Shown piece by piece: positions 1 to 64,000 of a DNA stretch of 64,000 nt (positions within the stretch are counted from its first letter, which is position 1; every line of letters begins with the position of its first letter). The position numbers were made by a program, and so were the translations under genes. Location: the NCBI RefSeq assembly GCF_000970205.1, contig NZ_CP009512.1:2914001-2978000 (forward strand), given 5' to 3'. The notes under the pieces were generated by a model. That model saw only the letters and a program-made list of their open reading frames with translations, searched no databases and was not told where the DNA came from. The DNA is from Methanosarcina mazei S-6. GTDB lineage: Archaea; Halobacteriota; Methanosarcinia; Methanosarcinales; Methanosarcinaceae.

Positions 1-883
1 TTATCAGCCTTATCCCCACTCTTTTTCGCTCTCTGAACTCGGTAACTGTTTTCGGACTCAGTCCGAAGGCCAGCAAAAGTCCGAGCAACACTACTGGCAG
101 CAGGAGTCCGAGATTAAAAATCCATATATACTCTATCCCTCTCACAATATCAGTTTTCATTGCGAGCAGGCTCAGGAGAGAGAGATAAACTGCTCCGACA
201 CACGGAGCTTTGACCAGGGAGAACATGCCTCCTGCAAGGAATGACAGAAGCAGCAGATTTTTTTCGTCCATCCGGCTCATGAAGTCCTTCAGAGGCTGCG
301 GAGTCCTGAAGGTCGTTTTTGCATGTTTTCTCAACCAGTAAGCATCATAAATATGCCAGAACCCGAGAAGGGCAGTCATAACGACTGCAATTTCTGAAAA
401 ATAACTCCGGAGTTCAGGCAGGAAATTGACAGTCCCCAGAATGCTCAAGCCTGCAAGCATATGCATGGTGAAAATTCCTGTGGAAAACCCCAGGGTGATT
501 TTGAGCATCTCTTTTCTCCTTCCTTTCTGGGTAAGGTTAACTGAAGCCAGAAAAGCCATTACTGCAAGCAGGCAGGGATTAAAGCCTGAAAGAATTCCTG
601 CAGTAAGTAGAAGGTAAGGACTTATTTTTTCAATGTGTCTGGATCTATCTTCTCTGATATCTGTGAGAAGATTTGATGTCTCCGTGGTAAAAAGCAAAGC
701 CGGAGTTTCAAAACTATTCAGCAAAAGAGCTTCTACTGTGTTTGAGCTCCCATAAAAATAGTCATCCAATACTTTTGCACATGAGATAACCGAACCGGAA
801 GCAGGGCTCAATAATAAAAAAATAGATATGAGTATAAGAACTCCTTTAGTTACAGGCGGCGGGCATAAAGATCGCTTTTTCAT
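1..883 (-). CDS. CcdA/DsbD-like membrane thiol-disulfide transporter, 3' end cut by window edge
   Basis: The minus-strand frame opens at ATG 883 and stays open to base 1, so the C-terminus lies outside the window (about 294 residues visible). An N-terminal hydrophobic segment (about residues 9-27) looks like a signal peptide or anchor and is followed by a short extracytoplasmic stretch. About five membrane helices follow. Two helices carry Pro-Cys pairs (GFNPC and VKAPC), the pattern of the redox cysteines that CcdA/DsbD proteins use to carry electrons across the membrane to extracytoplasmic thiol proteins. The substrate is unknown. A run of about 345 bases of AT-rich tandem repeat separates it from the next gene. 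The family call is fairly firm; the physiological partner is not. Confidence 0.75.
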   Translation of the reverse strand, partial: MKKRSLCPPPVTKGVLILISIFLLLSPASGSVISCAKVLDDYFYGSSNTVEALLLNSFETPALLFTTETSNLLTDIREDRSRHIEKISPYLLLTAGILSGFNPCLLAVMAFLASVNLTQKGRRKEMLKITLGFSTGIFTMHMLAGLSILGTVNFLPELRSYFSEIAVVMTALLGFWHIYDAYWLRKHAKTTFRTPQPLKDFMSRMDEKNLLLLSFLAGGMFSLVKAPCVGAVYLSLLSLLAMKTDIVRGIEYIWIFNLGLLLPVVLLGLLLAFGLSPKTVTEFRERKRVGIRLI

Positions 884-982
884 TCAGTTCTTCCGGAGCT
901 ATTTTCAGGGATAGTATCAGGGTATCTGGGTACCTTAATATAAGTTTTCCCAAAGTATAACATAACTATTTCAGAAATTGGT

Positions 983-1140
983 TAATTGAATAAAAAGTAA
1001 TCAAATAAAAAGTAATCGAATAAAAAATAAATGAATGATAAATAATCAAATAAAAATAATCTAACAGGATTAATCAAATAGAACTAATCGAACAGAATTA
1101 ATCAGATAAAGACTAATCGAACAGGATCAATCAGAAAAAA
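983..1140. repeat. Imperfect tandem repeat, 14-16 bp units
   Basis: About ten degenerate copies of a unit resembling TAATCGAATAAAAAG lie head to tail between the ccdA-like gene and the aminotransferase. Copies near 983 end in AAAAAG; later copies end in ACAGGAT or AGAAC. No open frame or RNA gene is visible in the 884-1229 gap apart from this array. Confidence 0.8.
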
Positions 1141-1229
1141 CAAAATGTAAAAGAAAGAAAAGATAACAAAAAAGAAAAAAGGTAAAATAAAGGTGAAAAA
1201 GGGAGAGAAAAACTCTCTTTTAAACAGAC

Positions 1230-2342
1230 TCAGAGCACTTTTTCCATGATGCTCAGAGATTTTTCAATATCTTTCATTGAAGCCGCGTAAGAAATTCTTA
1301 TGTAGCCGTCTCCTTCACTCCCGAAAGCTGTTCCCGGGACCACGACAACGCCGTTTGAGATCATTTTTGAGGCGACCTCAGCGGAATTTGAGACTCTGGG
1401 GAAGGCGTAAAAAGCTCCTTTTGGAAGAGCACATTCCATACCCAGGTCATTAAGCCCTTTAACAAGCACATCCCTGCGTTTTCTGAACTCTTCACGCATG
1501 GCACTGACAGAGTCTTTTGGCCCGGTTACTGCGGCATAAGCTGCTTTCTGGGCAATAGAGTTTGCACACGCCTGAATATACTGGTGAACTTTAAGCATCT
1601 GGGATATGTATTCATTCCTAGCTGCCAGATATCCGAGTCTCCAGCCTGTCATAGCATAGCTTTTTGAAGTAGCATTTACGGTGACCACATTGTCCGAATA
1701 GCTGGCAGGACTTACGTGTTCACCTTCATAAATGAAATACTCGTAGACCTCGTCAGAAATTATGGTTATCCTGTGGTCGTCTGCGATCTCGGCAAGGGCT
1801 TTGATATCTGCCCTGCTTGAAACAGCGCCTGTGGGATTGGATGGGGAGTTAAGAATGATAGCTTTTGTTTTCGGTGTGATTCTTTCAAGCACGTCTTCAG
1901 GCTTCATTGTAAGGTCTTCCCCGAGAGGGACATTTACGACCTTTCCGTATAGCATTTCAGTCAGGGCATTATAGGATACAAAGCCGGGATTTGAAATAAG
2001 GACTTCATCTCCCCGGTTAAGAAGGGCTGTGAGGGCAATTGTAAGGGCTTCAGATGCTCCTGATGTTACTATTATTTCCTGAGGAGAGACCGAAAAGCAG
2101 TTTTCTTCCTTGAATTTCTGGCTCAGGGCTTCCCTCAGTTCAGGGATTCCGGGACCTGCGGTATAACCGGTAAAACCTTCATTTATGGCTTTAATTGCTG
2201 CGGCTTTTATATGGTCTGGAGTATCAAAATCAGGCTGCCCCAGCCCGAGATTGATCGCGTTTGAACCTGCAGCTTCGAAAATCTTTCTGATCCCGGATGT
2301 ATCTATCCGGGATACGTTTTCTGAAAATTTGATTTCCTTCAA
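1230..2342 (-). CDS. Class I aminotransferase (aspartate aminotransferase type)
   Basis: Fold-type I PLP aminotransferase, expected to transfer amino groups between aspartate (or another amino acid) and 2-oxoglutarate in the cytoplasm. Visible family marks are GLGQPDFDTPDHI near the N-terminus, the NSPSNPTGAV substrate/PLP segment, SDEVYEYF, and the lysine motif NATSKSYAMTGWRLGY that forms the Schiff base. I place the start at TTG 2342 because AGGAGG lies 7 bases upstream and the protein (370 aa) then begins just before the conserved FSENVSRIDTS. A longer frame reaches ATG 2429, but its extra 29 codons run largely through a 3-copy 16-bp repeat and lack a good ribosome site. The exact amino-acid specificity cannot be read from sequence. 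Confidence 0.88.
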   Translation of the reverse strand: MKEIKFSENVSRIDTSGIRKIFEAAGSNAINLGLGQPDFDTPDHIKAAAIKAINEGFTGYTAGPGIPELREALSQKFKEENCFSVSPQEIIVTSGASEALTIALTALLNRGDEVLISNPGFVSYNALTEMLYGKVVNVPLGEDLTMKPEDVLERITPKTKAIILNSPSNPTGAVSSRADIKALAEIADDHRITIISDEVYEYFIYEGEHVSPASYSDNVVTVNATSKSYAMTGWRLGYLAARNEYISQMLKVHQYIQACANSIAQKAAYAAVTGPKDSVSAMREEFRKRRDVLVKGLNDLGMECALPKGAFYAFPRVSNSAEVASKMISNGVVVVPGTAFGSEGDGYIRISYAASMKDIEKSLSIMEKVL

Positions 2343-2375
2343 ATTGTGCCCTCCTAAGGTCCCGTAAATAATATC

Positions 2376-2423
2376 CTCTGAATTCTGCTTACTCTGAATT
2401 CTGCTTACTCTGAATTCTGCTTT
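2376..2423. repeat. Three tandem copies of a 16-bp unit
   Basis: CTCTGAATTCTGCTTA is repeated at 2376-2391, 2392-2407 and 2408-2423 (last base changed), immediately upstream of the chosen aminotransferase start. It creates an in-frame upstream extension with no coding character. Confidence 0.9.
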
Positions 2424-2481
2424 CTCCAAACTTGGCAGCCTGCTTTGCGGAAATTTAAAACCTGTATTTGATTCTGGCCAG

Positions 2482-3105
2482 TTATTCGATATTTGTGTGC
2501 CTCAACTTGAGTTCTGCTTCCGAAACACCTTTGAGCTTTATCAACTGGGCAATTACAGAGTCCAGGAAAACAAGGGAAATTATTTCAAAAGCAGTGCCAA
2601 GGGGAGGCAAATTCTTATAATCTCCCCTCATATTCTTTTCAAGGGAGCCGCCTGCATCGTGATCATTTTTGGTCTTGCTCGGAAGGACCATGGTTATATC
2701 AGATGTTCTGCCGAGTGTTGACTCTTTTTTGGAGGTGACAGTAATAAGTGTTGAGCCGATATCTTTGACTATTTTTCCCAGGTCTGCTATGGAGCGGGTT
2801 TCCCCGGAGCCTGAGATAGCAATAACAACGTCCTTTTGCCCGACAGCAGGAGTCGTGGTTTCTCCTACAACATATACTGTAAATCCAAGGTGCATCAGCC
2901 TCATAGCAAAAGCTTTGGCAACAAGTCCGGACCGCCCTGCCCCCATAACAAAAATTCTATCTCCTTCAAGAATTTTCTGAAGCATGCTTTTAATATCTTC
3001 GCGGTCCAGTAGCTTAATCACCTCATTTATGTTTTCCACGATAAATTTCATAGATTTTATTACATCTTCGCAGTCTATTACCTGATCTACCTGATCTGTT
3101 TTCAT
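2482..3105 (-). CDS. hxlB: 6-phospho-3-hexuloisomerase (SIS domain)
   Basis: SIS-domain sugar-phosphate isomerase converting D-arabino-3-hexulose 6-phosphate and fructose 6-phosphate. In methanogens it works with hexulose-phosphate synthase (often fused to formaldehyde-activating enzyme) to make ribulose 5-phosphate from fructose 6-phosphate, since an oxidative pentose pathway is absent. The protein shows the phosphosugar loop VMGAGRSGLVAKAF, the second SIS segment ISGSGETRSI, and the C-terminal PLGTAFEI helix typical of Phi proteins. ATG 3105 is preferred because GGAG sits 7 bases upstream, giving 207 aa; an upstream in-frame start at 3141 adds 12 residues without support. No hps gene is adjacent. 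Confidence 0.88.
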   Translation of the reverse strand: MKTDQVDQVIDCEDVIKSMKFIVENINEVIKLLDREDIKSMLQKILEGDRIFVMGAGRSGLVAKAFAMRLMHLGFTVYVVGETTTPAVGQKDVVIAISGSGETRSIADLGKIVKDIGSTLITVTSKKESTLGRTSDITMVLPSKTKNDHDAGGSLEKNMRGDYKNLPPLGTAFEIISLVFLDSVIAQLIKLKGVSEAELKLRHTNIE

Positions 3106-3391
3106 ATGAGTTCTCCAAAAAGCATTGAGTTGGGTTCTCAATAATTAATAATTATTAACTTTTTATTTACTTCTACCGGATAAATGAGAATATAATCTCA
3201 AAATACCTGAATCTCGGAAAACTGGCGGAGCTTCTGAGACTGATAACTTTACAGGATTACCTAACTGTTATGATTATAAATCCTGAAATCCCTGCGAGAT
3301 AACCTGTTTTCATTTTCTTAAACTTATTGGTAGGAATTTCAGGACAAATTTCCGGAAGCTTCTATTTTTATCCTGCTGTTGTGTCTGCCCA

Positions 3392-3904
3392 TTATCGGCT
3401 TGTTTGCGACTCAGTCTTATAATTGATAGCTTTTAATTCCCAGCTCTCGATGTTGTTTCTGAATTCATGGTAAAGCCTCTGGATATCGCAGTCATTCCCA
3501 TTCCAATAAAAATCCTTTCGTACGTCCCCCTTTTGCAGTTCTTCAAGTACGAACTTGGACAAATGGAAAAGAGCTTTCTTGTTGGAAAAAGGAATGCTGT
3601 AGTTTACACGATACCCGCCGGATGTTTTGCCATAGGAAACAAGAATATAACCTTTACTTTCATACTCCGTTATTTCATCAAAGTCGCAGATCATTTCAAA
3701 TTCATGAACAGCAGAGGGATCTACCTTTGAGATCCCGATAAGTACCTGCGCTATGATGTAATCAGGGACCTTTCGTCCGAACCATACCGCAATTTTCCCG
3801 TAGGTACAGACTACGTCAACATCGTTCCTGCCCATCTCAAAGGAGCCTAGGGACTGGGGAGGGGATAATTTTGCTTCCAGGTCTTGGGTCTTCTGGGCAC
3901 ACAT
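3392..3904 (-). CDS. Conserved hypothetical protein, last gene of GTPase operon
   Basis: I do not recognise a named family. The protein (170 aa from ATG 3904) is mixed alpha/beta, with a segment VDVVCTYGKIAVWFGRK and later YNSIP-like and acidic/aromatic stretches; no membrane segment, signal peptide or cysteine cluster is visible. It starts 13 bases after the DUF2073 stop, so it is probably co-transcribed with the DUF2073 and Era-like GTPase genes. The longer frame from GTG 3943 would overlap DUF2073, which argues for the internal ATG. Coding status is likely from the operon position and uninterrupted frame, but function is unknown. Confidence 0.65.
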   Translation of the reverse strand: MCAQKTQDLEAKLSPPQSLGSFEMGRNDVDVVCTYGKIAVWFGRKVPDYIIAQVLIGISKVDPSAVHEFEMICDFDEITEYESKGYILVSYGKTSGGYRVNYSIPFSNKKALFHLSKFVLEELQKGDVRKDFYWNGNDCDIQRLYHEFRNNIESWELKAINYKTESQTSR

Positions 3905-3917
3905 TGTTTCCACTTCG

Positions 3918-4286
3918 TTACTTACTTGCAGAGACAAGTGCACTGATTAGATTCCTATCTTTTTTAAGGGTTTTGAGCTGGTTTGCGGGCCCTATAACCG
4001 TAAGTCTTTTGCTGCTCTGTTTTTTGAAAAATTTCCCCAGCAAAGAAGAGTCCGCATTTGCAGGATAGCTCTGCATCTCGATACCTGAAAATACATCCGG
4101 CTGGATTGCTGACATTGTCATTTCAATGAGTTTAGCCTCTTCCATAGGGTTGAGACCTTTTTCGAGCACAAGGATTTTGCCCTTTCTCACCTCATCGATT
4201 ATATACCGGACTTTTTCCATGGAAGCCATCTGAGAAATTTTGGCTTCGGATATAAGGTCAAGTTGGATTCCCTGCATCTGGATCAC
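3918..4286 (-). CDS. DUF2073 family archaeal protein
   Basis: A 122-aa protein starting at a GTG whose first bases overlap the TGA stop of the upstream GTPase gene (translational coupling). It matches what I know of DUF2073, a conserved archaeal family commonly next to an Era-like GTPase: the segment GIQLDLISEAKISQM, the VRKGKILVLEKGL strand and a basic C-terminal half (KFFKKQSSKRLTVIGPANQ). No catalytic motif is recognisable. Tight coupling suggests it acts with the GTPase, perhaps as an effector or adaptor; that is inference. Confidence 0.8.
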   Translation of the reverse strand: MIQMQGIQLDLISEAKISQMASMEKVRYIIDEVRKGKILVLEKGLNPMEEAKLIEMTMSAIQPDVFSGIEMQSYPANADSSLLGKFFKKQSSKRLTVIGPANQLKTLKKDRNLISALVSASK

Positions 4287-4924
4287 CCGAACTGTTTGCT
4301 CAGAGCTTCATAGAATGAGTCCATACCCACTCCTTCAAGCGCTGAGACAGGTACCATAGGGTGCTGAGGGAAGGCTTCCTTTATAACTCCTGGGTCGGCG
4401 TTAGGAAGGTCTACCTTATTTGCTACAATGAGAAGCGGAAGGTTTCTAGCTTCCATATTTCCTATAACAGTTACATTAACCTGAGTATAGGGGTTCTCTG
4501 TGGAATCCATAACCAGTATGACTCCGTCAAGGTCATCAAGCCATTTTACAGCTTCAATTACACCCTCTGTTGCTTCTTTGGACCTTTTCTTTGATTCTAC
4601 ATCGCTCATTCCCTGTTCCATGAAGTCATGGAAATCGATCTTTGTTGCAAGCCCGGGAGTGTCAACAATATCAAGGCTGATAGTATGCCCGTTAGTTTCG
4701 ATAGTAACACCGTTTTTCCTTTTTGCGTGCCTGGTTTCGTGGGCGATGTGTGAAACCGATCCCATTGTTTCATCACTTCCTACCCAGTCTTTAAGGATAC
4801 GGTTACTGAGGGTTGTCTTGCCGGCATTCGGGGGGCCGTATATACCGATACATGCTCCTTTTTTCTTGAACAGTTTATTGAACATTTTTGAAAAGCTTAC
4901 CTTAAATCGTTTTATCATATTCAT
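4283..4924 (-). CDS. Era-like GTPase
   Basis: Small TRAFAC-class GTPase of the Era/Der group found widely in archaea. Motifs in order: G1 GPPNAGKT, a switch region followed by G3 DTPG (DIVDTPGLA), G4 NKVD (IVANKVDLP), and G5-like VSALEG. A short basic N-terminus (KRFKVSFSKMFNKLFKKK) could bind RNA or membrane. No KH domain is present, unlike bacterial Era. ATG 4924 is chosen because GGGAGGG lies just upstream; 11 extra residues from an upstream start (4957) lack such a site. First gene of a three-gene operon with DUF2073 and an unknown gene. A role in ribosome or RNA biology is plausible but unproven. Confidence 0.85.
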   Translation of the reverse strand: MNMIKRFKVSFSKMFNKLFKKKGACIGIYGPPNAGKTTLSNRILKDWVGSDETMGSVSHIAHETRHAKRKNGVTIETNGHTISLDIVDTPGLATKIDFHDFMEQGMSDVESKKRSKEATEGVIEAVKWLDDLDGVILVMDSTENPYTQVNVTVIGNMEARNLPLLIVANKVDLPNADPGVIKEAFPQHPMVPVSALEGVGMDSFYEALSKQFG

Positions 4925-5930
4925 GGCTTCCCTCCCTTGGGAAAAGCATAACACCAAAGGATTTCTCGGATTGCTTTCCTGTATGGGTTACTGGTGTTTT
5001 CGTGATATTTTTATCTAATCAATCCTGGCATATAAATAATTTCCACTTGTTAAGCTGTGGGAATCGGGAAATTAAAGATACTGAGTTCTCTTTTTTAGCA
5101 TATCTGGAATAAATAGCAAACCTAGGTTTTTCCTATATAAAAAATAGGAAGTGCCTGCGTGAAAGAACACCAGAATATAAATATATTACTTCTTATCGCC
5201 TGATCCCCGGAACATATTTAGCAAAAATTTTTTGTAAAGAGAGTATTCAGTCTATCTGAAACTCGTTTACTATTAAATTTTTATGTTTTACTGATTTTCT
5301 GTACTTTCCTTTATATCTTTTCCTATTTTTATTCATCATACCTTAAAAATATAAATCATCATTATCCTGTTAAGGATTTTAAAATCTTCATTAATCTGGT
5401 CCTCCTGTATTTCTCCCGTTCCCATTATCCTGAAAACGCTATACTCAGAACCTTTTGCTTTAATCCAGCTCACCGCATTCATGCGTTAATTTGTCCTGTT
5501 CTCCGCGCAGTTTCTCATAAATAATCCTGAAAATTGTTTTAGCAGAGTCCCTCCAGACAGTTTGAACAAGAATGAAAACTGGATGAAACCGTCCACTTTT
5601 TTTTAGTGCTTTAATTTTATATCTACTTTGATAACTAAATGAGAAAGAACGCGGCAGAGGTAGAATCTTCCTTACTCGCATTATTTAAAAAAGAGAATTA
5701 TTCATATAATTTCTTTGGAGGTAAAGGATTCTTATAGAGAAAGAAAATTCTCTATATACCGATCATAAAAGAGAGCTGAGGCATAACATAAGTTTATTAA
5801 AATAATTTTCAGGATGGCGAAAGAACTTATATTTTGAAAACGTTTCTGTTACGCACATCAGTTTATTTTGAGAAAGTATACGAGTTTTTTGCGGAAATAT
5901 TATTAATTATTACGAATTTGTACAAGAATA
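4925..5930. other. Intergenic region of about 1 kb with one short hairpin
   Basis: AT-rich sequence without a convincing gene. It holds a 7-bp inverted repeat, TTCCTAT (5130-5136) against ATAGGAA (5144-5150), that could form a small hairpin. A 73-codon minus-strand frame at 5460-5681 has no ribosome site and no recognisable similarity, so I do not call it. Confidence 0.5.
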
Positions 5931-6926
5931 TTATTTATCCCTGATTGCAGAATTTATAGCTATTTCAGCTATATTGGCTCCAAGATCTCCTATTCTTGAA
6001 AGGCTATCTACTATAGTCCCGAGGGCTATCATGGCTTCATGGGACTCCAGTTTAAGAATGGAGGAACGCAGTTCTCTTACACGTGAATGAATGTCATCTA
6101 TACTGTCTATTACCTGGTTAGCAAGTGTGGTGTCAGAGTTATACAAGGCGTCCACTGCCTGCCCTACCAGCTTCATATACGTGCTGCTGAGGTCTTCTAT
6201 GACTTCCATCACGTCTTCTCTTACCGGCTCCTTCATTTTTGACGCAACGGTTGCCATCCTCTGGGAGTGGTCCGCTATCCTTTCGATAGGACCTGCCGCC
6301 ATCCTGAAATCATGGTATTCCTCTATGCTCGTTTCCGCAGAATCAGGCATCCTTCCTCCGCAGAGGATGGAACGAAATTGTTTGGAAATAAGGAGGCATA
6401 ACCTGTCAACCTCGTCGTCCCTCTGGCTTACATCAAGAGCAAGGTCGTGATCGCCAGTCTTGAGGGCTCTTATGGCATCTTTTTGCATGGAGCCTGTGAT
6501 CAGGAACATCCTGTGTATGCCTTTTTTTATATGGAGCTCATTTGGGTTGAGAAGGTCCTGGATGACAACACAGTTTGAGCTTTCCTCAATGATTTCAGGA
6601 CCTATTAACTTGTAACAAACCTTTCTGATGACCTGTTTTTGCTCGGAGAGTATTCTTTTTGAGGTAAACTCTATCCTGTCATAGCCGTAAAGGTACGCAG
6701 CAATAATATCCCTTTCGAGAGCTTTTGCTTCATAGCCCGTTACGTCAATCCGTTTTGTTTTTATTGTTCGTCCTTCAAGAATAGGGTCGATTAGCAGTTT
6801 ACCGTCTGGCTGAGCCTGCATGGAGACTCTTGTCCCTGTTTCAATTCCCATTTTTTCGGCCCACTGTTTAGGGAGGGAAATGATATAAGTGGATCCGCCT
6901 GTTTGCTGTACTTTTCTTGTCTCTAT
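5931..6926 (-). CDS. Phosphate-uptake regulator: AbrB-type domain fused to PhoU domain; no standard start codon
   Basis: The C-terminal two thirds are PhoU-like helical repeats (HRMFLITGSMQKDAIRAL, DDEVDRL, then PIERIADHSQRMATVA and RIGDLGANIAEIA), as in proteins that control the Pst phosphate transporter or kinase signalling. The N-terminus is an AbrB/SpoVT-like swapped-hairpin DNA-binding segment, TRKVQQTGGSTYIISLPKQW, which lies upstream of the first ATG (6851). The frame back to stop TAA (about 6995) contains no ATG, GTG, TTG or CTG codon. An ATA at 6926 preceded by GGGGA at 6 bases is the best candidate start and matches where relatives begin, so I use it. Starting at ATG 6851 would cut the DNA-binding domain in half. 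Real start uncertain; family call strong. Confidence 0.8.
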   Translation of the reverse strand: METRKVQQTGGSTYIISLPKQWAEKMGIETGTRVSMQAQPDGKLLIDPILEGRTIKTKRIDVTGYEAKALERDIIAAYLYGYDRIEFTSKRILSEQKQVIRKVCYKLIGPEIIEESSNCVVIQDLLNPNELHIKKGIHRMFLITGSMQKDAIRALKTGDHDLALDVSQRDDEVDRLCLLISKQFRSILCGGRMPDSAETSIEEYHDFRMAAGPIERIADHSQRMATVASKMKEPVREDVMEVIEDLSSTYMKLVGQAVDALYNSDTTLANQVIDSIDDIHSRVRELRSSILKLESHEAMIALGTIVDSLSRIGDLGANIAEIAINSAIRDK

Positions 6927-7172
6927 ATGGATTCCCCGTTTTTGCTTGCTTAGAATTATCCTGGAAGTGATTGAGAACTGAATGATTCTTACTTAATATG
7001 TAGAATATTTATAGTGTTTAGATAAGAACATAATGTATATACTATTCGGATTTACTATTTATATTCTGAGGAGTCTTTCATTACGAGGAATAAATCCAGA
7101 GTCCTGTATTTAAACCTCACTTTTCTCCGGACGGAGGTAAAAAATATTAAAGAGCAGAGCATTCTGGACGTA

Positions 7173-8054
7173 ATGACACTTGAAGGGCACGCCTGCGCTT
7201 TCGGAGCTGGAACGATAATAAATGCGATAGCTACATGGAAAGGCGCAGCATTTGGAATAGATCTAAAAACCTTTGCAGATGTGGAACTTTCTGAAAGCGA
7301 ATCTGTGATTACCGGCTCAATCAAAGAGGTGCCTGAAGGAGATACTCGCCTTATAGAACGCTGCGTGGAACTTGTCCTTGGGAGATTCGGGCTGGAACTT
7401 GGAGGCACGATAAGGACATGGAGTGAAATCCCCCTTGCAGGAGGGCTTAAGAGCAGCAGTGCAGCAGCAAACGCTTCAGTCCTTGCGACCCTTCATGCAG
7501 TGGGGGAAACAATGCCCTCTCTTGAGATCATAAAACTGGGTGTAAGGGCTGCAAAAGAAGTGGGAGTTACTGTCACTGGAGCATTTGACGATGCCTGCGC
7601 TTCTTTTCTGGGTGGTATTGTAATTACCGATAACCGGAATATGAAACTCATCAAACGTGAAGAAGCCGATTCAAGAGTCCTTATATTCGCCCCATCAAAA
7701 AAGGCTTTCAGCGCGGACACGAATGTAAAACGTTCACGGCTGATAGCACCATATGTGGAAATGGCATACGAGCTTGCTCTCGCAGGAGATTATGAACGCG
7801 CAATGACGCTTAACGGCTTTCTTTACTGCGGAGCTCTCGGGTTTGATACGGAGTATATGCTCAGGGCTCTGGAATGCGGAGTAAAAGGGGTCAGCCTTTC
7901 AGGGACAGGCCCTTCTTATGCAGCCCTGGTAAAAGCTGACCAGGTAAAAGAACTTAAGTCTGCGTGGGAAAGCTGCGGCATGGAGGGAAGAGTCATAGAA
8001 ACCAGTATAAATAACAGTGGCGCAATATCCTTTAACAGGGAGGGGTCCTCTTGA
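7173..8054 (+). CDS. aroK: Archaeal shikimate kinase (GHMP kinase family)
   Basis: Archaeal-type shikimate kinase phosphorylates shikimate with ATP in the aromatic amino acid pathway; it belongs to the GHMP fold, unrelated to bacterial AroK. Evidence: N-terminal GAGTIINAIATWKGAAFGID, the ATP loop PLAGGLKSSSAAANA (residues 87-101), and the C-terminal GVSLSGTGPSYAAL motif. First gene of an operon with chorismate mutase (4-base overlap) and purE. ATG 7173 agrees with the family N-terminus but has no ribosome site next to it; GGAGGT at 7133-7138 sits 7-8 bases before an in-frame ATT (7146), so a 9-residue longer product with a non-standard start is possible. Confidence 0.9.
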   Translation: MTLEGHACAFGAGTIINAIATWKGAAFGIDLKTFADVELSESESVITGSIKEVPEGDTRLIERCVELVLGRFGLELGGTIRTWSEIPLAGGLKSSSAAANASVLATLHAVGETMPSLEIIKLGVRAAKEVGVTVTGAFDDACASFLGGIVITDNRNMKLIKREEADSRVLIFAPSKKAFSADTNVKRSRLIAPYVEMAYELALAGDYERAMTLNGFLYCGALGFDTEYMLRALECGVKGVSLSGTGPSYAALVKADQVKELKSAWESCGMEGRVIETSINNSGAISFNREGSS

Positions 8055-8338
8055 GTGAACTTGAAGCTGTCCGCAAAGAAATAGAGGAGATTGACAGGGA
8101 AATCCTTTCCCTTATTGATAAAAGGGTTAACCTTGCTGAAAAAGTGCTTGAATCAAAAAGAATAAATGGAACTTCCATAAATGACCGTAAGCAAAATGAG
8201 GTTGTAATCAACAGGACATTAAATACTGCAACCGAGCTCAACCTCGATGTAGGGTCGGTAAAGGAAATTTTTGAAATCCTTATCAGGATGAGCATCGAAC
8301 GCCAGAATGAACTGAGTGGAAAGGGAAGCCTGCCCTGA
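8051..8338 (+). CDS. Chorismate mutase (AroQ type)
   Basis: A 95-aa stand-alone chorismate mutase converting chorismate to prephenate for phenylalanine and tyrosine synthesis. It has the AroQ all-helical pattern: LEAVRKEIEEIDREILSLID at the N-terminus with the catalytic Arg, the Lys in LAEKVLESKR, and a C-terminal EIFEILIRMSIERQNE helix supplying the Glu/Gln pair region. Translation starts at TTG 8051, overlapping the shikimate kinase stop (TTGA), with GGAGGGG just upstream; the pairing of two shikimate/aromatic genes is functionally coherent. Confidence 0.9.
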   Translation: MSELEAVRKEIEEIDREILSLIDKRVNLAEKVLESKRINGTSINDRKQNEVVINRTLNTATELNLDVGSVKEIFEILIRMSIERQNELSGKGSLP

Positions 8339-8359
8339 CCTTTCTCAAAGGAGTAAAAA

Positions 8360-8755
8360 ATGGTTGATATTTCACTGATTATGGGTTCTGAGTCCGACAG
8401 GGCAATCGCCAACCGTGCGGTTTCAGTAATTGAAAAAACCAGGTACACTTACGAAGTAATGGTCATTTCTGCCCACAGAAACCCTGACGAGCTTGATATC
8501 TATATATCAAATACGGACGCAAAAGTCTTTATTACCATAGCGGGTTTGTCAGCAGCTCTTCCCGGAGTCGTGGCCTCCAAGACTAAAAAACCTGTCATAG
8601 GCGTGCCTGTAAGTGCAAAACTCGGCGGGCTTGACGCCCTTCTTTCCATAGCCCAGATGCCTCCGGGAGTGCCTGTCGGAAGTGTAGGAATTGACAACGG
8701 GGCAAATGGGGCGTACCTTGCCCTTAGGATCCTGGATTTAATTGAAAATCCCTGA
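8360..8755 (+). CDS. purE: PurE, phosphoribosylaminoimidazole carboxylase/mutase catalytic subunit
   Basis: PurE catalyses carboxylation chemistry at the imidazole ring in purine synthesis (N5-CAIR mutase or AIR carboxylase). Key motifs are visible: GSESD near the start, [23 protein letters not shown] and PVIGVPVS, then [13 protein letters not shown]. At 131 aa it is shorter than the approximately 160-170 aa bacterial enzyme because the C-terminal helical tail is missing; this looks natural since the frame ends cleanly. Which PurE class it belongs to cannot be settled by eye; no purK is next to it. Preceded by AAGGAG and 21 bases after chorismate mutase, so probably in the same transcript, ending at the hairpin downstream. 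Confidence 0.9.
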
Positions 8756-8774
8756 TAACACCGGGAATTACTGC

Positions 8775-8811
8775 TTTCAATTTTTTCTCGGAAATTGAAA
8801 TGCCTTTTTTT
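8775..8811 (+). terminator. Hairpin followed by T-tract after purE
   Basis: TTTCAATTT (8775-8783) pairs perfectly with AAATTGAAA (8792-8800) around an 8-base loop and is followed by TGCC and a run of seven T. It lies 20 bases after purE and is well placed to end the aroK-chorismate mutase-purE transcript. The rest of 8812-9222 shows no gene; it is AT-rich with short direct repeats of TTTTTAATATTT. Confidence 0.6.
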
Positions 8812-9222
8812 GCTGGCTTGATAGTCTCCAAGGAAGGAGACTTCCCGCCATGGAGTTAAATTCCCAAACTATTTTTAATATTTACCAGATTCCAAAATAT
8901 TTTTCAATGTTTTTAAAATTCTCAAACTATTTTTTAATATTTAGTTTCTTTTTTACAGAGTGAATCTAAAATGTACTTAATGGGGAGTCCATCCCAAAAC
9001 CCAGTTTTAATCTAATTCCCAGAATAGTCAAGGATTGTTTTCACAATGAGAAGCTCGATTTATTACTTAAGTACAAGATCCAGAGGCAAATTATGAGTTT
9101 TGGGATCAACTAAATGATAATAAAAGAGATTGATTTAAAATTCCTGGATACACTCAGATTTATGAGTTCAGGCTAAAAAAGTAAATTTTCCTGTTTTCAC
9201 AGGATTGTTGACTGCCTGGAAA

Positions 9223-9894
9223 TCAGTTTTTATCGACGAGTCGTGCGTCCAGAATCTTTAAAGTGCCGGTGTCGCCTTCCCATTCAATTTCGCTTTTTAC
9301 TATTTCTATGCGCTTTTTAAAGAAAGGAGCATCAAGGACAACAGTTTCATATTCTCCTCCTTCCCCTGCCATATGGACCATACGCCTGCGGTTGAGAGCT
9401 TTGAGGCTTTCGATGGAATTAACATTAATAGGGCGCCCAAGCCAGGACTTATCAAGACCGTCGGCTGCGACCCTTACAATCCTGATATCAAGAACTTTTG
9501 ACATCTCATTAAGGAGCTCTTCGGGATCCCTGTGCCAGAGTGGGGCATAGACCTTGAGCCCCAGGGAATCGCAGATCTTCTGAACCCTGCTTGCCTGGTA
9601 CTGAGACTCTATAGCACCTACAGACACCCCATCGACATTCACTTTCCTGAGGGCAAGGGTAAGGTCGTCCAGTTCGAGTTCTTTGATTCCGCTGGACTGC
9701 TGCTGTATCAGCGGGATTTCACTGGCGGCAGAAATCAGTTCTACCATGTGAAGGTTAATTGAGTGGTACATGTATGAGTCGTCCCTTGCCGGGATAATAT
9801 TTATGAGGTGGGTGACCTCATGCCCTTCATCAAGGGCTTTTTGGATAGCAAAGATCGAGTCCTTGCCGCCAGAGACCAGTGCTGCGAGTTTCAT
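9223..9894 (-). CDS. Diphthine-ammonia ligase (ATP pyrophosphatase family)
   Basis: Adenine-nucleotide alpha-hydrolase related to Dph6, which amidates diphthine on the His of elongation factor 2 in the last step of diphthamide synthesis. The PP-loop LVSGGKDSIFAI is at the N-terminus; the family segment VDGVSVGAIESQYQASRV and the C-terminal GEGGEYETVVLDAP block are present. ATG 9894 is preferred over 9900 because GAGG stands 6 bases upstream; the protein is then 223 aa, normal for archaeal members. Diphthine synthase lies 2.3 kb away on the same strand, which supports the assignment. Confidence 0.87.
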   Translation of the reverse strand: MKLAALVSGGKDSIFAIQKALDEGHEVTHLINIIPARDDSYMYHSINLHMVELISAASEIPLIQQQSSGIKELELDDLTLALRKVNVDGVSVGAIESQYQASRVQKICDSLGLKVYAPLWHRDPEELLNEMSKVLDIRIVRVAADGLDKSWLGRPINVNSIESLKALNRRRMVHMAGEGGEYETVVLDAPFFKKRIEIVKSEIEWEGDTGTLKILDARLVDKN

Positions 9895-10026
9895 CTGCAT
9901 CCTCTTCCGTGGTTTTATTCTCTTTGTACTTCCAGGTTATAATCCGCGAGTTATAATGTGTGGATCATTATAATATTTTATATGTCTTTCCTTTCTCAGC
10001 AGCCCGCTCCAATTATTTTTGCGAAC

Positions 10027-10926
10027 TTAAATTTCTGCTCCCAGATTTCCAAAACTGGCTTCGTAGCGGGACTTCATTTCTTCCCATGTCGGAAGACTGG
10101 TCTGGCAACCCCTTGACTGTACGGCAAAAGAAGCCACTGTTGACCCGATTTTTCCACAGGTTGGAAGGGAATACTCTCTTGTGTATGCAAGCAGAAAACC
10201 TGCCCTGTAGGCGTCTCCTGCTCCTGTAGGGTCCAAAGCCTTTACAGAAACTACAGGGATTGACCACTGGTCACCGCCCCTGTAGATTATGCTGCCTTCG
10301 GCATCATAAGTGACAACAATGACATCAATCATATCCCTGAGTTCGGAAAAACTCTTTCCGGTCATCTCTGAGACCCTTTTGATTTCATGCTTGTTTGCAA
10401 AAAGAATGTCAGTGTGGGCGAGAATTGTCTCAAGATTTTCTTTTGAATAAGTGACAAGGTCCTGTCCCGGGTCGAAGGATACAAAACCTGCAATCTGCGC
10501 TATTTTTGCATTATAGACACAGTCCGCTGTTGCAAGATGAACAAAATCCACAGGTTCAGGTTCCAGCTCTTTGAATTTTGAGGAAGCTCCCCAGTAAAAA
10601 TATGTGGTCTGGTTATCTTCCCTGTCCGTAAAAATGAAAGCCTTGGAGATTTTTCTGTCTTCAATAGTATAAAGGCGGGAAAGATCAACATATGCCTCTT
10701 TAAGAAGCTTTTCATACCCCGAGCTTGAAAAGTCCGTACCTACAGGAGATATCAGCTGGCTTTTTCCTCCCAGCTTTGCAATCGCAACTGCGATATTTGC
10801 AGCCCCTCCCCCGGGGTATTCTTCATAGTCAATTACAGGGGAAGACTCATTTTTTCCTGCGATATTTTCGACATCTACGATATAATCAAGAGCAGTATGC
10901 CCCACAACGGAGATAATTCTGTCCAT
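10027..10926 (-). CDS. PfkB-family carbohydrate or nucleoside kinase
   Basis: Ribokinase-like kinase of 299 aa. The PfkB signatures are both visible: EYPGGGAANIAVAIAKLGG near the N-terminus and DPTGAGDAYRAGFLLAY at the C-terminus, containing the catalytic Asp of GAGD. The segment FANKHEIKRVSEMTG is typical of the central domain. Substrate is not determinable; archaeal relatives phosphorylate nucleosides, ribose or other sugars. GAGGAAACTGC precedes the ATG. It is separated by about 130 bases from the diphthine-ammonia ligase gene downstream. Confidence 0.85.
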   Translation of the reverse strand: MDRIISVVGHTALDYIVDVENIAGKNESSPVIDYEEYPGGGAANIAVAIAKLGGKSQLISPVGTDFSSSGYEKLLKEAYVDLSRLYTIEDRKISKAFIFTDREDNQTTYFYWGASSKFKELEPEPVDFVHLATADCVYNAKIAQIAGFVSFDPGQDLVTYSKENLETILAHTDILFANKHEIKRVSEMTGKSFSELRDMIDVIVVTYDAEGSIIYRGGDQWSIPVVSVKALDPTGAGDAYRAGFLLAYTREYSLPTCGKIGSTVASFAVQSRGCQTSLPTWEEMKSRYEASFGNLGAEI

Positions 10927-11192
10927 GCAGTTTCCTCTTTTTCAGGTCTGGGAGAAGCCCGGAAATTTTTTAGGATTGGGATATATTCTAAAAAGACAAA
11001 TAAAGTAAAAACTCAGAAAAAGATAAAATTACTGATTTTATCCTTTTCTGCCGTGGCAGATATCAGGACAGATTTTATTCAGCCAGAGGTTTAATTGATC
11101 CCTGGCTACGCAAAGCTGCCTGCATAATAAGAAGTCGTACAGGTACACCTTCCTCTGCCGCGGCACATCACACATAAAGGAAGGAAGCCTGT

Positions 11193-11582
11193 TTATTTGT
11201 TTGCCTTGCCTTTTTGCTGCTGTTCACCTTTTTCGACTGACCGTTCAAATTCCGTAACTTCGACAACTGTCAACGGAACATCGCGGAGAGACTTCCCTAT
11301 GACGGATTTTGCAATCCTTTCTGCATGTTCTGCAGATTCGGCATCAAAAACCTTCATTTCGAAAATAAGCCCTACAAGTGCTGTGTTTGCTGCTATAAAA
11401 ACACTGCTAAAAGGCTCACCGCATACCGGGCAGGATGTGGTTCCCACATCTACCTCTACAAAATCGAGTTTGGGGTTCAGGCGCTTTCCAGCCTCGGAAA
11501 TTGCAACCCCTATCGCATCATCAGCCGTTTTTACATCTCTAACCAACCAAGCTGCTTCAAGTACCACATGAAAGTTCTTCAT
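11193..11582 (-). CDS. UPF0212 (DUF555) archaeal protein
   Basis: A 129-aa protein of an archaea-specific family without known function. The diagnostic part is a CPVCGEPF pair of cysteines at mid-protein, following [13 protein letters not shown], which may bind metal, and the N-terminal [21 protein letters not shown]. The C-terminus is charged and Gln/Lys rich. GGTGG lies 7 bases before the ATG. It stands alone on the minus strand between the PfkB kinase and DUF357. Confidence 0.82.
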
Positions 11583-11823
11583 AATTGTCCACCGTAATTA
11601 TAGTATACGTTTTTAACTATCCCGGAATAGGGAAAAATATTGAAATCTAAAGAATAGAGTAAAGTATGTTAATTATTCTGGCTTCGAATACGTGTTTGTA
11701 TTTATAAGTTTTACGTATTATATGGTTTTTCAGTTTAATCTTTTGGATTTTTAATTTGAATTATAGTTTTAATTTTCTGTAATTTATAGTTTTAATTTTC
11801 TGTAATAAGTCTCAGTGCCTTAT

Positions 11824-12105
11824 TTATATTGTAAAAAGGGTTTCATCATCCACCGCGAAAACCCCGAGTTTTGCTCCTGCATCGAGCCAGGCATGCCCGT
11901 AACTGAAGGAAGCGAGGGCATTTACAGGATCCCCGTTTTCAAGAAAGTAGATTCCATCTTTATAGTAAGCTTCTGCCATTGTATAGTAATCCTTTGCTAC
12001 CTCATGCATATGGGAGTTCGGGATCGGAGCATACTTTGCTTTTTGCAGTGCTCTTTTTAACATATCTTCGTACCGGTTAACCTTTTCATTCAAATCGGCA
12101 GGCAT
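11824..12105 (-). CDS. DUF357 archaeal protein
   Basis: Small helical protein (93 aa from ATG 12105) with the features of archaeal DUF357: MPADLNEKVNRYEDMLKRAL, then HMHEVAKDYYTMAEAYYKDG and NALASFSYGHAWLDAGAKLG, which resembles a degenerate tetratricopeptide hairpin. GGTGGT lies 4-5 bases upstream. Located 64 bases after diphthine synthase, in the same direction, so the two are probably co-transcribed. Function unknown. Confidence 0.8.
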   Translation of the reverse strand: MPADLNEKVNRYEDMLKRALQKAKYAPIPNSHMHEVAKDYYTMAEAYYKDGIYFLENGDPVNALASFSYGHAWLDAGAKLGVFAVDDETLFTI

Positions 12106-12169
12106 TTTGACCACCAGAAAGTGTATACAGTAATTCAGCTATTCTTTGCTCAACAGATTTTTTTCAGTT

Positions 12170-12970
12170 TCATTCAATGTTTTCCATGATTTCTTCAGGC
12201 CCATCCGCAAGTTTCACAAGGGCTTCAGCTTCCAGAAAATGCAGTTTTCCCGGAACCACAAGGATGTGAAGAGGCTTTCCAAAATCAAAACCTTTCAGGT
12301 CCTCTGCGTAACCAGCTTTTACTACAGGCTTTTCCGAGCCTGCCCTTGCTATTCCCACAGCAACAGCCCTATCCATCACTCCTTCCCCCCTTTTACTTTC
12401 AACTTCAAGGAGAAGCTTAAGGGCGATGTTAACGGACATAAATCCCTTATCTTTATCGATATCCAGAAAAACAAGAGTATGAAGCCCGAATGAAGAATTT
12501 TGCTTTATGGTATCATAAGGGGTTTCAGAAATTACTTTCGTCCCTCGCCTGCTTTCATAAGGATAGGGAATGCTTGCAGACTTCCCAAACCGGTAGTTCT
12601 GTAGCCCTGTTAGCCCTGAAACAGCTGATGTGATGGACGCCCCGTGGATCAGACGGGTCTCTATCCCGAGCTTTTCAGCTCTGAGGCGCAGGTCAACATG
12701 TGTTGTGGAGACCATTGTATCTCCACCGGTGAGGAAAGCTACTTTTTTGTCTCTGGCATTATCAAGCCAGTCAGGGTGCTGTTCCACATCTTCCCTTGAG
12801 AGTAAATGAACCTTCTTTCCGTAGAGCTTTTCCATTTTCTCAGGGTTTGTTCCCATGAGACAGGATGTGTAAAACTCAGCGTATACCAGGTCAGCTTCCT
12901 TAACAGCTTCAAGTCCTTTTAAGGAGATATCGTATTCATCAAAAAGGCCCAGCCCTATAAATGTGAGCAT
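12170..12970 (-). CDS. dphB: Diphthine synthase
   Basis: SAM-dependent methyltransferase of the tetrapyrrole-methylase fold that trimethylates the modified histidine of aEF2 during diphthamide synthesis. The 266-aa protein starts MLTFIGLGLFDEYDISLKGL and contains FLTGGDTMVSTTHVDLRL and HGASITSAVSGLTGLQNYRF, which bind SAM and are near-invariant in DphB. Length is as expected for archaeal enzymes. It sits upstream of DUF357 and near diphthine-ammonia ligase. Confidence 0.93.
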   Translation of the reverse strand: MLTFIGLGLFDEYDISLKGLEAVKEADLVYAEFYTSCLMGTNPEKMEKLYGKKVHLLSREDVEQHPDWLDNARDKKVAFLTGGDTMVSTTHVDLRLRAEKLGIETRLIHGASITSAVSGLTGLQNYRFGKSASIPYPYESRRGTKVISETPYDTIKQNSSFGLHTLVFLDIDKDKGFMSVNIALKLLLEVESKRGEGVMDRAVAVGIARAGSEKPVVKAGYAEDLKGFDFGKPLHILVVPGKLHFLEAEALVKLADGPEEIMENIE

Positions 12971-13133
12971 AACCCGCTTTAGGAGCTTATTGGTTTAAAG
13001 CTTTTGGCGCCACGGCTTATCCGGGGAGTCTTCAGCTTTGTTTTTAGAATTACAGATTCGCTCAACGTATTTATATCTAGAAATTAATAATAGAAATGGG
13101 AATTACAATCTTAGTTTTTGGAGGTATCTTTCT

Positions 13134-13376
13134 ACGGTAAAGGTTACACTTATTCATGCCACCTGGTGTACTGCCTGCCCAGCGACGCGTCGGTTCTGGA
13201 ACGACCTTAAATCAAAATATGATTTTGAGTATGAGGAAATTGATGTAGAAAGCCAGGAAGGACAGGCCCTAATTGATAAATACGGCATAGTTGGCGTTCC
13301 TACAACTCTTATAGACGGGGAACCTGCTTTTACAGGGCTTCCTAAAAAAGCCGAGGCAATAGCCCGTATTACATGA
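13134..13376 (+). CDS. Glutaredoxin/thioredoxin-like redox protein with apparent ACG start
   Basis: Small thioredoxin-fold protein with active site ATWCTACPATRRFW (CxxC) and the cis-Pro segment GIVGVPTTLIDG. Relatives begin MVKVTLIHA; here the matching bases read ACG GTA AAG GTT, that is, ACG in place of ATG. GGAGGT stands 8 bases before this ACG, whereas the in-frame TTG at 13038 has no ribosome site and would add 32 residues without family character. I therefore start at ACG 13134 (80 aa). It lies 53 bases before thioredoxin reductase, its likely reductant. A point change in a formerly ATG codon, or true ACG initiation, are both possible. Confidence 0.75.
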   Translation, partial: TVKVTLIHATWCTACPATRRFWNDLKSKYDFEYEEIDVESQEGQALIDKYGIVGVPTTLIDGEPAFTGLPKKAEAIARIT

Positions 13377-13429
13377 AAGCAGATTAAAATTTACTTTTTG
13401 AACACATTTCTATTTTCTGGAGGTTATAT

Positions 13430-14347
13430 ATGTACGACCTGATTATTATAGGAGGGGGACCTGCGGGACTTACTGCAGGGATTTACGCTGTGCGTTATGG
13501 ACTTGATACCCTTATTCTGGAGAGAAATGAGATCAGCGGCCAGATCTCAATGGCGGATATTGTGGAGAACTACCCCGGTTTTCCATCGATTTCGGGGCTT
13601 GAACTCATGGAAAGATTTAGAACACATGCTCAGGAGGTAGGGGTAAAAACCACAATTACAGAGGTTCTTTCAGTCAGGTCTGAAGGAACAAAGAAAATTA
13701 TTACAACGGACAGTGGGGACCTCGAGGCAAAAGCCGTAATAATTGCCACAGGCGCAAATCCAAAACACCTTGGCGTTCCGGGAGAGAAAGAGCTGATCAG
13801 TAAGGGAGTCTCCTACTGTGCGATATGTGACGGGCCTTTTTTCAGAAACAAAATTGTAGCCGTCGTAGGAGGCGGCAACTCCGCTGTTACAGATGCTCTT
13901 TTCCTGTCAAAAGTTGCCCAGAAGGTATATCTTGTCCACAGGCGGGACCATTTGAAAGCTGCCAGGGTCCTTCAGGACAGGGTTGACGGAACTCCAAATA
14001 TCGAGTTAATACTCAATTCGCACGTCCTGGAAATAGTTGGGACCAGGGAAGGAATTAAAAAAGTCGAAAAAATTATCCTGGAAGATGTTAACAGTAGAGA
14101 AACCCGTGAGCTTTCTACCAATGGCGTTTTTATCTATGTAGGAATCCACCCGAATACCGAATTCGTGGATGTTGAAAAAGATGAAGGAGGCTTCATCAAA
14201 ACAGACCGCTGGATGGAAACCTCAGAGAAAGGGATTTATGCAGCAGGAGATTGTCGTGATACTCCCATCTGGCAACTTGTAACAGCGGTAAGAGATGGGG
14301 CAATTGCAGCCACAGCCGCATATGAATACATTGAGAAAATTAGATGA
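13430..14347 (+). CDS. trxB: Thioredoxin reductase
   Basis: FAD-dependent pyridine nucleotide disulfide oxidoreductase of the low-molecular-weight type (305 aa). Visible parts: FAD-binding IIGGGPAGLTAGIYA, redox-active CAIC in SYCAICDGPFF, NAD(P)-binding VVGGGNSAVTDAL, and the C-terminal GIYAAGDCRD FAD motif. GGAGG is 7 bases before the ATG. It transfers electrons to thioredoxin-like proteins, and the small redoxin gene just upstream is the obvious partner. In methanogens some of these enzymes use F420H2 or ferredoxin systems rather than NADPH; the donor cannot be read here. Confidence 0.93.
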   Translation: MYDLIIIGGGPAGLTAGIYAVRYGLDTLILERNEISGQISMADIVENYPGFPSISGLELMERFRTHAQEVGVKTTITEVLSVRSEGTKKIITTDSGDLEAKAVIIATGANPKHLGVPGEKELISKGVSYCAICDGPFFRNKIVAVVGGGNSAVTDALFLSKVAQKVYLVHRRDHLKAARVLQDRVDGTPNIELILNSHVLEIVGTREGIKKVEKIILEDVNSRETRELSTNGVFIYVGIHPNTEFVDVEKDEGGFIKTDRWMETSEKGIYAAGDCRDTPIWQLVTAVRDGAIAATAAYEYIEKIR

Positions 14348-14452
14348 AAAATGTAGAAGAATAAGAAAAGTATTGTAAAAAATGACCAGGGCAGGAGGAC
14401 GATAAAGAAAGCTCGCCTCAAAAGTAAATCCAGAACGAACACTAATCCGAAT

Positions 14453-14653
14453 GAACACTATACAAAGTAAGCACTATCTAAAGTAAGCACTATCTAAAGT
14501 AAGCACTATCTAAAGTAAGCACTATCTAAAGTAAGCACTATCTAAAGTAAGCACTATCTAAAGTAAGCACTATCTAAAGTAAGCACTATACAAAGTGAAC
14601 ACTATCTAAAGTAAGCACTATACAAAGTGAACACTATACAAAGTGAACACTAT
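14453..14653. repeat. Tandem array of a 16-bp unit, 12 full copies
   Basis: Units of the form RARCACTATCTAAAGT run without gaps from 14453 to 14644, then a partial copy to 14653. Units 2-8 are identical (AAGCACTATCTAAAGT); the outer units carry changes GAAC for AAGC and TACAAAG for TCTAAAG, which shows expansion from the centre. A more decayed copy lies just upstream (about 14434-14452). It occupies the gap between trxB and the convergent HTH gene; no open frame is visible. Confidence 0.95.
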
Positions 14654-14720
14654 TTTTGCAAACTAGAAAGGACAGAAAATCTTGCTGTCCTGGCTCAGAC
14701 GTCAGGGATCTATTTCAGGT

Positions 14721-15011
14721 TTATTCCAGCATCTGATTGATTTTATTGTAAAAATCTATAATCAATTTTGTCGCGTCGCTTTCCATGTTCAGCTGGAAGG
14801 TCCGGATCTGCTTGCCGAGAGGTTTTTCTATTACAATACCCGACTCTATTAGAGGGGTAATTACTCTTGACACGCTGGAGTGCGACAGGCCTGTTTCTTC
14901 TGCTATTCCAGATAAATACGTTGATTCATTCTGGTGCTCGATGAGGTTTTTAAGGACGGTCATCTGTGCAGTCTTTCCAAAAATCTTTTCAAGTGGATCC
15001 ATTGTTATCAT
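14721..15011 (-). CDS. Winged-helix transcriptional regulator
   Basis: A 96-aa HTH protein resembling ArsR/MarR-type archaeal regulators. The pattern is MTVLKNLIEHQNESTYLSGI, then the recognition region ETGLSHSSVSRVITPLIESG and a wing ending IEKPLGKQIRTFQLN. A short C-terminal helix may allow dimerisation. ATG 15011 and ATG 15002 are both possible starts. It is divergent from the HTH-receiver gene at 15249 with 237 bases between, so it may control that promoter; ligand unknown. Confidence 0.75.
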   Translation of the reverse strand: MITMDPLEKIFGKTAQMTVLKNLIEHQNESTYLSGIAEETGLSHSSVSRVITPLIESGIVIEKPLGKQIRTFQLNMESDATKLIIDFYNKINQMLE

Positions 15012-15248
15012 CTCAGAGGTGGCTGTTCTCCGTAAGTGATTCTTATTTCCAATATTAACTTGCTATTTATGGCTATAAACTTATCTCCCAATTGGGTGAT
15101 CAGGCGATTCATATGAAATCCTCTAAATATTTGGATAACTCCGCTTCCCCTCGAATTACTGTGTACATTTTTGGATACACTCTTCGTTTTAAAATTTGAG
15201 AAATGTTTAATAACTAAGAAAATATATACTGTATGAGGTGGAGGGAAA

Positions 15249-15761
15249 ATGTATAACAATACTCTTAACCATGAAATATTAAAACTTATAAAAGAACAGC
15301 CAGAAATAAGCGAGAAGAATATTGCACGTACGCTTTCAATTACGGAAGATGCGGTAAAAGCCCGGCTTGCAGACCTGAGGGACGTCAGGGATAAAATCCT
15401 GATAATGGGTAATGGGCATAATAACTACCATAACCTCAGAAATGAGCTGGAAGCTGAAAATTACAATGTCGTTAATGTCTCAGATGCCTTATTAGCCCTT
15501 GAAACCGTAAAAGAAGAGAGACCTGACATTGTACTTCTTGATACAGCTTCCCTTAATGCAGACGGTTTTGAGATTTGCAGGCAGCTTAAGGCTAATCCGA
15601 AATGCTGGTGGATTCCTATTATGGTCCTGAGTGAAAGAAATAAAGCAGAAGACAGCATTAAAGCCTTCAAGTCCGGAGCCGATGACTTTATTTCCACACC
15701 GTTCAATACTCTGGAACTGAGAGCCAGAGTTGGAATGGTTTTGAGACGTAGCCGTATTTAA
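15249..15761 (+). CDS. Atypical response-regulator: N-terminal HTH plus C-terminal receiver-like domain
   Basis: Residues about 1-45 form a winged-HTH-like start (NHEILKLIKEQPEISEKNIA then RTLSITEDAVKARLADLR). Residues 48-170 fit a CheY-like receiver: strand KILIMGNG, phospho-acceptor-like Asp in DIVLLDTASLNADGFEI, VLSERNKAEDSIKAFKSGADDF, and a final PFNTLELRARV. The usual acidic pair after strand 1 is absent (GNGHNN), and the conserved Lys before PF is replaced (ISTPF instead of a KPF). The domain order, HTH first, is the reverse of common response regulators. GGTGGAGGG precedes the ATG. Phosphorylation may be lost or altered. The target is unknown. Confidence 0.75.
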   Translation: MYNNTLNHEILKLIKEQPEISEKNIARTLSITEDAVKARLADLRDVRDKILIMGNGHNNYHNLRNELEAENYNVVNVSDALLALETVKEERPDIVLLDTASLNADGFEICRQLKANPKCWWIPIMVLSERNKAEDSIKAFKSGADDFISTPFNTLELRARVGMVLRRSRI

Positions 15762-15905
15762 ATCCTGAAAATGATTTATTATCGAGAATCGGTGATAATC
15801 CTGCAAACTATCTAGATTGAAAAAGGCGAAATCTCCTTTCTTTCCCTTTTCAGACCTGATAGAGTTAATAAAAAATTAAGATTGGGATATCGGATTTCAT
15901 ATGGA

Positions 15906-15941
15906 CATCTTAAGAATATAATTTATTCACTTCTTAAGATG
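15906..15941. other. Perfect 11-bp inverted repeat in the 15762-16201 gap
   Basis: CATCTTAAGAA (15906-15916) is the exact reverse complement of TTCTTAAGATG (15931-15941), with a 14-base AT-rich loop. It could be a transcript-end hairpin for the receiver gene, a protein-binding dyad, or a small-RNA stem. The rest of 15762-16201 shows nothing else recognisable. Confidence 0.6.
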
Positions 15942-16201
15942 CCTCTCTAATAAATACCCGATGAATAAGCCTTTACATCCATATTATCAATTAAGATAAA
16001 TATACGCTTGAGTAGATCAGATAAATTTTAATTACACAGATTATTGAATATACAGCACATAGTTTACAATTATTTTAATGAAGATTACTTTTTGCAAATT
16101 CTATATTATGAATTTTTAAGCCTATCTTTGTTTTAAAATCATAGATTTATTAAAATCTGGATTTTCCGGCCAGAGCCAGACTAGCTGTTAAAAATGTATT
16201 T

Positions 16202-16405
16202 ATGCCGCCAAAATTAAATAGGGAATTAAGTTTTCCTGGAGATATGCCGCAACCTCAGGATATGGTGAAGGCAATAACAGCTTTTGAAGCCAGGAGTAAA
16301 GATTGTCTGTTTTTCAGAGAAATCTGCGCAACCTTAACAGGGATTTCAGAAAAAGCTTTCTGGGAAAAAATAGGGCTTGCTTTTGCACAAAAAAAAGGAA
16401 TATAG
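16202..16405 (+). CDS. Small hypothetical protein (67 aa)
   Basis: Unrecognised small open frame starting with MPPKLNRELSFPGDMPQPQ and ending in a helical part with ICATLTGISEKAFWEK. Composition is ordinary for a protein and unlike the AT-rich surroundings, but no good ribosome site precedes the ATG and no family is recognised. The following 16406-16730 gap shows no gene. Confidence 0.35.
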   Translation: MPPKLNRELSFPGDMPQPQDMVKAITAFEARSKDCLFFREICATLTGISEKAFWEKIGLAFAQKKGI

Positions 16406-16730
16406 AGAGCCAACTGGAAATTTATATTAATAAGAGAATATAACATTTATTAAGTTAATGATTAAATATTACAATTTTGCTAAAAATAGACTAGACACGA
16501 AATCAGGACTGGGGAACTCTATTTTTAAAATGAAACTGTATATGAATAATTCAAAATGTTTAAAAAAGGATACATCATAAGCTATTATGGATTACTATTA
16601 ATTTATCCTTATTTTAGGTAAGGAATTGAAGTACAAAATGCATTTAACGCTCTGAAAGCATATAATATTGTTGTTCAAAGTGATGTGTGGTAAACGGTGG
16701 AAAATGTAGTCAAAAAAGGTGTGGTGAGTT

Positions 16731-17609
16731 ATGACTTCGAACGAATGGTATAATAAAGGCATTGCACTCCAAGAATTAAAAAGGTACGGTGAAGCTCTGG
16801 ATGCATTCGATAAGGCTCTGGAAATAAGCCCTGACAACGCAAAAATTTTGTTCAGCAAAGGAATTGCTCTTAAGAACCTGATGAAATACGAAGAAGCTCT
16901 TCAAACTTTTGACAGGTCTCTTGAGATCAACCCTGCTGATGCCAGAGTCTGGTGTTTCAAAGCTGAAATTCTTCTTGGCCTTATGCAGTATGAAGAGTCT
17001 CTTGACTCATTTTATAAGGCAGCAACTCTTGCTCCGGAAGACCCTGAGGTATGGTATAGAAGAGGGATGGCACTCAGGGAGATGAGGGCATATGAAGACG
17101 CGATGGATGACCTCGAAAAATCCATCCAGATCTATTCAAAGAAATATGACATTAACTCAATGAGTGCAAGCGAGTGGTGTAAAAAAGGCATGGGGCTTTG
17201 CAAAATAAAGAGCTACAATGAAGCCCTTGATGCGTTTAACAGGGCACTTGAGTTAAACCCGAGTAACGGGAAAGCTCTGTACAACAAAGGAATAGTTTTG
17301 CGCTGGCTCGGAAAAACCGATGAAGCAAAATTGTATATAGAAAAAGCAGTCGAGATTTTTGATAACAAAATTAAAGCAAATCCTGAAAATTCAAGGTTCT
17401 GGTATAACAAAGGAATTGCCCTGAGAGACCTGGAAAAATATAAAGAAGCACTTGATGCTTTTGAAAGAGCAATAGAAATCAACCCGAGCTTTACGAAAGC
17501 CTGGATTGGTAAAGGAATAGTATATGACAGGGTTAAAAAACACCAGAAAGCGATGGAAGCATACGAAAGGGCAGTAGACATAAATCCAATATATTCAGAC
17601 CTTATTTAA
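16731..17609 (+). CDS. Tetratricopeptide repeat protein (8 TPRs)
   Basis: The 292-aa protein is almost entirely TPR units of 34 residues, each of the form W/Y-x-x-KGIAL-x-x-L-x-x-Y-x-EAL-x-x-F-x-x-ALEINP. Eight units can be counted: at about residues 4, 38, 72, 106, 147, 181, 222 and 256; two are followed by 7-residue insertions (KYDINSM and NKIKANP regions). There is no signal peptide or enzymatic domain, so it should be a cytoplasmic scaffold for protein-protein contacts. GGTGTGGTGAG lies just before the ATG. Partner unknown; a second TPR gene lies 1.4 kb downstream. Confidence 0.88.
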   Translation: MTSNEWYNKGIALQELKRYGEALDAFDKALEISPDNAKILFSKGIALKNLMKYEEALQTFDRSLEINPADARVWCFKAEILLGLMQYEESLDSFYKAATLAPEDPEVWYRRGMALREMRAYEDAMDDLEKSIQIYSKKYDINSMSASEWCKKGMGLCKIKSYNEALDAFNRALELNPSNGKALYNKGIVLRWLGKTDEAKLYIEKAVEIFDNKIKANPENSRFWYNKGIALRDLEKYKEALDAFERAIEINPSFTKAWIGKGIVYDRVKKHQKAMEAYERAVDINPIYSDLI

Positions 17610-17715
17610 GCAGCCTTGCCAGTGGAGAGTCCTCCCCGAGAAACTGTGGGAGAGACAGAAAGCCGTTGACCGAAAAACAAATTCAAGTAACAGGTATAAC
17701 GGCTAAAATCATCTT

Positions 17716-17775
17716 TTATTTAATTACCTTTCTGCTTATTTAATTACCTTTCTGCTTATTTAATTGCCTTTCTGC
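17716..17775. repeat. Three tandem copies of a 20-bp unit
   Basis: TTATTTAATTACCTTTCTGC is present at 17716-17735 and 17736-17755, and with one change at 17756-17775. It fills the gap between the TPR gene and the convergent HAD gene; no open frame is visible in 17610-17946. Confidence 0.92.
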
Positions 17776-17946
17776 GAAAGTATCTTTTTTAGAATATCAT
17801 TCTCAGAAATATTTAGAACATGTTTCTGAGAAATTTTTGAAACTCCCTTCAAGAAGTTTTTAAAATATTATTCTAAGAAATGCTTTTCCTTTCAAAACCA
17901 TTTTATTTGGTTTCTGCTTTACTTTTACTGTTCATCCTTCGATATT

Positions 17947-18751
17947 TTAATGCCTGTTAAGTCCGTTTTTGCCTGGAGGATCTGTTTTAACCTGAGACCT
18001 ATTAAATATATAGATACATTTCATCAGGTCCTGAAATACATTTAGCTGGAAGTCAAAACACCTTTCTGTTTCTTCTGCTTGCCTCCAGTCTCCGTATGAA
18101 GCATAAGCAGTTTTCAGGCCCAATCTGCGAGCAGGAGCCATGTCCCTTTTTATGCTATCGCCAACTACGAGACTTTCTTCAGGCTTTATCCCGAGAGCAT
18201 CAAGAGCAAAGAGAAAATGGGCAGGGTCCGGTTTCTTTGTGCCTGTCATATCTGCAGATACGAGAAGGTCAAAACAATCAAGAAGGTCTACTTTTGCAAG
18301 CCTTGCACGAGCGTGGGGCCTGTCGGCATCTGTTATAATTACAAGCCTGAAACCAAGTTTCTTCAATTCCTCAAGTGTGTCCCTTACTTCTGGATACAGT
18401 TCGAGGTTTTCCAGTTTTTCTCTTTCATAAATCTCACAGCAATCCCTATACCCCTGATCTGTGAAAAGATTTCTCTCCTGCATGTAGTCCCTTATGTTTT
18501 CATAATCTTCAAACCCGTAAGCCCCTGAGAAAATAACTGAAAAGTTCCCCGGGATCTGCCTTAAAATCCCTGTCCTCGCCCCCAAGGTAGGAAAGAATCT
18601 CCCTGCAAGCGATAAGTTTCACGGCTACGAAATCAAAAAGAGTATTATCCATATCAAAGAGAATAGCTTTCAGAGCTTTCTGATGGGTCTGGTGCACATT
18701 CATTCGAATGATTTCTTGACTTTCACATATCTGTTTCATTTTTCGTGGCAT
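17947..18751 (-). pseudogene. HAD-superfamily hydrolase split by a frameshift
   Basis: Two overlapping minus-strand frames together make one HAD phosphatase. The first (18751 to 18509) holds motif I, AILFDMDNTLFDF, and stops soon after LFSYFLRG. The second frame picks up at GAYGFEDYENIRDYM and carries LVIITDADRPHARA (motif II region), GTKKPDPAHFLFAL (motif III Lys) and VVGDSIKRDMAPARRLG (motif IV). The junction coincides with a run of four G on the coding strand (plus-strand C at 18522-18525); removing one G restores a continuous reading of about 265 aa. It is either a recent pseudogene, a sequencing error, or a recoding site. Substrate would be a small phosphorylated metabolite. Confidence 0.8.
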
Positions 18752-18989
18752 ATTTCTTCGAATTAAATATTTTTAAAATGTATTTTATGTTTTCCGGATT
18801 TTTCAGATCTTTTTCTCATTCCTTTTTCCTTTTACGTACATTTCAGACTACTTTTTAGGGAGAGGCTATAAAAGCCATAAAGGACAGATGTATAGATCAT
18901 AAAGAACAATAGACTTAAGTAGGTAACGAACACGAATAGCCAGAAAATTGTGGGTTTTAATTTTAAAGGGTATTAAAGGAAATTTTGAT

Positions 18990-20186
18990 ATGAATCCTGA
19001 AGAACCAAAAGACAAACCCTTCTCAGAAGAAGGAAAAGAAGAAAAAGCTGACACCGTAGAGGGATCGGCTTCCGGGGATATGTATGTTCTGGACGACTCG
19101 GGGAGTGTGACAAACGAGGAAGTCAGCAATGAAATTCTTGCAGCCGAGCTTAATGAGTGCGGGCTTGACCTTCTCAGGCTTGGAAAGTATAACGAAGCAA
19201 TAATTGCATTTGAAAAAGCAATTGACAAAGACCCGGGGAATATTTATCTATTAAATAATAAGGCAGCAGCTCTTGAAAGTCTGGGAAGGTTTGAGGAAGC
19301 ACTTAAACTATACCAGGAAGCTGTTAAGATCAATTCCGAAGATGCGGATCTCTGGAATAATATGGCTTTTTCTTACTCCCAGATAGGAGAATACGAAAAA
19401 GCAGTTGAAGCTTACGGAAAAGCCCTTGATCTGAAGCCTGACTATCCAAACGCATGGTATGGAAAAGCCCTTAATCTCAGCCAGGCAGGAAGATATGAAG
19501 AAGCTGTTGATGCCTATGATATAGTCCTGAAAGAAAACTCTAATTATAAGGAAGCATGGGCAGGAAAGGGCATAGCTCTCGGACAGATGGGAAACTACGA
19601 TGAAGCTATAATTGCATACGATAAAGCCCTTGAAATCGACCCTGAATTCCTTGAAGCCTGGTATTACAAGGGAGTGGATCTTGACAGCCTTGGCAGTTTC
19701 AAGCAGGCTCTAAAAGCCTATGAAAAAGCCGTGGAAATCGACCCTGAAAATGACGACGCCTGGAACAATATGGGCATTGACCTGGAAAACCTGGAAAGGT
19801 ATGACGAAGCAATTAACGCTTTCGAAAAAGCAATCGAAATAAATTCCGAAAATTCGGATGTCTGGTATAATAAAGGTTTTACTCTCAGCCAGGTACAGAG
19901 ATTCGATGAAGCTGTCGAAGCCTACAGGAAAGCTGTACAGCTTGATCCCGAATACCTGGAAGCCTACTCCAGTCTGGGTTTTGTCCTGGCTCAGCTCAAA
20001 CGCTTTGAAGAAGCCCTGGATATCTATGAAAAAGCTCTTAAACTTGACCCTGAAGCTGCAGACTCCTGGTTTGGAAAAGCTGTCTGCCTGAGTTACCTGG
20101 GGAGAGAAGAAGAAGCTGAAGATGCGTACAGAAAAGCCGTTGAAATTGACCCCAGATATGCTGAAATCGGAGGGGACATACAGTAA
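18990..20186 (+). CDS. Tetratricopeptide repeat protein (10 TPRs) with acidic N-terminus
   Basis: ATG 18990 follows AAAGGAAA and gives 398 aa; an upstream TTG frame (18948) lacks support. About 55 N-terminal residues are acidic and low complexity (NPEEPKDKPFSEEGKEEKAD), followed by ten consecutive 34-residue TPR units from about residue 57 to the end, with strongly conserved GKYNEAI, GRFEEAL, and ALEIDPE elements. No signal peptide or enzyme domain is present. It likely forms a superhelical binding scaffold. Repeats are closely alike, suggesting recent internal duplication. Partner unknown. Confidence 0.87.
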   Translation: MNPEEPKDKPFSEEGKEEKADTVEGSASGDMYVLDDSGSVTNEEVSNEILAAELNECGLDLLRLGKYNEAIIAFEKAIDKDPGNIYLLNNKAAALESLGRFEEALKLYQEAVKINSEDADLWNNMAFSYSQIGEYEKAVEAYGKALDLKPDYPNAWYGKALNLSQAGRYEEAVDAYDIVLKENSNYKEAWAGKGIALGQMGNYDEAIIAYDKALEIDPEFLEAWYYKGVDLDSLGSFKQALKAYEKAVEIDPENDDAWNNMGIDLENLERYDEAINAFEKAIEINSENSDVWYNKGFTLSQVQRFDEAVEAYRKAVQLDPEYLEAYSSLGFVLAQLKRFEEALDIYEKALKLDPEAADSWFGKAVCLSYLGREEEAEDAYRKAVEIDPRYAEIGGDIQ

Positions 20187-20360
20187 GCCGGAGAGATATT
20201 CTCTTTCCGGACCTTATTTTCGGACCTTGCAAGTAATTTTCCTTTATTATTTCTTATCCTTTACTCCTTCATTTTTCTTACTCTTTTTCCTCTTATTGTT
20301 CTTTCACTCTAATTTCTATGTATTCCCAAAACATTTAACAAACTGGAAAAACAGAGATAT

Positions 20361-20425
20361 AGGCTAAAAAAATTAGAAGAATAAGCTAAAAAAATTAGAG
20401 AAATAGGCTAAAAAATTAGAAGAAT
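20361..20425. repeat. Three tandem copies of a 21-22-bp unit
   Basis: AGGCTAAAAAAATTAGAAGA-type units occupy 20361-20382, 20383-20404 and 20405-20425 in the 362-base gap between the TPR gene and the RimK-like ligase. Pyrimidine-rich sequence on its left (about 20230-20320) may include a transcript end; no gene is visible in the gap. Confidence 0.88.
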
Positions 20426-20548
20426 AGAAAGGCAGGAAATCAGTAATTCAAAAGAAAAGAACAGCTCTATATGCTGGAAACGTTTTTTAGATAATCGAAT
20501 GTCTTTTTTTAAATTTAAAGACACTTTTGGGAAAGAGCGGATGAAAGG

Positions 20549-21454
20549 ATGAAAGGATGGATTCTTTATAAGAGCACGGCTGCCGAACTCAAAAATGACC
20601 TGTACGAAATTAACCGCTTCATTAAGGTTGCGGATGAAAAAAGAATAGAGCTCCGGGTTGTAAAACCTGACCAGTTCGACCTGATAGTAACAAGGGATGA
20701 CAGGAAAAGCATACTCCTCGACGGAGAAATTGTCCCCCTTCCTGACTTCCTCCTCCCGAGAATGGGAGCAGGTACAACCTACTTTGCGCTTGCGGTCATC
20801 CGCCATCTCGAACGCCTGGGGGTCTGCGTCATTAATTCATCGCAGAGCATTGACACAGTCAGGGACAAGCTTTATTCCCAGCAGATCCTTGCAGAAAGAG
20901 GAATTTCCTACCCCAATACAATGTTTGCCAAAAACCCTGTAAATATAAGCCTGGTTGAAAAATACCTTGGATTTCCTCTCATAGTAAAAGCTCTCTCAGG
21001 CTCTATGGGAAAAGGCATCTTCCTTTCAGAAAACCACGATAATTTCCGTGACCTGATGGAACTGATCCACATAACCAACCCCAGTGCAAACATAATCCTC
21101 CAGGAATTCATTAAATCCAGCCTGGGAAGGGACCTCCGTGTCCTCGTAATTGGGGGAAGGGCAGTTGCCTGCATGGAACGCATAGCTCCTGCTGGCAGTT
21201 TCAAGTCCAACTACTCCAGAGGCGGAACAGTACGAAAATTCGACATGACGCCTGAAGTAGAGGAGCTGGCAACCGAGACTGCACGCACCTTCGGGCTGGA
21301 CATAGCCGGCATCGACCTCTTATTCGACGGCGACCATTTCAAGGTTTGTGAGGCTAATTCTTCCCCGGGCTTTGAAGGGCTTGAAAAATGCTGTGGAATT
21401 AATGTTGCAGGGATGATTTACGATTTTATCAGGAAAAAGGTGGATGAGAGATAA
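20549..21454 (+). CDS. RimK-family ATP-grasp ligase (alpha-L-glutamate ligase type)
   Basis: ATP-grasp enzyme of 301 aa related to RimK, MptN and CofF, which add glutamate to a cofactor or protein. Motifs: DTVRDKLYSQQILAERGISYP, the ATP-binding lid PLIVKALSGSMGKGIFL, LQEFIKSSLGRDLRVLVIGG, and the Mg-binding C-terminus FKVCEANSSPGFEGLEK. In Methanosarcina, tetrahydrosarcinapterin and coenzyme F420 both need such ligases; which of them (or another substrate) is used cannot be decided by eye. The start is one of two nearby ATGs in a GGATGAAAGGATG context; I take the one giving MKGWILYK. Confidence 0.85.
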   Translation: MKGWILYKSTAAELKNDLYEINRFIKVADEKRIELRVVKPDQFDLIVTRDDRKSILLDGEIVPLPDFLLPRMGAGTTYFALAVIRHLERLGVCVINSSQSIDTVRDKLYSQQILAERGISYPNTMFAKNPVNISLVEKYLGFPLIVKALSGSMGKGIFLSENHDNFRDLMELIHITNPSANIILQEFIKSSLGRDLRVLVIGGRAVACMERIAPAGSFKSNYSRGGTVRKFDMTPEVEELATETARTFGLDIAGIDLLFDGDHFKVCEANSSPGFEGLEKCCGINVAGMIYDFIRKKVDER

Positions 21455-21578
21455 AATATGGATGAAAATTTTTTATTCATCTTTTCCCATTTCTTCAAAA
21501 TAAAGTGATGATTAAGCCATTTGCTTAGAAGCTGTACCAAGAAAAAATGCCTCCATTTTTACTGGACAATCTTTAAGT

Positions 21579-22418
21579 TTATATTTCCCACCACATCTTT
21601 ACCCTAGTGGACCATCCCCTTTGTATAAGGTTTCCGTTATCTGGTTCAAGTATTCCTTCAAGGTAGTCCCTGAGAACGGTTTCCTGGGAATCTGAGGTAA
21701 CGTTGTAGTATGATTTAAAATCCTCAACAGCTTCCTCAAAGTTTGCATACCTGTGAATATGTTCGAAGGGAAAAACACTCACATTCGGGTAGATTTCCAT
21801 GTCATACAACACATTATAGAGAACATTGCACTTCGGAGCCGGTTGATACTCACATCCGTGAAGAGATGGCCAGAGTTTTCGCGAGTGGATATCCCAGGAG
21901 GTTTCCCCTGCGAACCAGTATAGATAAATATACTTCGAAGAGGCATCCATCATTTTCCGTATCGAAGCCCTTATGTCTTTCATGCCCAGGGAATAAGAAG
22001 CAAAAACCACGTCATAAGGAGCGGAAAGATCTGACCTTACATCGACTGCTTCCCAATCTTTGTGTACGGTATCGATGTTTTCGATTCCATATTCTTTGAT
22101 ATTTTCCTGCATGACATTCATCATGCCGTCCGAGGGTTCAACCGCGGTTACATGAGCCACCTGCCTCGCAATCGGAATTGCAAGTGTTCCGGGCCCGGAT
22201 CCGATATCAAGAACTCTTGAATCAGGAGAGAGTTTCAGATCCTTTATTCTCTTCTCTGTTACTGCCCTTGCCTTATCATCCTGAAACATCCTCCAGAACT
22301 GCCTGGCATTTTTCTCGCCGTGCCATATACTCGAGCAATCGACATTTCTATTTAATGCCAGTTGCTTTTCCAGAGTATCTTTCCAAACTTTGTTCCAGTC
22401 AATCCCTTGTGAGTCCAT
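21579..22418 (-). CDS. SAM-dependent class I methyltransferase
   Basis: Rossmann-type methyltransferase of 279 aa. Motif I is VLDIGSGPGTLAIPIA, followed by the acidic residue in VTAVEPSDGMM and later VFASYSLGMKDIRA. The C-terminal half (from YLYWFAGETSWDIH on) is less typical and aromatic-rich, as in a group of methanogen methyltransferases of unknown substrate. The IS element begins about 200 bases beyond its start codon, so its promoter region is close to, but not inside, the insertion. Confidence 0.8.
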   Translation of the reverse strand: MDSQGIDWNKVWKDTLEKQLALNRNVDCSSIWHGEKNARQFWRMFQDDKARAVTEKRIKDLKLSPDSRVLDIGSGPGTLAIPIARQVAHVTAVEPSDGMMNVMQENIKEYGIENIDTVHKDWEAVDVRSDLSAPYDVVFASYSLGMKDIRASIRKMMDASSKYIYLYWFAGETSWDIHSRKLWPSLHGCEYQPAPKCNVLYNVLYDMEIYPNVSVFPFEHIHRYANFEEAVEDFKSYYNVTSDSQETVLRDYLEGILEPDNGNLIQRGWSTRVKMWWEI

Positions 22419-22622
22419 ATTACAACCTCAACAGACTTTATCTTGAAATACCCAGTATTACCTTGGAATTCTCAGTAATACAAAAATAATAATAAATATT
22501 AACATACATGCATTACTAAAATATAAAGTAATATCCTTCAATAGGTGTTCAGTCCGATATCGGTTCTCTATTGCTTCAGCGAGCAGCCTTTAAAAAGAGT
22601 TCCTGTTAAAAACAGATATTGG

Positions 22623-24291
22623 CAGGTAGTCTCAAAACCATTTTTAATTCTACAATTGGGTAATGCCCTTTCAATTTTTATTTCATTTCAACAAGAAAAA
22701 GTAAATTTTCATAGCTCAACATAGCGTATTTGCCATTCTCGCTTGAATTCTCCCCTTATTCCATCCTTTACTTTCTCCTCCAACTATCATTTTCAGCATT
22801 TCTTTCAGGTTTTTCCCTTGTCTTTTTATGAAATCTGCTATTTTCTTTATATTGTGTACAGTGCACATCATAACAAATTCAATTCCTGTTTTCCTTTTCC
22901 CCCTCAGCAGAAATTCCCTAAACCCTCTATCCTGTTTCATCTGTCCAAACACAGGTTCTACGGTAGACATTCTTTTCTGATACTTTTCCGTACCCTCTTC
23001 TGTGTTCAGTTTAGCCCTCATATCCTTCATTAAATGTTCTCGAGGATCTCTTGTTATTGTTCTTTTTCCACTCTCAGTACATGCATTTTTCAACACACAC
23101 TGAGAACAATAGCTACAGACATAATACCTTAAATCAGGCTCACCTTTCCTCTTTTGTATTCTTGAAAAGGGAATTTCAAAAGCAGCAGGACAATAATAGC
23201 AGTCTTTTTCTTCGTCGTATTTAAAAAGAGATTTCCTGAACTTCCTGGTTTTTCCTTCTTTTTCAGCTTTATAGTAGTTGTCAGGAATGTAAGCATCAAT
23301 GCCTTCTTCCTGTAAAAATTCCAGATTCTCATATGAAAAATAACCTGCATCTGCAAGCACGATTGTTGGTTTATATCCCAGTGTATTTTTTACGTTCTGT
23401 ATGATTGGTTCTACTTGATGCAGGTCGTTTTCTTCGTTGACAACGTCTGCTGCAACGATAATTTGTTCCTTTTCATCAACAGCAACCTGACAGTTGTATG
23501 AAGGTTTCTTGCTCCCATCTTTATGTTTCATAATTCGAGCATCGTTGTCTGTGATGTTTACTTTTTTCAGCTTTTCTTCATCAAGCTTCTTCTTAGCGTT
23601 TTTAATCTTCTCTAATCTTTTCTTCTTGTCAACTAGCTCTTCTGGAATCTGATATGGTGTTGAGTCACCATAAATTTCATCTTCATACTTATCTGTCTCA
23701 ATACTCTCTTTTAGTATCCGATCTATTTCTTTTTCGAGAGAATCCGAACTCTTGCTTTGTCTTGATGAAGCATTTGCCTTGATCTTTGTTCCGTCAATCG
23801 AGATACTGGAACCAATCATATCCATTTCTTTACAAAAAGTGACAACCTGGGAAAATATCTCTTTAATAGGACCAAGGTGAGTTGAACGGAATCGACAAAT
23901 AGTATGAAAATCAGGTTTTTGCATGGCTGCCAGATACATAAATGCAGTATCAGTTTGAGTCATTTGTTGCAGTTTACGTGAACTTCTAATGCCTATAAGA
24001 TAACCATAAAGTAATATTTTTAAAAGAATTATTGGATGATAGGCTGGGCAGCCTTCCTTAGAATAAGTGGATTCAATAGCAGTGATATCAACGACATCTA
24101 CGATGTCGTTTAGTACTCGGGCGAGATGATTTTCAGGAACAAAATCTTCCAGGTTTAATGGAAGTAAAAACTGCTGCTTTTGATCGTATTTTCTAAACAT
24201 GGGAAACACTGGAATTTAGTTTTGTAAAAAAGATAAAGATTACGGGTTTCTGACCCAAATGTGCGATCAGGTATAGTTTTGAGACAACCTG
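22623..24291 (-). mobile_element. IS1182-type insertion sequence, complete, 1669 bp
   Basis: The element is bounded by 18-bp terminal inverted repeats: CAGGTAGTCTCAAAACCA at 22623-22640 and, on the other strand, CAGGTTGTCTCAAAACTA from 24291 to 24274 (two mismatches). TTGG stands directly outside both ends (22619-22622 and 24292-24295) in the same orientation and is probably the 4-bp target duplication. One intact transposase gene fills the element. The clean ends and open frame suggest a fairly recent insertion into the gap between the methyltransferase and the cupredoxin gene. Confidence 0.88.
22716..24209 (-). CDS. IS1182/IS5-group transposase (DDE type)
   Basis: Intact 497-aa transposase. 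The N-terminal DUF772-like domain reads FLLPLNLEDFVPENHLARV and HPIILLKILLYGYLIGIRS. The catalytic core shows SIDGTKIKANAS (first Asp), VLADAGYFSYENLEFL (second Asp) and VEPVFGQMKQDRGFREFLLR (Glu), with a zinc-like cluster CSYCSQCVLKNAC between. A charged insertion (residues about 160-215) follows the first Asp. The reading frame has no stop or frameshift, so the element may still move. Confidence 0.93.
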   Translation of the reverse strand: MFPMFRKYDQKQQFLLPLNLEDFVPENHLARVLNDIVDVVDITAIESTYSKEGCPAYHPIILLKILLYGYLIGIRSSRKLQQMTQTDTAFMYLAAMQKPDFHTICRFRSTHLGPIKEIFSQVVTFCKEMDMIGSSISIDGTKIKANASSRQSKSSDSLEKEIDRILKESIETDKYEDEIYGDSTPYQIPEELVDKKKRLEKIKNAKKKLDEEKLKKVNITDNDARIMKHKDGSKKPSYNCQVAVDEKEQIIVAADVVNEENDLHQVEPIIQNVKNTLGYKPTIVLADAGYFSYENLEFLQEEGIDAYIPDNYYKAEKEGKTRKFRKSLFKYDEEKDCYYCPAAFEIPFSRIQKRKGEPDLRYYVCSYCSQCVLKNACTESGKRTITRDPREHLMKDMRAKLNTEEGTEKYQKRMSTVEPVFGQMKQDRGFREFLLRGKRKTGIEFVMMCTVHNIKKIADFIKRQGKNLKEMLKMIVGGESKGWNKGRIQARMANTLC

Positions 24292-24402
24292 TTGGGATTA
24301 ATTTTTTCAAAAATGAAGAATCCATACTGCCAGAGAGCCTTTAAGAAGCTACTCATTACCTCTTCTGCGTCACTCAGAAGCAACCTCATCTTTTTGATAT
24401 TT

Positions 24403-24960
24403 TCATCCCTCAACAGTTACCACGCCTTCCATAGAGGGATGAATTGAGCAATAATACCTGTAAACACCTTTTTTTGTAAAAGAAAGCTCAAATGAATCTC
24501 CGTCTCTCAGTGCGCCGGATGTGAAATCAGGACCAGTCACTGTGTGGGTGATAGGATCAAGATTTGTCCACCTGACTGTATCATTGGTAGATATCGTAAC
24601 CGATTCCGGATTGAAGGTAAAGTTTTCTATTTTCGCCTCGACCACTCTGGCTTCGGCTTGAGTATCAGGCATTCCAACCGGGGTTTCGGAAAGGTTTTCA
24701 GGTTCTGTACGGGTCAGGTTTTCACTGGGAATCTGGTCAGACGTATTTTCGGGAGTTTCGACGTTTCCAGCTGGACCCTGAGGTACTTCGGCTGGAAGTA
24801 CCGGAGTTTCAAAAGGTGTTTCGGATGGAGTTGCTGGAATCTCAACAGGTGTTTCAACCGGAGAAACAGATGGCTCAGGTTCTACAGAACCGTTTTCTGC
24901 ACAGCCTGAGGGTAAAAGTGCCCCAAGTAGAATTATAAAAATAACATATTCTTTTCTCAC
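24403..24960 (-). CDS. Cupredoxin (plastocyanin-like) lipoprotein
   Basis: The N-terminus is a lipoprotein signal ending LLPSGC, so the mature protein should be anchored outside the membrane by its Cys. A Pro/Glu/Thr-rich linker of about 85 residues (SVSPVETPVEIPATPSET) leads to a 90-residue blue-copper domain. Likely Cu ligands are the His of ITHTVTGPDF and the Cys, His and Met of YYCSIHPSMEGV. Such proteins move electrons or hold copper outside the cell. Start is GTG 24960 with GGAGGG 7 bases upstream. It is one of three lipoproteins with similar linkers in this region; the IS element lies directly downstream. Confidence 0.87.
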   Translation of the reverse strand: MRKEYVIFIILLGALLPSGCAENGSVEPEPSVSPVETPVEIPATPSETPFETPVLPAEVPQGPAGNVETPENTSDQIPSENLTRTEPENLSETPVGMPDTQAEARVVEAKIENFTFNPESVTISTNDTVRWTNLDPITHTVTGPDFTSGALRDGDSFELSFTKKGVYRYYCSIHPSMEGVVTVEG

Positions 24961-25096
24961 TGGCTTCCCTCCAAAGGAAATGAATACTATGGTATAAAAA
25001 AATTAAAAGTGTTTTTATAAGGATCTCCTTGATGAAGTATTGGAAAACAGGAGATTTGCATCTTTGCATCTTAGCAGATCATTAGCTCTAAAACTC

Positions 25097-25606
25097 TCAC
25101 TCATTCTCTTTTACTATTACGGTTCCCTCCATAGAAGGATGAATTTCACAGTAATACTCGTAAGTGCCCGGGTCGGTAAAAAGGAACTCATATGAAGCCC
25201 CAGGATTTAGATTATTAATCCCAAAAGTGGCCCCTGTTACGGTATGAGGAGTTGAATCAAGGTTAGTCCATCTTACAGTATCACCTGTAAATATATTCAC
25301 TGTAGCCGGGTCAAAGGCGTTATCCTCTATCATAACTTCAACAGTCTCTCCATTGACTGGAAGCGCGGGTGTTTCTCCCGGAGCTGCTTCATCTCTTACC
25401 GGCGTCAAGACTGGTTCCGAAGTATCTTCTTCAACCGGAGTTACAGTTTCAACCGGAGTTACAGTTTCAACCGGAGTTACAGTTTCAACCGGAGTTACAG
25501 TTTCAACCGGAGTTACAGTTTCAGCTGGCTCAGTACCATCTTCTGTACATCCCACAACCAGGAATACACTACACAAAATTAGCAAAATAAACAGTTCTCT
25601 ATTCAT
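25097..25606 (-). CDS. Cupredoxin lipoprotein with PVETVT repeats
   Basis: Paralogue of the neighbouring cupredoxin gene (169 aa from ATG 25606, which has GGGGGAAAAT just upstream). Signal peptide and lipobox FLVVGC, then five exact or near-exact copies of the hexapeptide VETVTP, then an extended linker and a blue-copper domain with VRWTNLDSTPHTVTGA and YYCEIHPSMEGTV carrying the His, Cys, His and Met ligands. The linker repeats should hold the domain away from the membrane surface. The linker length can change easily because it is encoded by an 18-bp tandem repeat. Confidence 0.88.
   Translation of the reverse strand: MNRELFILLILCSVFLVVGCTEDGTEPAETVTPVETVTPVETVTPVETVTPVETVTPVEEDTSEPVLTPVRDEAAPGETPALPVNGETVEVMIEDNAFDPATVNIFTGDTVRWTNLDSTPHTVTGATFGINNLNPGASYEFLFTDPGTYEYYCEIHPSMEGTVIVKENE
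25431..25520. repeat. Five tandem copies of an 18-bp coding unit
   Basis: TCAACCGGAGTTACAGTT repeats five times with no mismatch inside the cupredoxin lipoprotein gene and encodes the PVETVT hexapeptides on the minus strand. Unit length is a multiple of three, so copy changes keep the frame. Confidence 0.95.
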
Positions 25607-26109
25607 ATTTTCCCCCATTCAAAATCAGTGCTATATAATTAATCATTAGATTTTATAAAAATTCCTGCGAAATTATGAATACAGTTCCCTTTCTTACATT
25701 TTAGTACTCGATCAAGGATTTACCTGAATATAACACTGGACCAAGTTTATTTACCTAATAATCGCTTTCCAGCAATATACATAAAGAACACTTCAAAATA
25801 CGACTTCCTGGAAATGACAGAGATTCCTGGAATCTTGGATAGAGATCGACAGAATTAACCAGGCAGAGATTTGACCAGATTATCAGGCAGAAACATGGCC
25901 AGATTGTCAGGTAGAAACATGACCAGATAATGCATGATATTTATAACAGATGGAGGTTGATCTAAAAAAGTAAAACGTTTTTAAAGGCTCTTTCGCTGAA
26001 ATTAAATTCCGGACAATACCGAAACTTCAGGAGATTGCCGTTTAACTTTTTATCAGGTTAACTCCCTCACTGTTATACCTCCATTATCGCAAAAGCGGGT
26101 GAAACCTGT
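25607..26109. other. Intergenic region with 24-bp tandem repeats
   Basis: Contains two full and one partial copy of a 24-bp unit (GACCAGATTATCAGGCAGAA and following bases) at 25873-25896, 25897-25920 and 25921-25935. At 25978-26000 lies a sequence that is a near inverted copy of 22575-22596. No gene is recognised before the small frame at 26110. Confidence 0.6.
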
Positions 26110-26274
26110 ATGGACAATGGAGATCCTTTTTCGGCAAATCCAAACTCTCGTTTTCGTTATCTGGATATTGAGACAGAGTATGATAACTATCGCTATGTAT
26201 CTGGGAGTTCGTATATAATACCGAAGTACAGTGCAGAGGATTACGTATCAGACAGATTCCCGGTCATTTCTTGA
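26110..26274 (+). CDS. Possible small protein (54 aa), unrecognised
   Basis: Short open frame beginning MDNGDPFSANPNSRFRYLDI, rich in Tyr, Asp and Ser, ending DYVSDRFPVIS. A reasonable ribosome site (GGGTGA, 7 bases before the ATG) precedes it and the sequence is less AT-rich than its surroundings. It converges on the repeat-only lipoprotein gene with 7 bases between the two stops. No family recognised; it could also be a remnant. Confidence 0.3.
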   Translation: MDNGDPFSANPNSRFRYLDIETEYDNYRYVSGSSYIIPKYSAEDYVSDRFPVIS

Positions 26275-26281
26275 AGGCTGG

Positions 26282-26722
26282 TTACCTGTTAGGGGTTACT
26301 CTGATTACTCCTGTTCTCTCTTCTGTCACATTCTCTTCTGTAGCTTCTTCATCTGGAGTCTCGTCCTCAACCGGAGTCTCATCTTCAACCGGAGTTGCAT
26401 CTTCAATTGGTTCTTCAACTGGAGTTACTGCCACAACTGGAGTTTCTTCCACAACTGCAGTCTCTTCCACAACTGGAGTTTCTTCCACAACAGGAGTTAC
26501 TTCCTGAACAGCTTCAACTGGAGTTACAACTTCTTCTCCAGTTACAACTTCAACCGGAGTTTCAGCTTCAACACCTGTTACAACCTCAACTGGCGTTACC
26601 AGTTCGGTTACTCCTTCTTCAGCGGGCTCTTCTTCAGCCGGTTCTTCAGTACCTTGCTCTGCGCATCCTATTGCAAGGAATACGCCTAAAAGAATTATTA
26701 AAATAAGCAATGCTTTTCTCAT
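26282..26722 (-). CDS. Lipoprotein made only of Pro/Val/Glu/Thr repeats
   Basis: The first 20 residues (MRKALLILIILLGVFLAIGC) are a clear lipoprotein signal, closely like those of the two cupredoxin genes, and a GGGGGG ribosome site precedes the ATG. The remaining 126 residues are degenerate repeats of VTPVE, PVVEET and PVEDET type with a strongly negative charge. No cupredoxin domain follows: the protein ends GVIRVTPNR. It is therefore either a surface spacer protein or a paralogue that lost its copper domain. No trace of the lost domain is readable downstream. Confidence 0.75.
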   Translation of the reverse strand: MRKALLILIILLGVFLAIGCAEQGTEEPAEEEPAEEGVTELVTPVEVVTGVEAETPVEVVTGEEVVTPVEAVQEVTPVVEETPVVEETAVVEETPVVAVTPVEEPIEDATPVEDETPVEDETPDEEATEENVTEERTGVIRVTPNR

Positions 26723-26973
26723 ATTTTCCCCCCATGTAAAATTGAGTGCTTTATAATTAATATTACCGTTTTATAATTATTACTGCCTGTTTCTGAACAC
26801 AGTTTCGTTGTTCAGTTCAGTTTTTGCCTTCCGGATGAAATCTGAACTTATTTTAAGAACGAATATCTTGAGACAATTCAGAGTATCTTTTCCATTTTAG
26901 GACTTTATCGGTCCTTAAATTATAATACCTGAAACTCCAATATTACTAAAGGACTCTTTTTTGGGGGGAGTTT

Positions 26974-28338
26974 ATGAAAATCAAATCCATAGATCCTTAT
27001 ACTGAAGAAGTAAACTGGACTTACGATGCATTATCTTTCGGGGACTGTGAGGACCAGATAGAAAAGTCCAGAGCTGCTTTCTTGAAATGGGGTTCTCTTT
27101 CGGTAAAGGAAAGAACAGCTTACATTTCACGGGTAGCTGAGATACTCAGGCAGAACAGACGAATATATGCCGGGATAATCACAAAAGAAATGGGAAAACC
27201 TGTAAGGCAGTCACTTGCAGAGATAGAAAAATGCGCATGGCTGTGTGACTATTACGCAGAAAATGCAGCCGGGTTTCTGGAAGATGAGCTTGTAGAAACA
27301 GAAGCAGAAAAAAGCTATGTCACTTTTGAGCCCCTGGGAGTTATTCTCGGGATAATGCCATGGAATTTTCCTTTCTGGCAGACTTTCAGATTTGCAGTGC
27401 CTACATTGATTGCAGGAAACGTGTGCCTGCTGAAGCACGCATCCAATGTGCCCGGATCGGCTCTTGAGATAGAAAAGGTTTTTACAGGCGCTGGACTTCC
27501 TCAAGATGTATTTAAGAGCCTGCTTATAGACTCCAGAACCGCCATGGAAATTATTGACGAAGATCTTGTTGACGGGATTTCCCTTACCGGAAGTGTGCGA
27601 GCCGGGTCTGAAATTGGAGAACTCGCCGGAAGGACGATTAAACCCTTCGTTCTGGAACTTGGAGGGTCTGACCCTTTTATAGTGCTTGAAGATGCAGATA
27701 TAGACCGGGCTGCTGAGGTTGGAGTAAGAGCCCGTTTCATCAATACAGGGCAAAGCTGCATTGCTGCCAAGAGGTTCATTGTAGTTGAAGATGTGGTCGT
27801 GGATTTCATTGAGGCGTTCGAACTGCACATGCAGGAGTTAAAGGTCGGAGATCCCATGGATGAAGAAACCGACATAGGGCCTGTGGCAAAAAAAGAATTT
27901 ATTGACAGCCTTGAGAGAGTCCTGAAGGACGCAAAGAAGAAAGGAGCAGAACCCCGCGTCTACGGCGAAGAGCATAAAAAAGGCTTTTTCTTCAGGCCGA
28001 CCATTGTGCCTGCAGCCAGCACAGACATGAAAGTCCTGAATATGGAAGTCTTCGGGCCTATTGCGCCTGTGGTCATGGTAAAGGATGAAGATGAGGCAGT
28101 AAAAATTGCAAACTCAACAGATTTCGGGCTCGGAGCCGAGATCTGGTCTGCAGACCTGAAAAGAGCCGAGCATCTGGCAAAAAGGATAAAGTCGGGTTTT
28201 GTAACCATAAATGGAAGAGTCAAGTCTGACCCAAGGCTGCCTTTCGGAGGCGTCAAAAAATCCGGAATCGGAAGGGAGCTTTCACATTACGGGCTGAAAG
28301 AATTTGTAAACATAAAAACCGTGGTTATTAATAAGTAA
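26974..28338 (+). CDS. Aldehyde dehydrogenase (succinate-semialdehyde dehydrogenase type)
   Basis: NAD(P)-dependent aldehyde dehydrogenase of 454 aa that oxidises an aldehyde to its acid. Family marks: PLGVILGIMPWNFPFWQTFR, the catalytic Glu in FVLELGGSDPFIV, the catalytic Cys in NTGQSCIAAKRF, and EVFGPIAPVVMV with a C-terminal LPFGGVKKSGIGRE. This short form is of the YneI/SSADH-like group. GGGGGGAG precedes the ATG. The next gene, 170 bases downstream and same strand, is a TPP-dependent enzyme that could supply an aldehyde. True substrate unknown. Confidence 0.9.
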   Translation: MKIKSIDPYTEEVNWTYDALSFGDCEDQIEKSRAAFLKWGSLSVKERTAYISRVAEILRQNRRIYAGIITKEMGKPVRQSLAEIEKCAWLCDYYAENAAGFLEDELVETEAEKSYVTFEPLGVILGIMPWNFPFWQTFRFAVPTLIAGNVCLLKHASNVPGSALEIEKVFTGAGLPQDVFKSLLIDSRTAMEIIDEDLVDGISLTGSVRAGSEIGELAGRTIKPFVLELGGSDPFIVLEDADIDRAAEVGVRARFINTGQSCIAAKRFIVVEDVVVDFIEAFELHMQELKVGDPMDEETDIGPVAKKEFIDSLERVLKDAKKKGAEPRVYGEEHKKGFFFRPTIVPAASTDMKVLNMEVFGPIAPVVMVKDEDEAVKIANSTDFGLGAEIWSADLKRAEHLAKRIKSGFVTINGRVKSDPRLPFGGVKKSGIGRELSHYGLKEFVNIKTVVINK

Positions 28339-28508
28339 GAACAGGCAGTCAGGGTTTGCCGGATACGGCTGAACGAACCTGCTAAAAGCTATGAAAAAAC
28401 CTGCTTGAAGAAAAGCATTAAAAGAATAAACACTGAAAAAATAACATCGAAAGCAAAACCAGATATATCGTATAAAGTTTCAGGATCAGGTAAAATAGAG
28501 GTTTTTTC

Positions 28509-30143
28509 ATGAAAGCTTCGGATCTCTTTGTTGCCCAGCTTAAAGAGGAAGGTGTGGAATACGTATTCGGACTCCCCGGAGAAGAAAACCTTGACCTTCT
28601 TGAGTCTCTGCGGAATTCGGATATCAAACTGATAATAACAAGGCATGAACAGGCTGCGGCTTTCATGGCTGCAGCTTATGGAAGGCTGACAGGGAAGGCA
28701 GGTGTCTGCTTTTCAACTCTCGGTCCAGGAGCAACAAATCTTGTTACAGGCGTTGCTCAGGCGCAGCTTACAGGTGCTCCTCTGATATCTATATCAGGAC
28801 AGAAAGCCCTGATTGACAACTGGCAGGCGCGTTTCCAGCTCGTAGATGTTGTCAGGATGATGGAGCCTCTCTGCAAGAAAGCCGTAACGATTTCGGATCC
28901 CGGGATGATACCTACCGTGCTCCGAAACGCTTTCAAGCATGCAGAGGCTGAAAGGCCCGGAGCGGTACACATTGAACTTCCGGAGGACGTAGCTGGAGAA
29001 GATACGGACGCAGTTGTGCAGAAGAGGAGTGAGACCAGTATTCCCTCTCCTGACCCCAAAGCCATCGAAACAGCAGCGGGCATGATTCGCGAGGCTAAAA
29101 ACCCCCTTATCATAGTCTCTTCAGGAGCTAACCGGAAGGCTGTAACCGAAGAACTGGAAGATTTTGCAAACAGGACAGGCATTTATGTTGTGCACACACA
29201 GATGGGAAAAGGGGTTGTCCCTGACGACTGCCCTTACAGCCTTTTTGCAACAGGAATCCATGCAAGGGACTATGTAAACTGTGGAATTGACGGGGCAGAC
29301 CTGATAATAACAGTAGGCTATGATATTGTGGAATATCCACCCTACCTCTGGAATGGAAAGCTGGACAAGAAAATAGTAAATATTGATTTTGTGGAATCTG
29401 TTCCTGACAGGTACTTTAACCCTGCAGTTGAGGTGATAGGAGATATTTCTTCTTCTGTCCGGCAGCTTGCCGCAAAAGTTCCCGAAAAGAGGGAGTTTCC
29501 CGTATTTGAAAACACAAGAACCTTTATCGAAGAAAAAATAAATTCACCCGTAAAGAAAAGCTATCCTCCCATCCCCCAGGAAGTTGTAAAGAGTGTGAGA
29601 GAGGTTCTGGGGCGTGAAGACATCATCTCTCTTGACAACGGCATATATAAACTGTGGTTTTCCAGGCTTTACAGGGCTTATGCTCCCAATACGGTGCTGC
29701 TGGATAATGCCCTTGCAACAATGGGCGCAGGCTTTTCTGCAGGGCTTGTTGCAAAACTTCTCCACCCGGAGCGCCGGATACTTGCTGTCTGCGGAGACGG
29801 TGGTTTTATAATGAACTGCCAGGAGCTTGAGACTGCAGTTCGCTACGGAATCCCACTGGTCGTCCTTATCCTGAACGACAATGCCTTTGGTTTTATTAAA
29901 TGGAAACAGAAAAAGATGCGCTTTGAAGATTTTGCTCTGGACTACGGAAACCCTGATTTTGCCCTCCTTGCCGAAAGTTTCGGGGCAACGGGCATAAAAG
30001 TAAAAGAAAACGATGATCTTAAAGAGGTTCTTGAAAAAGCTTTTTCCCTTAACAAGCTGGTAGTTATCGAATGTCCCATTGATTATTCCGTAAACTATGA
30101 GACTTTTTCAATAGAACTCGGAAACCTTGTGTGTAAATTTTGA
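28509..30143 (+). CDS. Acetolactate synthase-like TPP-dependent enzyme
   Basis: TPP enzyme of 544 aa with the three-domain fold of acetolactate synthase and 2-oxoacid decarboxylases. The catalytic Glu is in YVFGLPGEENLDLLES; the mid segment reads GPGATNLVTGVAQAQLTGAP; the TPP/Mg motif is VCGDGGFIMNCQELETA with LNDNAFGFIKWKQ. No regulatory small-subunit gene follows, as would be expected for the biosynthetic ilvBN pair, so a catabolic acetolactate synthase or a 2-oxoacid decarboxylase is possible. Its position behind an aldehyde dehydrogenase favours joint function (inference). It converges on the aIF1A gene. Confidence 0.85.
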   Translation: MKASDLFVAQLKEEGVEYVFGLPGEENLDLLESLRNSDIKLIITRHEQAAAFMAAAYGRLTGKAGVCFSTLGPGATNLVTGVAQAQLTGAPLISISGQKALIDNWQARFQLVDVVRMMEPLCKKAVTISDPGMIPTVLRNAFKHAEAERPGAVHIELPEDVAGEDTDAVVQKRSETSIPSPDPKAIETAAGMIREAKNPLIIVSSGANRKAVTEELEDFANRTGIYVVHTQMGKGVVPDDCPYSLFATGIHARDYVNCGIDGADLIITVGYDIVEYPPYLWNGKLDKKIVNIDFVESVPDRYFNPAVEVIGDISSSVRQLAAKVPEKREFPVFENTRTFIEEKINSPVKKSYPPIPQEVVKSVREVLGREDIISLDNGIYKLWFSRLYRAYAPNTVLLDNALATMGAGFSAGLVAKLLHPERRILAVCGDGGFIMNCQELETAVRYGIPLVVLILNDNAFGFIKWKQKKMRFEDFALDYGNPDFALLAESFGATGIKVKENDDLKEVLEKAFSLNKLVVIECPIDYSVNYETFSIELGNLVCKF

Positions 30144-30177
30144 TTATATAAAAGTAAAAGGTTTTTGAGAAGAGTCC

Positions 30178-30528
30178 TTAATTAAGGTACCCTTTGCGTT
30201 CAAGCCATTCTATCTGGGGCCTTGTATATTTCCAGATGACATCAGCTTTTGAATCCTGAATTTCCCAGGGGTTTGCTATTACAATATCGCCTTCACGGAT
30301 CCACATTTTTTTGTTTTTGGAGCCCGGAATCCTCCCCATGCGGACAACCCCATCCATGCACTGCAGAGTGACTCTTTTTGAGCCAAGTAAACTTGCTACC
30401 GTTGCCAGAACTTCGTTTCGGTCTTTACGTGGAGTGCGTACCCTTGTTACCTCAGGATTATCTCCGGGGTTTACGGGCCTGTTTGCTCCGGATTGTCTTT
30501 TTCTGACAGCACTTCTATAATTAGCCAG
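30178..30528 (-). CDS. Translation initiation factor aIF1A, copy 1, CTG start
   Basis: Archaeal IF1A (homologue of eIF1A and bacterial IF1), an OB-fold protein that binds the small-subunit A site during initiation. The frame reads [20 protein letters not shown], then [40 protein letters not shown] and ends WLERKGYLN. Family members begin MANYRS; here the matching codons are CTG GCT AAT TAT AGA AGT, with GGAGG 7 bases before the CTG. No ATG, GTG or TTG is available upstream in frame. The product is 116 aa. A second copy with the same CTG arrangement lies at 32144. Gene name eif1A fits; two copies are known in Methanosarcina. Confidence 0.9.
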
Positions 30529-30557
30529 GTTAATTCCTCCTTTTGATAATATTCTGA

Positions 30558-30650
30558 ATTTTATTTTTAATTTTTATTCAGAGTTTGTATTTTATTTTTA
30601 ATTTTTATTCAGAGTTTGTATTTTATTTTTAATTTTTATTTAGAGTTTGT
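30558..30650. repeat. Three tandem copies of a 31-bp unit upstream of aIF1A copy 1
   Basis: A 31-bp unit starting ATTTTATTTTTAATTTTTAT and ending CAGAGTTTGT is repeated at 30558-30588, 30589-30619 and 30620-30650 (one change in the last). It lies in the 5' region of aIF1A copy 1 and may be part of its leader or promoter. The rest of 30651-30934 shows no gene. Confidence 0.92.
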
Positions 30651-30934
30651 TATTAATCATACGCCAGTTTGTTTCTTTATTATTTCAACCCTGATCCATA
30701 TTCTATCCCGATTTTTGTTTCCCCTGTGTTTTCTTTCAATATCAGCTGCGTATTTACTCGGTAATTATGGCAAAAATAGTTACCATTAACACAGACCTGA
30801 TTTATTTATACACCGGAACCGAACAGGCTCGCATAAAACGAAGCGAAGACAAAGGGCTAAAAAATAAAAAGTGAAAAATGAATTGAGTATTATGCAAATA
30901 AATTGCAATAATTAATACTCAATGCACATTATCA

Positions 30935-31135
30935 TCAGAACTTCCTGTGGTTAGGAAGGCACTCTCTGCAGTAAACCGGCCTGCCTTCTGTTGGCTTGAA
31001 AGGAACCTCGGTCTCAACACCGCAGTCAGAACAGGTAACTTTAGTCATTTCTCTGGGGCCGCTGTTGCCGCCTCTGAAACCCCCACGGTTGCTGTCTCTG
31101 CCCCTGAAGGAGTTTCCTCTGTCATTAAAACCCAT
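30935..31135 (-). CDS. RGG-box/CxxC-x17-CxxC zinc-ribbon small protein, copy 1
   Basis: A 66-aa protein with two parts. The first 28 residues are Gly/Arg/Asn-rich with FRGRD, NRGG and FRGG elements like eukaryotic RGG boxes, typical of RNA contact. The second part has CSDCGVETEVPF and then CREC, with exactly 17 residues between the two CxxC pairs, the spacing of the Methanosarcina CxxC-x17-CxxC family (TIGR04272 as I recall it). The cysteines probably bind one zinc. Three paralogues follow on the same strand. GGAGGTGA lies 8 bases before the ATG inside a hairpin. Function unproven; an RNA-binding or cold-adaptation role is inference. Confidence 0.85.
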   Translation of the reverse strand: MGFNDRGNSFRGRDSNRGGFRGGNSGPREMTKVTCSDCGVETEVPFKPTEGRPVYCRECLPNHRKF

Positions 31136-31285
31136 TTTTGTTTCACCTCCGCATATAACGGATATTTATTAGTTAAAAATAAGATTGTATAGAGCTCTTT
31201 GATTAAAAACAAAAGCGAGTTTTTAATAACAGGATATACGTCTCTTTATTTTCAACTCTGAGTTGACATTCAAATTATATAAACA
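31136..31285 (-). promoter_or_regulatory. Conserved promoter and structured leader of RGG/zinc-ribbon copy 1
   Basis: Reading towards the gene: a TATA box (TTATATAATTTG, 31272-31283), the conserved box TCTGTTATTAAAAAC-like sequence, a 9-bp stem ATTAAAAAC (31219-31227) with GTTTTTAAT (31202-31210), AGAGCTCTATACAATCTTA, then TCCG...CGGA (31148-31162) whose 3' arm overlaps the GGAGGTGA ribosome site. The same order occurs before all four paralogues. The estimated leader is about 115-125 nt. The remainder of 31286-31519 shows no gene. Confidence 0.75.
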
Positions 31286-31519
31286 TTTCTATGAAAAAAA
31301 TAATTTCTAGAAATGAAATTCCAGGAGATTTAAGACTAAAATTCCTCTGATTCAAATTCATACTTTAAGCAAAATTAAAGATAGTCTGAAGGATTAAAGT
31401 TTAAAAAGAATCTCCATAGAAAAAGATATCCATAGAAAAAGATTCGATCCGTCTGCTTTTCAAATAAGCAGAACGGATTGCACTCTATAAAAGTAAGAAT
31501 CCCGAAGCGGAGTTCGGAT

Positions 31520-31723
31520 TTAATAGCGGTTCTCTCTGGGCTTCCTGTGGTTAGGAAGGCAGTCCCTGCAGTAGACCGGTCTGTCGGGATCTGGTTTGAA
31601 AGGAACCTGAGTCTCAGCACCACAGTCAGAACATGTTGCGTTGTGCATTTCTCTTGGGGCTCCGCCAAAACCTCCCCGGTTGTTGTCTCTTCCCCGGAAG
31701 GAATTTCTGTCATTAAAAGCCAT
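31520..31723 (-). CDS. RGG-box/CxxC-x17-CxxC zinc-ribbon small protein, copy 2
   Basis: 67 aa, closely related to copy 1: FRGRDNNRGGFGG in the N-terminal part, then CSDCGAETQVPF, 17 residues, and CRDC. The tail is a little longer (NHRKPRENRY). It differs from copy 1 mainly in a shorter RGG part and PDPDRP in place of PTEGRP before the second cysteine pair. It lies 385 bases upstream of copy 1 and downstream of aIF1A copy 2, each with its own promoter. GGAGGTGA precedes the ATG. Confidence 0.85.
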   Translation of the reverse strand: MAFNDRNSFRGRDNNRGGFGGAPREMHNATCSDCGAETQVPFKPDPDRPVYCRDCLPNHRKPRENRY

Positions 31724-31874
31724 TTTCTTTTCACCTCCGCTTACAACGGATAGTCATTTGCTTAAAAATAAGATTGTATAGAGCTCTTTGATTAAAAACA
31801 GAAATTAGTTTTTAATAACAGATTATACGTCTCTTTATTTTTAATGATCCTACTATACAGTCAAATTATATAAA
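31724..31874 (-). promoter_or_regulatory. Conserved promoter and structured leader of RGG/zinc-ribbon copy 2
   Basis: TATA box TTTATATAATTTG at 31862-31874; long stem ATTAAAAAC/GTTTTTAAT (31808-31816 with 31791-31799); ribosome-site hairpin TCCGTT-GTA-AGCGGA (31736-31750), in which a G-U pair replaces the G-C pair seen in copy 4. From the long stem to the start this leader is almost identical to that of copy 1 over about 80 bases (AGAGCTCTATACAATCTTAT shared). The rest of 31875-32143 shows no gene. Confidence 0.75.
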
Positions 31875-32143
31875 TTTAACCCATAAAAATTAAAAATAAT
31901 CATAAAAATATTTAAAATTTAAAGCCGCCTGTTTCCAGATCCAGTAATACAGACTCCTGCAAAACCTGTCAAGTTTAAGTTTAAATTGAAATTTAATGAG
32001 TCTGGAAAGGGAACGCTAAAAAGATAAGAACTCCAGGATCTCTTACGCTAAAAGAGTTATCAAAAGAAGAATAAGAGGTTTAACCAGCACGGGTTAAAAC
32101 CAGTTTTACAGCATTTTTGAGTAATAAAATTGCCATCAGGGCA

Positions 32144-32485
32144 TTATTTCAGGTAGCCTTTGCGTTCAAGCCATTCTATCTGGGGCCTTGTGTACTTCCA
32201 GATAACATCAGCTTTCGAGTCCTGAATTTCCCACGGAGTCGCAATTACAATATCACCTTCACGGATCCACATTTTCTTGTTTTTGGACCCCGGTATCCTC
32301 CCCATCCTGACAACTCCGTCCATACACTGTAAATTGACCCTTTTTGAGCCAAGAAGACTTCCTACCGTTGCCAGCACTTCGTGGTTCTCCTTTCTTGGAG
32401 TACGCACCCTTGTCACTTCCGGAGTGGGTGAATTATTTGCTGTTCCTTCTCTTCTCTTTCTCATGTTGCTTCGATAATTAGCCAG
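32144..32485 (-). CDS. Translation initiation factor aIF1A, copy 2, CTG start
   Basis: Second aIF1A (113 aa from CTG 32485). Same core as copy 1: [20 protein letters not shown], then [20 protein letters not shown], end WLERKGYLK. Differences lie in the N-terminal tail ([15 protein letters not shown]) and a few core residues. The first in-frame ATG (32464) would remove the family's MANYRS start; CTG GCT AAT TAT CGA AGC precedes it, with GAGG 7 bases before the CTG. The 27 bases around this start match copy 1 closely, so the CTG is conserved between the paralogues. The upstream region differs from the zinc-ribbon leaders. Confidence 0.9.
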
Positions 32486-32858
32486 GTTGATTCCTCGTTT
32501 GTTTATTTGATATTTGAATTTTGGTTTTAAATTTTTGATTTTAAATTCGAATTCAGGTTCAGGATATTAGCTACATCCGCCTGCTCAAACTTCCCCCAAA
32601 TTTCGTGCATCAGGCAAGGACAATTTCAATGATTGCCGGTTCTATACAGGTACTTTGGTCTGAAGGTTCATAAATGGATAGGAGATCAAAAATCTTTAAT
32701 AAATATAAAATATGTGATTATTGATTAAATTCCCAGAAAACCGGGAAAGTTTTCAGGTCCCTATCCACCCAACCTGCGATCCTAATAAAAGCGGCCAAAA
32801 AGAATCCTGACCGAGCTCCACTACAAATTTACGGGAGCGTGATTTTTTATTAGTATCG

Positions 32859-32951
32859 ATCAGTAATATTGTATAATTGTATATCAGTAATATTTATAAT
32901 TGGATATCAGTAATATTTATAATTGGATATCAGTAATATTTATAATTGTAT
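32859..32951. repeat. Four tandem copies of a 23-24-bp unit
   Basis: ATCAGTAATATTTATAATTG-type units lie at 32859-32882, 32883-32905, 32906-32928 and 32929-32951, in the 605-base gap between zinc-ribbon copy 3 and aIF1A copy 2. No gene is visible in 32486-33090; the part next to 32486 is probably promoter and leader of aIF1A copy 2. Confidence 0.92.
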
Positions 32952-33090
32952 AATTCAGTGCTCAACATGTTCACACTATCTCAGAATTCCATGCTTTTCA
33001 CCTGAGCACAGGGAGAAAAACAAAGACTAAAAAGTGAGCAGTGTTGCTGTATAGCCTTACAGAACAACACCCATAAGAGAATATTCAAAT

Positions 33091-33309
33091 TTAGAATTTC
33101 CTGTGGTTAGGAAGGCATTCCCTGCAGTAAACCGGCCGTCCTTCTGTTGGCTTGAAAGGAACTTCAGTCTCAACACCGCAGTCAGAACAGATAACCTTGT
33201 GCATTTCTCTGGGGCCGCTGCTGCCGCCTCTGAAACCACCGCGGTTGCCATCTCTACCACCCCGATTGCTGTCTCTGCCCCTGAAGGAGTTTCTGTCATT
33301 AAAACCCAT
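33091..33309 (-). CDS. RGG-box/CxxC-x17-CxxC zinc-ribbon small protein, copy 3
   Basis: 72 aa. The RGG part is longer than in copies 1 and 2 (FRGRDSNRGGRDGNRGGFRG), then CSDCGVETEVPF, 17 residues and CREC, ending NHRKF. The C-terminal 40 residues are nearly identical to copy 1. GGAGGTGA lies inside a hairpin before the ATG. It is the first zinc-ribbon gene upstream of aIF1A copy 2, at the position equivalent to copy 2 upstream of copy 1. Confidence 0.85.
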   Translation of the reverse strand: MGFNDRNSFRGRDSNRGGRDGNRGGFRGGSSGPREMHKVICSDCGVETEVPFKPTEGRPVYCRECLPNHRKF

Positions 33310-33460
33310 TTTTGTTTCACCTCCGCGTCCAGCGGATAAGCATGCTCATAAAAATATGATTGGATATAATTTATATTAAAAACAAAAATGAGTTTTTAAT
33401 AACAGATTATACTTCTCATTATTTTTACTAGTTCTACAATCTTTTTATCGTATATAAAGT
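33310..33460 (-). promoter_or_regulatory. Conserved promoter and structured leader of RGG/zinc-ribbon copy 3
   Basis: TATA box CTTTATATACG near 33449-33459; stem ATTAAAAAC/GTTTTTAAT (33392-33400 with 33375-33383); ribosome-site hairpin TCCGC-TGGAC-GCGGA (33322-33336). The loop sequence is unlike the other copies but the pairing is kept. TAATCTGTTATTAAAAACTC is shared with copies 2 and 4 at least in its first 18 bases. Confidence 0.72.
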
Positions 33461-33628
33461 TAATCTACCAAACATAAAAAAACAAAGAGGTAGTTCTCAG
33501 AAAAAAGTAAGGAAAAGGCTGTATTGAACAGGATATCTGAATTGAAAATAAATAGACAGGATTTGAAACATTATAATCAAGGTTTCCATGTATAAATTTA
33601 AAATAGTAAATATTTAAAATATCCGGGC

Positions 33629-33850
33629 TTAGAACTTCCGGTGTTTCGGAAGGCAGTCCCTGCAGTAAACAGGTCTTCCTTCAATAGGTTTGAATGGAAC
33701 CTGGGTCTCAACACCGCAGTCAGAACACACTGCAGGATACATTTCTCTGGGACCACTGTTGCCACCTCTGAAACCCCCGCGGTTGCCGTCTCTGTCACCC
33801 CGATTGTTATCTCTCCCCCGGAAGGAATTTCCTCTGTCATTAAAACTCAC
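33629..33850 (-). CDS. RGG-box/CxxC-x17-CxxC zinc-ribbon small protein, copy 4
   Basis: 73 aa from GTG 33850 (the GTG codon replaces ATG of the other copies). RGG part FRGRDNNRGDRDGNRGGFRG, then CSDCGVETQVPF, 17 residues, CRDC and KHRKF. It is the most upstream of the set. GGAGGTGA precedes the start and is contained in a perfect 6-bp hairpin. The choice of GTG could lower translation relative to the other copies. Confidence 0.85.
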   Translation of the reverse strand: MSFNDRGNSFRGRDNNRGDRDGNRGGFRGGNSGPREMYPAVCSDCGVETQVPFKPIEGRPVYCRDCLPKHRKF

Positions 33851-34012
33851 TCTTGTTTCACCTCCGCTTATAGCGGATAACCTCTAGCGTGCTATAAAAA
33901 TAAGATCCTATACACTCTTTTATTAAAAACAGAAATGAAGTTTTTAATAACAGATTATATGATTCTTTATTTTTACTGCCAATATTTTCGTAGCCGGCAT
34001 AGTATATAAATT
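33851..34012 (-). promoter_or_regulatory. Conserved promoter and structured leader of RGG/zinc-ribbon copy 4
   Basis: TATA box AATTTATATACT near 34001-34013; stem ATTAAAAAC/GTTTTTAAT (33940-33948 with 33922-33930); ribosome-site hairpin TCCGCT-ATA-AGCGGA (33863-33877), a perfect 6-bp stem with a 3-base loop. The TATA region can be read in both directions and may also serve the small frame at 34034. Confidence 0.75.
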
Positions 34013-34033
34013 TATCTCAAATGATCGTCGTGT

Positions 34034-34198
34034 ATGGAAAGCTCTTTCAGGCAGGCTGAAGCTTTATTTGTCGGAATCAAACCGTATATTGAGGACAAAA
34101 AAGTTCCAGAGTTTTCCGGCAAATACATGGTTTTTAAGGTATTTTCATATTCATGTATTAATCAGAAGTTCTCCAGGTATAACAAAATAAAGAAATAA
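34034..34198 (+). CDS. Possible small protein (54 aa), unrecognised
   Basis: Open frame MESSFRQAEALFVGIKPYIE followed by DKKVPEFSGKYMVFKVFSYS and a basic tail. The residue mix looks protein-like. There is no ribosome site, but a TATA sequence (GTATATAAATTT, about 34002-34013) lies near 25-30 bases upstream, as expected for a leaderless archaeal transcript. No family recognised. It may also be the remnant of a larger gene. The rest of 34199-34329 is AT-rich without features. Confidence 0.35.
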   Translation: MESSFRQAEALFVGIKPYIEDKKVPEFSGKYMVFKVFSYSCINQKFSRYNKIKK

Positions 34199-34329
34199 AG
34201 TAGATCAATAAATTACAGGCTATAAACCTGTCAGCACTAACAGACTGCTTAGCAGATCAGGAATATAAATAAAGAAAGTATAAAGGGCTAACAGCTAATA
34301 ATTAATAATAGAAATAAAATTATCTATTA

Positions 34330-34656
34330 ATGAATTATTATTATCTTCTGTTACTTGCAATACTGTTTGAAGTTTGCGGAACAACCTGCATGAAATTATC
34401 TGATGGCTTTTCAAAACTGACCCCATCGATTTTGATTTTCGTATTTTATGCTATCAGTTTCTTTTTCTTTACTCTTGCCCTTAAAGGGCTGGATGTGAGC
34501 ATTGCATACGCAATATGGGCAGGGTTAGGGACCGCTTTTATAACAGTTATAGGAATATTCTGGTTCAGAGAACCTTCCTCGGCCTTCAGGCTAATTTCTC
34601 TTGCCTTTGTAGTTATGGGAGTGATCGGGCTTCATCTGAGCGATAGAGTAGCATAA
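34330..34656 (+). CDS. Small multidrug resistance (SMR/EmrE-like) transporter
   Basis: 108-aa protein with four predicted membrane helices, the standard SMR size. The essential Glu of helix 1 is in LAILFEVCGTTCMKLSDGF (family: E-x3-T-x2-KxSxGF), and helix 3 shows VSIAYAIWAGLGTAFITVIG. Such transporters work as dimers and exchange protons for cationic drugs or guanidinium-like compounds. No paired second SMR gene is seen. No ribosome site is evident at the ATG, so the transcript may be leaderless. Confidence 0.9.
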   Translation: MNYYYLLLLAILFEVCGTTCMKLSDGFSKLTPSILIFVFYAISFFFFTLALKGLDVSIAYAIWAGLGTAFITVIGIFWFREPSSAFRLISLAFVVMGVIGLHLSDRVA

Positions 34657-34801
34657 ACCATTCTGACAGCATTCTGACAGGGCAGGTTGATCAGATTGAA
34701 GAGTTCCGTACTGAGTAAAATCTTAAAAGATAAGATCGAGCTTCAAAAATATCAGGTTTGAAGCCCTTCAGCTCCTGACAAAATTGTCTGCTGCCTGAAA
34801 T

Positions 34802-35485
34802 TTAAAGTTTCTGAGCAATAATTACAAACCCCAGAATTTTGTTCCCTGTCCTCGTCTCCAGTTCTTTGACCCTGAAATAATCAATTTCAAATCTGCAATC
34901 TGTGAGCAGGAACACAAGCTCTTTTTCAGTAAAATGGTGTGCAATAAACTCAGTCTCCCCTGTTTCAGGGTCACGGGCAAGGAAAGACCCTTCTTCTTTT
35001 GTAATTGGGAAGTCGTGGAGGTATCGTTTCCTGTAGAGCTTCAGGTGCCAGTTCTGGCCGAATTCCACAAGGTACAGATAAGCTCCGGGTTTCAGGACTC
35101 GAAAAACTTCTTTAATTATCCTGGATCTTTCCTTAGGGTCCGGCACAGAGGTCAAAAATGCCTGCATGACTGCAAAATCAAAACTTGAGTCATGAAAAGA
35201 AAGAGAAGAAGCATTTTCAACCTTAAACTCAGCCTTCCCTCCAGTCTTTTGATTCAGACCAGGGCTTCTTGCAGCAGTTTCTGCAAGCCTGATCGCTTCA
35301 GAATTTATATCAATTCCTGTTACCGAATACCCCAGGGAAGCAAGCTCAAGACTGATTTTTCCAGACCCACATCCGATATCAAGAATTTCATCATCTTCCT
35401 GCAGGTAGTTGTGAATTATAGGGTAAAGATCAAGGCTTGAAGGTATGTTCTTCCCGGATACCTTTTCCCAGTATGATTCAGGCAT
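34802..35485 (-). CDS. SAM-dependent class I methyltransferase
   Basis: 227-aa methyltransferase with motif I DEILDIGCGSGKISLELASL, the acidic end of strand 2 in VTGIDINSEAIRLA, and VFRVLKPGAYLYLVEFGQNW as the later conserved block. Resembles small-molecule methyltransferases of the UbiE/ArsM-like type, but no substrate-specific motif is seen. Convergent with the SMR transporter; no operon partner. Confidence 0.82.
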   Translation of the reverse strand: MPESYWEKVSGKNIPSSLDLYPIIHNYLQEDDEILDIGCGSGKISLELASLGYSVTGIDINSEAIRLAETAARSPGLNQKTGGKAEFKVENASSLSFHDSSFDFAVMQAFLTSVPDPKERSRIIKEVFRVLKPGAYLYLVEFGQNWHLKLYRKRYLHDFPITKEEGSFLARDPETGETEFIAHHFTEKELVFLLTDCRFEIDYFRVKELETRTGNKILGFVIIAQKL

Positions 35486-36634
35486 AAAGAATCAGATGCA
35501 GGTGAAGAATAAAGAACATTTCGCAATTCCGGACTTCACGAGTTTTCGAGTAAAATAGAAAATAGAAGCTAAAAGAACTGCAGGAAAGTGGAACACAGAG
35601 TGTAAACAACAGATGTGAAAAAAATAGAAAGGGGTAGATAAATAATTGAAAATCAATAAAGATATTTCAGGCAACTCCTGAATCCGCCCTGCAGGTGTTG
35701 CCTGAAAAATGCTTATTGTTAAGGTCAATCCTTTTAACGCGAACTTTGGCACCGCCAGAGTAGCGTTTAACTGAGGGTCTATTCCCGCAGTGGATCCGGA
35801 CAACCTGCCCGGATCACATAATGTAATCTTTGCGGGATAACTCAGCAGTCTCTGCTACAGGTTTCCGAAAGAAATCGGACGTTGACATCAATGAGTGTGC
35901 AACAGAGCTGCTGTTTCGTGATGGAAATGCCCTTAACATTCAGGTTTTTTTTCAATGCTTTTGGAGTACTTTTTGGAGATTTAGCTTCTCCTTTTTTGAG
36001 ACCTTTATTCTTTGTTTTTAAAGACCTTTATTTCCTTCACATTCTTAAAGATCTTTTAATTCCCGCAGATTTATTCAAAGCTTTTAGTTTAGCTTTGTCT
36101 GAAAAATCATTTGGGATTAGAATTTCATATTGTAAAATTAGAATATAAGTATACTTTTTGCAATAGTTCTGTTTCCTGACAGGGCCAATACTTTTAAAGC
36201 TTGATAATGCTTTATTTTCCTTGATAAAAGATCTGCATAATTTATAACGAATAGAAAGTGCACATATTATCTCTTATTAACAGAAGCACACCTTACAAAA
36301 AAAATAAACAAACCCTGAACCTTCACTACCCTCCGATCTGCCGTAGAATATATAAAATAATCATTGAGGGGTGCTGAAAGCGGTTTAATATACTGAAATC
36401 CTTTAACCTTCTCATACAGTCTTTAAAAGCTGAAAAACCTGCCAAATCGCCTGCACTCAAAGAAAATTCAGGGTAACCTGGATGGACTTGTCCGGAACCT
36501 GCAGAAAGGAGAAATAATTCGCAATTAATTAAGCCAGCCGTATCTGTAAAGGTTAAAATGAAACGGCATCACGGGACCTCTTTAAATTCTGGAAGAGAAA
36601 TAGTATAAGGGGCAGAAACACATATATTCCTTCG
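35486..36634. other. Intergenic region of about 1.15 kb
   Basis: No convincing gene. The minus strand from about 35930 to 35670 stays open except for a single TGA (near 35817), with plausible residue content after it (VKRYSGGAKVRVKRIDLNNK), but no start codon follows that stop and no family is recognised; it may be a decayed gene. 36150-36600 is AT-rich with nothing visible apart from the presumed promoter of the MFS gene. Confidence 0.45.
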
Positions 36635-37981
36635 ATGGAACAGAACTCGGGAACTTCCTCTGCAAGCGGCAGAGCACTTTTTCCATTATATGCCATAACA
36701 TTTATAGGAACCCTCGGGTTTGGCATCATACTTACTTTTCTCGTATTCCTTGTAACAGACTATGGAGGCAATGCCCTTGTCTACGGCATACTCGCTTCAA
36801 CTTACCCTGCCTTCCAGCTTATCGGAGCTCCTGTACTGGGCAGGTGGTCTGACCTTTATGGGAGAAAAAAGATTCTATTATTGAGTCAGATTGGGACCAT
36901 GCTTGCCTGGATCATTTTTTTTGCCGCCCTGTTTTTTCCAGTAATCCCGCTGATAGAGGTCAGGTCTGATCTTCTTGGAACATTTACAATTACTCTCCCT
37001 TTGCTTATACTCTTTTTAGCGAGGGCTCTTGACGGTGCTACAGGGGGAAATGTTTCAGTTGCCAATGCTTATCTTGCCGACCTCACCTCGGAAGAAGAAA
37101 GAAATAAAAACTACGGACGAATGTCCGTAGCCTCAAATCTGGGATATGTCTTTGGTCCTGCGATTGCCGGAGTTCTCGGGACAACAGCCTATGGCGAAAT
37201 TCTGCCAGTATCCGCCGCACTGGTGATTTCAATCATAGGAACTCTTATAGTACTTTTTCTTCTCCCAGATTCCCGGCCCTGCGCCATTGAAGAATACCCC
37301 GAATCCACCGGGATTAGAAAAATACTCGGGCAGGAACAAAAAGAGTGCTATCAGGTTGAGGCAGGAAGTAAAATAACATTTCGTGAAGTCTTCAAGCTTG
37401 AGTACATCCCTTTTATGCTGGTTGTTTACTTCCTTATTTTTCTGGGCTTCAATATATATTATACCGCATTCCCTATCTTTGCCGTTGTTGCCCTTGAATG
37501 GAGCCCTGCGGAGCTGGGTATTTATTTTTCCGTAATCAGTGCGCTTATGGCATTTGTACAGGGCCCGGTCCTTGCAAAGCTTGCCAGAAGATATAGGGAG
37601 TCTATAATGGTTGTTGGCGGCGGTTTTATTCTGGGACTTCAGTTTATCCTTATAGTATCCGGAGACTATCTTCTTCTGTACCTTGCAGCCGTGTTTTTTG
37701 CTTTTGGGAACGGGATTATGTGGCCTTCTATTCTCTCCATCCTCTCCAAATTTGCGGGTAAAAAATACCAGGGATCTGTTCAGGGCTTTGCAATGAGCGC
37801 GAGCAGCCTTGCAAGCATAATCGGCCTTCTTGCAGGAGGCTTCCTGTATACGCAGTTTGGAGTTATAGCCTTCCTTATCGCAGCCGCAATAATATATCTT
37901 GTAGTTTTCCTCTCTTTCAGGCTTCTAAGAATTGAGAAAGAGAAACTGATAGAAACTGAGGCTGCGAAAACTCCAGTTTAA
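36635..37981 (+). CDS. Major facilitator superfamily exporter
   Basis: 448-aa membrane protein with about 12 hydrophobic helices. The loop 2-3 motif A reads GRWSDLYGRKKILLLSQIGT and the region YLADLTSEEERNKNYGRMS after helix 4 is typical of TetA-like drug/H+ antiporters, as are GPAIAGVLG and the later loop PVLAKLARRYRES. A charged central loop (residues about 210-250) joins the two halves. Substrate unknown; a proton-driven exporter of toxic compounds is most likely. No adjacent regulator. Confidence 0.88.
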   Translation: MEQNSGTSSASGRALFPLYAITFIGTLGFGIILTFLVFLVTDYGGNALVYGILASTYPAFQLIGAPVLGRWSDLYGRKKILLLSQIGTMLAWIIFFAALFFPVIPLIEVRSDLLGTFTITLPLLILFLARALDGATGGNVSVANAYLADLTSEEERNKNYGRMSVASNLGYVFGPAIAGVLGTTAYGEILPVSAALVISIIGTLIVLFLLPDSRPCAIEEYPESTGIRKILGQEQKECYQVEAGSKITFREVFKLEYIPFMLVVYFLIFLGFNIYYTAFPIFAVVALEWSPAELGIYFSVISALMAFVQGPVLAKLARRYRESIMVVGGGFILGLQFILIVSGDYLLLYLAAVFFAFGNGIMWPSILSILSKFAGKKYQGSVQGFAMSASSLASIIGLLAGGFLYTQFGVIAFLIAAAIIYLVVFLSFRLLRIEKEKLIETEAAKTPV

Positions 37982-38050
37982 TCCTTAAAAAAGTGACTGG
38001 TTTTTGGGATATTGAAAAATGACTGGCTGGTTTTAATGGATCTCAGAATT

Positions 38051-38245
38051 TTAATAGATTTCCTTAACCCTGCCTACCTGCCCATCGGACAGCTGGACTT
38101 TGATCCCATGAGGGTGGGTCGAAGAATTGGTTAAAATTCTCTTCACAACTCCACGAGTTATTTTCCCAGTCTTCTGGTCCTGTTTTAAAACGATTCCCAC
38201 GTTTAATCCTTCTTTAATGTTTGATCTCATGCTTCCGTTATTCAT
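38051..38245 (-). CDS. YwbE family small protein
   Basis: 64-aa protein matching the YwbE (DUF2196) family: SNIKEGLNVGIVLKQDQKTG, then KITRGVVKRILTNSSTHPHG and IKVQLSDGQVGRVKEIY. These small beta-rich proteins are widespread in bacteria and archaea, without firm function. The start may be ATG 38245 or the ATG five codons later, which has GGAAG in front. Confidence 0.82.
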   Translation of the reverse strand: MNNGSMRSNIKEGLNVGIVLKQDQKTGKITRGVVKRILTNSSTHPHGIKVQLSDGQVGRVKEIY

Positions 38246-38325
38246 GGCATAAGGTCAATTCCGTGGTATATAAACCATTACGTTCAGAAAACTTTTTTAT
38301 AAATAAATCACCTGCCTGTAAAATA

Positions 38326-38586
38326 TTATAATTCTGACTTTTTCACCTGTTCTCTGTTTTCAAGCCAGTCCAACACCCTGGGCCAGAGGGACAGTGAGAT
38401 AATTATGGTAATAATAAAAACGAAAATGCAACCCATAACAACGTCTACCAGAGTATAGGATGTTTCTCCTGAGTAAATATTAGCTAACAGGGTCCCGAGC
38501 AGGAAAAGGCTCATCAGCACCACGGAAGTGGCAACACTTAATAGAAACACGGCCCGGTTCTTGTCTTTGGATTCGAAATTTACCAT
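38326..38586 (-). CDS. Small membrane protein with two helices
   Basis: 86-aa protein with two hydrophobic segments, FLLSVATSVVLMSLFLLGTL and VVMGCIFVFIITIIISLSLW, short charged ends (N-terminal ESKDKNR, C-terminal ENREQVKKSEL). GGTGATAAT precedes the ATG, a normal Methanosarcina ribosome site. I recognise no family. It lies 45 bases downstream of the copper ATPase gene in the same direction and might be co-transcribed with it. Confidence 0.7.
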   Translation of the reverse strand: MVNFESKDKNRAVFLLSVATSVVLMSLFLLGTLLANIYSGETSYTLVDVVMGCIFVFIITIIISLSLWPRVLDWLENREQVKKSEL

Positions 38587-38630
38587 ATTATCACCGACAT
38601 TGAGCGGAAGTCATAAAATCAGTCCTGAAC

Positions 38631-41519
38631 TTACTTAATCCTGCTTCTTTTCATCAGAAGGGAATTGGTTGTCACCGAAACCGAACTTAATGCCATAAAA
38701 GCAGCAGCCAGTTCAGGCGTAATAAGAACTCTGTGAAAAAAAGGATAAAGAATTCCGGCTGCAATAGGGATGCCTATTGTATTGTACCCGAAAGCCCAGA
38801 GAAGGTTCTGCTTGATCTTACGAATGGTAAGCCTGCTCAGGCGAAGGGCTGCTACCACGTCTATGGGGTCATTTTTAATAAGCACAATTTTTGCGGATTC
38901 CATTGCCACATCCGTGCCTGCTCCCATTGCGATCCCCACGTCCGACTGTATAAGGGCAGGGGCATCATTTATCCCGTCGCCTACCATTCCAACAAGCCTG
39001 CCTCCGCTCTGGAGCTTCTTGATTTCGTTTGCTTTGTCTTCTGGCAGAACCTCGGCAAGTACTCTTGAGATTCCGACCTCCGATGCAATTGCCCCGGCTG
39101 TAATGGAGTTGTCACCGGTTATCATAACCACTTCAATGCCCATATTCTTCAGGGTCTCCACTGCCTCTTTAGAATTCTCTTTCAGAGTATCTGCAACTGC
39201 AACCAGCCCCATAGCTTCATCCCCTAGAGCTACAAGCATTGCAGTTTTCCCGTTTTCTTCAAACCTGCGCATCTCGGCTTCAAGACCGTCAAAAGAAATT
39301 GAATATTCTTCCATAAGCTTGCGGGTGCCCAGCAGAACCCTCCTGTCCTCGAGATAGGCCTCTATTCCTTTTCCCGGAATAGAACGGAAATTTTTTGCCC
39401 CTGCAAGGCTGATTCCCTGTTCTTCCGCCCCTCTTACAATAGCTTCTCCGAGAGGATGTTCAGACCCTTTTTCAGCCGATGCAGCAGTAAAAAGTACCTC
39501 CTTTTCCTCACGTCCGGAAACTGCAAATATATCTGTCAGTTTAGGGGTGCCTTCAGTAAGAGTCCCCGTTTTGTCAAAAACAATGGTATCAAGTTTATGT
39601 GCTCTTTCAAGGGCTTCTCCTCCTTTAATAAGAATTCCGTTTTCCGCCCCTTTGCCTGTGCCGACCATTATGGCTGCAGGGGTTGCAAGCCCGACTGCAC
39701 ACGGGCAGGAGATAACAAGAACAGTGATAGCTATAAGCAGGGAAAAGAGGAAAGGGCTGGTGCCCCTGAGAGCTTCGGACTCTCCTACCCCATAGAACCA
39801 GTAACCAAAGAAAAACCAGAAGAAAAAAGCCAGAAGAGCAATTATATGTACGGTTACGATGAAGTTTCCGGCAAAGACATCTGCAATCCTCTGGATAGGA
39901 GCCTTGGTTGTCTGAGCTGCTTCTACAAGTCTGATGATCTGGGCAAGGGCGGTATCAGCCCCCACTTTGGTAGCCCTGAACCTGAAAGATCCCATTCTGT
40001 TAATGGTAGCCCCAATAACAGTATCTCCTTCGCCTTTTTCAACCGGGATGCTCTCTCCTGTGATCATGGACTCGTCCACTGCAGAGCTTCCTTCAACCAC
40101 AATTCCGTCAACAGGTATTTTTTCACCCGGACGGACAATAACAATATCTCCGACTACTACCTCTTCAACAGGGACCTCTTTTTCCACACCGTCTACAAGG
40201 ATCCTTGAGGTTTTAGCCCTTAACCCCATCAGCTTTCGGATAGCTTCTGAGGTTCTGCCCCGGGCTCGTGTTTCGAGATACCTGCCAAAGACAATGAAAA
40301 TAATCAGAAAAGCCACGGTATCGTAGTAGAGAACGTCATATCCTGGACCCAGGTCAAGGAAAGTTGCTGCTACACTGATAAGATAAGCCGACCCTGTCCC
40401 CGCGGCAATCAGCAGGTTCATGTCGGTTACGCCGTGCCTGAAGCCTTTAACAGTGCCTGCAAAAAACTGCCTGCCCGGAAAGAGGAGAATAAGAGTGGAC
40501 ATGATGAAAAGCACGGTGTGATTGGAAAAGATGTCTGGAACAAAAGAGAGAAACGGGAACATCATGCTCATATTTCCGAGAGATACGGGGATCCCCAGGA
40601 GGAGGGCAATGATCAGGTTATTTCTCTGCTTGAGGATCTCAGCGTCCCTTGAGATCTGTTCCCTATCTTCATATTCTACAGTCTCAGCCTGCACTGATGC
40701 TCCATAACCTATTCCCTGGACTGCAGCAATAATCTCCCTGACAGATATGCGGCTTGAATCGAATTCCACAACGGCTTTTTCGAGGGGAAAATTTACGGAA
40801 GTCGAGATTACACCCTCGGTTTTATTGAGAATCCTCTCAATGTTTGCAGCACAGGATGCGCAGCTCATCCCCTGGAGGTTAAGGGTTACCCTGTCTTTCT
40901 CAACTTTATACCCGATGGACTCGATAGCTTCTTCAATCTGCCCGGGGGAAATAAGAGAAGGATCAAAGCTAACATTTGCCCTGCCAAGTTCCAGATTAAC
41001 GGTTGCGGAATCCACTCCGTTTTCTTTCTTCAGGACTTTCTCAATATTCAGGGCGCATGCCGAACATGTCATCCCGGAAACACCGAGAGTGATTTCTTTA
41101 AGCCCTTCTTTCTGACCTGAAATTCGGGAGACTTTTTCTTCTGCCGTTTTGCAGGTTTCTGTGAGGGGACATGCCTGAGAACTTCCCTGCGCCTTATCCT
41201 CATATTCCAGACCCTTATCAGCAGAGTCTAAAACCTGTCCTGCTTTCTCTTCTTCCATTGCAGGCTCTGAGCTTTCCGTCAGGACTTTTTCTTTATCTTC
41301 TTCAGTCTCCCCTTCGCGTTCTGTAGAATAGCCAGCCTTTCGGACGGCTTCCATAATATCTTCAGGGCTTAATTTTTCAGGATCAAAATTAACATATGCA
41401 CGTTCAGCTTCGAGATTGACATCTACAGATTCTACACCATCAAGTGAAGCAATAGCATCCGCTACTCTTTTCTGGCAGTGACCACAGGTCATGCCGTAAA
41501 CTCCTATCGCAAGTTCCAT
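38631..41519 (-). CDS. copA: Copper-translocating P1B-type ATPase with three HMA domains
   Basis: 962-aa Cu+ P-type ATPase that exports copper. Three N-terminal heavy-metal-associated domains have GMTCGHC, GMTCSAC and GMSCASC metal sites; a charged linker of about 70 residues ([20 protein letters not shown] and on) separates the first from the second. The core shows TGE actuator loop ([12 protein letters not shown]), the ion-path motif CPC ([15 protein letters not shown]), phosphorylation site [21 protein letters not shown] and the N-domain HP in [11 protein letters not shown]-terminal helices carry [12 protein letters not shown] and [12 protein letters not shown] with Met and Ser as in Cu+ pumps. 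Its neighbour upstream is a small HMA protein that could deliver copper. Confidence 0.95.
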
Positions 41520-41561
41520 CGGATATGCCGCCTATCCAGTTTTTTCAGACTTCCCTGGCGC

Positions 41562-41768
41562 TTAAAAAGCGTTCATGGGCTCTCTTACATTTTTATAACC
41601 CGCTTCGAGCAGGGTCATCCTGATGACGTGTGCATCAGTTATCCGGCTGTCATAAGTCACGTTTACCGTCCTTTCCGGTACATTCACATTTACACATGAA
41701 ACCCCGCTAATAGAGGTAATAAGTCTGGTAACCGTGTCTTTACAGTACTTGCAAATCATGTCATCCAC
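41562..41768 (-). CDS. HMA-domain protein (possible copper chaperone)
   Basis: 68-aa heavy-metal-associated domain with the metal loop DDMICKYCKDTV, a CxxC pair preceded by Met. The remaining ferredoxin-like fold is normal (VSCVNVNVPERTVNVTYDSR, VIRMTLLEAGYKNV). Start is GTG 41768; the frame upstream still reads TTFVV-like, which is the usual first strand of such domains, but contains no standard start, with GGGGGAG 12 bases before the GTG. Located 42 bases before copA in the same direction, so it likely feeds copper to CopA. Confidence 0.8.
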   Translation of the reverse strand: MDDMICKYCKDTVTRLITSISGVSCVNVNVPERTVNVTYDSRITDAHVIRMTLLEAGYKNVREPMNAF

Positions 41769-41937
41769 TACAAATGTTGTCTCCCCCGTGTCTTCACCCC
41801 CGGATCATCAGCTGCTTTTTAAACAGGCGCTTCACCCATATTATAAAAATCTGTGCCTTTTACTATATAATGGAATTCCTCGAGCCGGATAAATAAAATG
41901 TCTCAGGATCAATAAAACTCAGACACATAATTCCAGT

Positions 41938-42144
41938 TCAAGCTGGTTCATACCCGCTTTCTCGGACTGCAGCCTTTATTTTCTCAACATCTGTTTTCTC
42001 TTCATCAAATTCGACAACAGCCTGTTTGTTCTCAAGGCTGACGTCTACTTTCTTTACACCCTGTACATCTTCAATTGCTTTTTTAACCCTCATAACACAA
42101 TGCCCACAGGACATACCTTCGACTTTTATAGTTTCCTGAGTAAT
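41938..42144 (-). CDS. HMA-domain copper chaperone with apparent ATT start
   Basis: Stand-alone HMA domain (68 aa): TIKVEGMSCGHCVMRVKKAI with the CxxC copper site, then VQGVKKVDVSLENKQAVVEF and a C-terminal VRESGYEPA. Relatives start MTQETIKVEG or similar; here the equivalent codon is ATT (42144), with GGAGG 8 bases before it. The upstream ATG at 42324 would add 60 residues without domain character across an apparently non-coding region. I therefore start at ATT. Probable role: cytoplasmic copper carrier for the nearby CopA. Confidence 0.8.
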   Translation of the reverse strand: MTQETIKVEGMSCGHCVMRVKKAIEDVQGVKKVDVSLENKQAVVEFDEEKTDVEKIKAAVRESGYEPA

Positions 42145-42511
42145 CGTTTCAACCTCCAATATATTTATCAGAAAGAATTTGCTTACCATCTTTATAAAAG
42201 TGTTCTTGGCGGAAATAGATAAAAAATCTGTTAAAATAATTTGTAGTTTTTTTACATTATGAGAGTATTTTCTATTTAATATATTACAATAGTTTCTCAT
42301 AGTCTGATAGAAGAATACGGGCAAAAAGAATATAGAAGTAACCCCCTATTTTAAAAAAGAACATGTATCTACCTTATTTCACGTTGCCGCTCTGGATTGC
42401 ATTTCACTTAGTTCAAGAACTATTTCCGTGTAAATAATTCCCTGGTTTAATAACTGGCATCTCCATCAAGTTGAGATCTGCAGTCAGACATCCGGCGAAG
42501 CTAGTACTTCT

Positions 42512-42621
42512 GTTCTCATCTGTATACGGGTGACTTCAAAAGGAGAGCCCGATAATATAGATACCAATGACAGTAACAATACAGGTTCTCATCTGTATAC
42601 GAGTGACTTCAAAAGGAGAGC
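42512..42621. repeat. Direct repeat of 37 bp, two copies 73 bp apart
   Basis: GTTCTCATCTGTATACGGGT plus 17 further bases at 42512-42548 recurs at 42585-42621 with one substitution (GGG to GAG). The 821-base gap 42145-42965 has no recognisable gene; each copy ends in AAAAGGAGAGC, but no frame starts after it. It might mark a duplicated regulatory site or a transcript start. Confidence 0.85.
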
Positions 42622-42965
42622 AGCACTGGATTGAAAGAATTGAAGTGCAATTCAGCCCATTCAGAAAGAATGCCAGCAAATTAACTACAGGCACCTGAAG
42701 CTGAAAAATGATCTTATTTATGGAGAACATAAAAAAGAAACAAAAAAGCCTAAATGTTCTGAAATCGCGAGAAAAGATATTGTGTAAAAAAATACAAAAT
42801 CTGAATTTATCTTTTCCTATCCAGATAGTTTTCAGGGGAATTTATCAGAATAAAATTCCCCTGTTAAACTATTTTTTAGACTTGGGAACTTAAAATTGTT
42901 TTTAACCGGAAAACTGAAAAAATAACGTTGATTCCAGTAGAAAAATAAAAATTTAAATGAAATTT

Positions 42966-43346
42966 TTATTTTGGAGACGCTGCTTTTGATGCCGCTTTTG
43001 GTTTCTCTACTATCGGAACCACTACTTTAACAGTTTCTTTCGCACCGGTTTTTGGCCTTTCATTGGATATTGATAGGCAGTCTTTCGGGCAACCAGTAAC
43101 GCACTCTGTGCACATAATACACCGGAACAGGTTGATTTCCCACGTTTTGTCTGCTTTGGTAACTGTAATCGCATCCGGTGGACATTTCTTTTGACATAGC
43201 CCGCAGAGGATACAGTTTTCAGGATTGATAACAATCCTTCCTTTAAACTCTTTATAAGTTTCCCTTATCTCGAAGGGATAAAGTCTGGTAGCCGGTTTAT
43301 GAGAAATGTTTGATAATACAAGGTTTAGCATACCCATTTTAATCAC
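42966..43346 (-). CDS. echF: Ech hydrogenase subunit F, two [4Fe-4S] ferredoxin-like
   Basis: Electron-transfer subunit of the energy-converting [NiFe] hydrogenase. Two tetranuclear cluster motifs are visible: CILCGLCQKKCPPDAI and CIMCTECVTGCPKDCLSI. It accepts electrons from reduced ferredoxin and passes them to EchC. The C-terminus is an Ala/Lys/Pro-rich tail (PKAASKAASPK). Last gene of the echABCDEF operon, starting 9 bases after echE. Length 126 aa agrees with the family. Confidence 0.95.
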   Translation of the reverse strand: MIKMGMLNLVLSNISHKPATRLYPFEIRETYKEFKGRIVINPENCILCGLCQKKCPPDAITVTKADKTWEINLFRCIMCTECVTGCPKDCLSISNERPKTGAKETVKVVVPIVEKPKAASKAASPK

Positions 43347-43355
43347 CCTTCCACT

Positions 43356-44432
43356 TCATCTTTCAGTGCAGCTAATGCAGGGGTCTATAGTGAGTACAAT
43401 TATAGGAACATCAGCGAGTTTTACGCCTGGGAGCATTACTAGCAGTGAAGGTATGTTTGCAAAGGTAGGAGTCCTAATTTTAAGCCTTTCCAGGTTTTTA
43501 GTACCGTTACCTTTCACGTAATATACAACTTCACCTCTGGGCTGCTCTGTTCTCATAATTGCTTCACCGGTAGGGAAGCCCTTTACAGGTACTGAAATGT
43601 CGCCATTAGGCAGCCTGGAGATTGCATTTCTTATTATTTCAATAGAATTAAGTACTTCGTTGATCCTTACTTTAGTTCTTGAGTAACAATCTCCGTCTTT
43701 CTCCACAGCTGTCTTAAAACCGAGATCCTTATAAATTGCCCAGTCATCTATATCTCTTACGTCAATGGCGTTATCGCTTCCTCTCAATGTAGGACCGGCA
43801 GTTCCCAACTCATATGCTACCTGCTTTGACATTACACCTAATCCCTTAGTTCTTTTCTTAACGGTGTAATTATTTACGAACACCTTTTCAATGTTTTTAA
43901 CTTGGTCTTCCAGTGTATCGCACAGTTTCAGAAGCATATCAGTATGTTCTTTGGTCAAATCTCTGGTAACTCCTCCGACCTTTGATATTGAGTGTATAAC
44001 CCTGTTTCCACAGATTCTTTCCGCTGCATCCTGTACTCCTTCTCTGTACTTCCAGCATTCATAAAAAAGGCTTTCAAATCCAAAACCATCAGCAAACAGA
44101 CCAAGCCAGAGAAGGTGACTGTGGAGTCTATTGAGTTCACCAACTATTACCCTGATATACTGAGCTCTTTCAGGGGGTTCTAAATCGAATAATTTCTCAA
44201 CTGCCCGTGTATAAGTTATACCATGGAGGGCACTGCATATTCCACAGATTCTTTCACAAATGTATGTTGTTTGAACATAGTCCTTTGTGTCTATGAACTT
44301 CTCAAGCCCTCTGTGCACATAGCCTATTGAAGGAAGTGCTCCAACAACAATATCGTCGTCAAGCTCAAGTTTCAACGCTACCGGTTCGGGTAAAACGGGG
44401 TGCTGAGGACCAAAAGGTATTACAGTTGTCAT
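43356..44432 (-). CDS. echE: Ech hydrogenase large (catalytic) subunit E
   Basis: [NiFe]-binding large subunit (358 aa). The N-terminal Ni ligands are in ICERICGICSALHG and the C-terminal pair in TIDPCISCTER. As in other Ech-type enzymes the protein ends a few residues after the last Cys pair (ER), so there is little or no C-terminal extension for protease cleavage. It catalyses H2 formation or uptake in the cytoplasmic arm of the membrane complex. Close homology to complex I NuoD is reflected in LNRLHSHLLWLGLFADGFGF. Lies between echD and echF. Confidence 0.96.
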   Translation of the reverse strand: MTTVIPFGPQHPVLPEPVALKLELDDDIVVGALPSIGYVHRGLEKFIDTKDYVQTTYICERICGICSALHGITYTRAVEKLFDLEPPERAQYIRVIVGELNRLHSHLLWLGLFADGFGFESLFYECWKYREGVQDAAERICGNRVIHSISKVGGVTRDLTKEHTDMLLKLCDTLEDQVKNIEKVFVNNYTVKKRTKGLGVMSKQVAYELGTAGPTLRGSDNAIDVRDIDDWAIYKDLGFKTAVEKDGDCYSRTKVRINEVLNSIEIIRNAISRLPNGDISVPVKGFPTGEAIMRTEQPRGEVVYYVKGNGTKNLERLKIRTPTFANIPSLLVMLPGVKLADVPIIVLTIDPCISCTER

Positions 44433-44454
44433 ATGATTCTCCTCTCAAATTGCT

Positions 44455-44796
44455 TTAGGCTAAAGGAGCTTTCGGACTGTTTGGCGTTAAGTAAAGGTAG
44501 CCTTTATAGTCTATTGCTAAACCTTCGAAAGTCAATCCGAAGAGATCCTGGTACTCATTCTCGATCAAGAGTGCACCTAGATAAATGCCTGATATACTCT
44601 TGGGCTTCTCACCTGGTTTCAAAAAGTACCTCAGGTTTTTCAGTTTATAATCTTTTTCAAAGACATAGATCAAATCATGACCATCGTTAGCTTTCAGGCA
44701 TATCATAGTAGCGTTTCGATAGCCATCCTTTTTTAATTGCTCTACGGTTTTTAGCAGCTCTTCGCTACTTTTAATTTCTACCTCATTCTTAAGCAT
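44455..44796 (-). CDS. echD: Ech hydrogenase subunit D
   Basis: 113-aa hydrophilic subunit without cofactor motif, related to the complex I NuoC-type subunit: TVEQLKKDGYRNATMICLKA, then a short YFLKPGEKPKSISGIYLGAL and LLIENEYQDLFGLTFEGLAI segments. Its ATG lies inside the end of echC (8-base overlap), so translation is coupled. Structural role in the peripheral arm. Confidence 0.92.
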   Translation of the reverse strand: MLKNEVEIKSSEELLKTVEQLKKDGYRNATMICLKANDGHDLIYVFEKDYKLKNLRYFLKPGEKPKSISGIYLGALLIENEYQDLFGLTFEGLAIDYKGYLYLTPNSPKAPLA

Positions 44797-45259
44797 TCGA
44801 TGGCACCTCTTTTCCTTTCAATGGTACTTCTTTTCCTTTGATGTTCCCTTTCTTCTTATTTTCAAGTATTGAAAGTGCTGCTACTACGCCGTCAAGTATG
44901 GCTTCGGGCCTTGGACAGCACCCGGGAACATATGCATCTACGGGTATTATCTGGTCCACTCCGCCTATAACATTATAGCAGTTATGGAATATCCCACCAG
45001 TAGATGCACAGGCACCGACAGCTAAAACAACCTTCGGGTCCGGGATCTGGTTGTAAAGATTTTTGAGTACATTGACATTTTTATAATTTACAGAGCCTGT
45101 AACTACCATTATATCAGCTTGCTTGGGAGTACCGATATTTAAAACGCCAAATCTTTCAGCATCATATAAAGGGGTAAGACAGGCTACTACCTCAATGTCA
45201 CAGCCATTGCAGCTGTTACAATTCACATGTATGATCCATGGTGATTTTGCTAAACTCAT
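44789..45259 (-). CDS. echC: Ech hydrogenase small subunit C
   Basis: Small hydrogenase subunit (156 aa) carrying the proximal [4Fe-4S] cluster. Cysteines are seen in VNCNSCNGCDIEVVACLT, AVGACASTGGIF and VPGCCPRPEAILDG, matching NuoB/EchC. It lies between the EchF ferredoxin and the Ni-Fe site in electron flow. A charged Lys/Glu-rich tail follows. It starts 13 bases after echB. Confidence 0.95.
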   Translation of the reverse strand: MSLAKSPWIIHVNCNSCNGCDIEVVACLTPLYDAERFGVLNIGTPKQADIMVVTGSVNYKNVNVLKNLYNQIPDPKVVLAVGACASTGGIFHNCYNVIGGVDQIIPVDAYVPGCCPRPEAILDGVVAALSILENKKKGNIKGKEVPLKGKEVPSNA

Positions 45260-45272
45260 AAATAGCCCTCTT

Positions 45273-46145
45273 TCACACTAATTTTACTCCACTTACGTAC
45301 AGGTACACTATGTTCACAAGTGAAATTGCTAACAGGAATGTCCAGCTCAATTTGAGCATCCATTGCCAGTAAACTCTTGCAGTAATATTGTCTATTACGA
45401 TTACCAGCAAGAAAGCAATGATACCCAGAAGCAAACCTATTATTGGAGTTGATGCCCAGAATAAGAATATTAGTCCGGTTAAGAACACGTATTCATAGAA
45501 GTGAGCAATCTCAATTGTGGCAAATCCTGGCCCTGAATATTCGGTTGTCATACCTTTAACCAGTTCCTGGTGACCGTGGTGAGAGGTTGAATAATCAAAG
45601 GGCGATTTTTTCAATTTTATATTCAGAACAACTATCATTGCTATGAATAAAAGAGGCGTATATATCAGCAGAGGAGTGGATGCTTCTAACAGCGCGGATA
45701 CTTTGAAAGTGCCGGTGACCAGGTAGATTGCAAGGGCATATAAAATCAAAACCGGCTCATAAGAAAGTATAGCCATGATCTCCCTTGAACTTCCTACTCT
45801 GGCATATGGAGAACCGGTGCTCATACCTCCTACAATAAGAGCCAGAGAAGCTACAGTATATACGAATATTATCATCAGCATGTCTGCCCTGAATATTAAC
45901 ATCAAGAGGCTCAGAATGATAAAGACCAGGTACACGACTACGTAAAAGTTCTGAGAGCCGTTTACGATCATGTTTTCTTTACTCATGAGCTTCCTGACAT
46001 CATAGTACGGCTGTAAAAGAGGTGGACCGACTCTACCCTGCAGTCTTGCAGTGATTTTCCTGTCAATCCCCGAAGCTAAACAGCCTATGATAGGAGCACC
46101 AATCAGAACAAGAATAGCTAGCAAAACATCGTTCATAGCTACCAT
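45273..46145 (-). CDS. echB: Ech hydrogenase membrane subunit B (NuoH-like)
   Basis: 290-aa integral membrane protein with about eight helices, homologous to NuoH. Conserved cytoplasmic loops are GIDRKITARLQGRVGPPLLQ and KSPFDYSTSHHGHQELVKGM, which connect the membrane arm to the catalytic arm. It overlaps echA by one base at the junction (46145). Likely part of the ion pathway. Confidence 0.95.
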   Translation of the reverse strand: MVAMNDVLLAILVLIGAPIIGCLASGIDRKITARLQGRVGPPLLQPYYDVRKLMSKENMIVNGSQNFYVVVYLVFIILSLLMLIFRADMLMIIFVYTVASLALIVGGMSTGSPYARVGSSREIMAILSYEPVLILYALAIYLVTGTFKVSALLEASTPLLIYTPLLFIAMIVVLNIKLKKSPFDYSTSHHGHQELVKGMTTEYSGPGFATIEIAHFYEYVFLTGLIFLFWASTPIIGLLLGIIAFLLVIVIDNITARVYWQWMLKLSWTFLLAISLVNIVYLYVSGVKLV

Positions 46146-48061
46146 TATAGTACCCCTCCTGCCAATGCAATTACAATAAGAATTATGGAAATTGCATATC
46201 CAAGCGTTGTAAGTTTATTTTCTCCAAAAGTGTTCTGGAGATATATATTGGAGACATTACTTTTATCGTAGGTGCAAAGCCCATTTCTGAACATTAATTT
46301 GTCCCTTTCCATGTTGTTTTCTCCACACATGTAATATCCAGCCATACGTGGAGTGAACATGCTTCTTGTAGCGAGATAGAGGATAATAGCCAGAGCAAGC
46401 ACTGCGAATATTGCTGCATAAGCAAATGCCCCTATTTCAGAGGTGAATTGTCCGGCTTCTCCTGAAATAGCAGGAGCAGTATTGAGCAGTATTTCAACCT
46501 GAGGTTTGATGAAGTAGTCATATATTGAAAACACAAGAACGCTTGAAACTACAATTGAAAACCCGAGGACTGAAAGTGGGAAATATGTTTCCGCTCTCTT
46601 GTTGTGAACTGCATATTTATCCATGGTTGAGGACAGGATTGTTCCGAGCCATTTAGCATAATACACTGTTGTGAGTGCACTTCCGAGTATAAGGAAGACT
46701 ATCACAATAGGGTTGTTAGAAGCAGCTTCCATCGACACCCATTTTGTGAGCAGCACACCAAAAGGAGGCAACAGCATGGATACCATTCCCAGCGCTGCAA
46801 GGGTTGTGAGATATGGAGCCTTTTTAATTAACCCTGCCATGTCTTCAATATCTCTGCTTCCTATGGTGTGCTCAATTTCACCTGTGCAGAGGAAGAGAAG
46901 AGCTTTGGATATTGCGTGGAACAGGATAAGCATAATTGCAGCAGCTACAGCCAGAGGTGTACCAATTCCTGCACTTGCGATAATTAATCCCAGGTTTGCA
47001 ATTGTAGAATAAGCGAGAACTCTTTTTGCGTTTCTCTGGGATAAGGCTAAAGCCGAGCACATGACGAAGGTAAAGCTTCCGTAAACTGCAATAGCTGTAC
47101 CGAGACTTGAGCCCGCAAAAGCTGGTACAAGTTTGACGACTAAAAACACACCGGCATTAACCATTGTGCTTGAGTGCAGTAAGGCAGAAACCGGAGTTGG
47201 AGCTACCATTGCACCCAGGAGCCAGCTCTGGAAGGGCATCTGAGCGGATTTCGCAAAGCCTCCGATACAGAGTAAGGCAACGGGAAGGGCTACAGCGGCC
47301 ATCGCTGTTGCATCAGTTCCAGCGTAAATTCCAATTCCGGAAAGGGTGCCTATATCATAATTTAGAGCTAGAATAATTATGCCTACAGATAAAGCAATTC
47401 CACCAACCAGGTTTAAAGCCAGAGCTCTGAAACCATTGTTTATTCCTTCCTGGTCCATGTTGTATGAGATCAAGACGAATGAACAAAGAGTTGTCAGTTC
47501 CCAGAAGAGAAACAGCCATCCGAGAGTGTCAGCCATGACAAGACCGTTCATGGATGCCAGGAAGAAACTCATTGTGAAATAGAATGTTCTCTGTCTGTTT
47601 AAATGCCTGTGTTCTTCATATTCATCCATATAACCGGTTGCGAATAGTATGATCGCAGTACCGACTATATTGACAATTAATATCATTACCTGAGAAAATT
47701 GATCAATATTAAAAACAGCGCTTTCAGCATGCGGAGCATTAGTAAAAGTGTAGGCAAATACAGCTGCTGAAATTATTCCGAGTACAAGTGTAGGCCAGTT
47801 TTTGTATTTTGCTGACACAGCAAGAATGAATAGTATAACCAGTACTTCGAGTACAAGGACAACATTTTCTAACATTGCAAAATCTGGTCCAGTTATTTCA
47901 TAAACACCAACACCATCCCGAACTAACTGAACTGAAGCAATTACCCCAAATACAAAGAAAGCCCAGGCAAGAACTTTGTACATACTTTTGCCAAGACCCA
48001 GGAATAAAAACGAAAAAAGTAGGGGTACTGCGATTAATAGCATTACTGTTGTTTCTATCAT
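46145..48061 (-). CDS. echA: Ech hydrogenase membrane subunit A (antiporter-like, NuoL-type)
   Basis: 638-aa protein with about 16 hydrophobic helices, related to NuoL/MrpA antiporter subunits, and therefore a likely ion-pumping subunit. Family segments visible: TMSFFLASMNGLVMADTLGW, the Lys-containing FAKSAQMPFQSWLLGAMVAP followed by TPVSALLHSSTMVNAG, and HAISKALLFLCTGEIEH. First gene of the ech operon; it starts at ATG 48061 with GGAGG in the leader just upstream. A long leader of about 250 bases precedes it. Confidence 0.96.
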   Translation of the reverse strand: MIETTVMLLIAVPLLFSFLFLGLGKSMYKVLAWAFFVFGVIASVQLVRDGVGVYEITGPDFAMLENVVLVLEVLVILFILAVSAKYKNWPTLVLGIISAAVFAYTFTNAPHAESAVFNIDQFSQVMILIVNIVGTAIILFATGYMDEYEEHRHLNRQRTFYFTMSFFLASMNGLVMADTLGWLFLFWELTTLCSFVLISYNMDQEGINNGFRALALNLVGGIALSVGIIILALNYDIGTLSGIGIYAGTDATAMAAVALPVALLCIGGFAKSAQMPFQSWLLGAMVAPTPVSALLHSSTMVNAGVFLVVKLVPAFAGSSLGTAIAVYGSFTFVMCSALALSQRNAKRVLAYSTIANLGLIIASAGIGTPLAVAAAIMLILFHAISKALLFLCTGEIEHTIGSRDIEDMAGLIKKAPYLTTLAALGMVSMLLPPFGVLLTKWVSMEAASNNPIVIVFLILGSALTTVYYAKWLGTILSSTMDKYAVHNKRAETYFPLSVLGFSIVVSSVLVFSIYDYFIKPQVEILLNTAPAISGEAGQFTSEIGAFAYAAIFAVLALAIILYLATRSMFTPRMAGYYMCGENNMERDKLMFRNGLCTYDKSNVSNIYLQNTFGENKLTTLGYAISIILIVIALAGGVL

Positions 48062-48329
48062 ACAACGTATCCTCCGACCTATTTCCTCCTATCGATTTAC
48101 CTTTGACCTATACTGTTGGGACTTACGCACTTGAAGAATAAAATCAAACTCAATAAGCTTTGTTAGGAGTGTACGTTTTTAACAGTTCAAGGCTTACGAT
48201 ATTGATTTTTGATCCAACCGAGTAGTTTCCGGAACATGTAAGGACATACAAAATATTTAGGACAAAAAATGCCCAGAATAATTATAAGCCCTTAAATTAA
48301 AATTATAACAAGATAATAATGCCCAAACA

Positions 48330-48360
48330 ACGTAGAAATATATAATATCTACGCTTCCAA
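48330..48360 (-). promoter_or_regulatory. Candidate ech operon promoter inside a dyad
   Basis: CGTAGA (48334-48339) and TCTACG (48351-48356) form a 6-bp inverted repeat around AATATATAATA, which on the minus strand reads TATTATATATT, a good TATA box. If used, the ech transcript would start near 48305 with a leader of about 245 bases. A second TATA-like site (TTATAATTAT) lies nearer the gene (about 48275-48285). The symmetrical arms could bind a dimeric regulator. Confidence 0.5.
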
Positions 48361-49055
48361 CTGTTAATCTATCATAGCCATATTTAAACATGGTGATTTT
48401 TTTCCCACTTTTATATTACTAATATGAATAATTGCCTGAATCGTCAAAAAAAAACAATCTCAGGTGTCGCTGGAGAAAAAAGGACAAAAAATCCAGAGGT
48501 TGGGAAGAACATGCATGACGACATAGAATTTATCTTTAAATATATTGTGGTACATTTAAATAAAATAAAGAAATGCCTTTATTATAGAAGCTAAAATAAA
48601 GCTACTTTTTTAAAATTAATAAAATATTCAGTCCAGTACGTCCAGAACAATGTGGCTTTGAAAATTTACTATAAAAGCTGCAGTATATCCTTCAGGAAAG
48701 ATTTTCTAAGTTTTGATACATTATAAAGATAAAACATATCCTGTTATATATTAGAAAGAAAATGATTCTAGTTTTAGAGAAATTTGAAAATATGATTAAA
48801 AAGAAATGAATATTTCATACTTTTATCCGTGTAATGAAAAAGTGTGAAATTTGAAGAAAATATTACTTCCATATAGTTATTAAGATAAATATTTTCGATA
48901 TAAATATCCCGGTTTAAATTACAATGGGAATAAAAACTCTTAATAGTAGAAATCTCCGGAGTGAAGGAACAGTAGATTATACGGATAAAATATTATATGA
49001 GGCAAATTCCTGGATAGTTTCAGTTACAATATAATATTACTATTTTATACACTCA

Positions 49056-49205
49056 ATCTGTACTTATTCTCATTCAATCTATGCTTATTCTTTCGATCTA
49101 TGCTTATTCTCATTGGATCTGTGCTTACTCTCATTAGATCTGTGCTTACTCTCATTCGATCTGTGCTTACTCTCATAATTTGATCTCCTGTACTCTTATT
49201 CGGTC
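49056..49205. repeat. About seven imperfect copies of a 20-21-bp unit
   Basis: Units like ATCTGTGCTTACTCTCATTC lie end to end from 49056 to about 49205, with further decayed GCTGATTCAATCT-type copies up to 49300. They sit in the 1.65-kb gap between ech and hyp (48062-49710). Nothing else in the gap looks like a gene; AGAGATCTAGAT occurs twice near 49536-49569. Confidence 0.85.
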
Positions 49206-49710
49206 TCTTATTCTCTACTCAATCTGTACTATTCAATCATACTCTATTCGCTGATTCACTCTATACTATTCAATTTACACCTGTTCGCTGATTCAATCTT
49301 ACTTATTCAACCTCTATATGTTCTTTGTAAAACTTACTTTCAGCATAAATACTGAAATTCGAATAGATAATAAATGCATGACCAAAGAGGTGAATAGATG
49401 AATTGGCCAAAGATGTGAATAGATAAATAATACATATAAGAGTCTGATTACAGAATTTCTCAGAACTGAAAAAATGAAACCAAACCGCCTGAGTGAATAA
49501 AGTTAGTCAAAAAAATCCAGTCTAGATGAATCTATATTAGAGAGATCTAGATAATTAGAGAGATCTAGATTTATACATATATTGAAACTTAAAGGAAAAA
49601 CCTGTGATTTTAGGGTCCCGGGTAGAAGTTTGAATAAATCAACCCGGGAAAAATAGAAGTTGGGAGAAATAAAATCTGTCAGTATATTCTCATTGTGTCT
49701 TCTCATTATG

Positions 49711-50757
49711 TTAACAGACTCTCGGAATCGGGTCTCCTGCAGGCACGTCCACATAACGCATCCCACCGAAACGGTTCCTCAGGATTACCTCTCCTTTGTT
49801 TTCATCAGTGACCTCTCCTATAAGGGCTGCATCCTTTCCGTAGGGGTGCTGCCTGAGAATTGAAAGTACGTCTTCTTCAAAGCCGGCTTTGACCCCTATA
49901 ATTGCTTTTCCTTCATTTGCAACTTCGAGAGGATCAAGACCCAGCATCTCACAGGCTGCAGTCACTGCAGGCTTGTAAGGGATGAGGCTTTCTTCAAGCA
50001 GGATTCCTGCTCCGGATTTTTCTGCCATTTCATTAAGAGCGTTTGCAAGCCCCCCGCGGGTAGGGTCTTTCATAGCCGTTATTACAGGCTCTCCCTGAGG
50101 AGTCCGGAGTTTAAGGACCGGTTCTATTAACTTCCACAGGGGAGCGGAATCAGAAACAAGGTCAGTATCAAAATCAAAACCTTCCCTGTGGGCCATAAGA
50201 GAGATCCCATGATCCCCTATGGTGCCTGTAACGATGATCCTGTCTCCTGGCTTAAGACCTGAGTCTCTTACAGGGCTGTCCGTAATCCCGAGACCTGCGG
50301 TGTTAAGGATGATTGAATCAAGTGCGGTCTTTTCCACGGTTTTCGTATCGCCTGTGATTATGGGCACTCCAGCCTCCGCAGCAGTCTGGTCCATTGTTTT
50401 TATAATCTCTTCAAAATCATGGACTGGAAAACCTTCAGGCATTATGACTGCACAGGTGAGTGCAAGCGGTTTTGCTCCCATGACTGTCAGATCATTGATT
50501 GTACCTGCAACAGCAAGCCTGCCTATATTCGTATCAGGAAAAAAAGCAGGAGTTATCACATGGCTGTCCGTTGTCAGCACAAGTTCGGAAGAAGAGTTAA
50601 AGTTCTCAAGTCTGACTGTGGACCCGTCATCAAGGCTGTCAAGGCCTATAGAACCTGCACTTTTATTACGGAAGTTTTTGAGAATAATATCTCCTATAAG
50701 CGCCTGCATTACCTCTCCACCGGCGCCGTGTTCGAGAGAAATTGTATTGGATTTCAT
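49711..50757 (-). CDS. hypE: Hydrogenase maturation protein HypE
   Basis: 348-aa PurM-like ATP-dependent dehydratase that, with HypF, makes the cyanide ligands of the NiFe site from carbamoyl phosphate. It begins ISLEHGAGGEVMQALIGDII and has GSIGLDSLDDGSTVRL, MKDPTRGGLANALNEMAEKS and GEVILRNRFGGMRYVDVPAG; the final residues PRVC carry the C-terminal Cys that is thiocarboxamidated. Last gene of the hypCDABE order on this strand. No hypF gene is in the window. Confidence 0.95.
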   Translation of the reverse strand: MKSNTISLEHGAGGEVMQALIGDIILKNFRNKSAGSIGLDSLDDGSTVRLENFNSSSELVLTTDSHVITPAFFPDTNIGRLAVAGTINDLTVMGAKPLALTCAVIMPEGFPVHDFEEIIKTMDQTAAEAGVPIITGDTKTVEKTALDSIILNTAGLGITDSPVRDSGLKPGDRIIVTGTIGDHGISLMAHREGFDFDTDLVSDSAPLWKLIEPVLKLRTPQGEPVITAMKDPTRGGLANALNEMAEKSGAGILLEESLIPYKPAVTAACEMLGLDPLEVANEGKAIIGVKAGFEEDVLSILRQHPYGKDAALIGEVTDENKGEVILRNRFGGMRYVDVPAGDPIPRVC

Positions 50758-50793
50758 CTAAAGCTCCTTTATCCTCGTAAGACTCTATTAAGT

Positions 50794-51459
50794 TTATTTA
50801 GTGCGTTTTTCAAGTCCGCTCTCGATGAAACCTATCCATGTTTCAAGGCTTTCCCAGTCGTGTTTTGATGTAAGGATCACCGGCACTTCAGGGTTTAAGG
50901 AAAGGATGTCGTCCCTCATCTTTTCGGAATCAACATCAACTGCATGTGCAATATCAACCTTGTTTATGACAGCAAGCTCTGAAGTCTTGAAAATCATGGG
51001 GTGCTTGAGGATAATGTCGTCTCCTTCCGTGACGCTCACAACCACAACCCGCAGGTGTTCTCCCAGCTTGAAGTCCACAGGGCAGATAAGGTTGCCTACA
51101 TTCTCAATAATCAGGAGATCAGTGTTATCAAGGTCTATCTCACCCAGAGCCTTTTCTACAAGCTTCGCATCCAGGTGGCACTCTTTTCCGGTATTTACAG
51201 GGATTGTCGGAACATCCAGCTTTCTAAAACGGGAAGCGTCCATCTCTGCAATAACATCGCCTGCAACAACGGCTATTCTGTATTTATCCTTAAGGTGCCT
51301 GATAGCCTCTTCAATCAAAGTGGTCTTTCCTGACCCTATTGCTCCCATAACATTTACTGAGAAGACACCGTGTTTGTCAAGAGTTTTTCTGTTCTTTTCG
51401 GCAATTTTGTCATTTGCCTTGTAAACATCATGTCCCATATGGATTACATGCATTAACAT
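50794..51459 (-). CDS. hypB: Hydrogenase maturation GTPase HypB
   Basis: SIMIBI-class GTPase for nickel insertion into hydrogenases. P-loop VNVMGAIGSGKTTLIEEAIR, then VAGDVIAEMDASRF, metal-site GKECHLDAKLVEKAL (Cys and His of the G-domain nickel site), IIENVGNLICP and INKVDIAHAVD. It lacks the N-terminal His-rich stretch of some bacterial HypB, so nickel storage is not expected. The start is uncertain among clustered ATGs; ATG 51459 has GGTGA five bases before it. Confidence 0.94.
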   Translation of the reverse strand: MLMHVIHMGHDVYKANDKIAEKNRKTLDKHGVFSVNVMGAIGSGKTTLIEEAIRHLKDKYRIAVVAGDVIAEMDASRFRKLDVPTIPVNTGKECHLDAKLVEKALGEIDLDNTDLLIIENVGNLICPVDFKLGEHLRVVVVSVTEGDDIILKHPMIFKTSELAVINKVDIAHAVDVDSEKMRDDILSLNPEVPVILTSKHDWESLETWIGFIESGLEKRTK

Positions 51460-51487
51460 AAACATCACCAGGGTTGCTTATTATTTT

Positions 51488-51901
51488 TTACCGCTGCGAT
51501 TCATTTTCGTTTTCAGTTTCAATCTCTATGCTCTTTATGATCAATTCCCTGCCGCCTGCAATATGGGCCTGTTTTCCACACACAGGGCAGTCCATAGCTG
51601 CTATATAAGCAAGGAGTTCACTTGTCAGTTCGTTGCTTTCCCGTATCCTTTCCTGGTCTATAGTTCCTGTGTATCCGCATTCGCATTCAAGGGTTGGAGG
51701 CACCATTTCTACGATGAGATCCGCATTTTCAGCAATACTCCCTTCTGCAAGAGTCTTAAAACAGAAACTCAGCTGTTCAGGATTCGTATGGGACAGCCTT
51801 CCCATTTGAAGAGTCACATGTTTGACTTCTGTGGCTCCGTGAGCTTCGGCAGTAACCTTAACCTGCTCAAAGATTTCACAGGCAATGGAAAGTTCATGCA
51901 T
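51488..51901 (-). CDS. hypA: Hydrogenase nickel-insertion protein HypA
   Basis: 137-aa protein starting MHELSIACEIFEQVK, where His2 is the nickel ligand, with a zinc site made of CECGYTGT and DCPVCGKQ. Between the two pairs lies a 25-residue insertion, and a Glu/Asn-rich tail follows, so it is longer than the about 115-aa bacterial HypA. It overlaps the end of hypD by 8 bases. Works with HypB to deliver nickel. Confidence 0.93.
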   Translation of the reverse strand: MHELSIACEIFEQVKVTAEAHGATEVKHVTLQMGRLSHTNPEQLSFCFKTLAEGSIAENADLIVEMVPPTLECECGYTGTIDQERIRESNELTSELLAYIAAMDCPVCGKQAHIAGGRELIIKSIEIETENENESQR

Positions 51902-53036
51902 TTTTACTACCTCCTTCTCGAGAATATTTATACCAGTTATAGCACATACCTTCCTGACTTACCATGCAGGGACCCGCTGGTTTTTTTGGAGTGCATTCTT
52001 TCCCGAAGTTAGGACACTGGGAAGGTTTTGCTTTTCCTGTCAGGATAGCTGCACAGATGCAGCGTTTTTTATCTTTTCCTTCAGCTTTCGATTTTATCTC
52101 TGCAAGAGAAGCAGAATAAAGATCTTCATGTATTTTCGCAGCGTCTTTTTCTTCAAACTCTTCCCTGAGGACGAGTCCCGAATCTTCTATATTTCCTATA
52201 CCTCTCCACTCAGAGTCAGAAGTTTTGAATACCTCATCCATCATTTTCAGGGCTATTGTATTTCCTTCTGGCTTTACGACCCTGGGATATCCGTTGTCCA
52301 CCCTTGAGATTCCTTTCTCTACCTGCATCTGTAAGATGTTTATTCCAAGAAGTATATCTGCGGCTTCAAATCCACTAACAACAACAGGAAAGCCCTTTTT
52401 TGCAAGCGGTTCGAAAGGTTCTGTGCCTATTATGGTTGCCACATGCCCTGGTGCTATAAAAGCATCAACATTGGTATCACTGGCAAGAAGATTGACTGCA
52501 GGAGGAGTCTGCTTCTGAGAAGCAAGGAGGCTGAAGTTGTCAGGTAGATCCTTCCGCAAAAGGGCTGCCGCGTTTGCAGGGACTGTGGTCTCAAAACCTA
52601 TCCCGAAAAAGACTACTTTCAGATCTGGCTTTTTTCCTGCAAGGGCAACTGCATCATCTATACTGTAAACCATCCTTACATCCGCCCCTTCAGACTTTGC
52701 GTTCAGGAGGCTGTCTGAAGAGCCAGGTACTCGCATCATATCCCCGAAAGTGACCACAGTTGCTCCGCTCTTTGCGAGGGCAATTGCAATGTCAATATCT
52801 CTTTCAGGAGTGACACAGACAGGGCAGCCGGGACCACTTATTACTTCAATATACTGAGGAAGCACACTTCTTAACCCGTATTTTGCTATGGTTCTTTCGT
52901 GCGTTCCACAGACATGCATAATACGAAGTGATACCTCAGAACCTTTAATCCTTTCAAGGAGTTTCTTTTCTATGTCTGAAACCGCTGTTTTTGAAAGAGA
53001 TTTTCCGTTTTCCATATTATCAGCGTCCACTTTCAC
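51894..53036 (-). CDS. hypD: Hydrogenase maturation protein HypD
   Basis: Iron-sulfur scaffold (380 aa) on which the Fe(CN)2CO unit is assembled. Signatures: IMHVCGTHERTIAKYGLRSV, VISGPGCPVCVTPERDIDIA, VTFGDMMRVPGS, and GFETTVPANAAALL; the four cluster Cys are at the C-terminus around RCICAAILTGKAKPSQCPNF and GPCMVSQEGMC. Overlaps hypC by 4 bases (ATG/TGA-type coupling). Confidence 0.96.
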   Translation of the reverse strand: MKVDADNMENGKSLSKTAVSDIEKKLLERIKGSEVSLRIMHVCGTHERTIAKYGLRSVLPQYIEVISGPGCPVCVTPERDIDIAIALAKSGATVVTFGDMMRVPGSSDSLLNAKSEGADVRMVYSIDDAVALAGKKPDLKVVFFGIGFETTVPANAAALLRKDLPDNFSLLASQKQTPPAVNLLASDTNVDAFIAPGHVATIIGTEPFEPLAKKGFPVVVSGFEAADILLGINILQMQVEKGISRVDNGYPRVVKPEGNTIALKMMDEVFKTSDSEWRGIGNIEDSGLVLREEFEEKDAAKIHEDLYSASLAEIKSKAEGKDKKRCICAAILTGKAKPSQCPNFGKECTPKKPAGPCMVSQEGMCYNWYKYSREGGSKNA

Positions 53037-53293
53037 TGAGATTCACTTTCAAGGGAGTCAATTTCTTCGAGACCGGCCATAATCTTGAGAAGGCGCATGG
53101 TTTCTTCACTTTCTTCTTCCGAAATCTCAGATATCGCATATCCAACATGTACAAGGAAATGCTTTCCAATCATAGTCTCCTTTGCACCTCCCATGAGTGC
53201 CATATTTACATCTCTGCAGATCCCGCCCATGTCAATAGTTGCTGTATTTTCATCCACAATAGCCGTCATTTTACCAGGAATTGCTATACACAT
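53033..53293 (-). CDS. hypC: Hydrogenase assembly chaperone HypC
   Basis: 86-aa HypC with the essential N-terminal MCIAIPGKM (Cys2 binds the iron centre) followed by IDMGGICRDVNMALM and HVGYAISEISEEESEETMRL. It carries the Fe(CN)2CO unit from HypD to the hydrogenase large subunit. First gene of the hypCDABE operon; GGAAGAGGTAAC precedes the ATG. Confidence 0.95.
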   Translation of the reverse strand: MCIAIPGKMTAIVDENTATIDMGGICRDVNMALMGGAKETMIGKHFLVHVGYAISEISEEESEETMRLLKIMAGLEEIDSLESESQ

Positions 53294-53432
53294 GTTACCT
53301 CTTCCGTTTTCTTTTAGAATATAGTCGTTTTTAGTATCAATGATTATAAGATTAGTTTTTGTGTAAGAGCTATTTTAAATAAGCTGTTTTCATCAGAAAT
53401 TTGAAAAAGATTTATTCGAAGCCCCAGACGAA

Positions 53433-53445
53433 CTTGTATATATAG
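53433..53445 (-). promoter_or_regulatory. Candidate promoter of the hyp operon
   Basis: On the minus strand CTATATATACAAG is the best TATA box upstream of hypC. Transcription would begin near 53410 with a leader of about 115 bases. The remainder of 53446-54330 shows no gene; it is the shared upstream region of hyp and the divergent vho operon. Confidence 0.5.
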
Positions 53446-54334
53446 ATAACAGAAGAAAGAGTCTTTATCCCAATGCCCCATTCTCCGCCTGCTCATCATG
53501 TTTTACTGCTCTTCTTCCTCCAGTTGCAAATAAAAGAAAAGCACAGATTCATAATGAATAATTATGAATAAAACCGGGTTCTGAATTCTCGAATTAAATT
53601 TATCGATAAAAATTGTTTTTCGCAATTCTTGAATTCTATTTTATAACTTTTTTGCTTTGCGATTTCATATACAGAATTTGAAGATGTCCTTTCAGAGTAT
53701 ATAAACTGTATAAATTATAGATTGAAATATACATATAAACCTCTTTCGATCAAATTTGAAGCATATAATGACTCCAAAAAGTATTAATAAATAATACTTA
53801 AATTTGAGTAAAGACAATTTAAACGAAAAATAGGTTCTTTTTGTATTTCTTTTTTCCTAAAGGCTTTTGAAAAAGCTCTCATGCAACCACTACAAATGAA
53901 GTTAGCAGTAAAGAGATTCTTTAAATTGTTTTTATTTTTGCAATAACAGTTGCATGCGCCTCAGGTTCCTGTATTCGTCTGTGAATTACTCCCTGCTTTC
54001 CTCGAAAAGATTCTATATTCTTTTAATTTTTATGCATTATTTCATAATAAAAACAAATTTTTGCATATAAACTCACACTTTATAGCAGGCATCTAACCTC
54101 AAATCAGCCCGATTGCCTCATTATTTACTTCTTTTTTGAACTTTCTGAATATCTCACTACGAATGATTAAGTGAAACATTATGGTGAAACAGACATAATT
54201 ATTATTTTAATTATAATTATATTGTTTTTAATATAAAAAGGACTCCCTCCCCCGACTAATATATTTATCGATCAAAGTAAAAATCCTTAAATACTATTCC
54301 CTCATTCAAAACATTAGTGAGGAATTTATAGTTG

Positions 54335-54346
54335 TATTTATATAAT
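54335..54346 (+). promoter_or_regulatory. Candidate promoter of the vho operon
   Basis: TATTTATATAAT matches an archaeal TATA box, which would place transcription start near 54370 and give a leader of about 40 bases before vhoG. A second candidate, AGTGTATAAAATT (about 54376-54388), is too close to the start codon unless the message is nearly leaderless. Confidence 0.45.
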
Positions 54347-54413
54347 TCTGGAGAGTTTTTAACTAATATATTCTTTAGTGTATAAAATTGGGTAAAATCA
54401 AGATGTGGTAGAG

Positions 54414-55565
54414 ATGAGTACTGGAACGACAAATCTTGTCCGTACACTTGACAGTATGGACTTCTTAAAAATGGACCGCCGCACCTTCATGAAGGCGGTA
54501 AGCGCTCTGGGTGCAACTGCATTTCTTGGCACCTATCAAACAGAGATTGTAAATGCGCTTGAGTTTGCAGAGACAAAGGTTATCTGGATACACGGTTCAG
54601 AATGTACCGGGTGTTCAGAATCCGTTTTGAATGGTGGCAATCCTGATATTGTACAGGCTCTGACAAAACTCAATGTAAACCTTGCTTACCATGAGACACT
54701 CTGTATGCAGCAGGGAATATGGAATGATGGTGAGCTTGTAAACACCTCAGAGCTTAACTCAGAGATTTTACTTGAAGACCTTTACAAAGAAGGTAATTAC
54801 ATCCTGGTCGTTGAAGGATCAATCCCCAACGGTCCGGACGGATCAGGAAGATACCTGGTTATAGGGAACAAAACGTTCAAGGAGACACTAGGAGAGGCTG
54901 CAAAGAACGCAAATGCAATAGTTGCAGTCGGTGCATGTGCATGCTGGGGAGGAATTACCTCTGCAGACAGCGATATTGAAAAGGATACAGACTACAGAGG
55001 AGTTGCTTTCAAAAAGACCGATGCATCAAAAGGCATGCTTAAGGAACTTGGAATAGACAAGCCAGTAATCAATATTCCTGGTTGCCCCTGTCACCCTGAT
55101 TGGGTTCTTCTTACCCTGGGTGCGGTAATACTTGGAAAAATAAAGATACCGGATGACCTGCCAGCAGCTCTGGACCAATACGGAAGGCCAAAGGTGTTCT
55201 TCCCACCGGACCACACAGTACATGAAAACTGCCCACGCCGCGGGTACTATGACAGAGGAGAGTTTGATACGGAGGTTGGCGGAGAAAAATGCCTCTGGAA
55301 ACTGGGATGCAAAGCTCCGTATGCACATGCAGACTGTGGAATTAGAAGATGGAACGGATCGGTAAGCATGTGTACACAGGCAGGAGGACCGTGCATTAAC
55401 TGTGTAGACCCGGGTTTCCCGGATGCGTCAAGACCTCTATATGTTGAAGCGGAAGACAAGGGAATTGTAGGGGCAAATATTGACACAATAGCAAAGGTAG
55501 CTGTAGGCGCAGCCGCAGTTGCTGCAGGTGTGCATGCAGTAAGGAGAATGGGAAAAGGAGAGTGA
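54414..55565 (+). CDS. vhoG: Methanophenazine-reducing hydrogenase small subunit
   Basis: Small subunit of the membrane-bound [NiFe] hydrogenase, exported with the large subunit by the Tat system: KMDRRTFMKAVSALGATAFL is a twin-arginine signal (RR then FMK). Cluster cysteines follow in HGSECTGCSESVL, VGACACWGGITS, NIPGCPCHPDW, and the medial/distal set from ENCPRRGYYDRGEFD to CTQAGGPCINCVDPGFPDA. The C-terminus ends in a short hydrophobic anchor (VAVGAAAVAAGVHAVRR). ATG 54414 is chosen (GGTAGAG before it); a GTG three codons earlier is also possible. The set vhoGAC without a D gene fits the vho, not vht, arrangement (inference). Confidence 0.92.
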   Translation: MSTGTTNLVRTLDSMDFLKMDRRTFMKAVSALGATAFLGTYQTEIVNALEFAETKVIWIHGSECTGCSESVLNGGNPDIVQALTKLNVNLAYHETLCMQQGIWNDGELVNTSELNSEILLEDLYKEGNYILVVEGSIPNGPDGSGRYLVIGNKTFKETLGEAAKNANAIVAVGACACWGGITSADSDIEKDTDYRGVAFKKTDASKGMLKELGIDKPVINIPGCPCHPDWVLLTLGAVILGKIKIPDDLPAALDQYGRPKVFFPPDHTVHENCPRRGYYDRGEFDTEVGGEKCLWKLGCKAPYAHADCGIRRWNGSVSMCTQAGGPCINCVDPGFPDASRPLYVEAEDKGIVGANIDTIAKVAVGAAAVAAGVHAVRRMGKGE

Positions 55566-55569
55566 GTGA

Positions 55570-57348
<1,779 letters not shown>

Positions 57349-57373
57349 GTACAGTACAGGGAGATGACCCACG

Positions 57374-58189
57374 ATGAAATCTAACAACAACCCGAAGGCG
57401 ATGGTTGTTGAGCGCTATACTATAACGGACAGGATAGCTCATACGGTACATGCTATCGCGATGATAGTGCTCATCATCACCGGGTTAAAGATATACGCTG
57501 GATGGGAATTTATGAGCTTCCATACAGCACGTACACTGCACATGATTGCGGTCCCGTTCCTGCTTGCAGTAAACTGGATACTTATACCATACAATATTTT
57601 TTCCGAAGGGCACGGGTTAATGGGAAAAATATCGCATTTTACGGACCATTACATCTTTGGTCCTAAAGATGCGGTTCGTCTGGGAGGAATAATTAAAAAC
57701 TTCTTCAGGAAGGGCAGATATCCTGCATATTCCATCTATGATGAAGAGAAAGGACACTATGAGACCAAACTTCACCCCGTAATGAAAGTCCTGATTGTGC
57801 TTGAAGGCACAGCACTCTTCTTAATTACGGTGTCAGGAATCGTCCTGTACAAGCTTGACTGGTCACTGTTTGGTCTTCCAATAGCACAGTGGATCATTTC
57901 AATATCCGGTATGATTGCACCCACATTCGGAATGACTCCTGTAGGGTTCCTGAGACTTCTCCACCTGTTGATGACATACTGGTTTATCTTTGAACTGGTG
58001 GTGCATGTGGGAATTCTCGGATTCGACCCCCACGTCTGGAAGTACTACAAAGCCATATTCTGGTCAGGAAAAGAAGACTTCTCAGACCCTTACTATTCAG
58101 AGTATGTAGAAAAATATTCAAGGTTTGATGCCAAGAAGGAACACAAGCAAGTGAATGCTAACAAAGAACACGGGCACCAGAAACATTAA
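57374..58189 (+). CDS. vhoC: Hydrogenase cytochrome b subunit
   Basis: 271-aa membrane protein with about five helices that passes electrons from the hydrogenase to methanophenazine. Heme-ligand histidines are suggested in [34 protein letters not shown] and [20 protein letters not shown]. The C-terminal tail is Lys/His-rich. It starts 25 bases after vhoA with GGGAGATGA in between. No vhtD-like protease gene follows: 58190-58498 shows no gene. Confidence 0.94.
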
Positions 58190-58498
58190 AAAAGCTGTTA
58201 AAATGGAGCCTTAATCGGAAAAGATAATACAGGTATATTCGAAAAACCTTTACACTTATTAAGGTGAGACTATGCCTGTATTATATTCTCCGGTCCATAT
58301 CAATAAATGTAAAAATTACAGTTTCTGTCTCAAAATCATTGAGACTGCCAGAAGGGCATTACATTTGATGCTGCCTGGCACAGTCCCCAGTTGCATACAC
58401 TTTAATAAGGCAGAGATCCACTGAATAATGCTGAACTCCATCCCTCATATCATAAATAGCCTGGCCATAAAAGGCATATAAATAATCGAAAAACAGGT
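58190..58498. other. Gap after vhoC, no gene recognised
   Basis: About 309 bases of mixed composition. I see no open frame with a ribosome site, no hairpin with T-tract, and no similarity to a hydrogenase maturation protease. Confidence 0.5.
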
Positions 58499-58717
58499 TC
58501 AGGCTCTACCGGAAATTGTGGTTATGGGAATTGAAATATAAACCAAAGCCGCTGAAATTACCCAGGAAATAAGTCCAGGCATTTTTGAGGGTGCGGATAA
58601 AGCCGTAAAACGTAATAAGGGAAGAAAACTTCTCCCCTTCTTTGATCTTTTTATTAATTCATTTAATCTCTGTCTTTTTTTCATCAATTTACTGATCTCA
58701 ATCTTTTTTCTGCTCAT
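58499..58717 (-). CDS. Small basic protein with one membrane segment, hypothetical
   Basis: 72-aa frame. The N-terminal half is strongly basic (MSRKKIEISKLMKKRQRLNE then LIKRSKKGRS), the C-terminal half hydrophobic (LISWVISAALVYISIPITTI). There is no good ribosome site before the ATG; TTATAATTTTTTATATC upstream could be a TATA box for a short-leader message. No family recognised. Neighbours: downstream end of vhoC (convergent) and a small HMA gene upstream. Confidence 0.45.
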   Translation of the reverse strand: MSRKKIEISKLMKKRQRLNELIKRSKKGRSFLPLLRFTALSAPSKMPGLISWVISAALVYISIPITTISGRA

Positions 58718-58752
58718 ATTGCATAAGATATAAAAAATTATAAAACATCAAA

Positions 58753-58959
58753 TTATAAGGGTTCGTACCCTGCTTCGCGAATTGCAGTCCTTATTTTTCC
58801 CATGTTTGTTCTGGTTTCTTCAAAATTCACTACTGCTTCTCTCTTTTCGAGATTAACATCAACTTCCATTACTCCCTGCACGGAAGCAATAGCCCTTCCA
58901 ACTCTAACAACACAATGATTGCATTCCAGACCTTCAATTCTTATAATTTCCTGTACCAG
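58753..58959 (-). CDS. HMA-domain protein with apparent CTG start
   Basis: Stand-alone heavy-metal-associated domain of 68 aa. The loop reads RIEGLECNHCVVRVGRAIAS, with CNHC as metal site, followed by VMEVDVNLEKREAVVNFEET and IREAGYEPL. It closely resembles the HMA protein at 41938 (both end in a GYEP sequence). The first codons before the domain are CTG GTA CAG GAA, with GGGGGG 6 bases ahead of the CTG; no ATG, GTG or TTG is available before the domain's first strand. It is far from copA but likely acts in copper transfer. Confidence 0.78.
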   Translation of the reverse strand: MVQEIIRIEGLECNHCVVRVGRAIASVQGVMEVDVNLEKREAVVNFEETRTNMGKIRTAIREAGYEPL

Positions 58960-59130
58960 AAAATACCCCCCTTCCCGGTCAATAGATACGAGTATTGATT
59001 TGCCGGTTTTACCAGTGCATACCAGGCAGAATGAATATTGTAATTACTACTGGATACCTGGTATTATCAGGCACATTATTATCTTAATTTCCGGTTATCA
59101 GAACTTTTTATTGGGATCTGATTTCATTCT

Positions 59131-60804
59131 TCACTTCCCTTTCAGTGAAGCAATAACTGCTATGAGGATTGCTCCACCAAATCCTGCAAGTCCAACCCAG
59201 TAAAATACCTCCCCGTATAGCAATATATAGGCAGAGACTACAAGCAGAACAGCAAGGAAAATTTCCTTTGAAAAAACTTCACGCCTTTTATCTTTCTGCC
59301 TTACCTCAAGGAACCTGTCCCCCATGCCTTCCATTTTGTCGGCAACCTCCCTGATCGCAGCCCTCATCTCGGCTTTTTCATCCACTGGCTCGGAGGAAAA
59401 TTCGATATGAAGTGCAGCTCCCTTTGGAGTATTGAGTTTTTTGTAAGCATCCATAAGGACAGGAATTGCGATGCTTTTAATATTGTACCTGGGGTCAAGT
59501 TCAAGGCAAACTCCTTCTATAAGCAGGATCGCCCTCTGAAGGGTGGAAAATTCCCCCGGGAGCCGGATATCATATTTCAGGCCCAGTTTTGCGTAATTGT
59601 CGCTCTGCCTGCCTTCAAGCCCGTAGTTCTGGTTTGCGATCAGTTCGTCCATATCCTTCCTGAGCCTGCGAACATCCACATCTCTTGAGTCTGCTCCCCC
59701 GATTTTAAGAAAACCCTGCGTTGCCCCTTCAACATCCCTGTTATTGATAGCGTAATAGAACTCCAGCATATTCCTTTTGAGTTCGTCATCTATGCTGCCA
59801 ACTGCCCCAAAATCGATGAAAGAAACAGTATCGTTCTCTTCAACCAGCATATTGCCGCCGTGGGGATCTGCATGATAAAAACCATCTATATAAACCTGCT
59901 TCAGGTAACTCTTTGTAATTGTACGCGTATATTCCGACTTTTTACTCTGGGGCAGAGGCGTATCAATTATGTCTTTAACCTGCGTCCCCTGAATAAATTC
60001 CATTGTAAGGACATTTGCAGAGCAGTAATCCGGATAAATTTTAGGCACAGAAACATTTTTCACATTCTTGAAATTATCTTCAAAACGCCTCATGTTGACA
60101 GCTTCAATCCTGAGGTCAACTTCCCGGGTAAGCATTTCCCGAATTTCCAGAAGAAAAGCATCGATGTCAAAATTCTTTCCCACGCCCATAACCTTTTTCA
60201 TAACAGGTTTAAAGTCGTCCAGTATGGAAAGGTCGATATTTATGATGTCAATCAGGTGCGGTCGAAGTATCTTAACGGCTACGGGCTTGCCTTCGAGAAC
60301 ACCTTTATAGACCTGAGCAATAGAGCCGCAGGCGATCGGCTCAGGGTCAAAGCTGTCAAAAATATCAATAAAAGCTTTTGCTTTTCTCTCCCTTGCAGCC
60401 TTGAGCTCCTCCTCGCTTTTCTTCCTTTTCCTTTCCTCACGAGTCTGATATTCACATACACATGCAAGGTCAAGAGACTCAGCCATCTCTTCAAAAGGCA
60501 CAGGTTTGACTCTGTCCTGCAAATTTGCCATTTCAACAACATATGGCTGGGGCACAAGATCAGGCCTTTTACTCATTGTCTGCCCCATCTTGATAAAAGT
60601 GGGACCCAGCTCTTCGAAAGCCTGCCTGAGTTTTGCAGCTGTCTCCCGATTTTCGAGATCAAAAGTGCAGGTGCAGTCAGGATTGGATATATATTCAGTC
60701 CGCAGGTCATGGTAGAGTTCCGGGATGAGATTATATTTGAAAAGAACTCGTGTGACCTCAAGATAGCGCTTTGTCTTCCCCAGCATCCATAATGAATTGG
60801 TCAT
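59131..60804 (-). CDS. UbiB/ABC1-family atypical kinase
   Basis: 557-aa protein of the ABC1/UbiB/Coq8 family. Marks: LGPTFIKMGQTMSKRPDLVP (KxGQ motif, Lys-Gly-Gln), the Ala-rich nucleotide loop ACGSIAQVYKGVLEGKPVAV, VKILRPHLID, FYHADPHGGNMLV and FIDFGAVGSID (DFG). Two C-terminal hydrophobic helices (LAVLLVVSAYILLYGEVFYW and GGAILIAVIASL) anchor it to the membrane. Residues about 125-140 are a Lys/Glu-rich insertion. In bacteria and mitochondria the family supports quinone synthesis; in a methanogen it could act on methanophenazine or other isoprenoid lipids (inference). Confidence 0.88.
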   Translation of the reverse strand: MTNSLWMLGKTKRYLEVTRVLFKYNLIPELYHDLRTEYISNPDCTCTFDLENRETAAKLRQAFEELGPTFIKMGQTMSKRPDLVPQPYVVEMANLQDRVKPVPFEEMAESLDLACVCEYQTREERKRKKSEEELKAARERKAKAFIDIFDSFDPEPIACGSIAQVYKGVLEGKPVAVKILRPHLIDIINIDLSILDDFKPVMKKVMGVGKNFDIDAFLLEIREMLTREVDLRIEAVNMRRFEDNFKNVKNVSVPKIYPDYCSANVLTMEFIQGTQVKDIIDTPLPQSKKSEYTRTITKSYLKQVYIDGFYHADPHGGNMLVEENDTVSFIDFGAVGSIDDELKRNMLEFYYAINNRDVEGATQGFLKIGGADSRDVDVRRLRKDMDELIANQNYGLEGRQSDNYAKLGLKYDIRLPGEFSTLQRAILLIEGVCLELDPRYNIKSIAIPVLMDAYKKLNTPKGAALHIEFSSEPVDEKAEMRAAIREVADKMEGMGDRFLEVRQKDKRREVFSKEIFLAVLLVVSAYILLYGEVFYWVGLAGFGGAILIAVIASLKGK

Positions 60805-60837
60805 TATTGTTTAATAGAGTTTCTAAGGATACCAGTT

Positions 60838-60920
60838 TCTGGAGGATTAAGCAAATTTACTGGAGAATTAAACAATTTTACTGGAGAATTAAACAATTTT
60901 ACTGGAGAATTAAATAATTA
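60838..60920. repeat. Four tandem copies of a 20-21-bp unit
   Basis: TACTGGAGAATTAAACAATT-type units at 60858-60878, 60879-60899 and 60900-60920, with a more diverged copy at 60838-60857, lie between the divergent UbiB-like and gate-protein genes and so sit within both promoter regions. Confidence 0.9.
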
Positions 60921-60969
60921 CAATTTAATTTAGAAAAATTAATAAACATTAATACTGCAATCAAATTGA

Positions 60970-61905
60970 ATGTTACTTACCGCTTTTACGCATTCGGCTG
61001 AGTATCTTTTAAAAACAGGTCCCGCAATAGTACTTGGGGTTATCCTTGCCGAACTCCTTGTGAGCCTGGGGTGGTTCTACAAATTTGATTTTCTGGTAAA
61101 ACCGGTTACAAACTACGCCAATCTCAGAAAAGAATGTGGAGTGGGTTTCCTTACGGCTTTTGCGTCAACATCTTCAGCCAATGCTTCACTTAAAAGCATG
61201 TATGATGAAGGAATCATAAAGGAAGAAGAACTGATCATAGCTTCGGTTTTGAATTCATTTCCTGCAATTGTCATGCACTGGAGATCCCTGCTTCCGATAC
61301 TTGTGCCCCTGCTCGGGACAACAGGGATCGTTTATGTCGGGCTGATAACTCTCGTAGGCTTTGTAAAAACCCTTATAGTTCTTATTGCCGGGCATTTCCT
61401 GCTTGAAAAAAAAGAAGTAAATTTTGAAGACCTTGAAAAGGAAAAGCCTCCGGAATTAAAAACAGCATTTAAAGAAAGCCTGGTGACTTCGAGAAAAACG
61501 ATAATCAGGATCTTTAAAGTGATGATCCCGGTAACCATCCTTGTTTTTATTCTCACTGACCTTGGTATATTTGATTCCCTTGGCTCATATCTCAAGCCTA
61601 TTTCGGACTACCTGCCTGTACCTGTAGAAGGGCTCCCTGTAATTGCAGCTCTTTTTGCAAGCCATCTTGCAGCCTATACTCTTGCAGCAAACCTCATGGA
61701 ACAGGGAATTTTAACCGGCATAGAAGTCATAATCGTCCTCCTGGTAGGCAATATAGTAACAAGCCTCGGCTCACTGAGAATTTATGTCCCTCATTACGTC
61801 GGGATCTTCGGCCCCAGAATAGGGATGAAAACCATTTTGATTTCCCAGACCCTCAGGGTATTTGTTATGATAGGAATTACAGGGTTCATTTTAATAGTGT
61901 TTTAA
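60970..61905 (+). CDS. Nucleoside-recognition (gate) domain membrane protein
   Basis: 311-aa membrane protein with about eight helices in two related halves, each like the nucleoside recognition/Gate domain: LTAFASTSSANASLKSMYDE, IIASVLNSFPAIVMHWRSLL in the first and SLVTSRKTIIRIFKVMIPVT, LFASHLAAYTLAANLMEQG in the second. These domains occur in transporters and sporulation proteins; the substrate here is unknown. No ribosome site is seen at the ATG, suggesting a short or absent leader. Divergent from the UbiB-like gene. Confidence 0.8.
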   Translation: MLLTAFTHSAEYLLKTGPAIVLGVILAELLVSLGWFYKFDFLVKPVTNYANLRKECGVGFLTAFASTSSANASLKSMYDEGIIKEEELIIASVLNSFPAIVMHWRSLLPILVPLLGTTGIVYVGLITLVGFVKTLIVLIAGHFLLEKKEVNFEDLEKEKPPELKTAFKESLVTSRKTIIRIFKVMIPVTILVFILTDLGIFDSLGSYLKPISDYLPVPVEGLPVIAALFASHLAAYTLAANLMEQGILTGIEVIIVLLVGNIVTSLGSLRIYVPHYVGIFGPRIGMKTILISQTLRVFVMIGITGFILIVF

Positions 61906-61977
61906 AGTGAAAAAAGGACATGCTAAAAGCAGATAAAAGTAAACATTATAAAAATATAACGTAAAAAGAAAAGCCTT

Positions 61978-62577
61978 TTACGGTTTTGCCCTGATTTTTC
62001 GGAAAATATCCTTAAAAGCCAGTTTTTTTGCCTCCAGAATGGTAAAGCCCGCCTTCTGTATATTTTTAACCGTCTGCCGTGTGGTATGGTCCCCAAGCAG
62101 GAAAAACAGAAAAGGATCGATCATGTGCTCAAAAAGAGAAATAATTGAGTTACTGCTGTGCATGTGCTCAAGGGCTATAAGTTCACCTGAAGGTTTAAGG
62201 ACACGCCTCATTTCTTTAAGAGCTATTACAGGATCAGGGATTGTGCAGAGGACAAAAGTCGCAATTACATAATCAAAGCTCTTGTCCGGAAATTCAAGAT
62301 GTTCTGCGTCCATCAGAAGAAGATTGACGTTTTTCACTCCCCCGGTTTTCTGCCTGGCTTTTTCGAGCATACCCTCACTGGCATCGATTCCCGTTACAGA
62401 ACAGCCTGCTGGATAGTATTTCAGGTTCCTTCCGCTTCCTACCCCGATTTCCAGAACTTTTCCGCTAAGGCCTGAAAGTGCTTCTTTTCTCCATTTCCGG
62501 AAAAAGAAAAATTCAAGTGGCAGGTCTAGCAGTTCATAAACGGGCGCTATCCGGTTGTATTTTGAGGCTGCGGACAT
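61978..62577 (-). CDS. UbiE-like SAM-dependent methyltransferase
   Basis: Class I methyltransferase (199 aa from ATG 62577). Motif I VLEIGVGSGRNLKYYP, then VTGIDASEGMLEKARQK, DYVIATFVLCTIPDPVIALK and VLKPSGELIALEHMHSSNSI. The N-terminus NRIAPVYELLDLPLEFFFFR is typical for UbiE/phospholipid N-methyltransferase-like proteins. Possible role in lipid or quinone-like methylation; its position two genes from UbiB invites, but does not prove, a link. Confidence 0.82.
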   Translation of the reverse strand: MSAASKYNRIAPVYELLDLPLEFFFFRKWRKEALSGLSGKVLEIGVGSGRNLKYYPAGCSVTGIDASEGMLEKARQKTGGVKNVNLLLMDAEHLEFPDKSFDYVIATFVLCTIPDPVIALKEMRRVLKPSGELIALEHMHSSNSIISLFEHMIDPFLFFLLGDHTTRQTVKNIQKAGFTILEAKKLAFKDIFRKIRAKP

Positions 62578-62802
62578 TGTGAACATCTTTAAGGGTGTGG
62601 ATATTATAACAAAGTGCTCAGAATTAAACCTTTTACGGTTTTACCCGGAAAACTCCCGAAAACCGATTCATATTTAAGTATTTGAAATAATACCACGCTT
62701 CATATTTAAGCCGTTATTACACATTTAAAATAGATATTCTCACAACATATAATATTCACAATTAGATAGAGGACATATTTAAAATTATACAGAGGACACC
62801 CG

Positions 62803-64000
62803 ATGAGCAATATTTTAAGGAGAGGCAGGCTTGAAGCTGCCCAGGATGAGGAAATTTTACGCTACACCTCCTCTATGGAGGCCGACCGATGGATATTTAA
62901 TGCCGACATAGTGGTTGACCTTGCCCATACGGTAATGCTGAGAGAGCAGGGCATTATAAAAGAAGAAGATTGCAGCAAAATCCTCAGCGGGCTTTTAAAG
63001 ATAAGGGAAGAAGGCATGGAAAAGCTCGACTTCAGCTATGAAGACATACACATCTCGCTTGAATCCAGGCTCATCGACATGGTAGGAGAGGATGTGGGAG
63101 GCAGGATGCACTCCGGGCGTTCAAGAAACGATGAGGTTGCAACCTGCATCAGGCTGACTCTCAGGGAAGAACTTCTCGGGCTGCTTGAAGAAATATTTGC
63201 ATTAAGAAAAACTCTTGTCAGCCTCGCAGAAAAACACAGTGAAACCCTTATGCCTGGCTTTACCCATCTCCAGCACGCCCAGCCGACCACTCTGGCTCAC
63301 CACCTCTGTGCACACGAATCTGCTCTAGGCAGGGATTTTGACAGGGTGCAGGACGCTTTTTCACGGGTCAACCTCTGCCCGCTTGGGGCTGCTGCATTTG
63401 CATCTACCGGCTTTAACCTCAACAGGAAAAGGACTCAGGAACTCCTGGGCTTTGAAGGGCTTCTGGAGAATTCTATGGATGCAGTCAGCAGCAGGGATTT
63501 CCTTATCGAATGCGCCTCTGTGTTTTCGAATCTCATGATAAACCTCAGCAGAATAGCTGAAGAACTTGTAATCTGGTCTTCATCAGAGTTCAATTTCATT
63601 GAGCTTGACGATATGTATGCTTCCACTTCTTCGATTATGCCCCAGAAGAAAAACCCGGATACTGCGGAATTAATGCGCGGAAAAACAGGAGTTTCTGTGG
63701 GCGCCCTTATGTCCCTGCTCACGATCTGTAAAGGCCTGCCCCTGAGTTACAATCGCGACCTGCAGGAAGCAACACCCAATATCTGGCGCTCGGTTGAAAC
63801 TGTAAGGGCTTCTGTCAGGGTAATGGAAGGAATGGTCAAAACCATGAAAGTCCATCCCGACGTGCTCGCAGCCGAATCAATAACGGGTTTTACAACAGCT
63901 ACCGAACTTGCGGATACCTTTGTCAGGGAAACAGGAATCCCCTTCAGGACTGCCCACCAGATAGTAGGAATGCTTGCAAAGGAAAGGGAAAAGCCAACAA
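62803..64000 (+). CDS. argH: Argininosuccinate lyase, 3' end cut by window edge
   Basis: Cleaves argininosuccinate to arginine and fumarate, the last step of arginine synthesis. ATG 62803 has GAGG nearby and begins MSNILRRGRLEAAQDEEILR. Visible family segments: GGRMHSGRSRNDEVATCIRL, MPGFTHLQHAQPTTLAHHLC with the catalytic His, CPLGAAAFASTGFNL and the signature SSIMPQKKNPDTAELMRGKT, then LPLSYNRDLQEATPN. About 399 of an expected about 490 residues are inside the window; the frame is open at base 64000. The 217-base gap before it shows only AT-rich promoter-like sequence. Confidence 0.96.
   Translation, partial: MSNILRRGRLEAAQDEEILRYTSSMEADRWIFNADIVVDLAHTVMLREQGIIKEEDCSKILSGLLKIREEGMEKLDFSYEDIHISLESRLIDMVGEDVGGRMHSGRSRNDEVATCIRLTLREELLGLLEEIFALRKTLVSLAEKHSETLMPGFTHLQHAQPTTLAHHLCAHESALGRDFDRVQDAFSRVNLCPLGAAAFASTGFNLNRKRTQELLGFEGLLENSMDAVSSRDFLIECASVFSNLMINLSRIAEELVIWSSSEFNFIELDDMYASTSSIMPQKKNPDTAELMRGKTGVSVGALMSLLTICKGLPLSYNRDLQEATPNIWRSVETVRASVRVMEGMVKTMKVHPDVLAAESITGFTTATELADTFVRETGIPFRTAHQIVGMLAKEREKPT

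Follow-up and report, generated by a model that had tools for sequence, protein, structure and literature searches.

The window, a stretch of 64,000 nucleotides from the 4.14 Mb single-contig genome of Methanosarcina mazei S-6, contains three lipoprotein genes between 24403 and 26722, all encoded by the minus strand and read as P0003, then P0002, then P0001 (Table 1). All three ORFs described in the original prediction are present, as are the GGGGG-type ribosome sites it had assigned to two of them, with GGGGG before P0002 and GGGGGG before P0003. P0001 has GGAGGG upstream of its start. For P0002, a longer ORF start at 25618 precedes the GGGGG site, and the shorter ORF was taken as the gene. 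The three proteins are predicted to be lipoproteins on the basis of a lipobox, with its cysteine at residue 20, and the pair G19-C20 is invariant in our alignments A1 and A2. On the far side of the group, a transposase ORF (PF13751, PF01609, PF05598; 22716-24209, minus strand) sits between P0001 and a methyltransferase gene (21579-22418); in the related locus L108 of genome G001, the methyltransferase comes after the P0001 relative with no transposase ORF in between.

Table 1. Features of the three-gene locus and its surroundings (window coordinates)
Feature	Position	Strand	Remarks
P0001, predicted cupredoxin lipoprotein	24403-24960	-	GTG start, 185 aa; PF00127 and PF13473; H, C, H, M ligands
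P0002, predicted cupredoxin lipoprotein	25097-25606	-	169 aa; PF13473 and PF00127; AlphaFold model; fold matches
Perfect tandem array in P0002 linker, 18 bp x 5.2	25430-25523	-	100% match
Promoter-like element of P0002	25629-25658	-	
Flank 3' of P0003, presumed to be a strongly decayed cupredoxin domain (judged through relatives)	26087-26281	-	
P0003, predicted stalk lipoprotein without domain	26282-26722	-	146 aa; C-terminal tail TGVIRVTPNR
Imperfect 18-bp arrays in P0003	26355-26406, 26416-26504, 26508-26599	-	
Promoter-like element of P0003	26747-26776	-	
Divergent aldehyde dehydrogenase, syntenic neighbor	26974-28338	+	PF00171

A blue-copper domain was found, as had been proposed, in P0001 and P0002 only. 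P0001 matches PF00127 with 37.5 bits (cut-off 21.2) and PF13473 with 32.5 bits (cut-off 27), while P0002 matches PF13473 with 50 bits and PF00127 with 39.6 bits, both above the Pfam cut-offs. All 16 aligned cupredoxins, P0001 and P0002 among them, retain the type-1 copper ligands H, C, H, and M, which bears out the description of the two as surface-type copper lipoproteins, with copper binding predicted from sequence. The AlphaFold model of P0002, built on a 7-sequence alignment, shows a domain block with mean pLDDT of 90-96 from residue 91 and a low-confidence linker, and the nearest solved folds to the domain are amicyanin, a Nitrosopumilus purple cupredoxin, and plastocyanin. Amicyanin and plastocyanin are best matches, and the C-x2-H-x2-M loop of P0002 resembles that of amicyanin, which has the same spacing. 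Both are, however, soluble carriers, and P0001 and P0002 fall below both NCBIfam equivalog cut-offs (amicyanin, cut-off 110.2, with 35.3 and 42.2 bits, respectively; plastocyanin, cut-off 87.85, with 30.4 and 44.1). The NCBIfam halocyanin cut-off of 93.8 was likewise not reached (30.2 and 27.9 bits).

With respect to characterized archaeal and methanogen proteins, halocyanin of Natronomonas pharaonis is a blue copper protein carrying an N-terminal lipid on its lipobox cysteine (PMC2945643). P0001 and P0002 appear to share this layout but score far below the halocyanin cut-off, and the portions of that paper available to us mention no stalk-only partner of the P0003 kind. In Methanosarcina barkeri, according to the consulted portions of a second report, a protein that combines a cupredoxin domain and a lipoprotein site is up 7.3-fold during direct interspecies electron transfer, together with a second cupredoxin (2.9-fold) and a cytochrome b5-like protein (2.0-fold); its authors remark that the potentials known for cupredoxins lie above those the path would lead one to expect (PMC6315138). 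These proteins come from the same genus as P0001 and P0002, their orthology being a supposition, and those portions of the report do not mention stalk-only relatives. Copper proteins carried outside the membrane on long, lipid-anchored stalks would be suited to passing electrons or copper close to the S-layer.

Several related lipoproteins were observed elsewhere. In the genome of the window (L112:6882-7289, about 3840881), a leader and linker of this style are joined to a cytochrome-b5-like domain (PF00173), with relatives in loci L117, L123, L126, L128, and L141. Two further lipoproteins of this genome (L113:5107-5661 and 7449-8087) are by eye cupredoxin-like without the copper ligands and have no Pfam Copper-bind match. 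Genome G028 encodes a 335-aa cupredoxin with Met-rich, sequon-rich NMTGMD repeats ahead of its domain, possibly copper-binding (L025:1492-2499).

P0003 matches no Pfam family above cut-off, and no cupredoxin domain was detected in it; it is a relative of the lipoproteins and not a cupredoxin. The 126 residues past its lipobox cysteine are strongly acidic (D+E = 40, K+R = 3). The earlier description of the protein as acidic repeat alone needs one correction, since it ends in a non-acidic tail, TGVIRVTPNR, that is kept in relatives. The AlphaFold model of P0003 (10 sequences) is disordered save for the signal helix, with a mean pLDDT of 56.8.

To place P0003 among its relatives, we searched 30 Methanosarcina genomes, one per species, and read the fetched loci. 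Tail-bearing stalk proteins were found in 20 of them, the genome of P0003 counted, and 34 such proteins from these genomes form alignment A1. They share a common leader, a highly variable linker, and a tail at the C terminus, which reads V-I-x-V-T-P or a looser version of that motif and is followed by their own stop; M1, C20, and the tail proline are common to all 34. The full motif V-[IV]-[RKQH]-[VMI]-T-P, then 2-5 residues and the stop, is present in 28 members. Every one of them has R, K, Q, or H at the third position and none has an acidic residue there, even though P0003 and several of its relatives are Glu-rich. The remaining six combine the looser tail with sequon repeats (7-13 sequons each vs 1.5-3.8 in shuffles), and one full-motif stalk, in L107 (G011), also bears N-glycosylation-sequon repeats. 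Linker length ranges from 87 to 135 residues, and the repeats differ widely; G008, for example, has PTEGMT and G009 has TEEMAP. The ends of these proteins are fixed and the middle is free. Some species hold two or three copies. The tail count refers to the members chosen for A1 rather than to every stalk ORF: two stalk ORFs were left out, of which that in L109 (G005) stops short of the tail and that in L107 (G011) has GVIK as its last residues. In the other 10 genomes a tail-bearing stalk was not confirmed; several of these are fragmentary, the G024 gene runs into N, and the reading covered part of the candidates.

None of the 34 aligned relatives was seen to end in a different domain, in keeping with the original prediction that the third gene belongs to the same family as the cupredoxin lipoproteins but lacks the domain. 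That assignment holds, whereas the gene is not a one-off: it is common in the genus and has a conserved tail of its own. As a pattern, the tail alone gives 4 matches in the genome of P0003 and a reversed control pattern gives 3; in the scan of loci from this genome, the P0003 site was the only one to yield a tail-bearing lipoprotein ORF. Across 185 genomes of the order, none of the matches listed from outside the genus reached the tail. The portions we consulted of the literature on Methanosarcina cupredoxins, blue copper proteins, plastocyanin, lipoproteins, and archaeal lipobox cupredoxins contain no description of the stalk family. The tail codons are unusually uniform at third positions, with GTA in 23/28 and 22/28 and ACT in 23/28 genes; in 16 aldehyde dehydrogenase genes, these make up 0.29 and 0.34 of their codons. 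Such uniformity may reflect gene conversion or a role at the DNA level.

The five identical 18-bp units reported for the P0002 linker are present as an array of 5.2 copies. It contains an exact 76-nt run at shift 18, and since the exact runs of the other 14 cupredoxins do not exceed 15 nt, it looks like a recent local expansion; P0002 is the only one of 15 cupredoxins compared with an exact 18-bp array of at least two copies. Among stalk genes, exact runs of at least 18 nt at this shift occur in 10/28 full-motif and 1/6 looser-tail members. The stretch ahead of the domain, leader included, spans 56-109 residues in 13 cupredoxins (two further rows were dropped where the pattern missed the domain start), vs 76-81 for the domain itself. 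Taken together with the unique P0002 array, this length range would be expected if the arrays shifted copy number quickly and thereby tuned or varied the cell surface, as in the "phase-like" variation originally proposed. We regard such a function as improbable. The repeat units are multiples of three and preserve the frame, so they imply no on/off switch, and the comparison is of one genome per species; the phase-like label is not supported. Further tandem arrays in the window lie at 14456-14653 (16 bp x 12.4, 92% match) and 32859-32952 (23 bp x 4, 95% match).

The surroundings of the stalk genes are also conserved. The divergent aldehyde dehydrogenase was matched in 16 of the 20 fetched loci L092-L111, as well as in L115, L118, and L130, and the stalk gene adjoins a same-strand cupredoxin gene in 13 of the 20 genomes. 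In the other seven, no cupredoxin was seen beside the stalk: the fetched loci of G003, G005, and G029 have none there, G013 is counted here because its copy has nine stops, and in G008, G009, and G010 a PF00127 match is either missing or lies far away, at about 335 kb or 92 kb. A whole-genome PF00127 search at E 0.001 found none in G003, G005, G008, G013, and G029, with weaker relatives occurring, for example, in G003. The stalk therefore seems not to need a neighboring copper protein. The cupredoxin with nine stops in G013 (L111:8131-8538) was observed next to two intact stalk genes.

A promoter-like element, TTATAAAA-N6-11-TTAATTATAAAGCA, was found upstream of all stalk genes in A1 (28/28 full-motif, 6/6 looser-tail) and of 14/15 cupredoxin genes in a genus-wide scan that allowed up to 6 mismatches within 150 bp of the start, compared with 0/15 aldehyde dehydrogenase genes and 22/245 shuffles. 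With an 8-base gap and at most 3 mismatches, the genome of P0003 has two sites, before P0002 and P0003, both exact; a reversed control pattern also gave two.

The original prediction further suggested that a lost cupredoxin domain might be found 3' of the third gene in relatives. A frame-by-frame test of the flanks gave its best match in G010 (E 4e-4). The main test was a frameshift-tolerant alignment of each flank to a profile of 16 intact domains, with 300 first-order random sequences per flank as the null. Four of the 34 flanks scored above every null, namely those of G010 (67.1, z 16.6), G001 (46.2, z 9.4), and G008 (38.6, z 7.0), and one of the two G007 flanks, which holds a partial relic (33.8, z 4.2). 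The other 30, including that of P0003 (z 0.3), did not exceed every null; two of them, from G019 and G011, reached p < 0.01 and were left out of the relic count, the best match in G019 being placed unlike that of its relatives. The relic begins in frame at the first codon past the stop in G010 and G001 and one base later in G008. In G010, it spans the first strand to the HP region and retains one of the four copper ligands. When the flanks were halved, both halves were significant in G010, G001, and G008 and only the second half in the one G007 copy, with nothing significant in the second G007 copy or G009. A plain HMM search of the four spacers of the window found no cupredoxin remnant above background, with the P0002 gene as positive control at 202 bits.

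For P0003 itself, the suggestion of a lost domain thus stands through its relatives and not through its own flank. That flank is 62.8% identical to the G019 flank (shuffle mean 44.8%), which in turn is 55.8% identical to that of G010 (shuffle maximum 47.0%); compared directly with G010, it reaches 49.3%, which is within the reach of shuffles (mean 45.9%, maximum 57.1%). Its second half reaches p 0.08 and that of G019 p 0.03, and its best match, at nt 135-195, lies near the G007 relic (nt 141-201). We infer, by way of the homologous G019 flank, that the P0003 flank would also be a cupredoxin relic. Two other ideas were discarded. An origin of the tail from the final cupredoxin strand (GTVIV vs GVIRV) was dropped, as in G010 and G001 the first strand of the relic follows the tail. 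TAG is a sense codon in Methanosarcina, and pyrrolysine read-through of the stop was rejected because the 34 aligned stalk genes end in 25 TAA and 9 TGA. As a separate case of domain loss in the family, a P0001 ortholog in G019 (L092:8494-8886) stops inside its copper domain.

The dN/dS ratios of the stalk genes lie between 0.12 and 0.74 in 10 of 12 pairs and at 0.91 and 1.14 in two G004/G025 pairs; the single sequon stalk pair gives 0.72. For comparison, cupredoxins give 0.20-0.51 (4 pairs) and aldehyde dehydrogenases 0.08-0.14 (3 pairs), the pairs being non-independent and the linkers poorly alignable. These values support, without proving, mostly purifying selection on the stalk genes. The two values near 1, the missing domain and low complexity of the proteins, and the loss of the tail motif in two stalk ORFs (G005, G011) are what would be expected if P0003 and its relatives were dying genes without use. 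Against this, 20 of 30 genomes have them as open frames that retain the tail, the promoter-like element precedes all 34, and the ratio does not exceed 0.74 in most pairs, so we consider decay of this kind very improbable.

On balance, it is somewhat probable that P0003 descends from a copper-domain lipoprotein cut at the start of its domain, with the anchor, stalk, and end retained as a protein in its own right. This origin is backed by the leader and linker common to stalks and cupredoxins, by the promoter-like element that the two groups share, by the relic that follows the stop in G010, G001, and G008 and in one G007 copy, and by the tail of the 28 full-motif members together with the low dN/dS ratio of most stalk pairs. 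It is weakened by the 30 flanks that fail to exceed every null, P0003's included, by the lack of resemblance between the P0003 and G010 flanks beyond that of shuffles, and by the two pairs with a ratio near 1. That the relic is still so readable in G010 is surprising if the domain was lost as early as the genus arose. The G001 and G010 flanks are moreover 82% identical, with differences spread unevenly over codon positions (10, 10, 23), and differ less than the synonymous sites of the gene (34%); neither this pattern nor the low divergence is predicted by simple neutral decay.

In a different history, the stalk family would be old and independent, would share its leader, promoter, and linker with the cupredoxin lipoproteins through recombination, and would have acquired the relic when a separate cupredoxin copy landed behind it in one branch. 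Tail-bearing stalks are far more widespread than the clear relic, which four genomes hold; an intact protein with both tail and domain was not seen, which also counts against a truncation; and cupredoxin genes are direct neighbors in 13 of 20 genomes. In G010 and G001, however, the relic is in frame from the first codon after the stop and begins at the start of the domain, an arrangement that a landed copy would reach only by chance, and we find this history unlikely.

If the truncation took place as we favor, the three genes would encode a single family of surface proteins with lipid anchors, and at least two of the genes share a promoter type. In P0001 and P0002, the blue-copper domain sits on a flexible stalk and would transfer electrons or copper at the cell surface. 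In the ancestor of P0003, a stop codon where the copper domain begins would have truncated the protein; the severed domain would then have decayed, while the anchor, stalk, and end would have persisted as a separate protein, now in two or three copies in some species. Our best guess is that the stalk is a lipid-anchored surface spacer, extended and charged or glycosylated, between the membrane and the S-layer. A variable brush between fixed ends suggests a tether of set reach from membrane to S-layer, and the bare stalk may be best viewed as a spacer or brush with the tail as its docking end. The fuller proposal, that cupredoxin lipoproteins which had lost their copper domain were re-used, with the linker working as an acidic or N-glycan (NNTT repeats) brush and the last residues as a conserved docking tail, is put forward as a tentative one. 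On this view, the locus offers a readable case in which a protein shrank to its linker and survived as such, while a few relatives still show the lost domain. It also points to a group of surface copper proteins that are likely co-regulated, in a genus with unexplained extracellular electron uptake.
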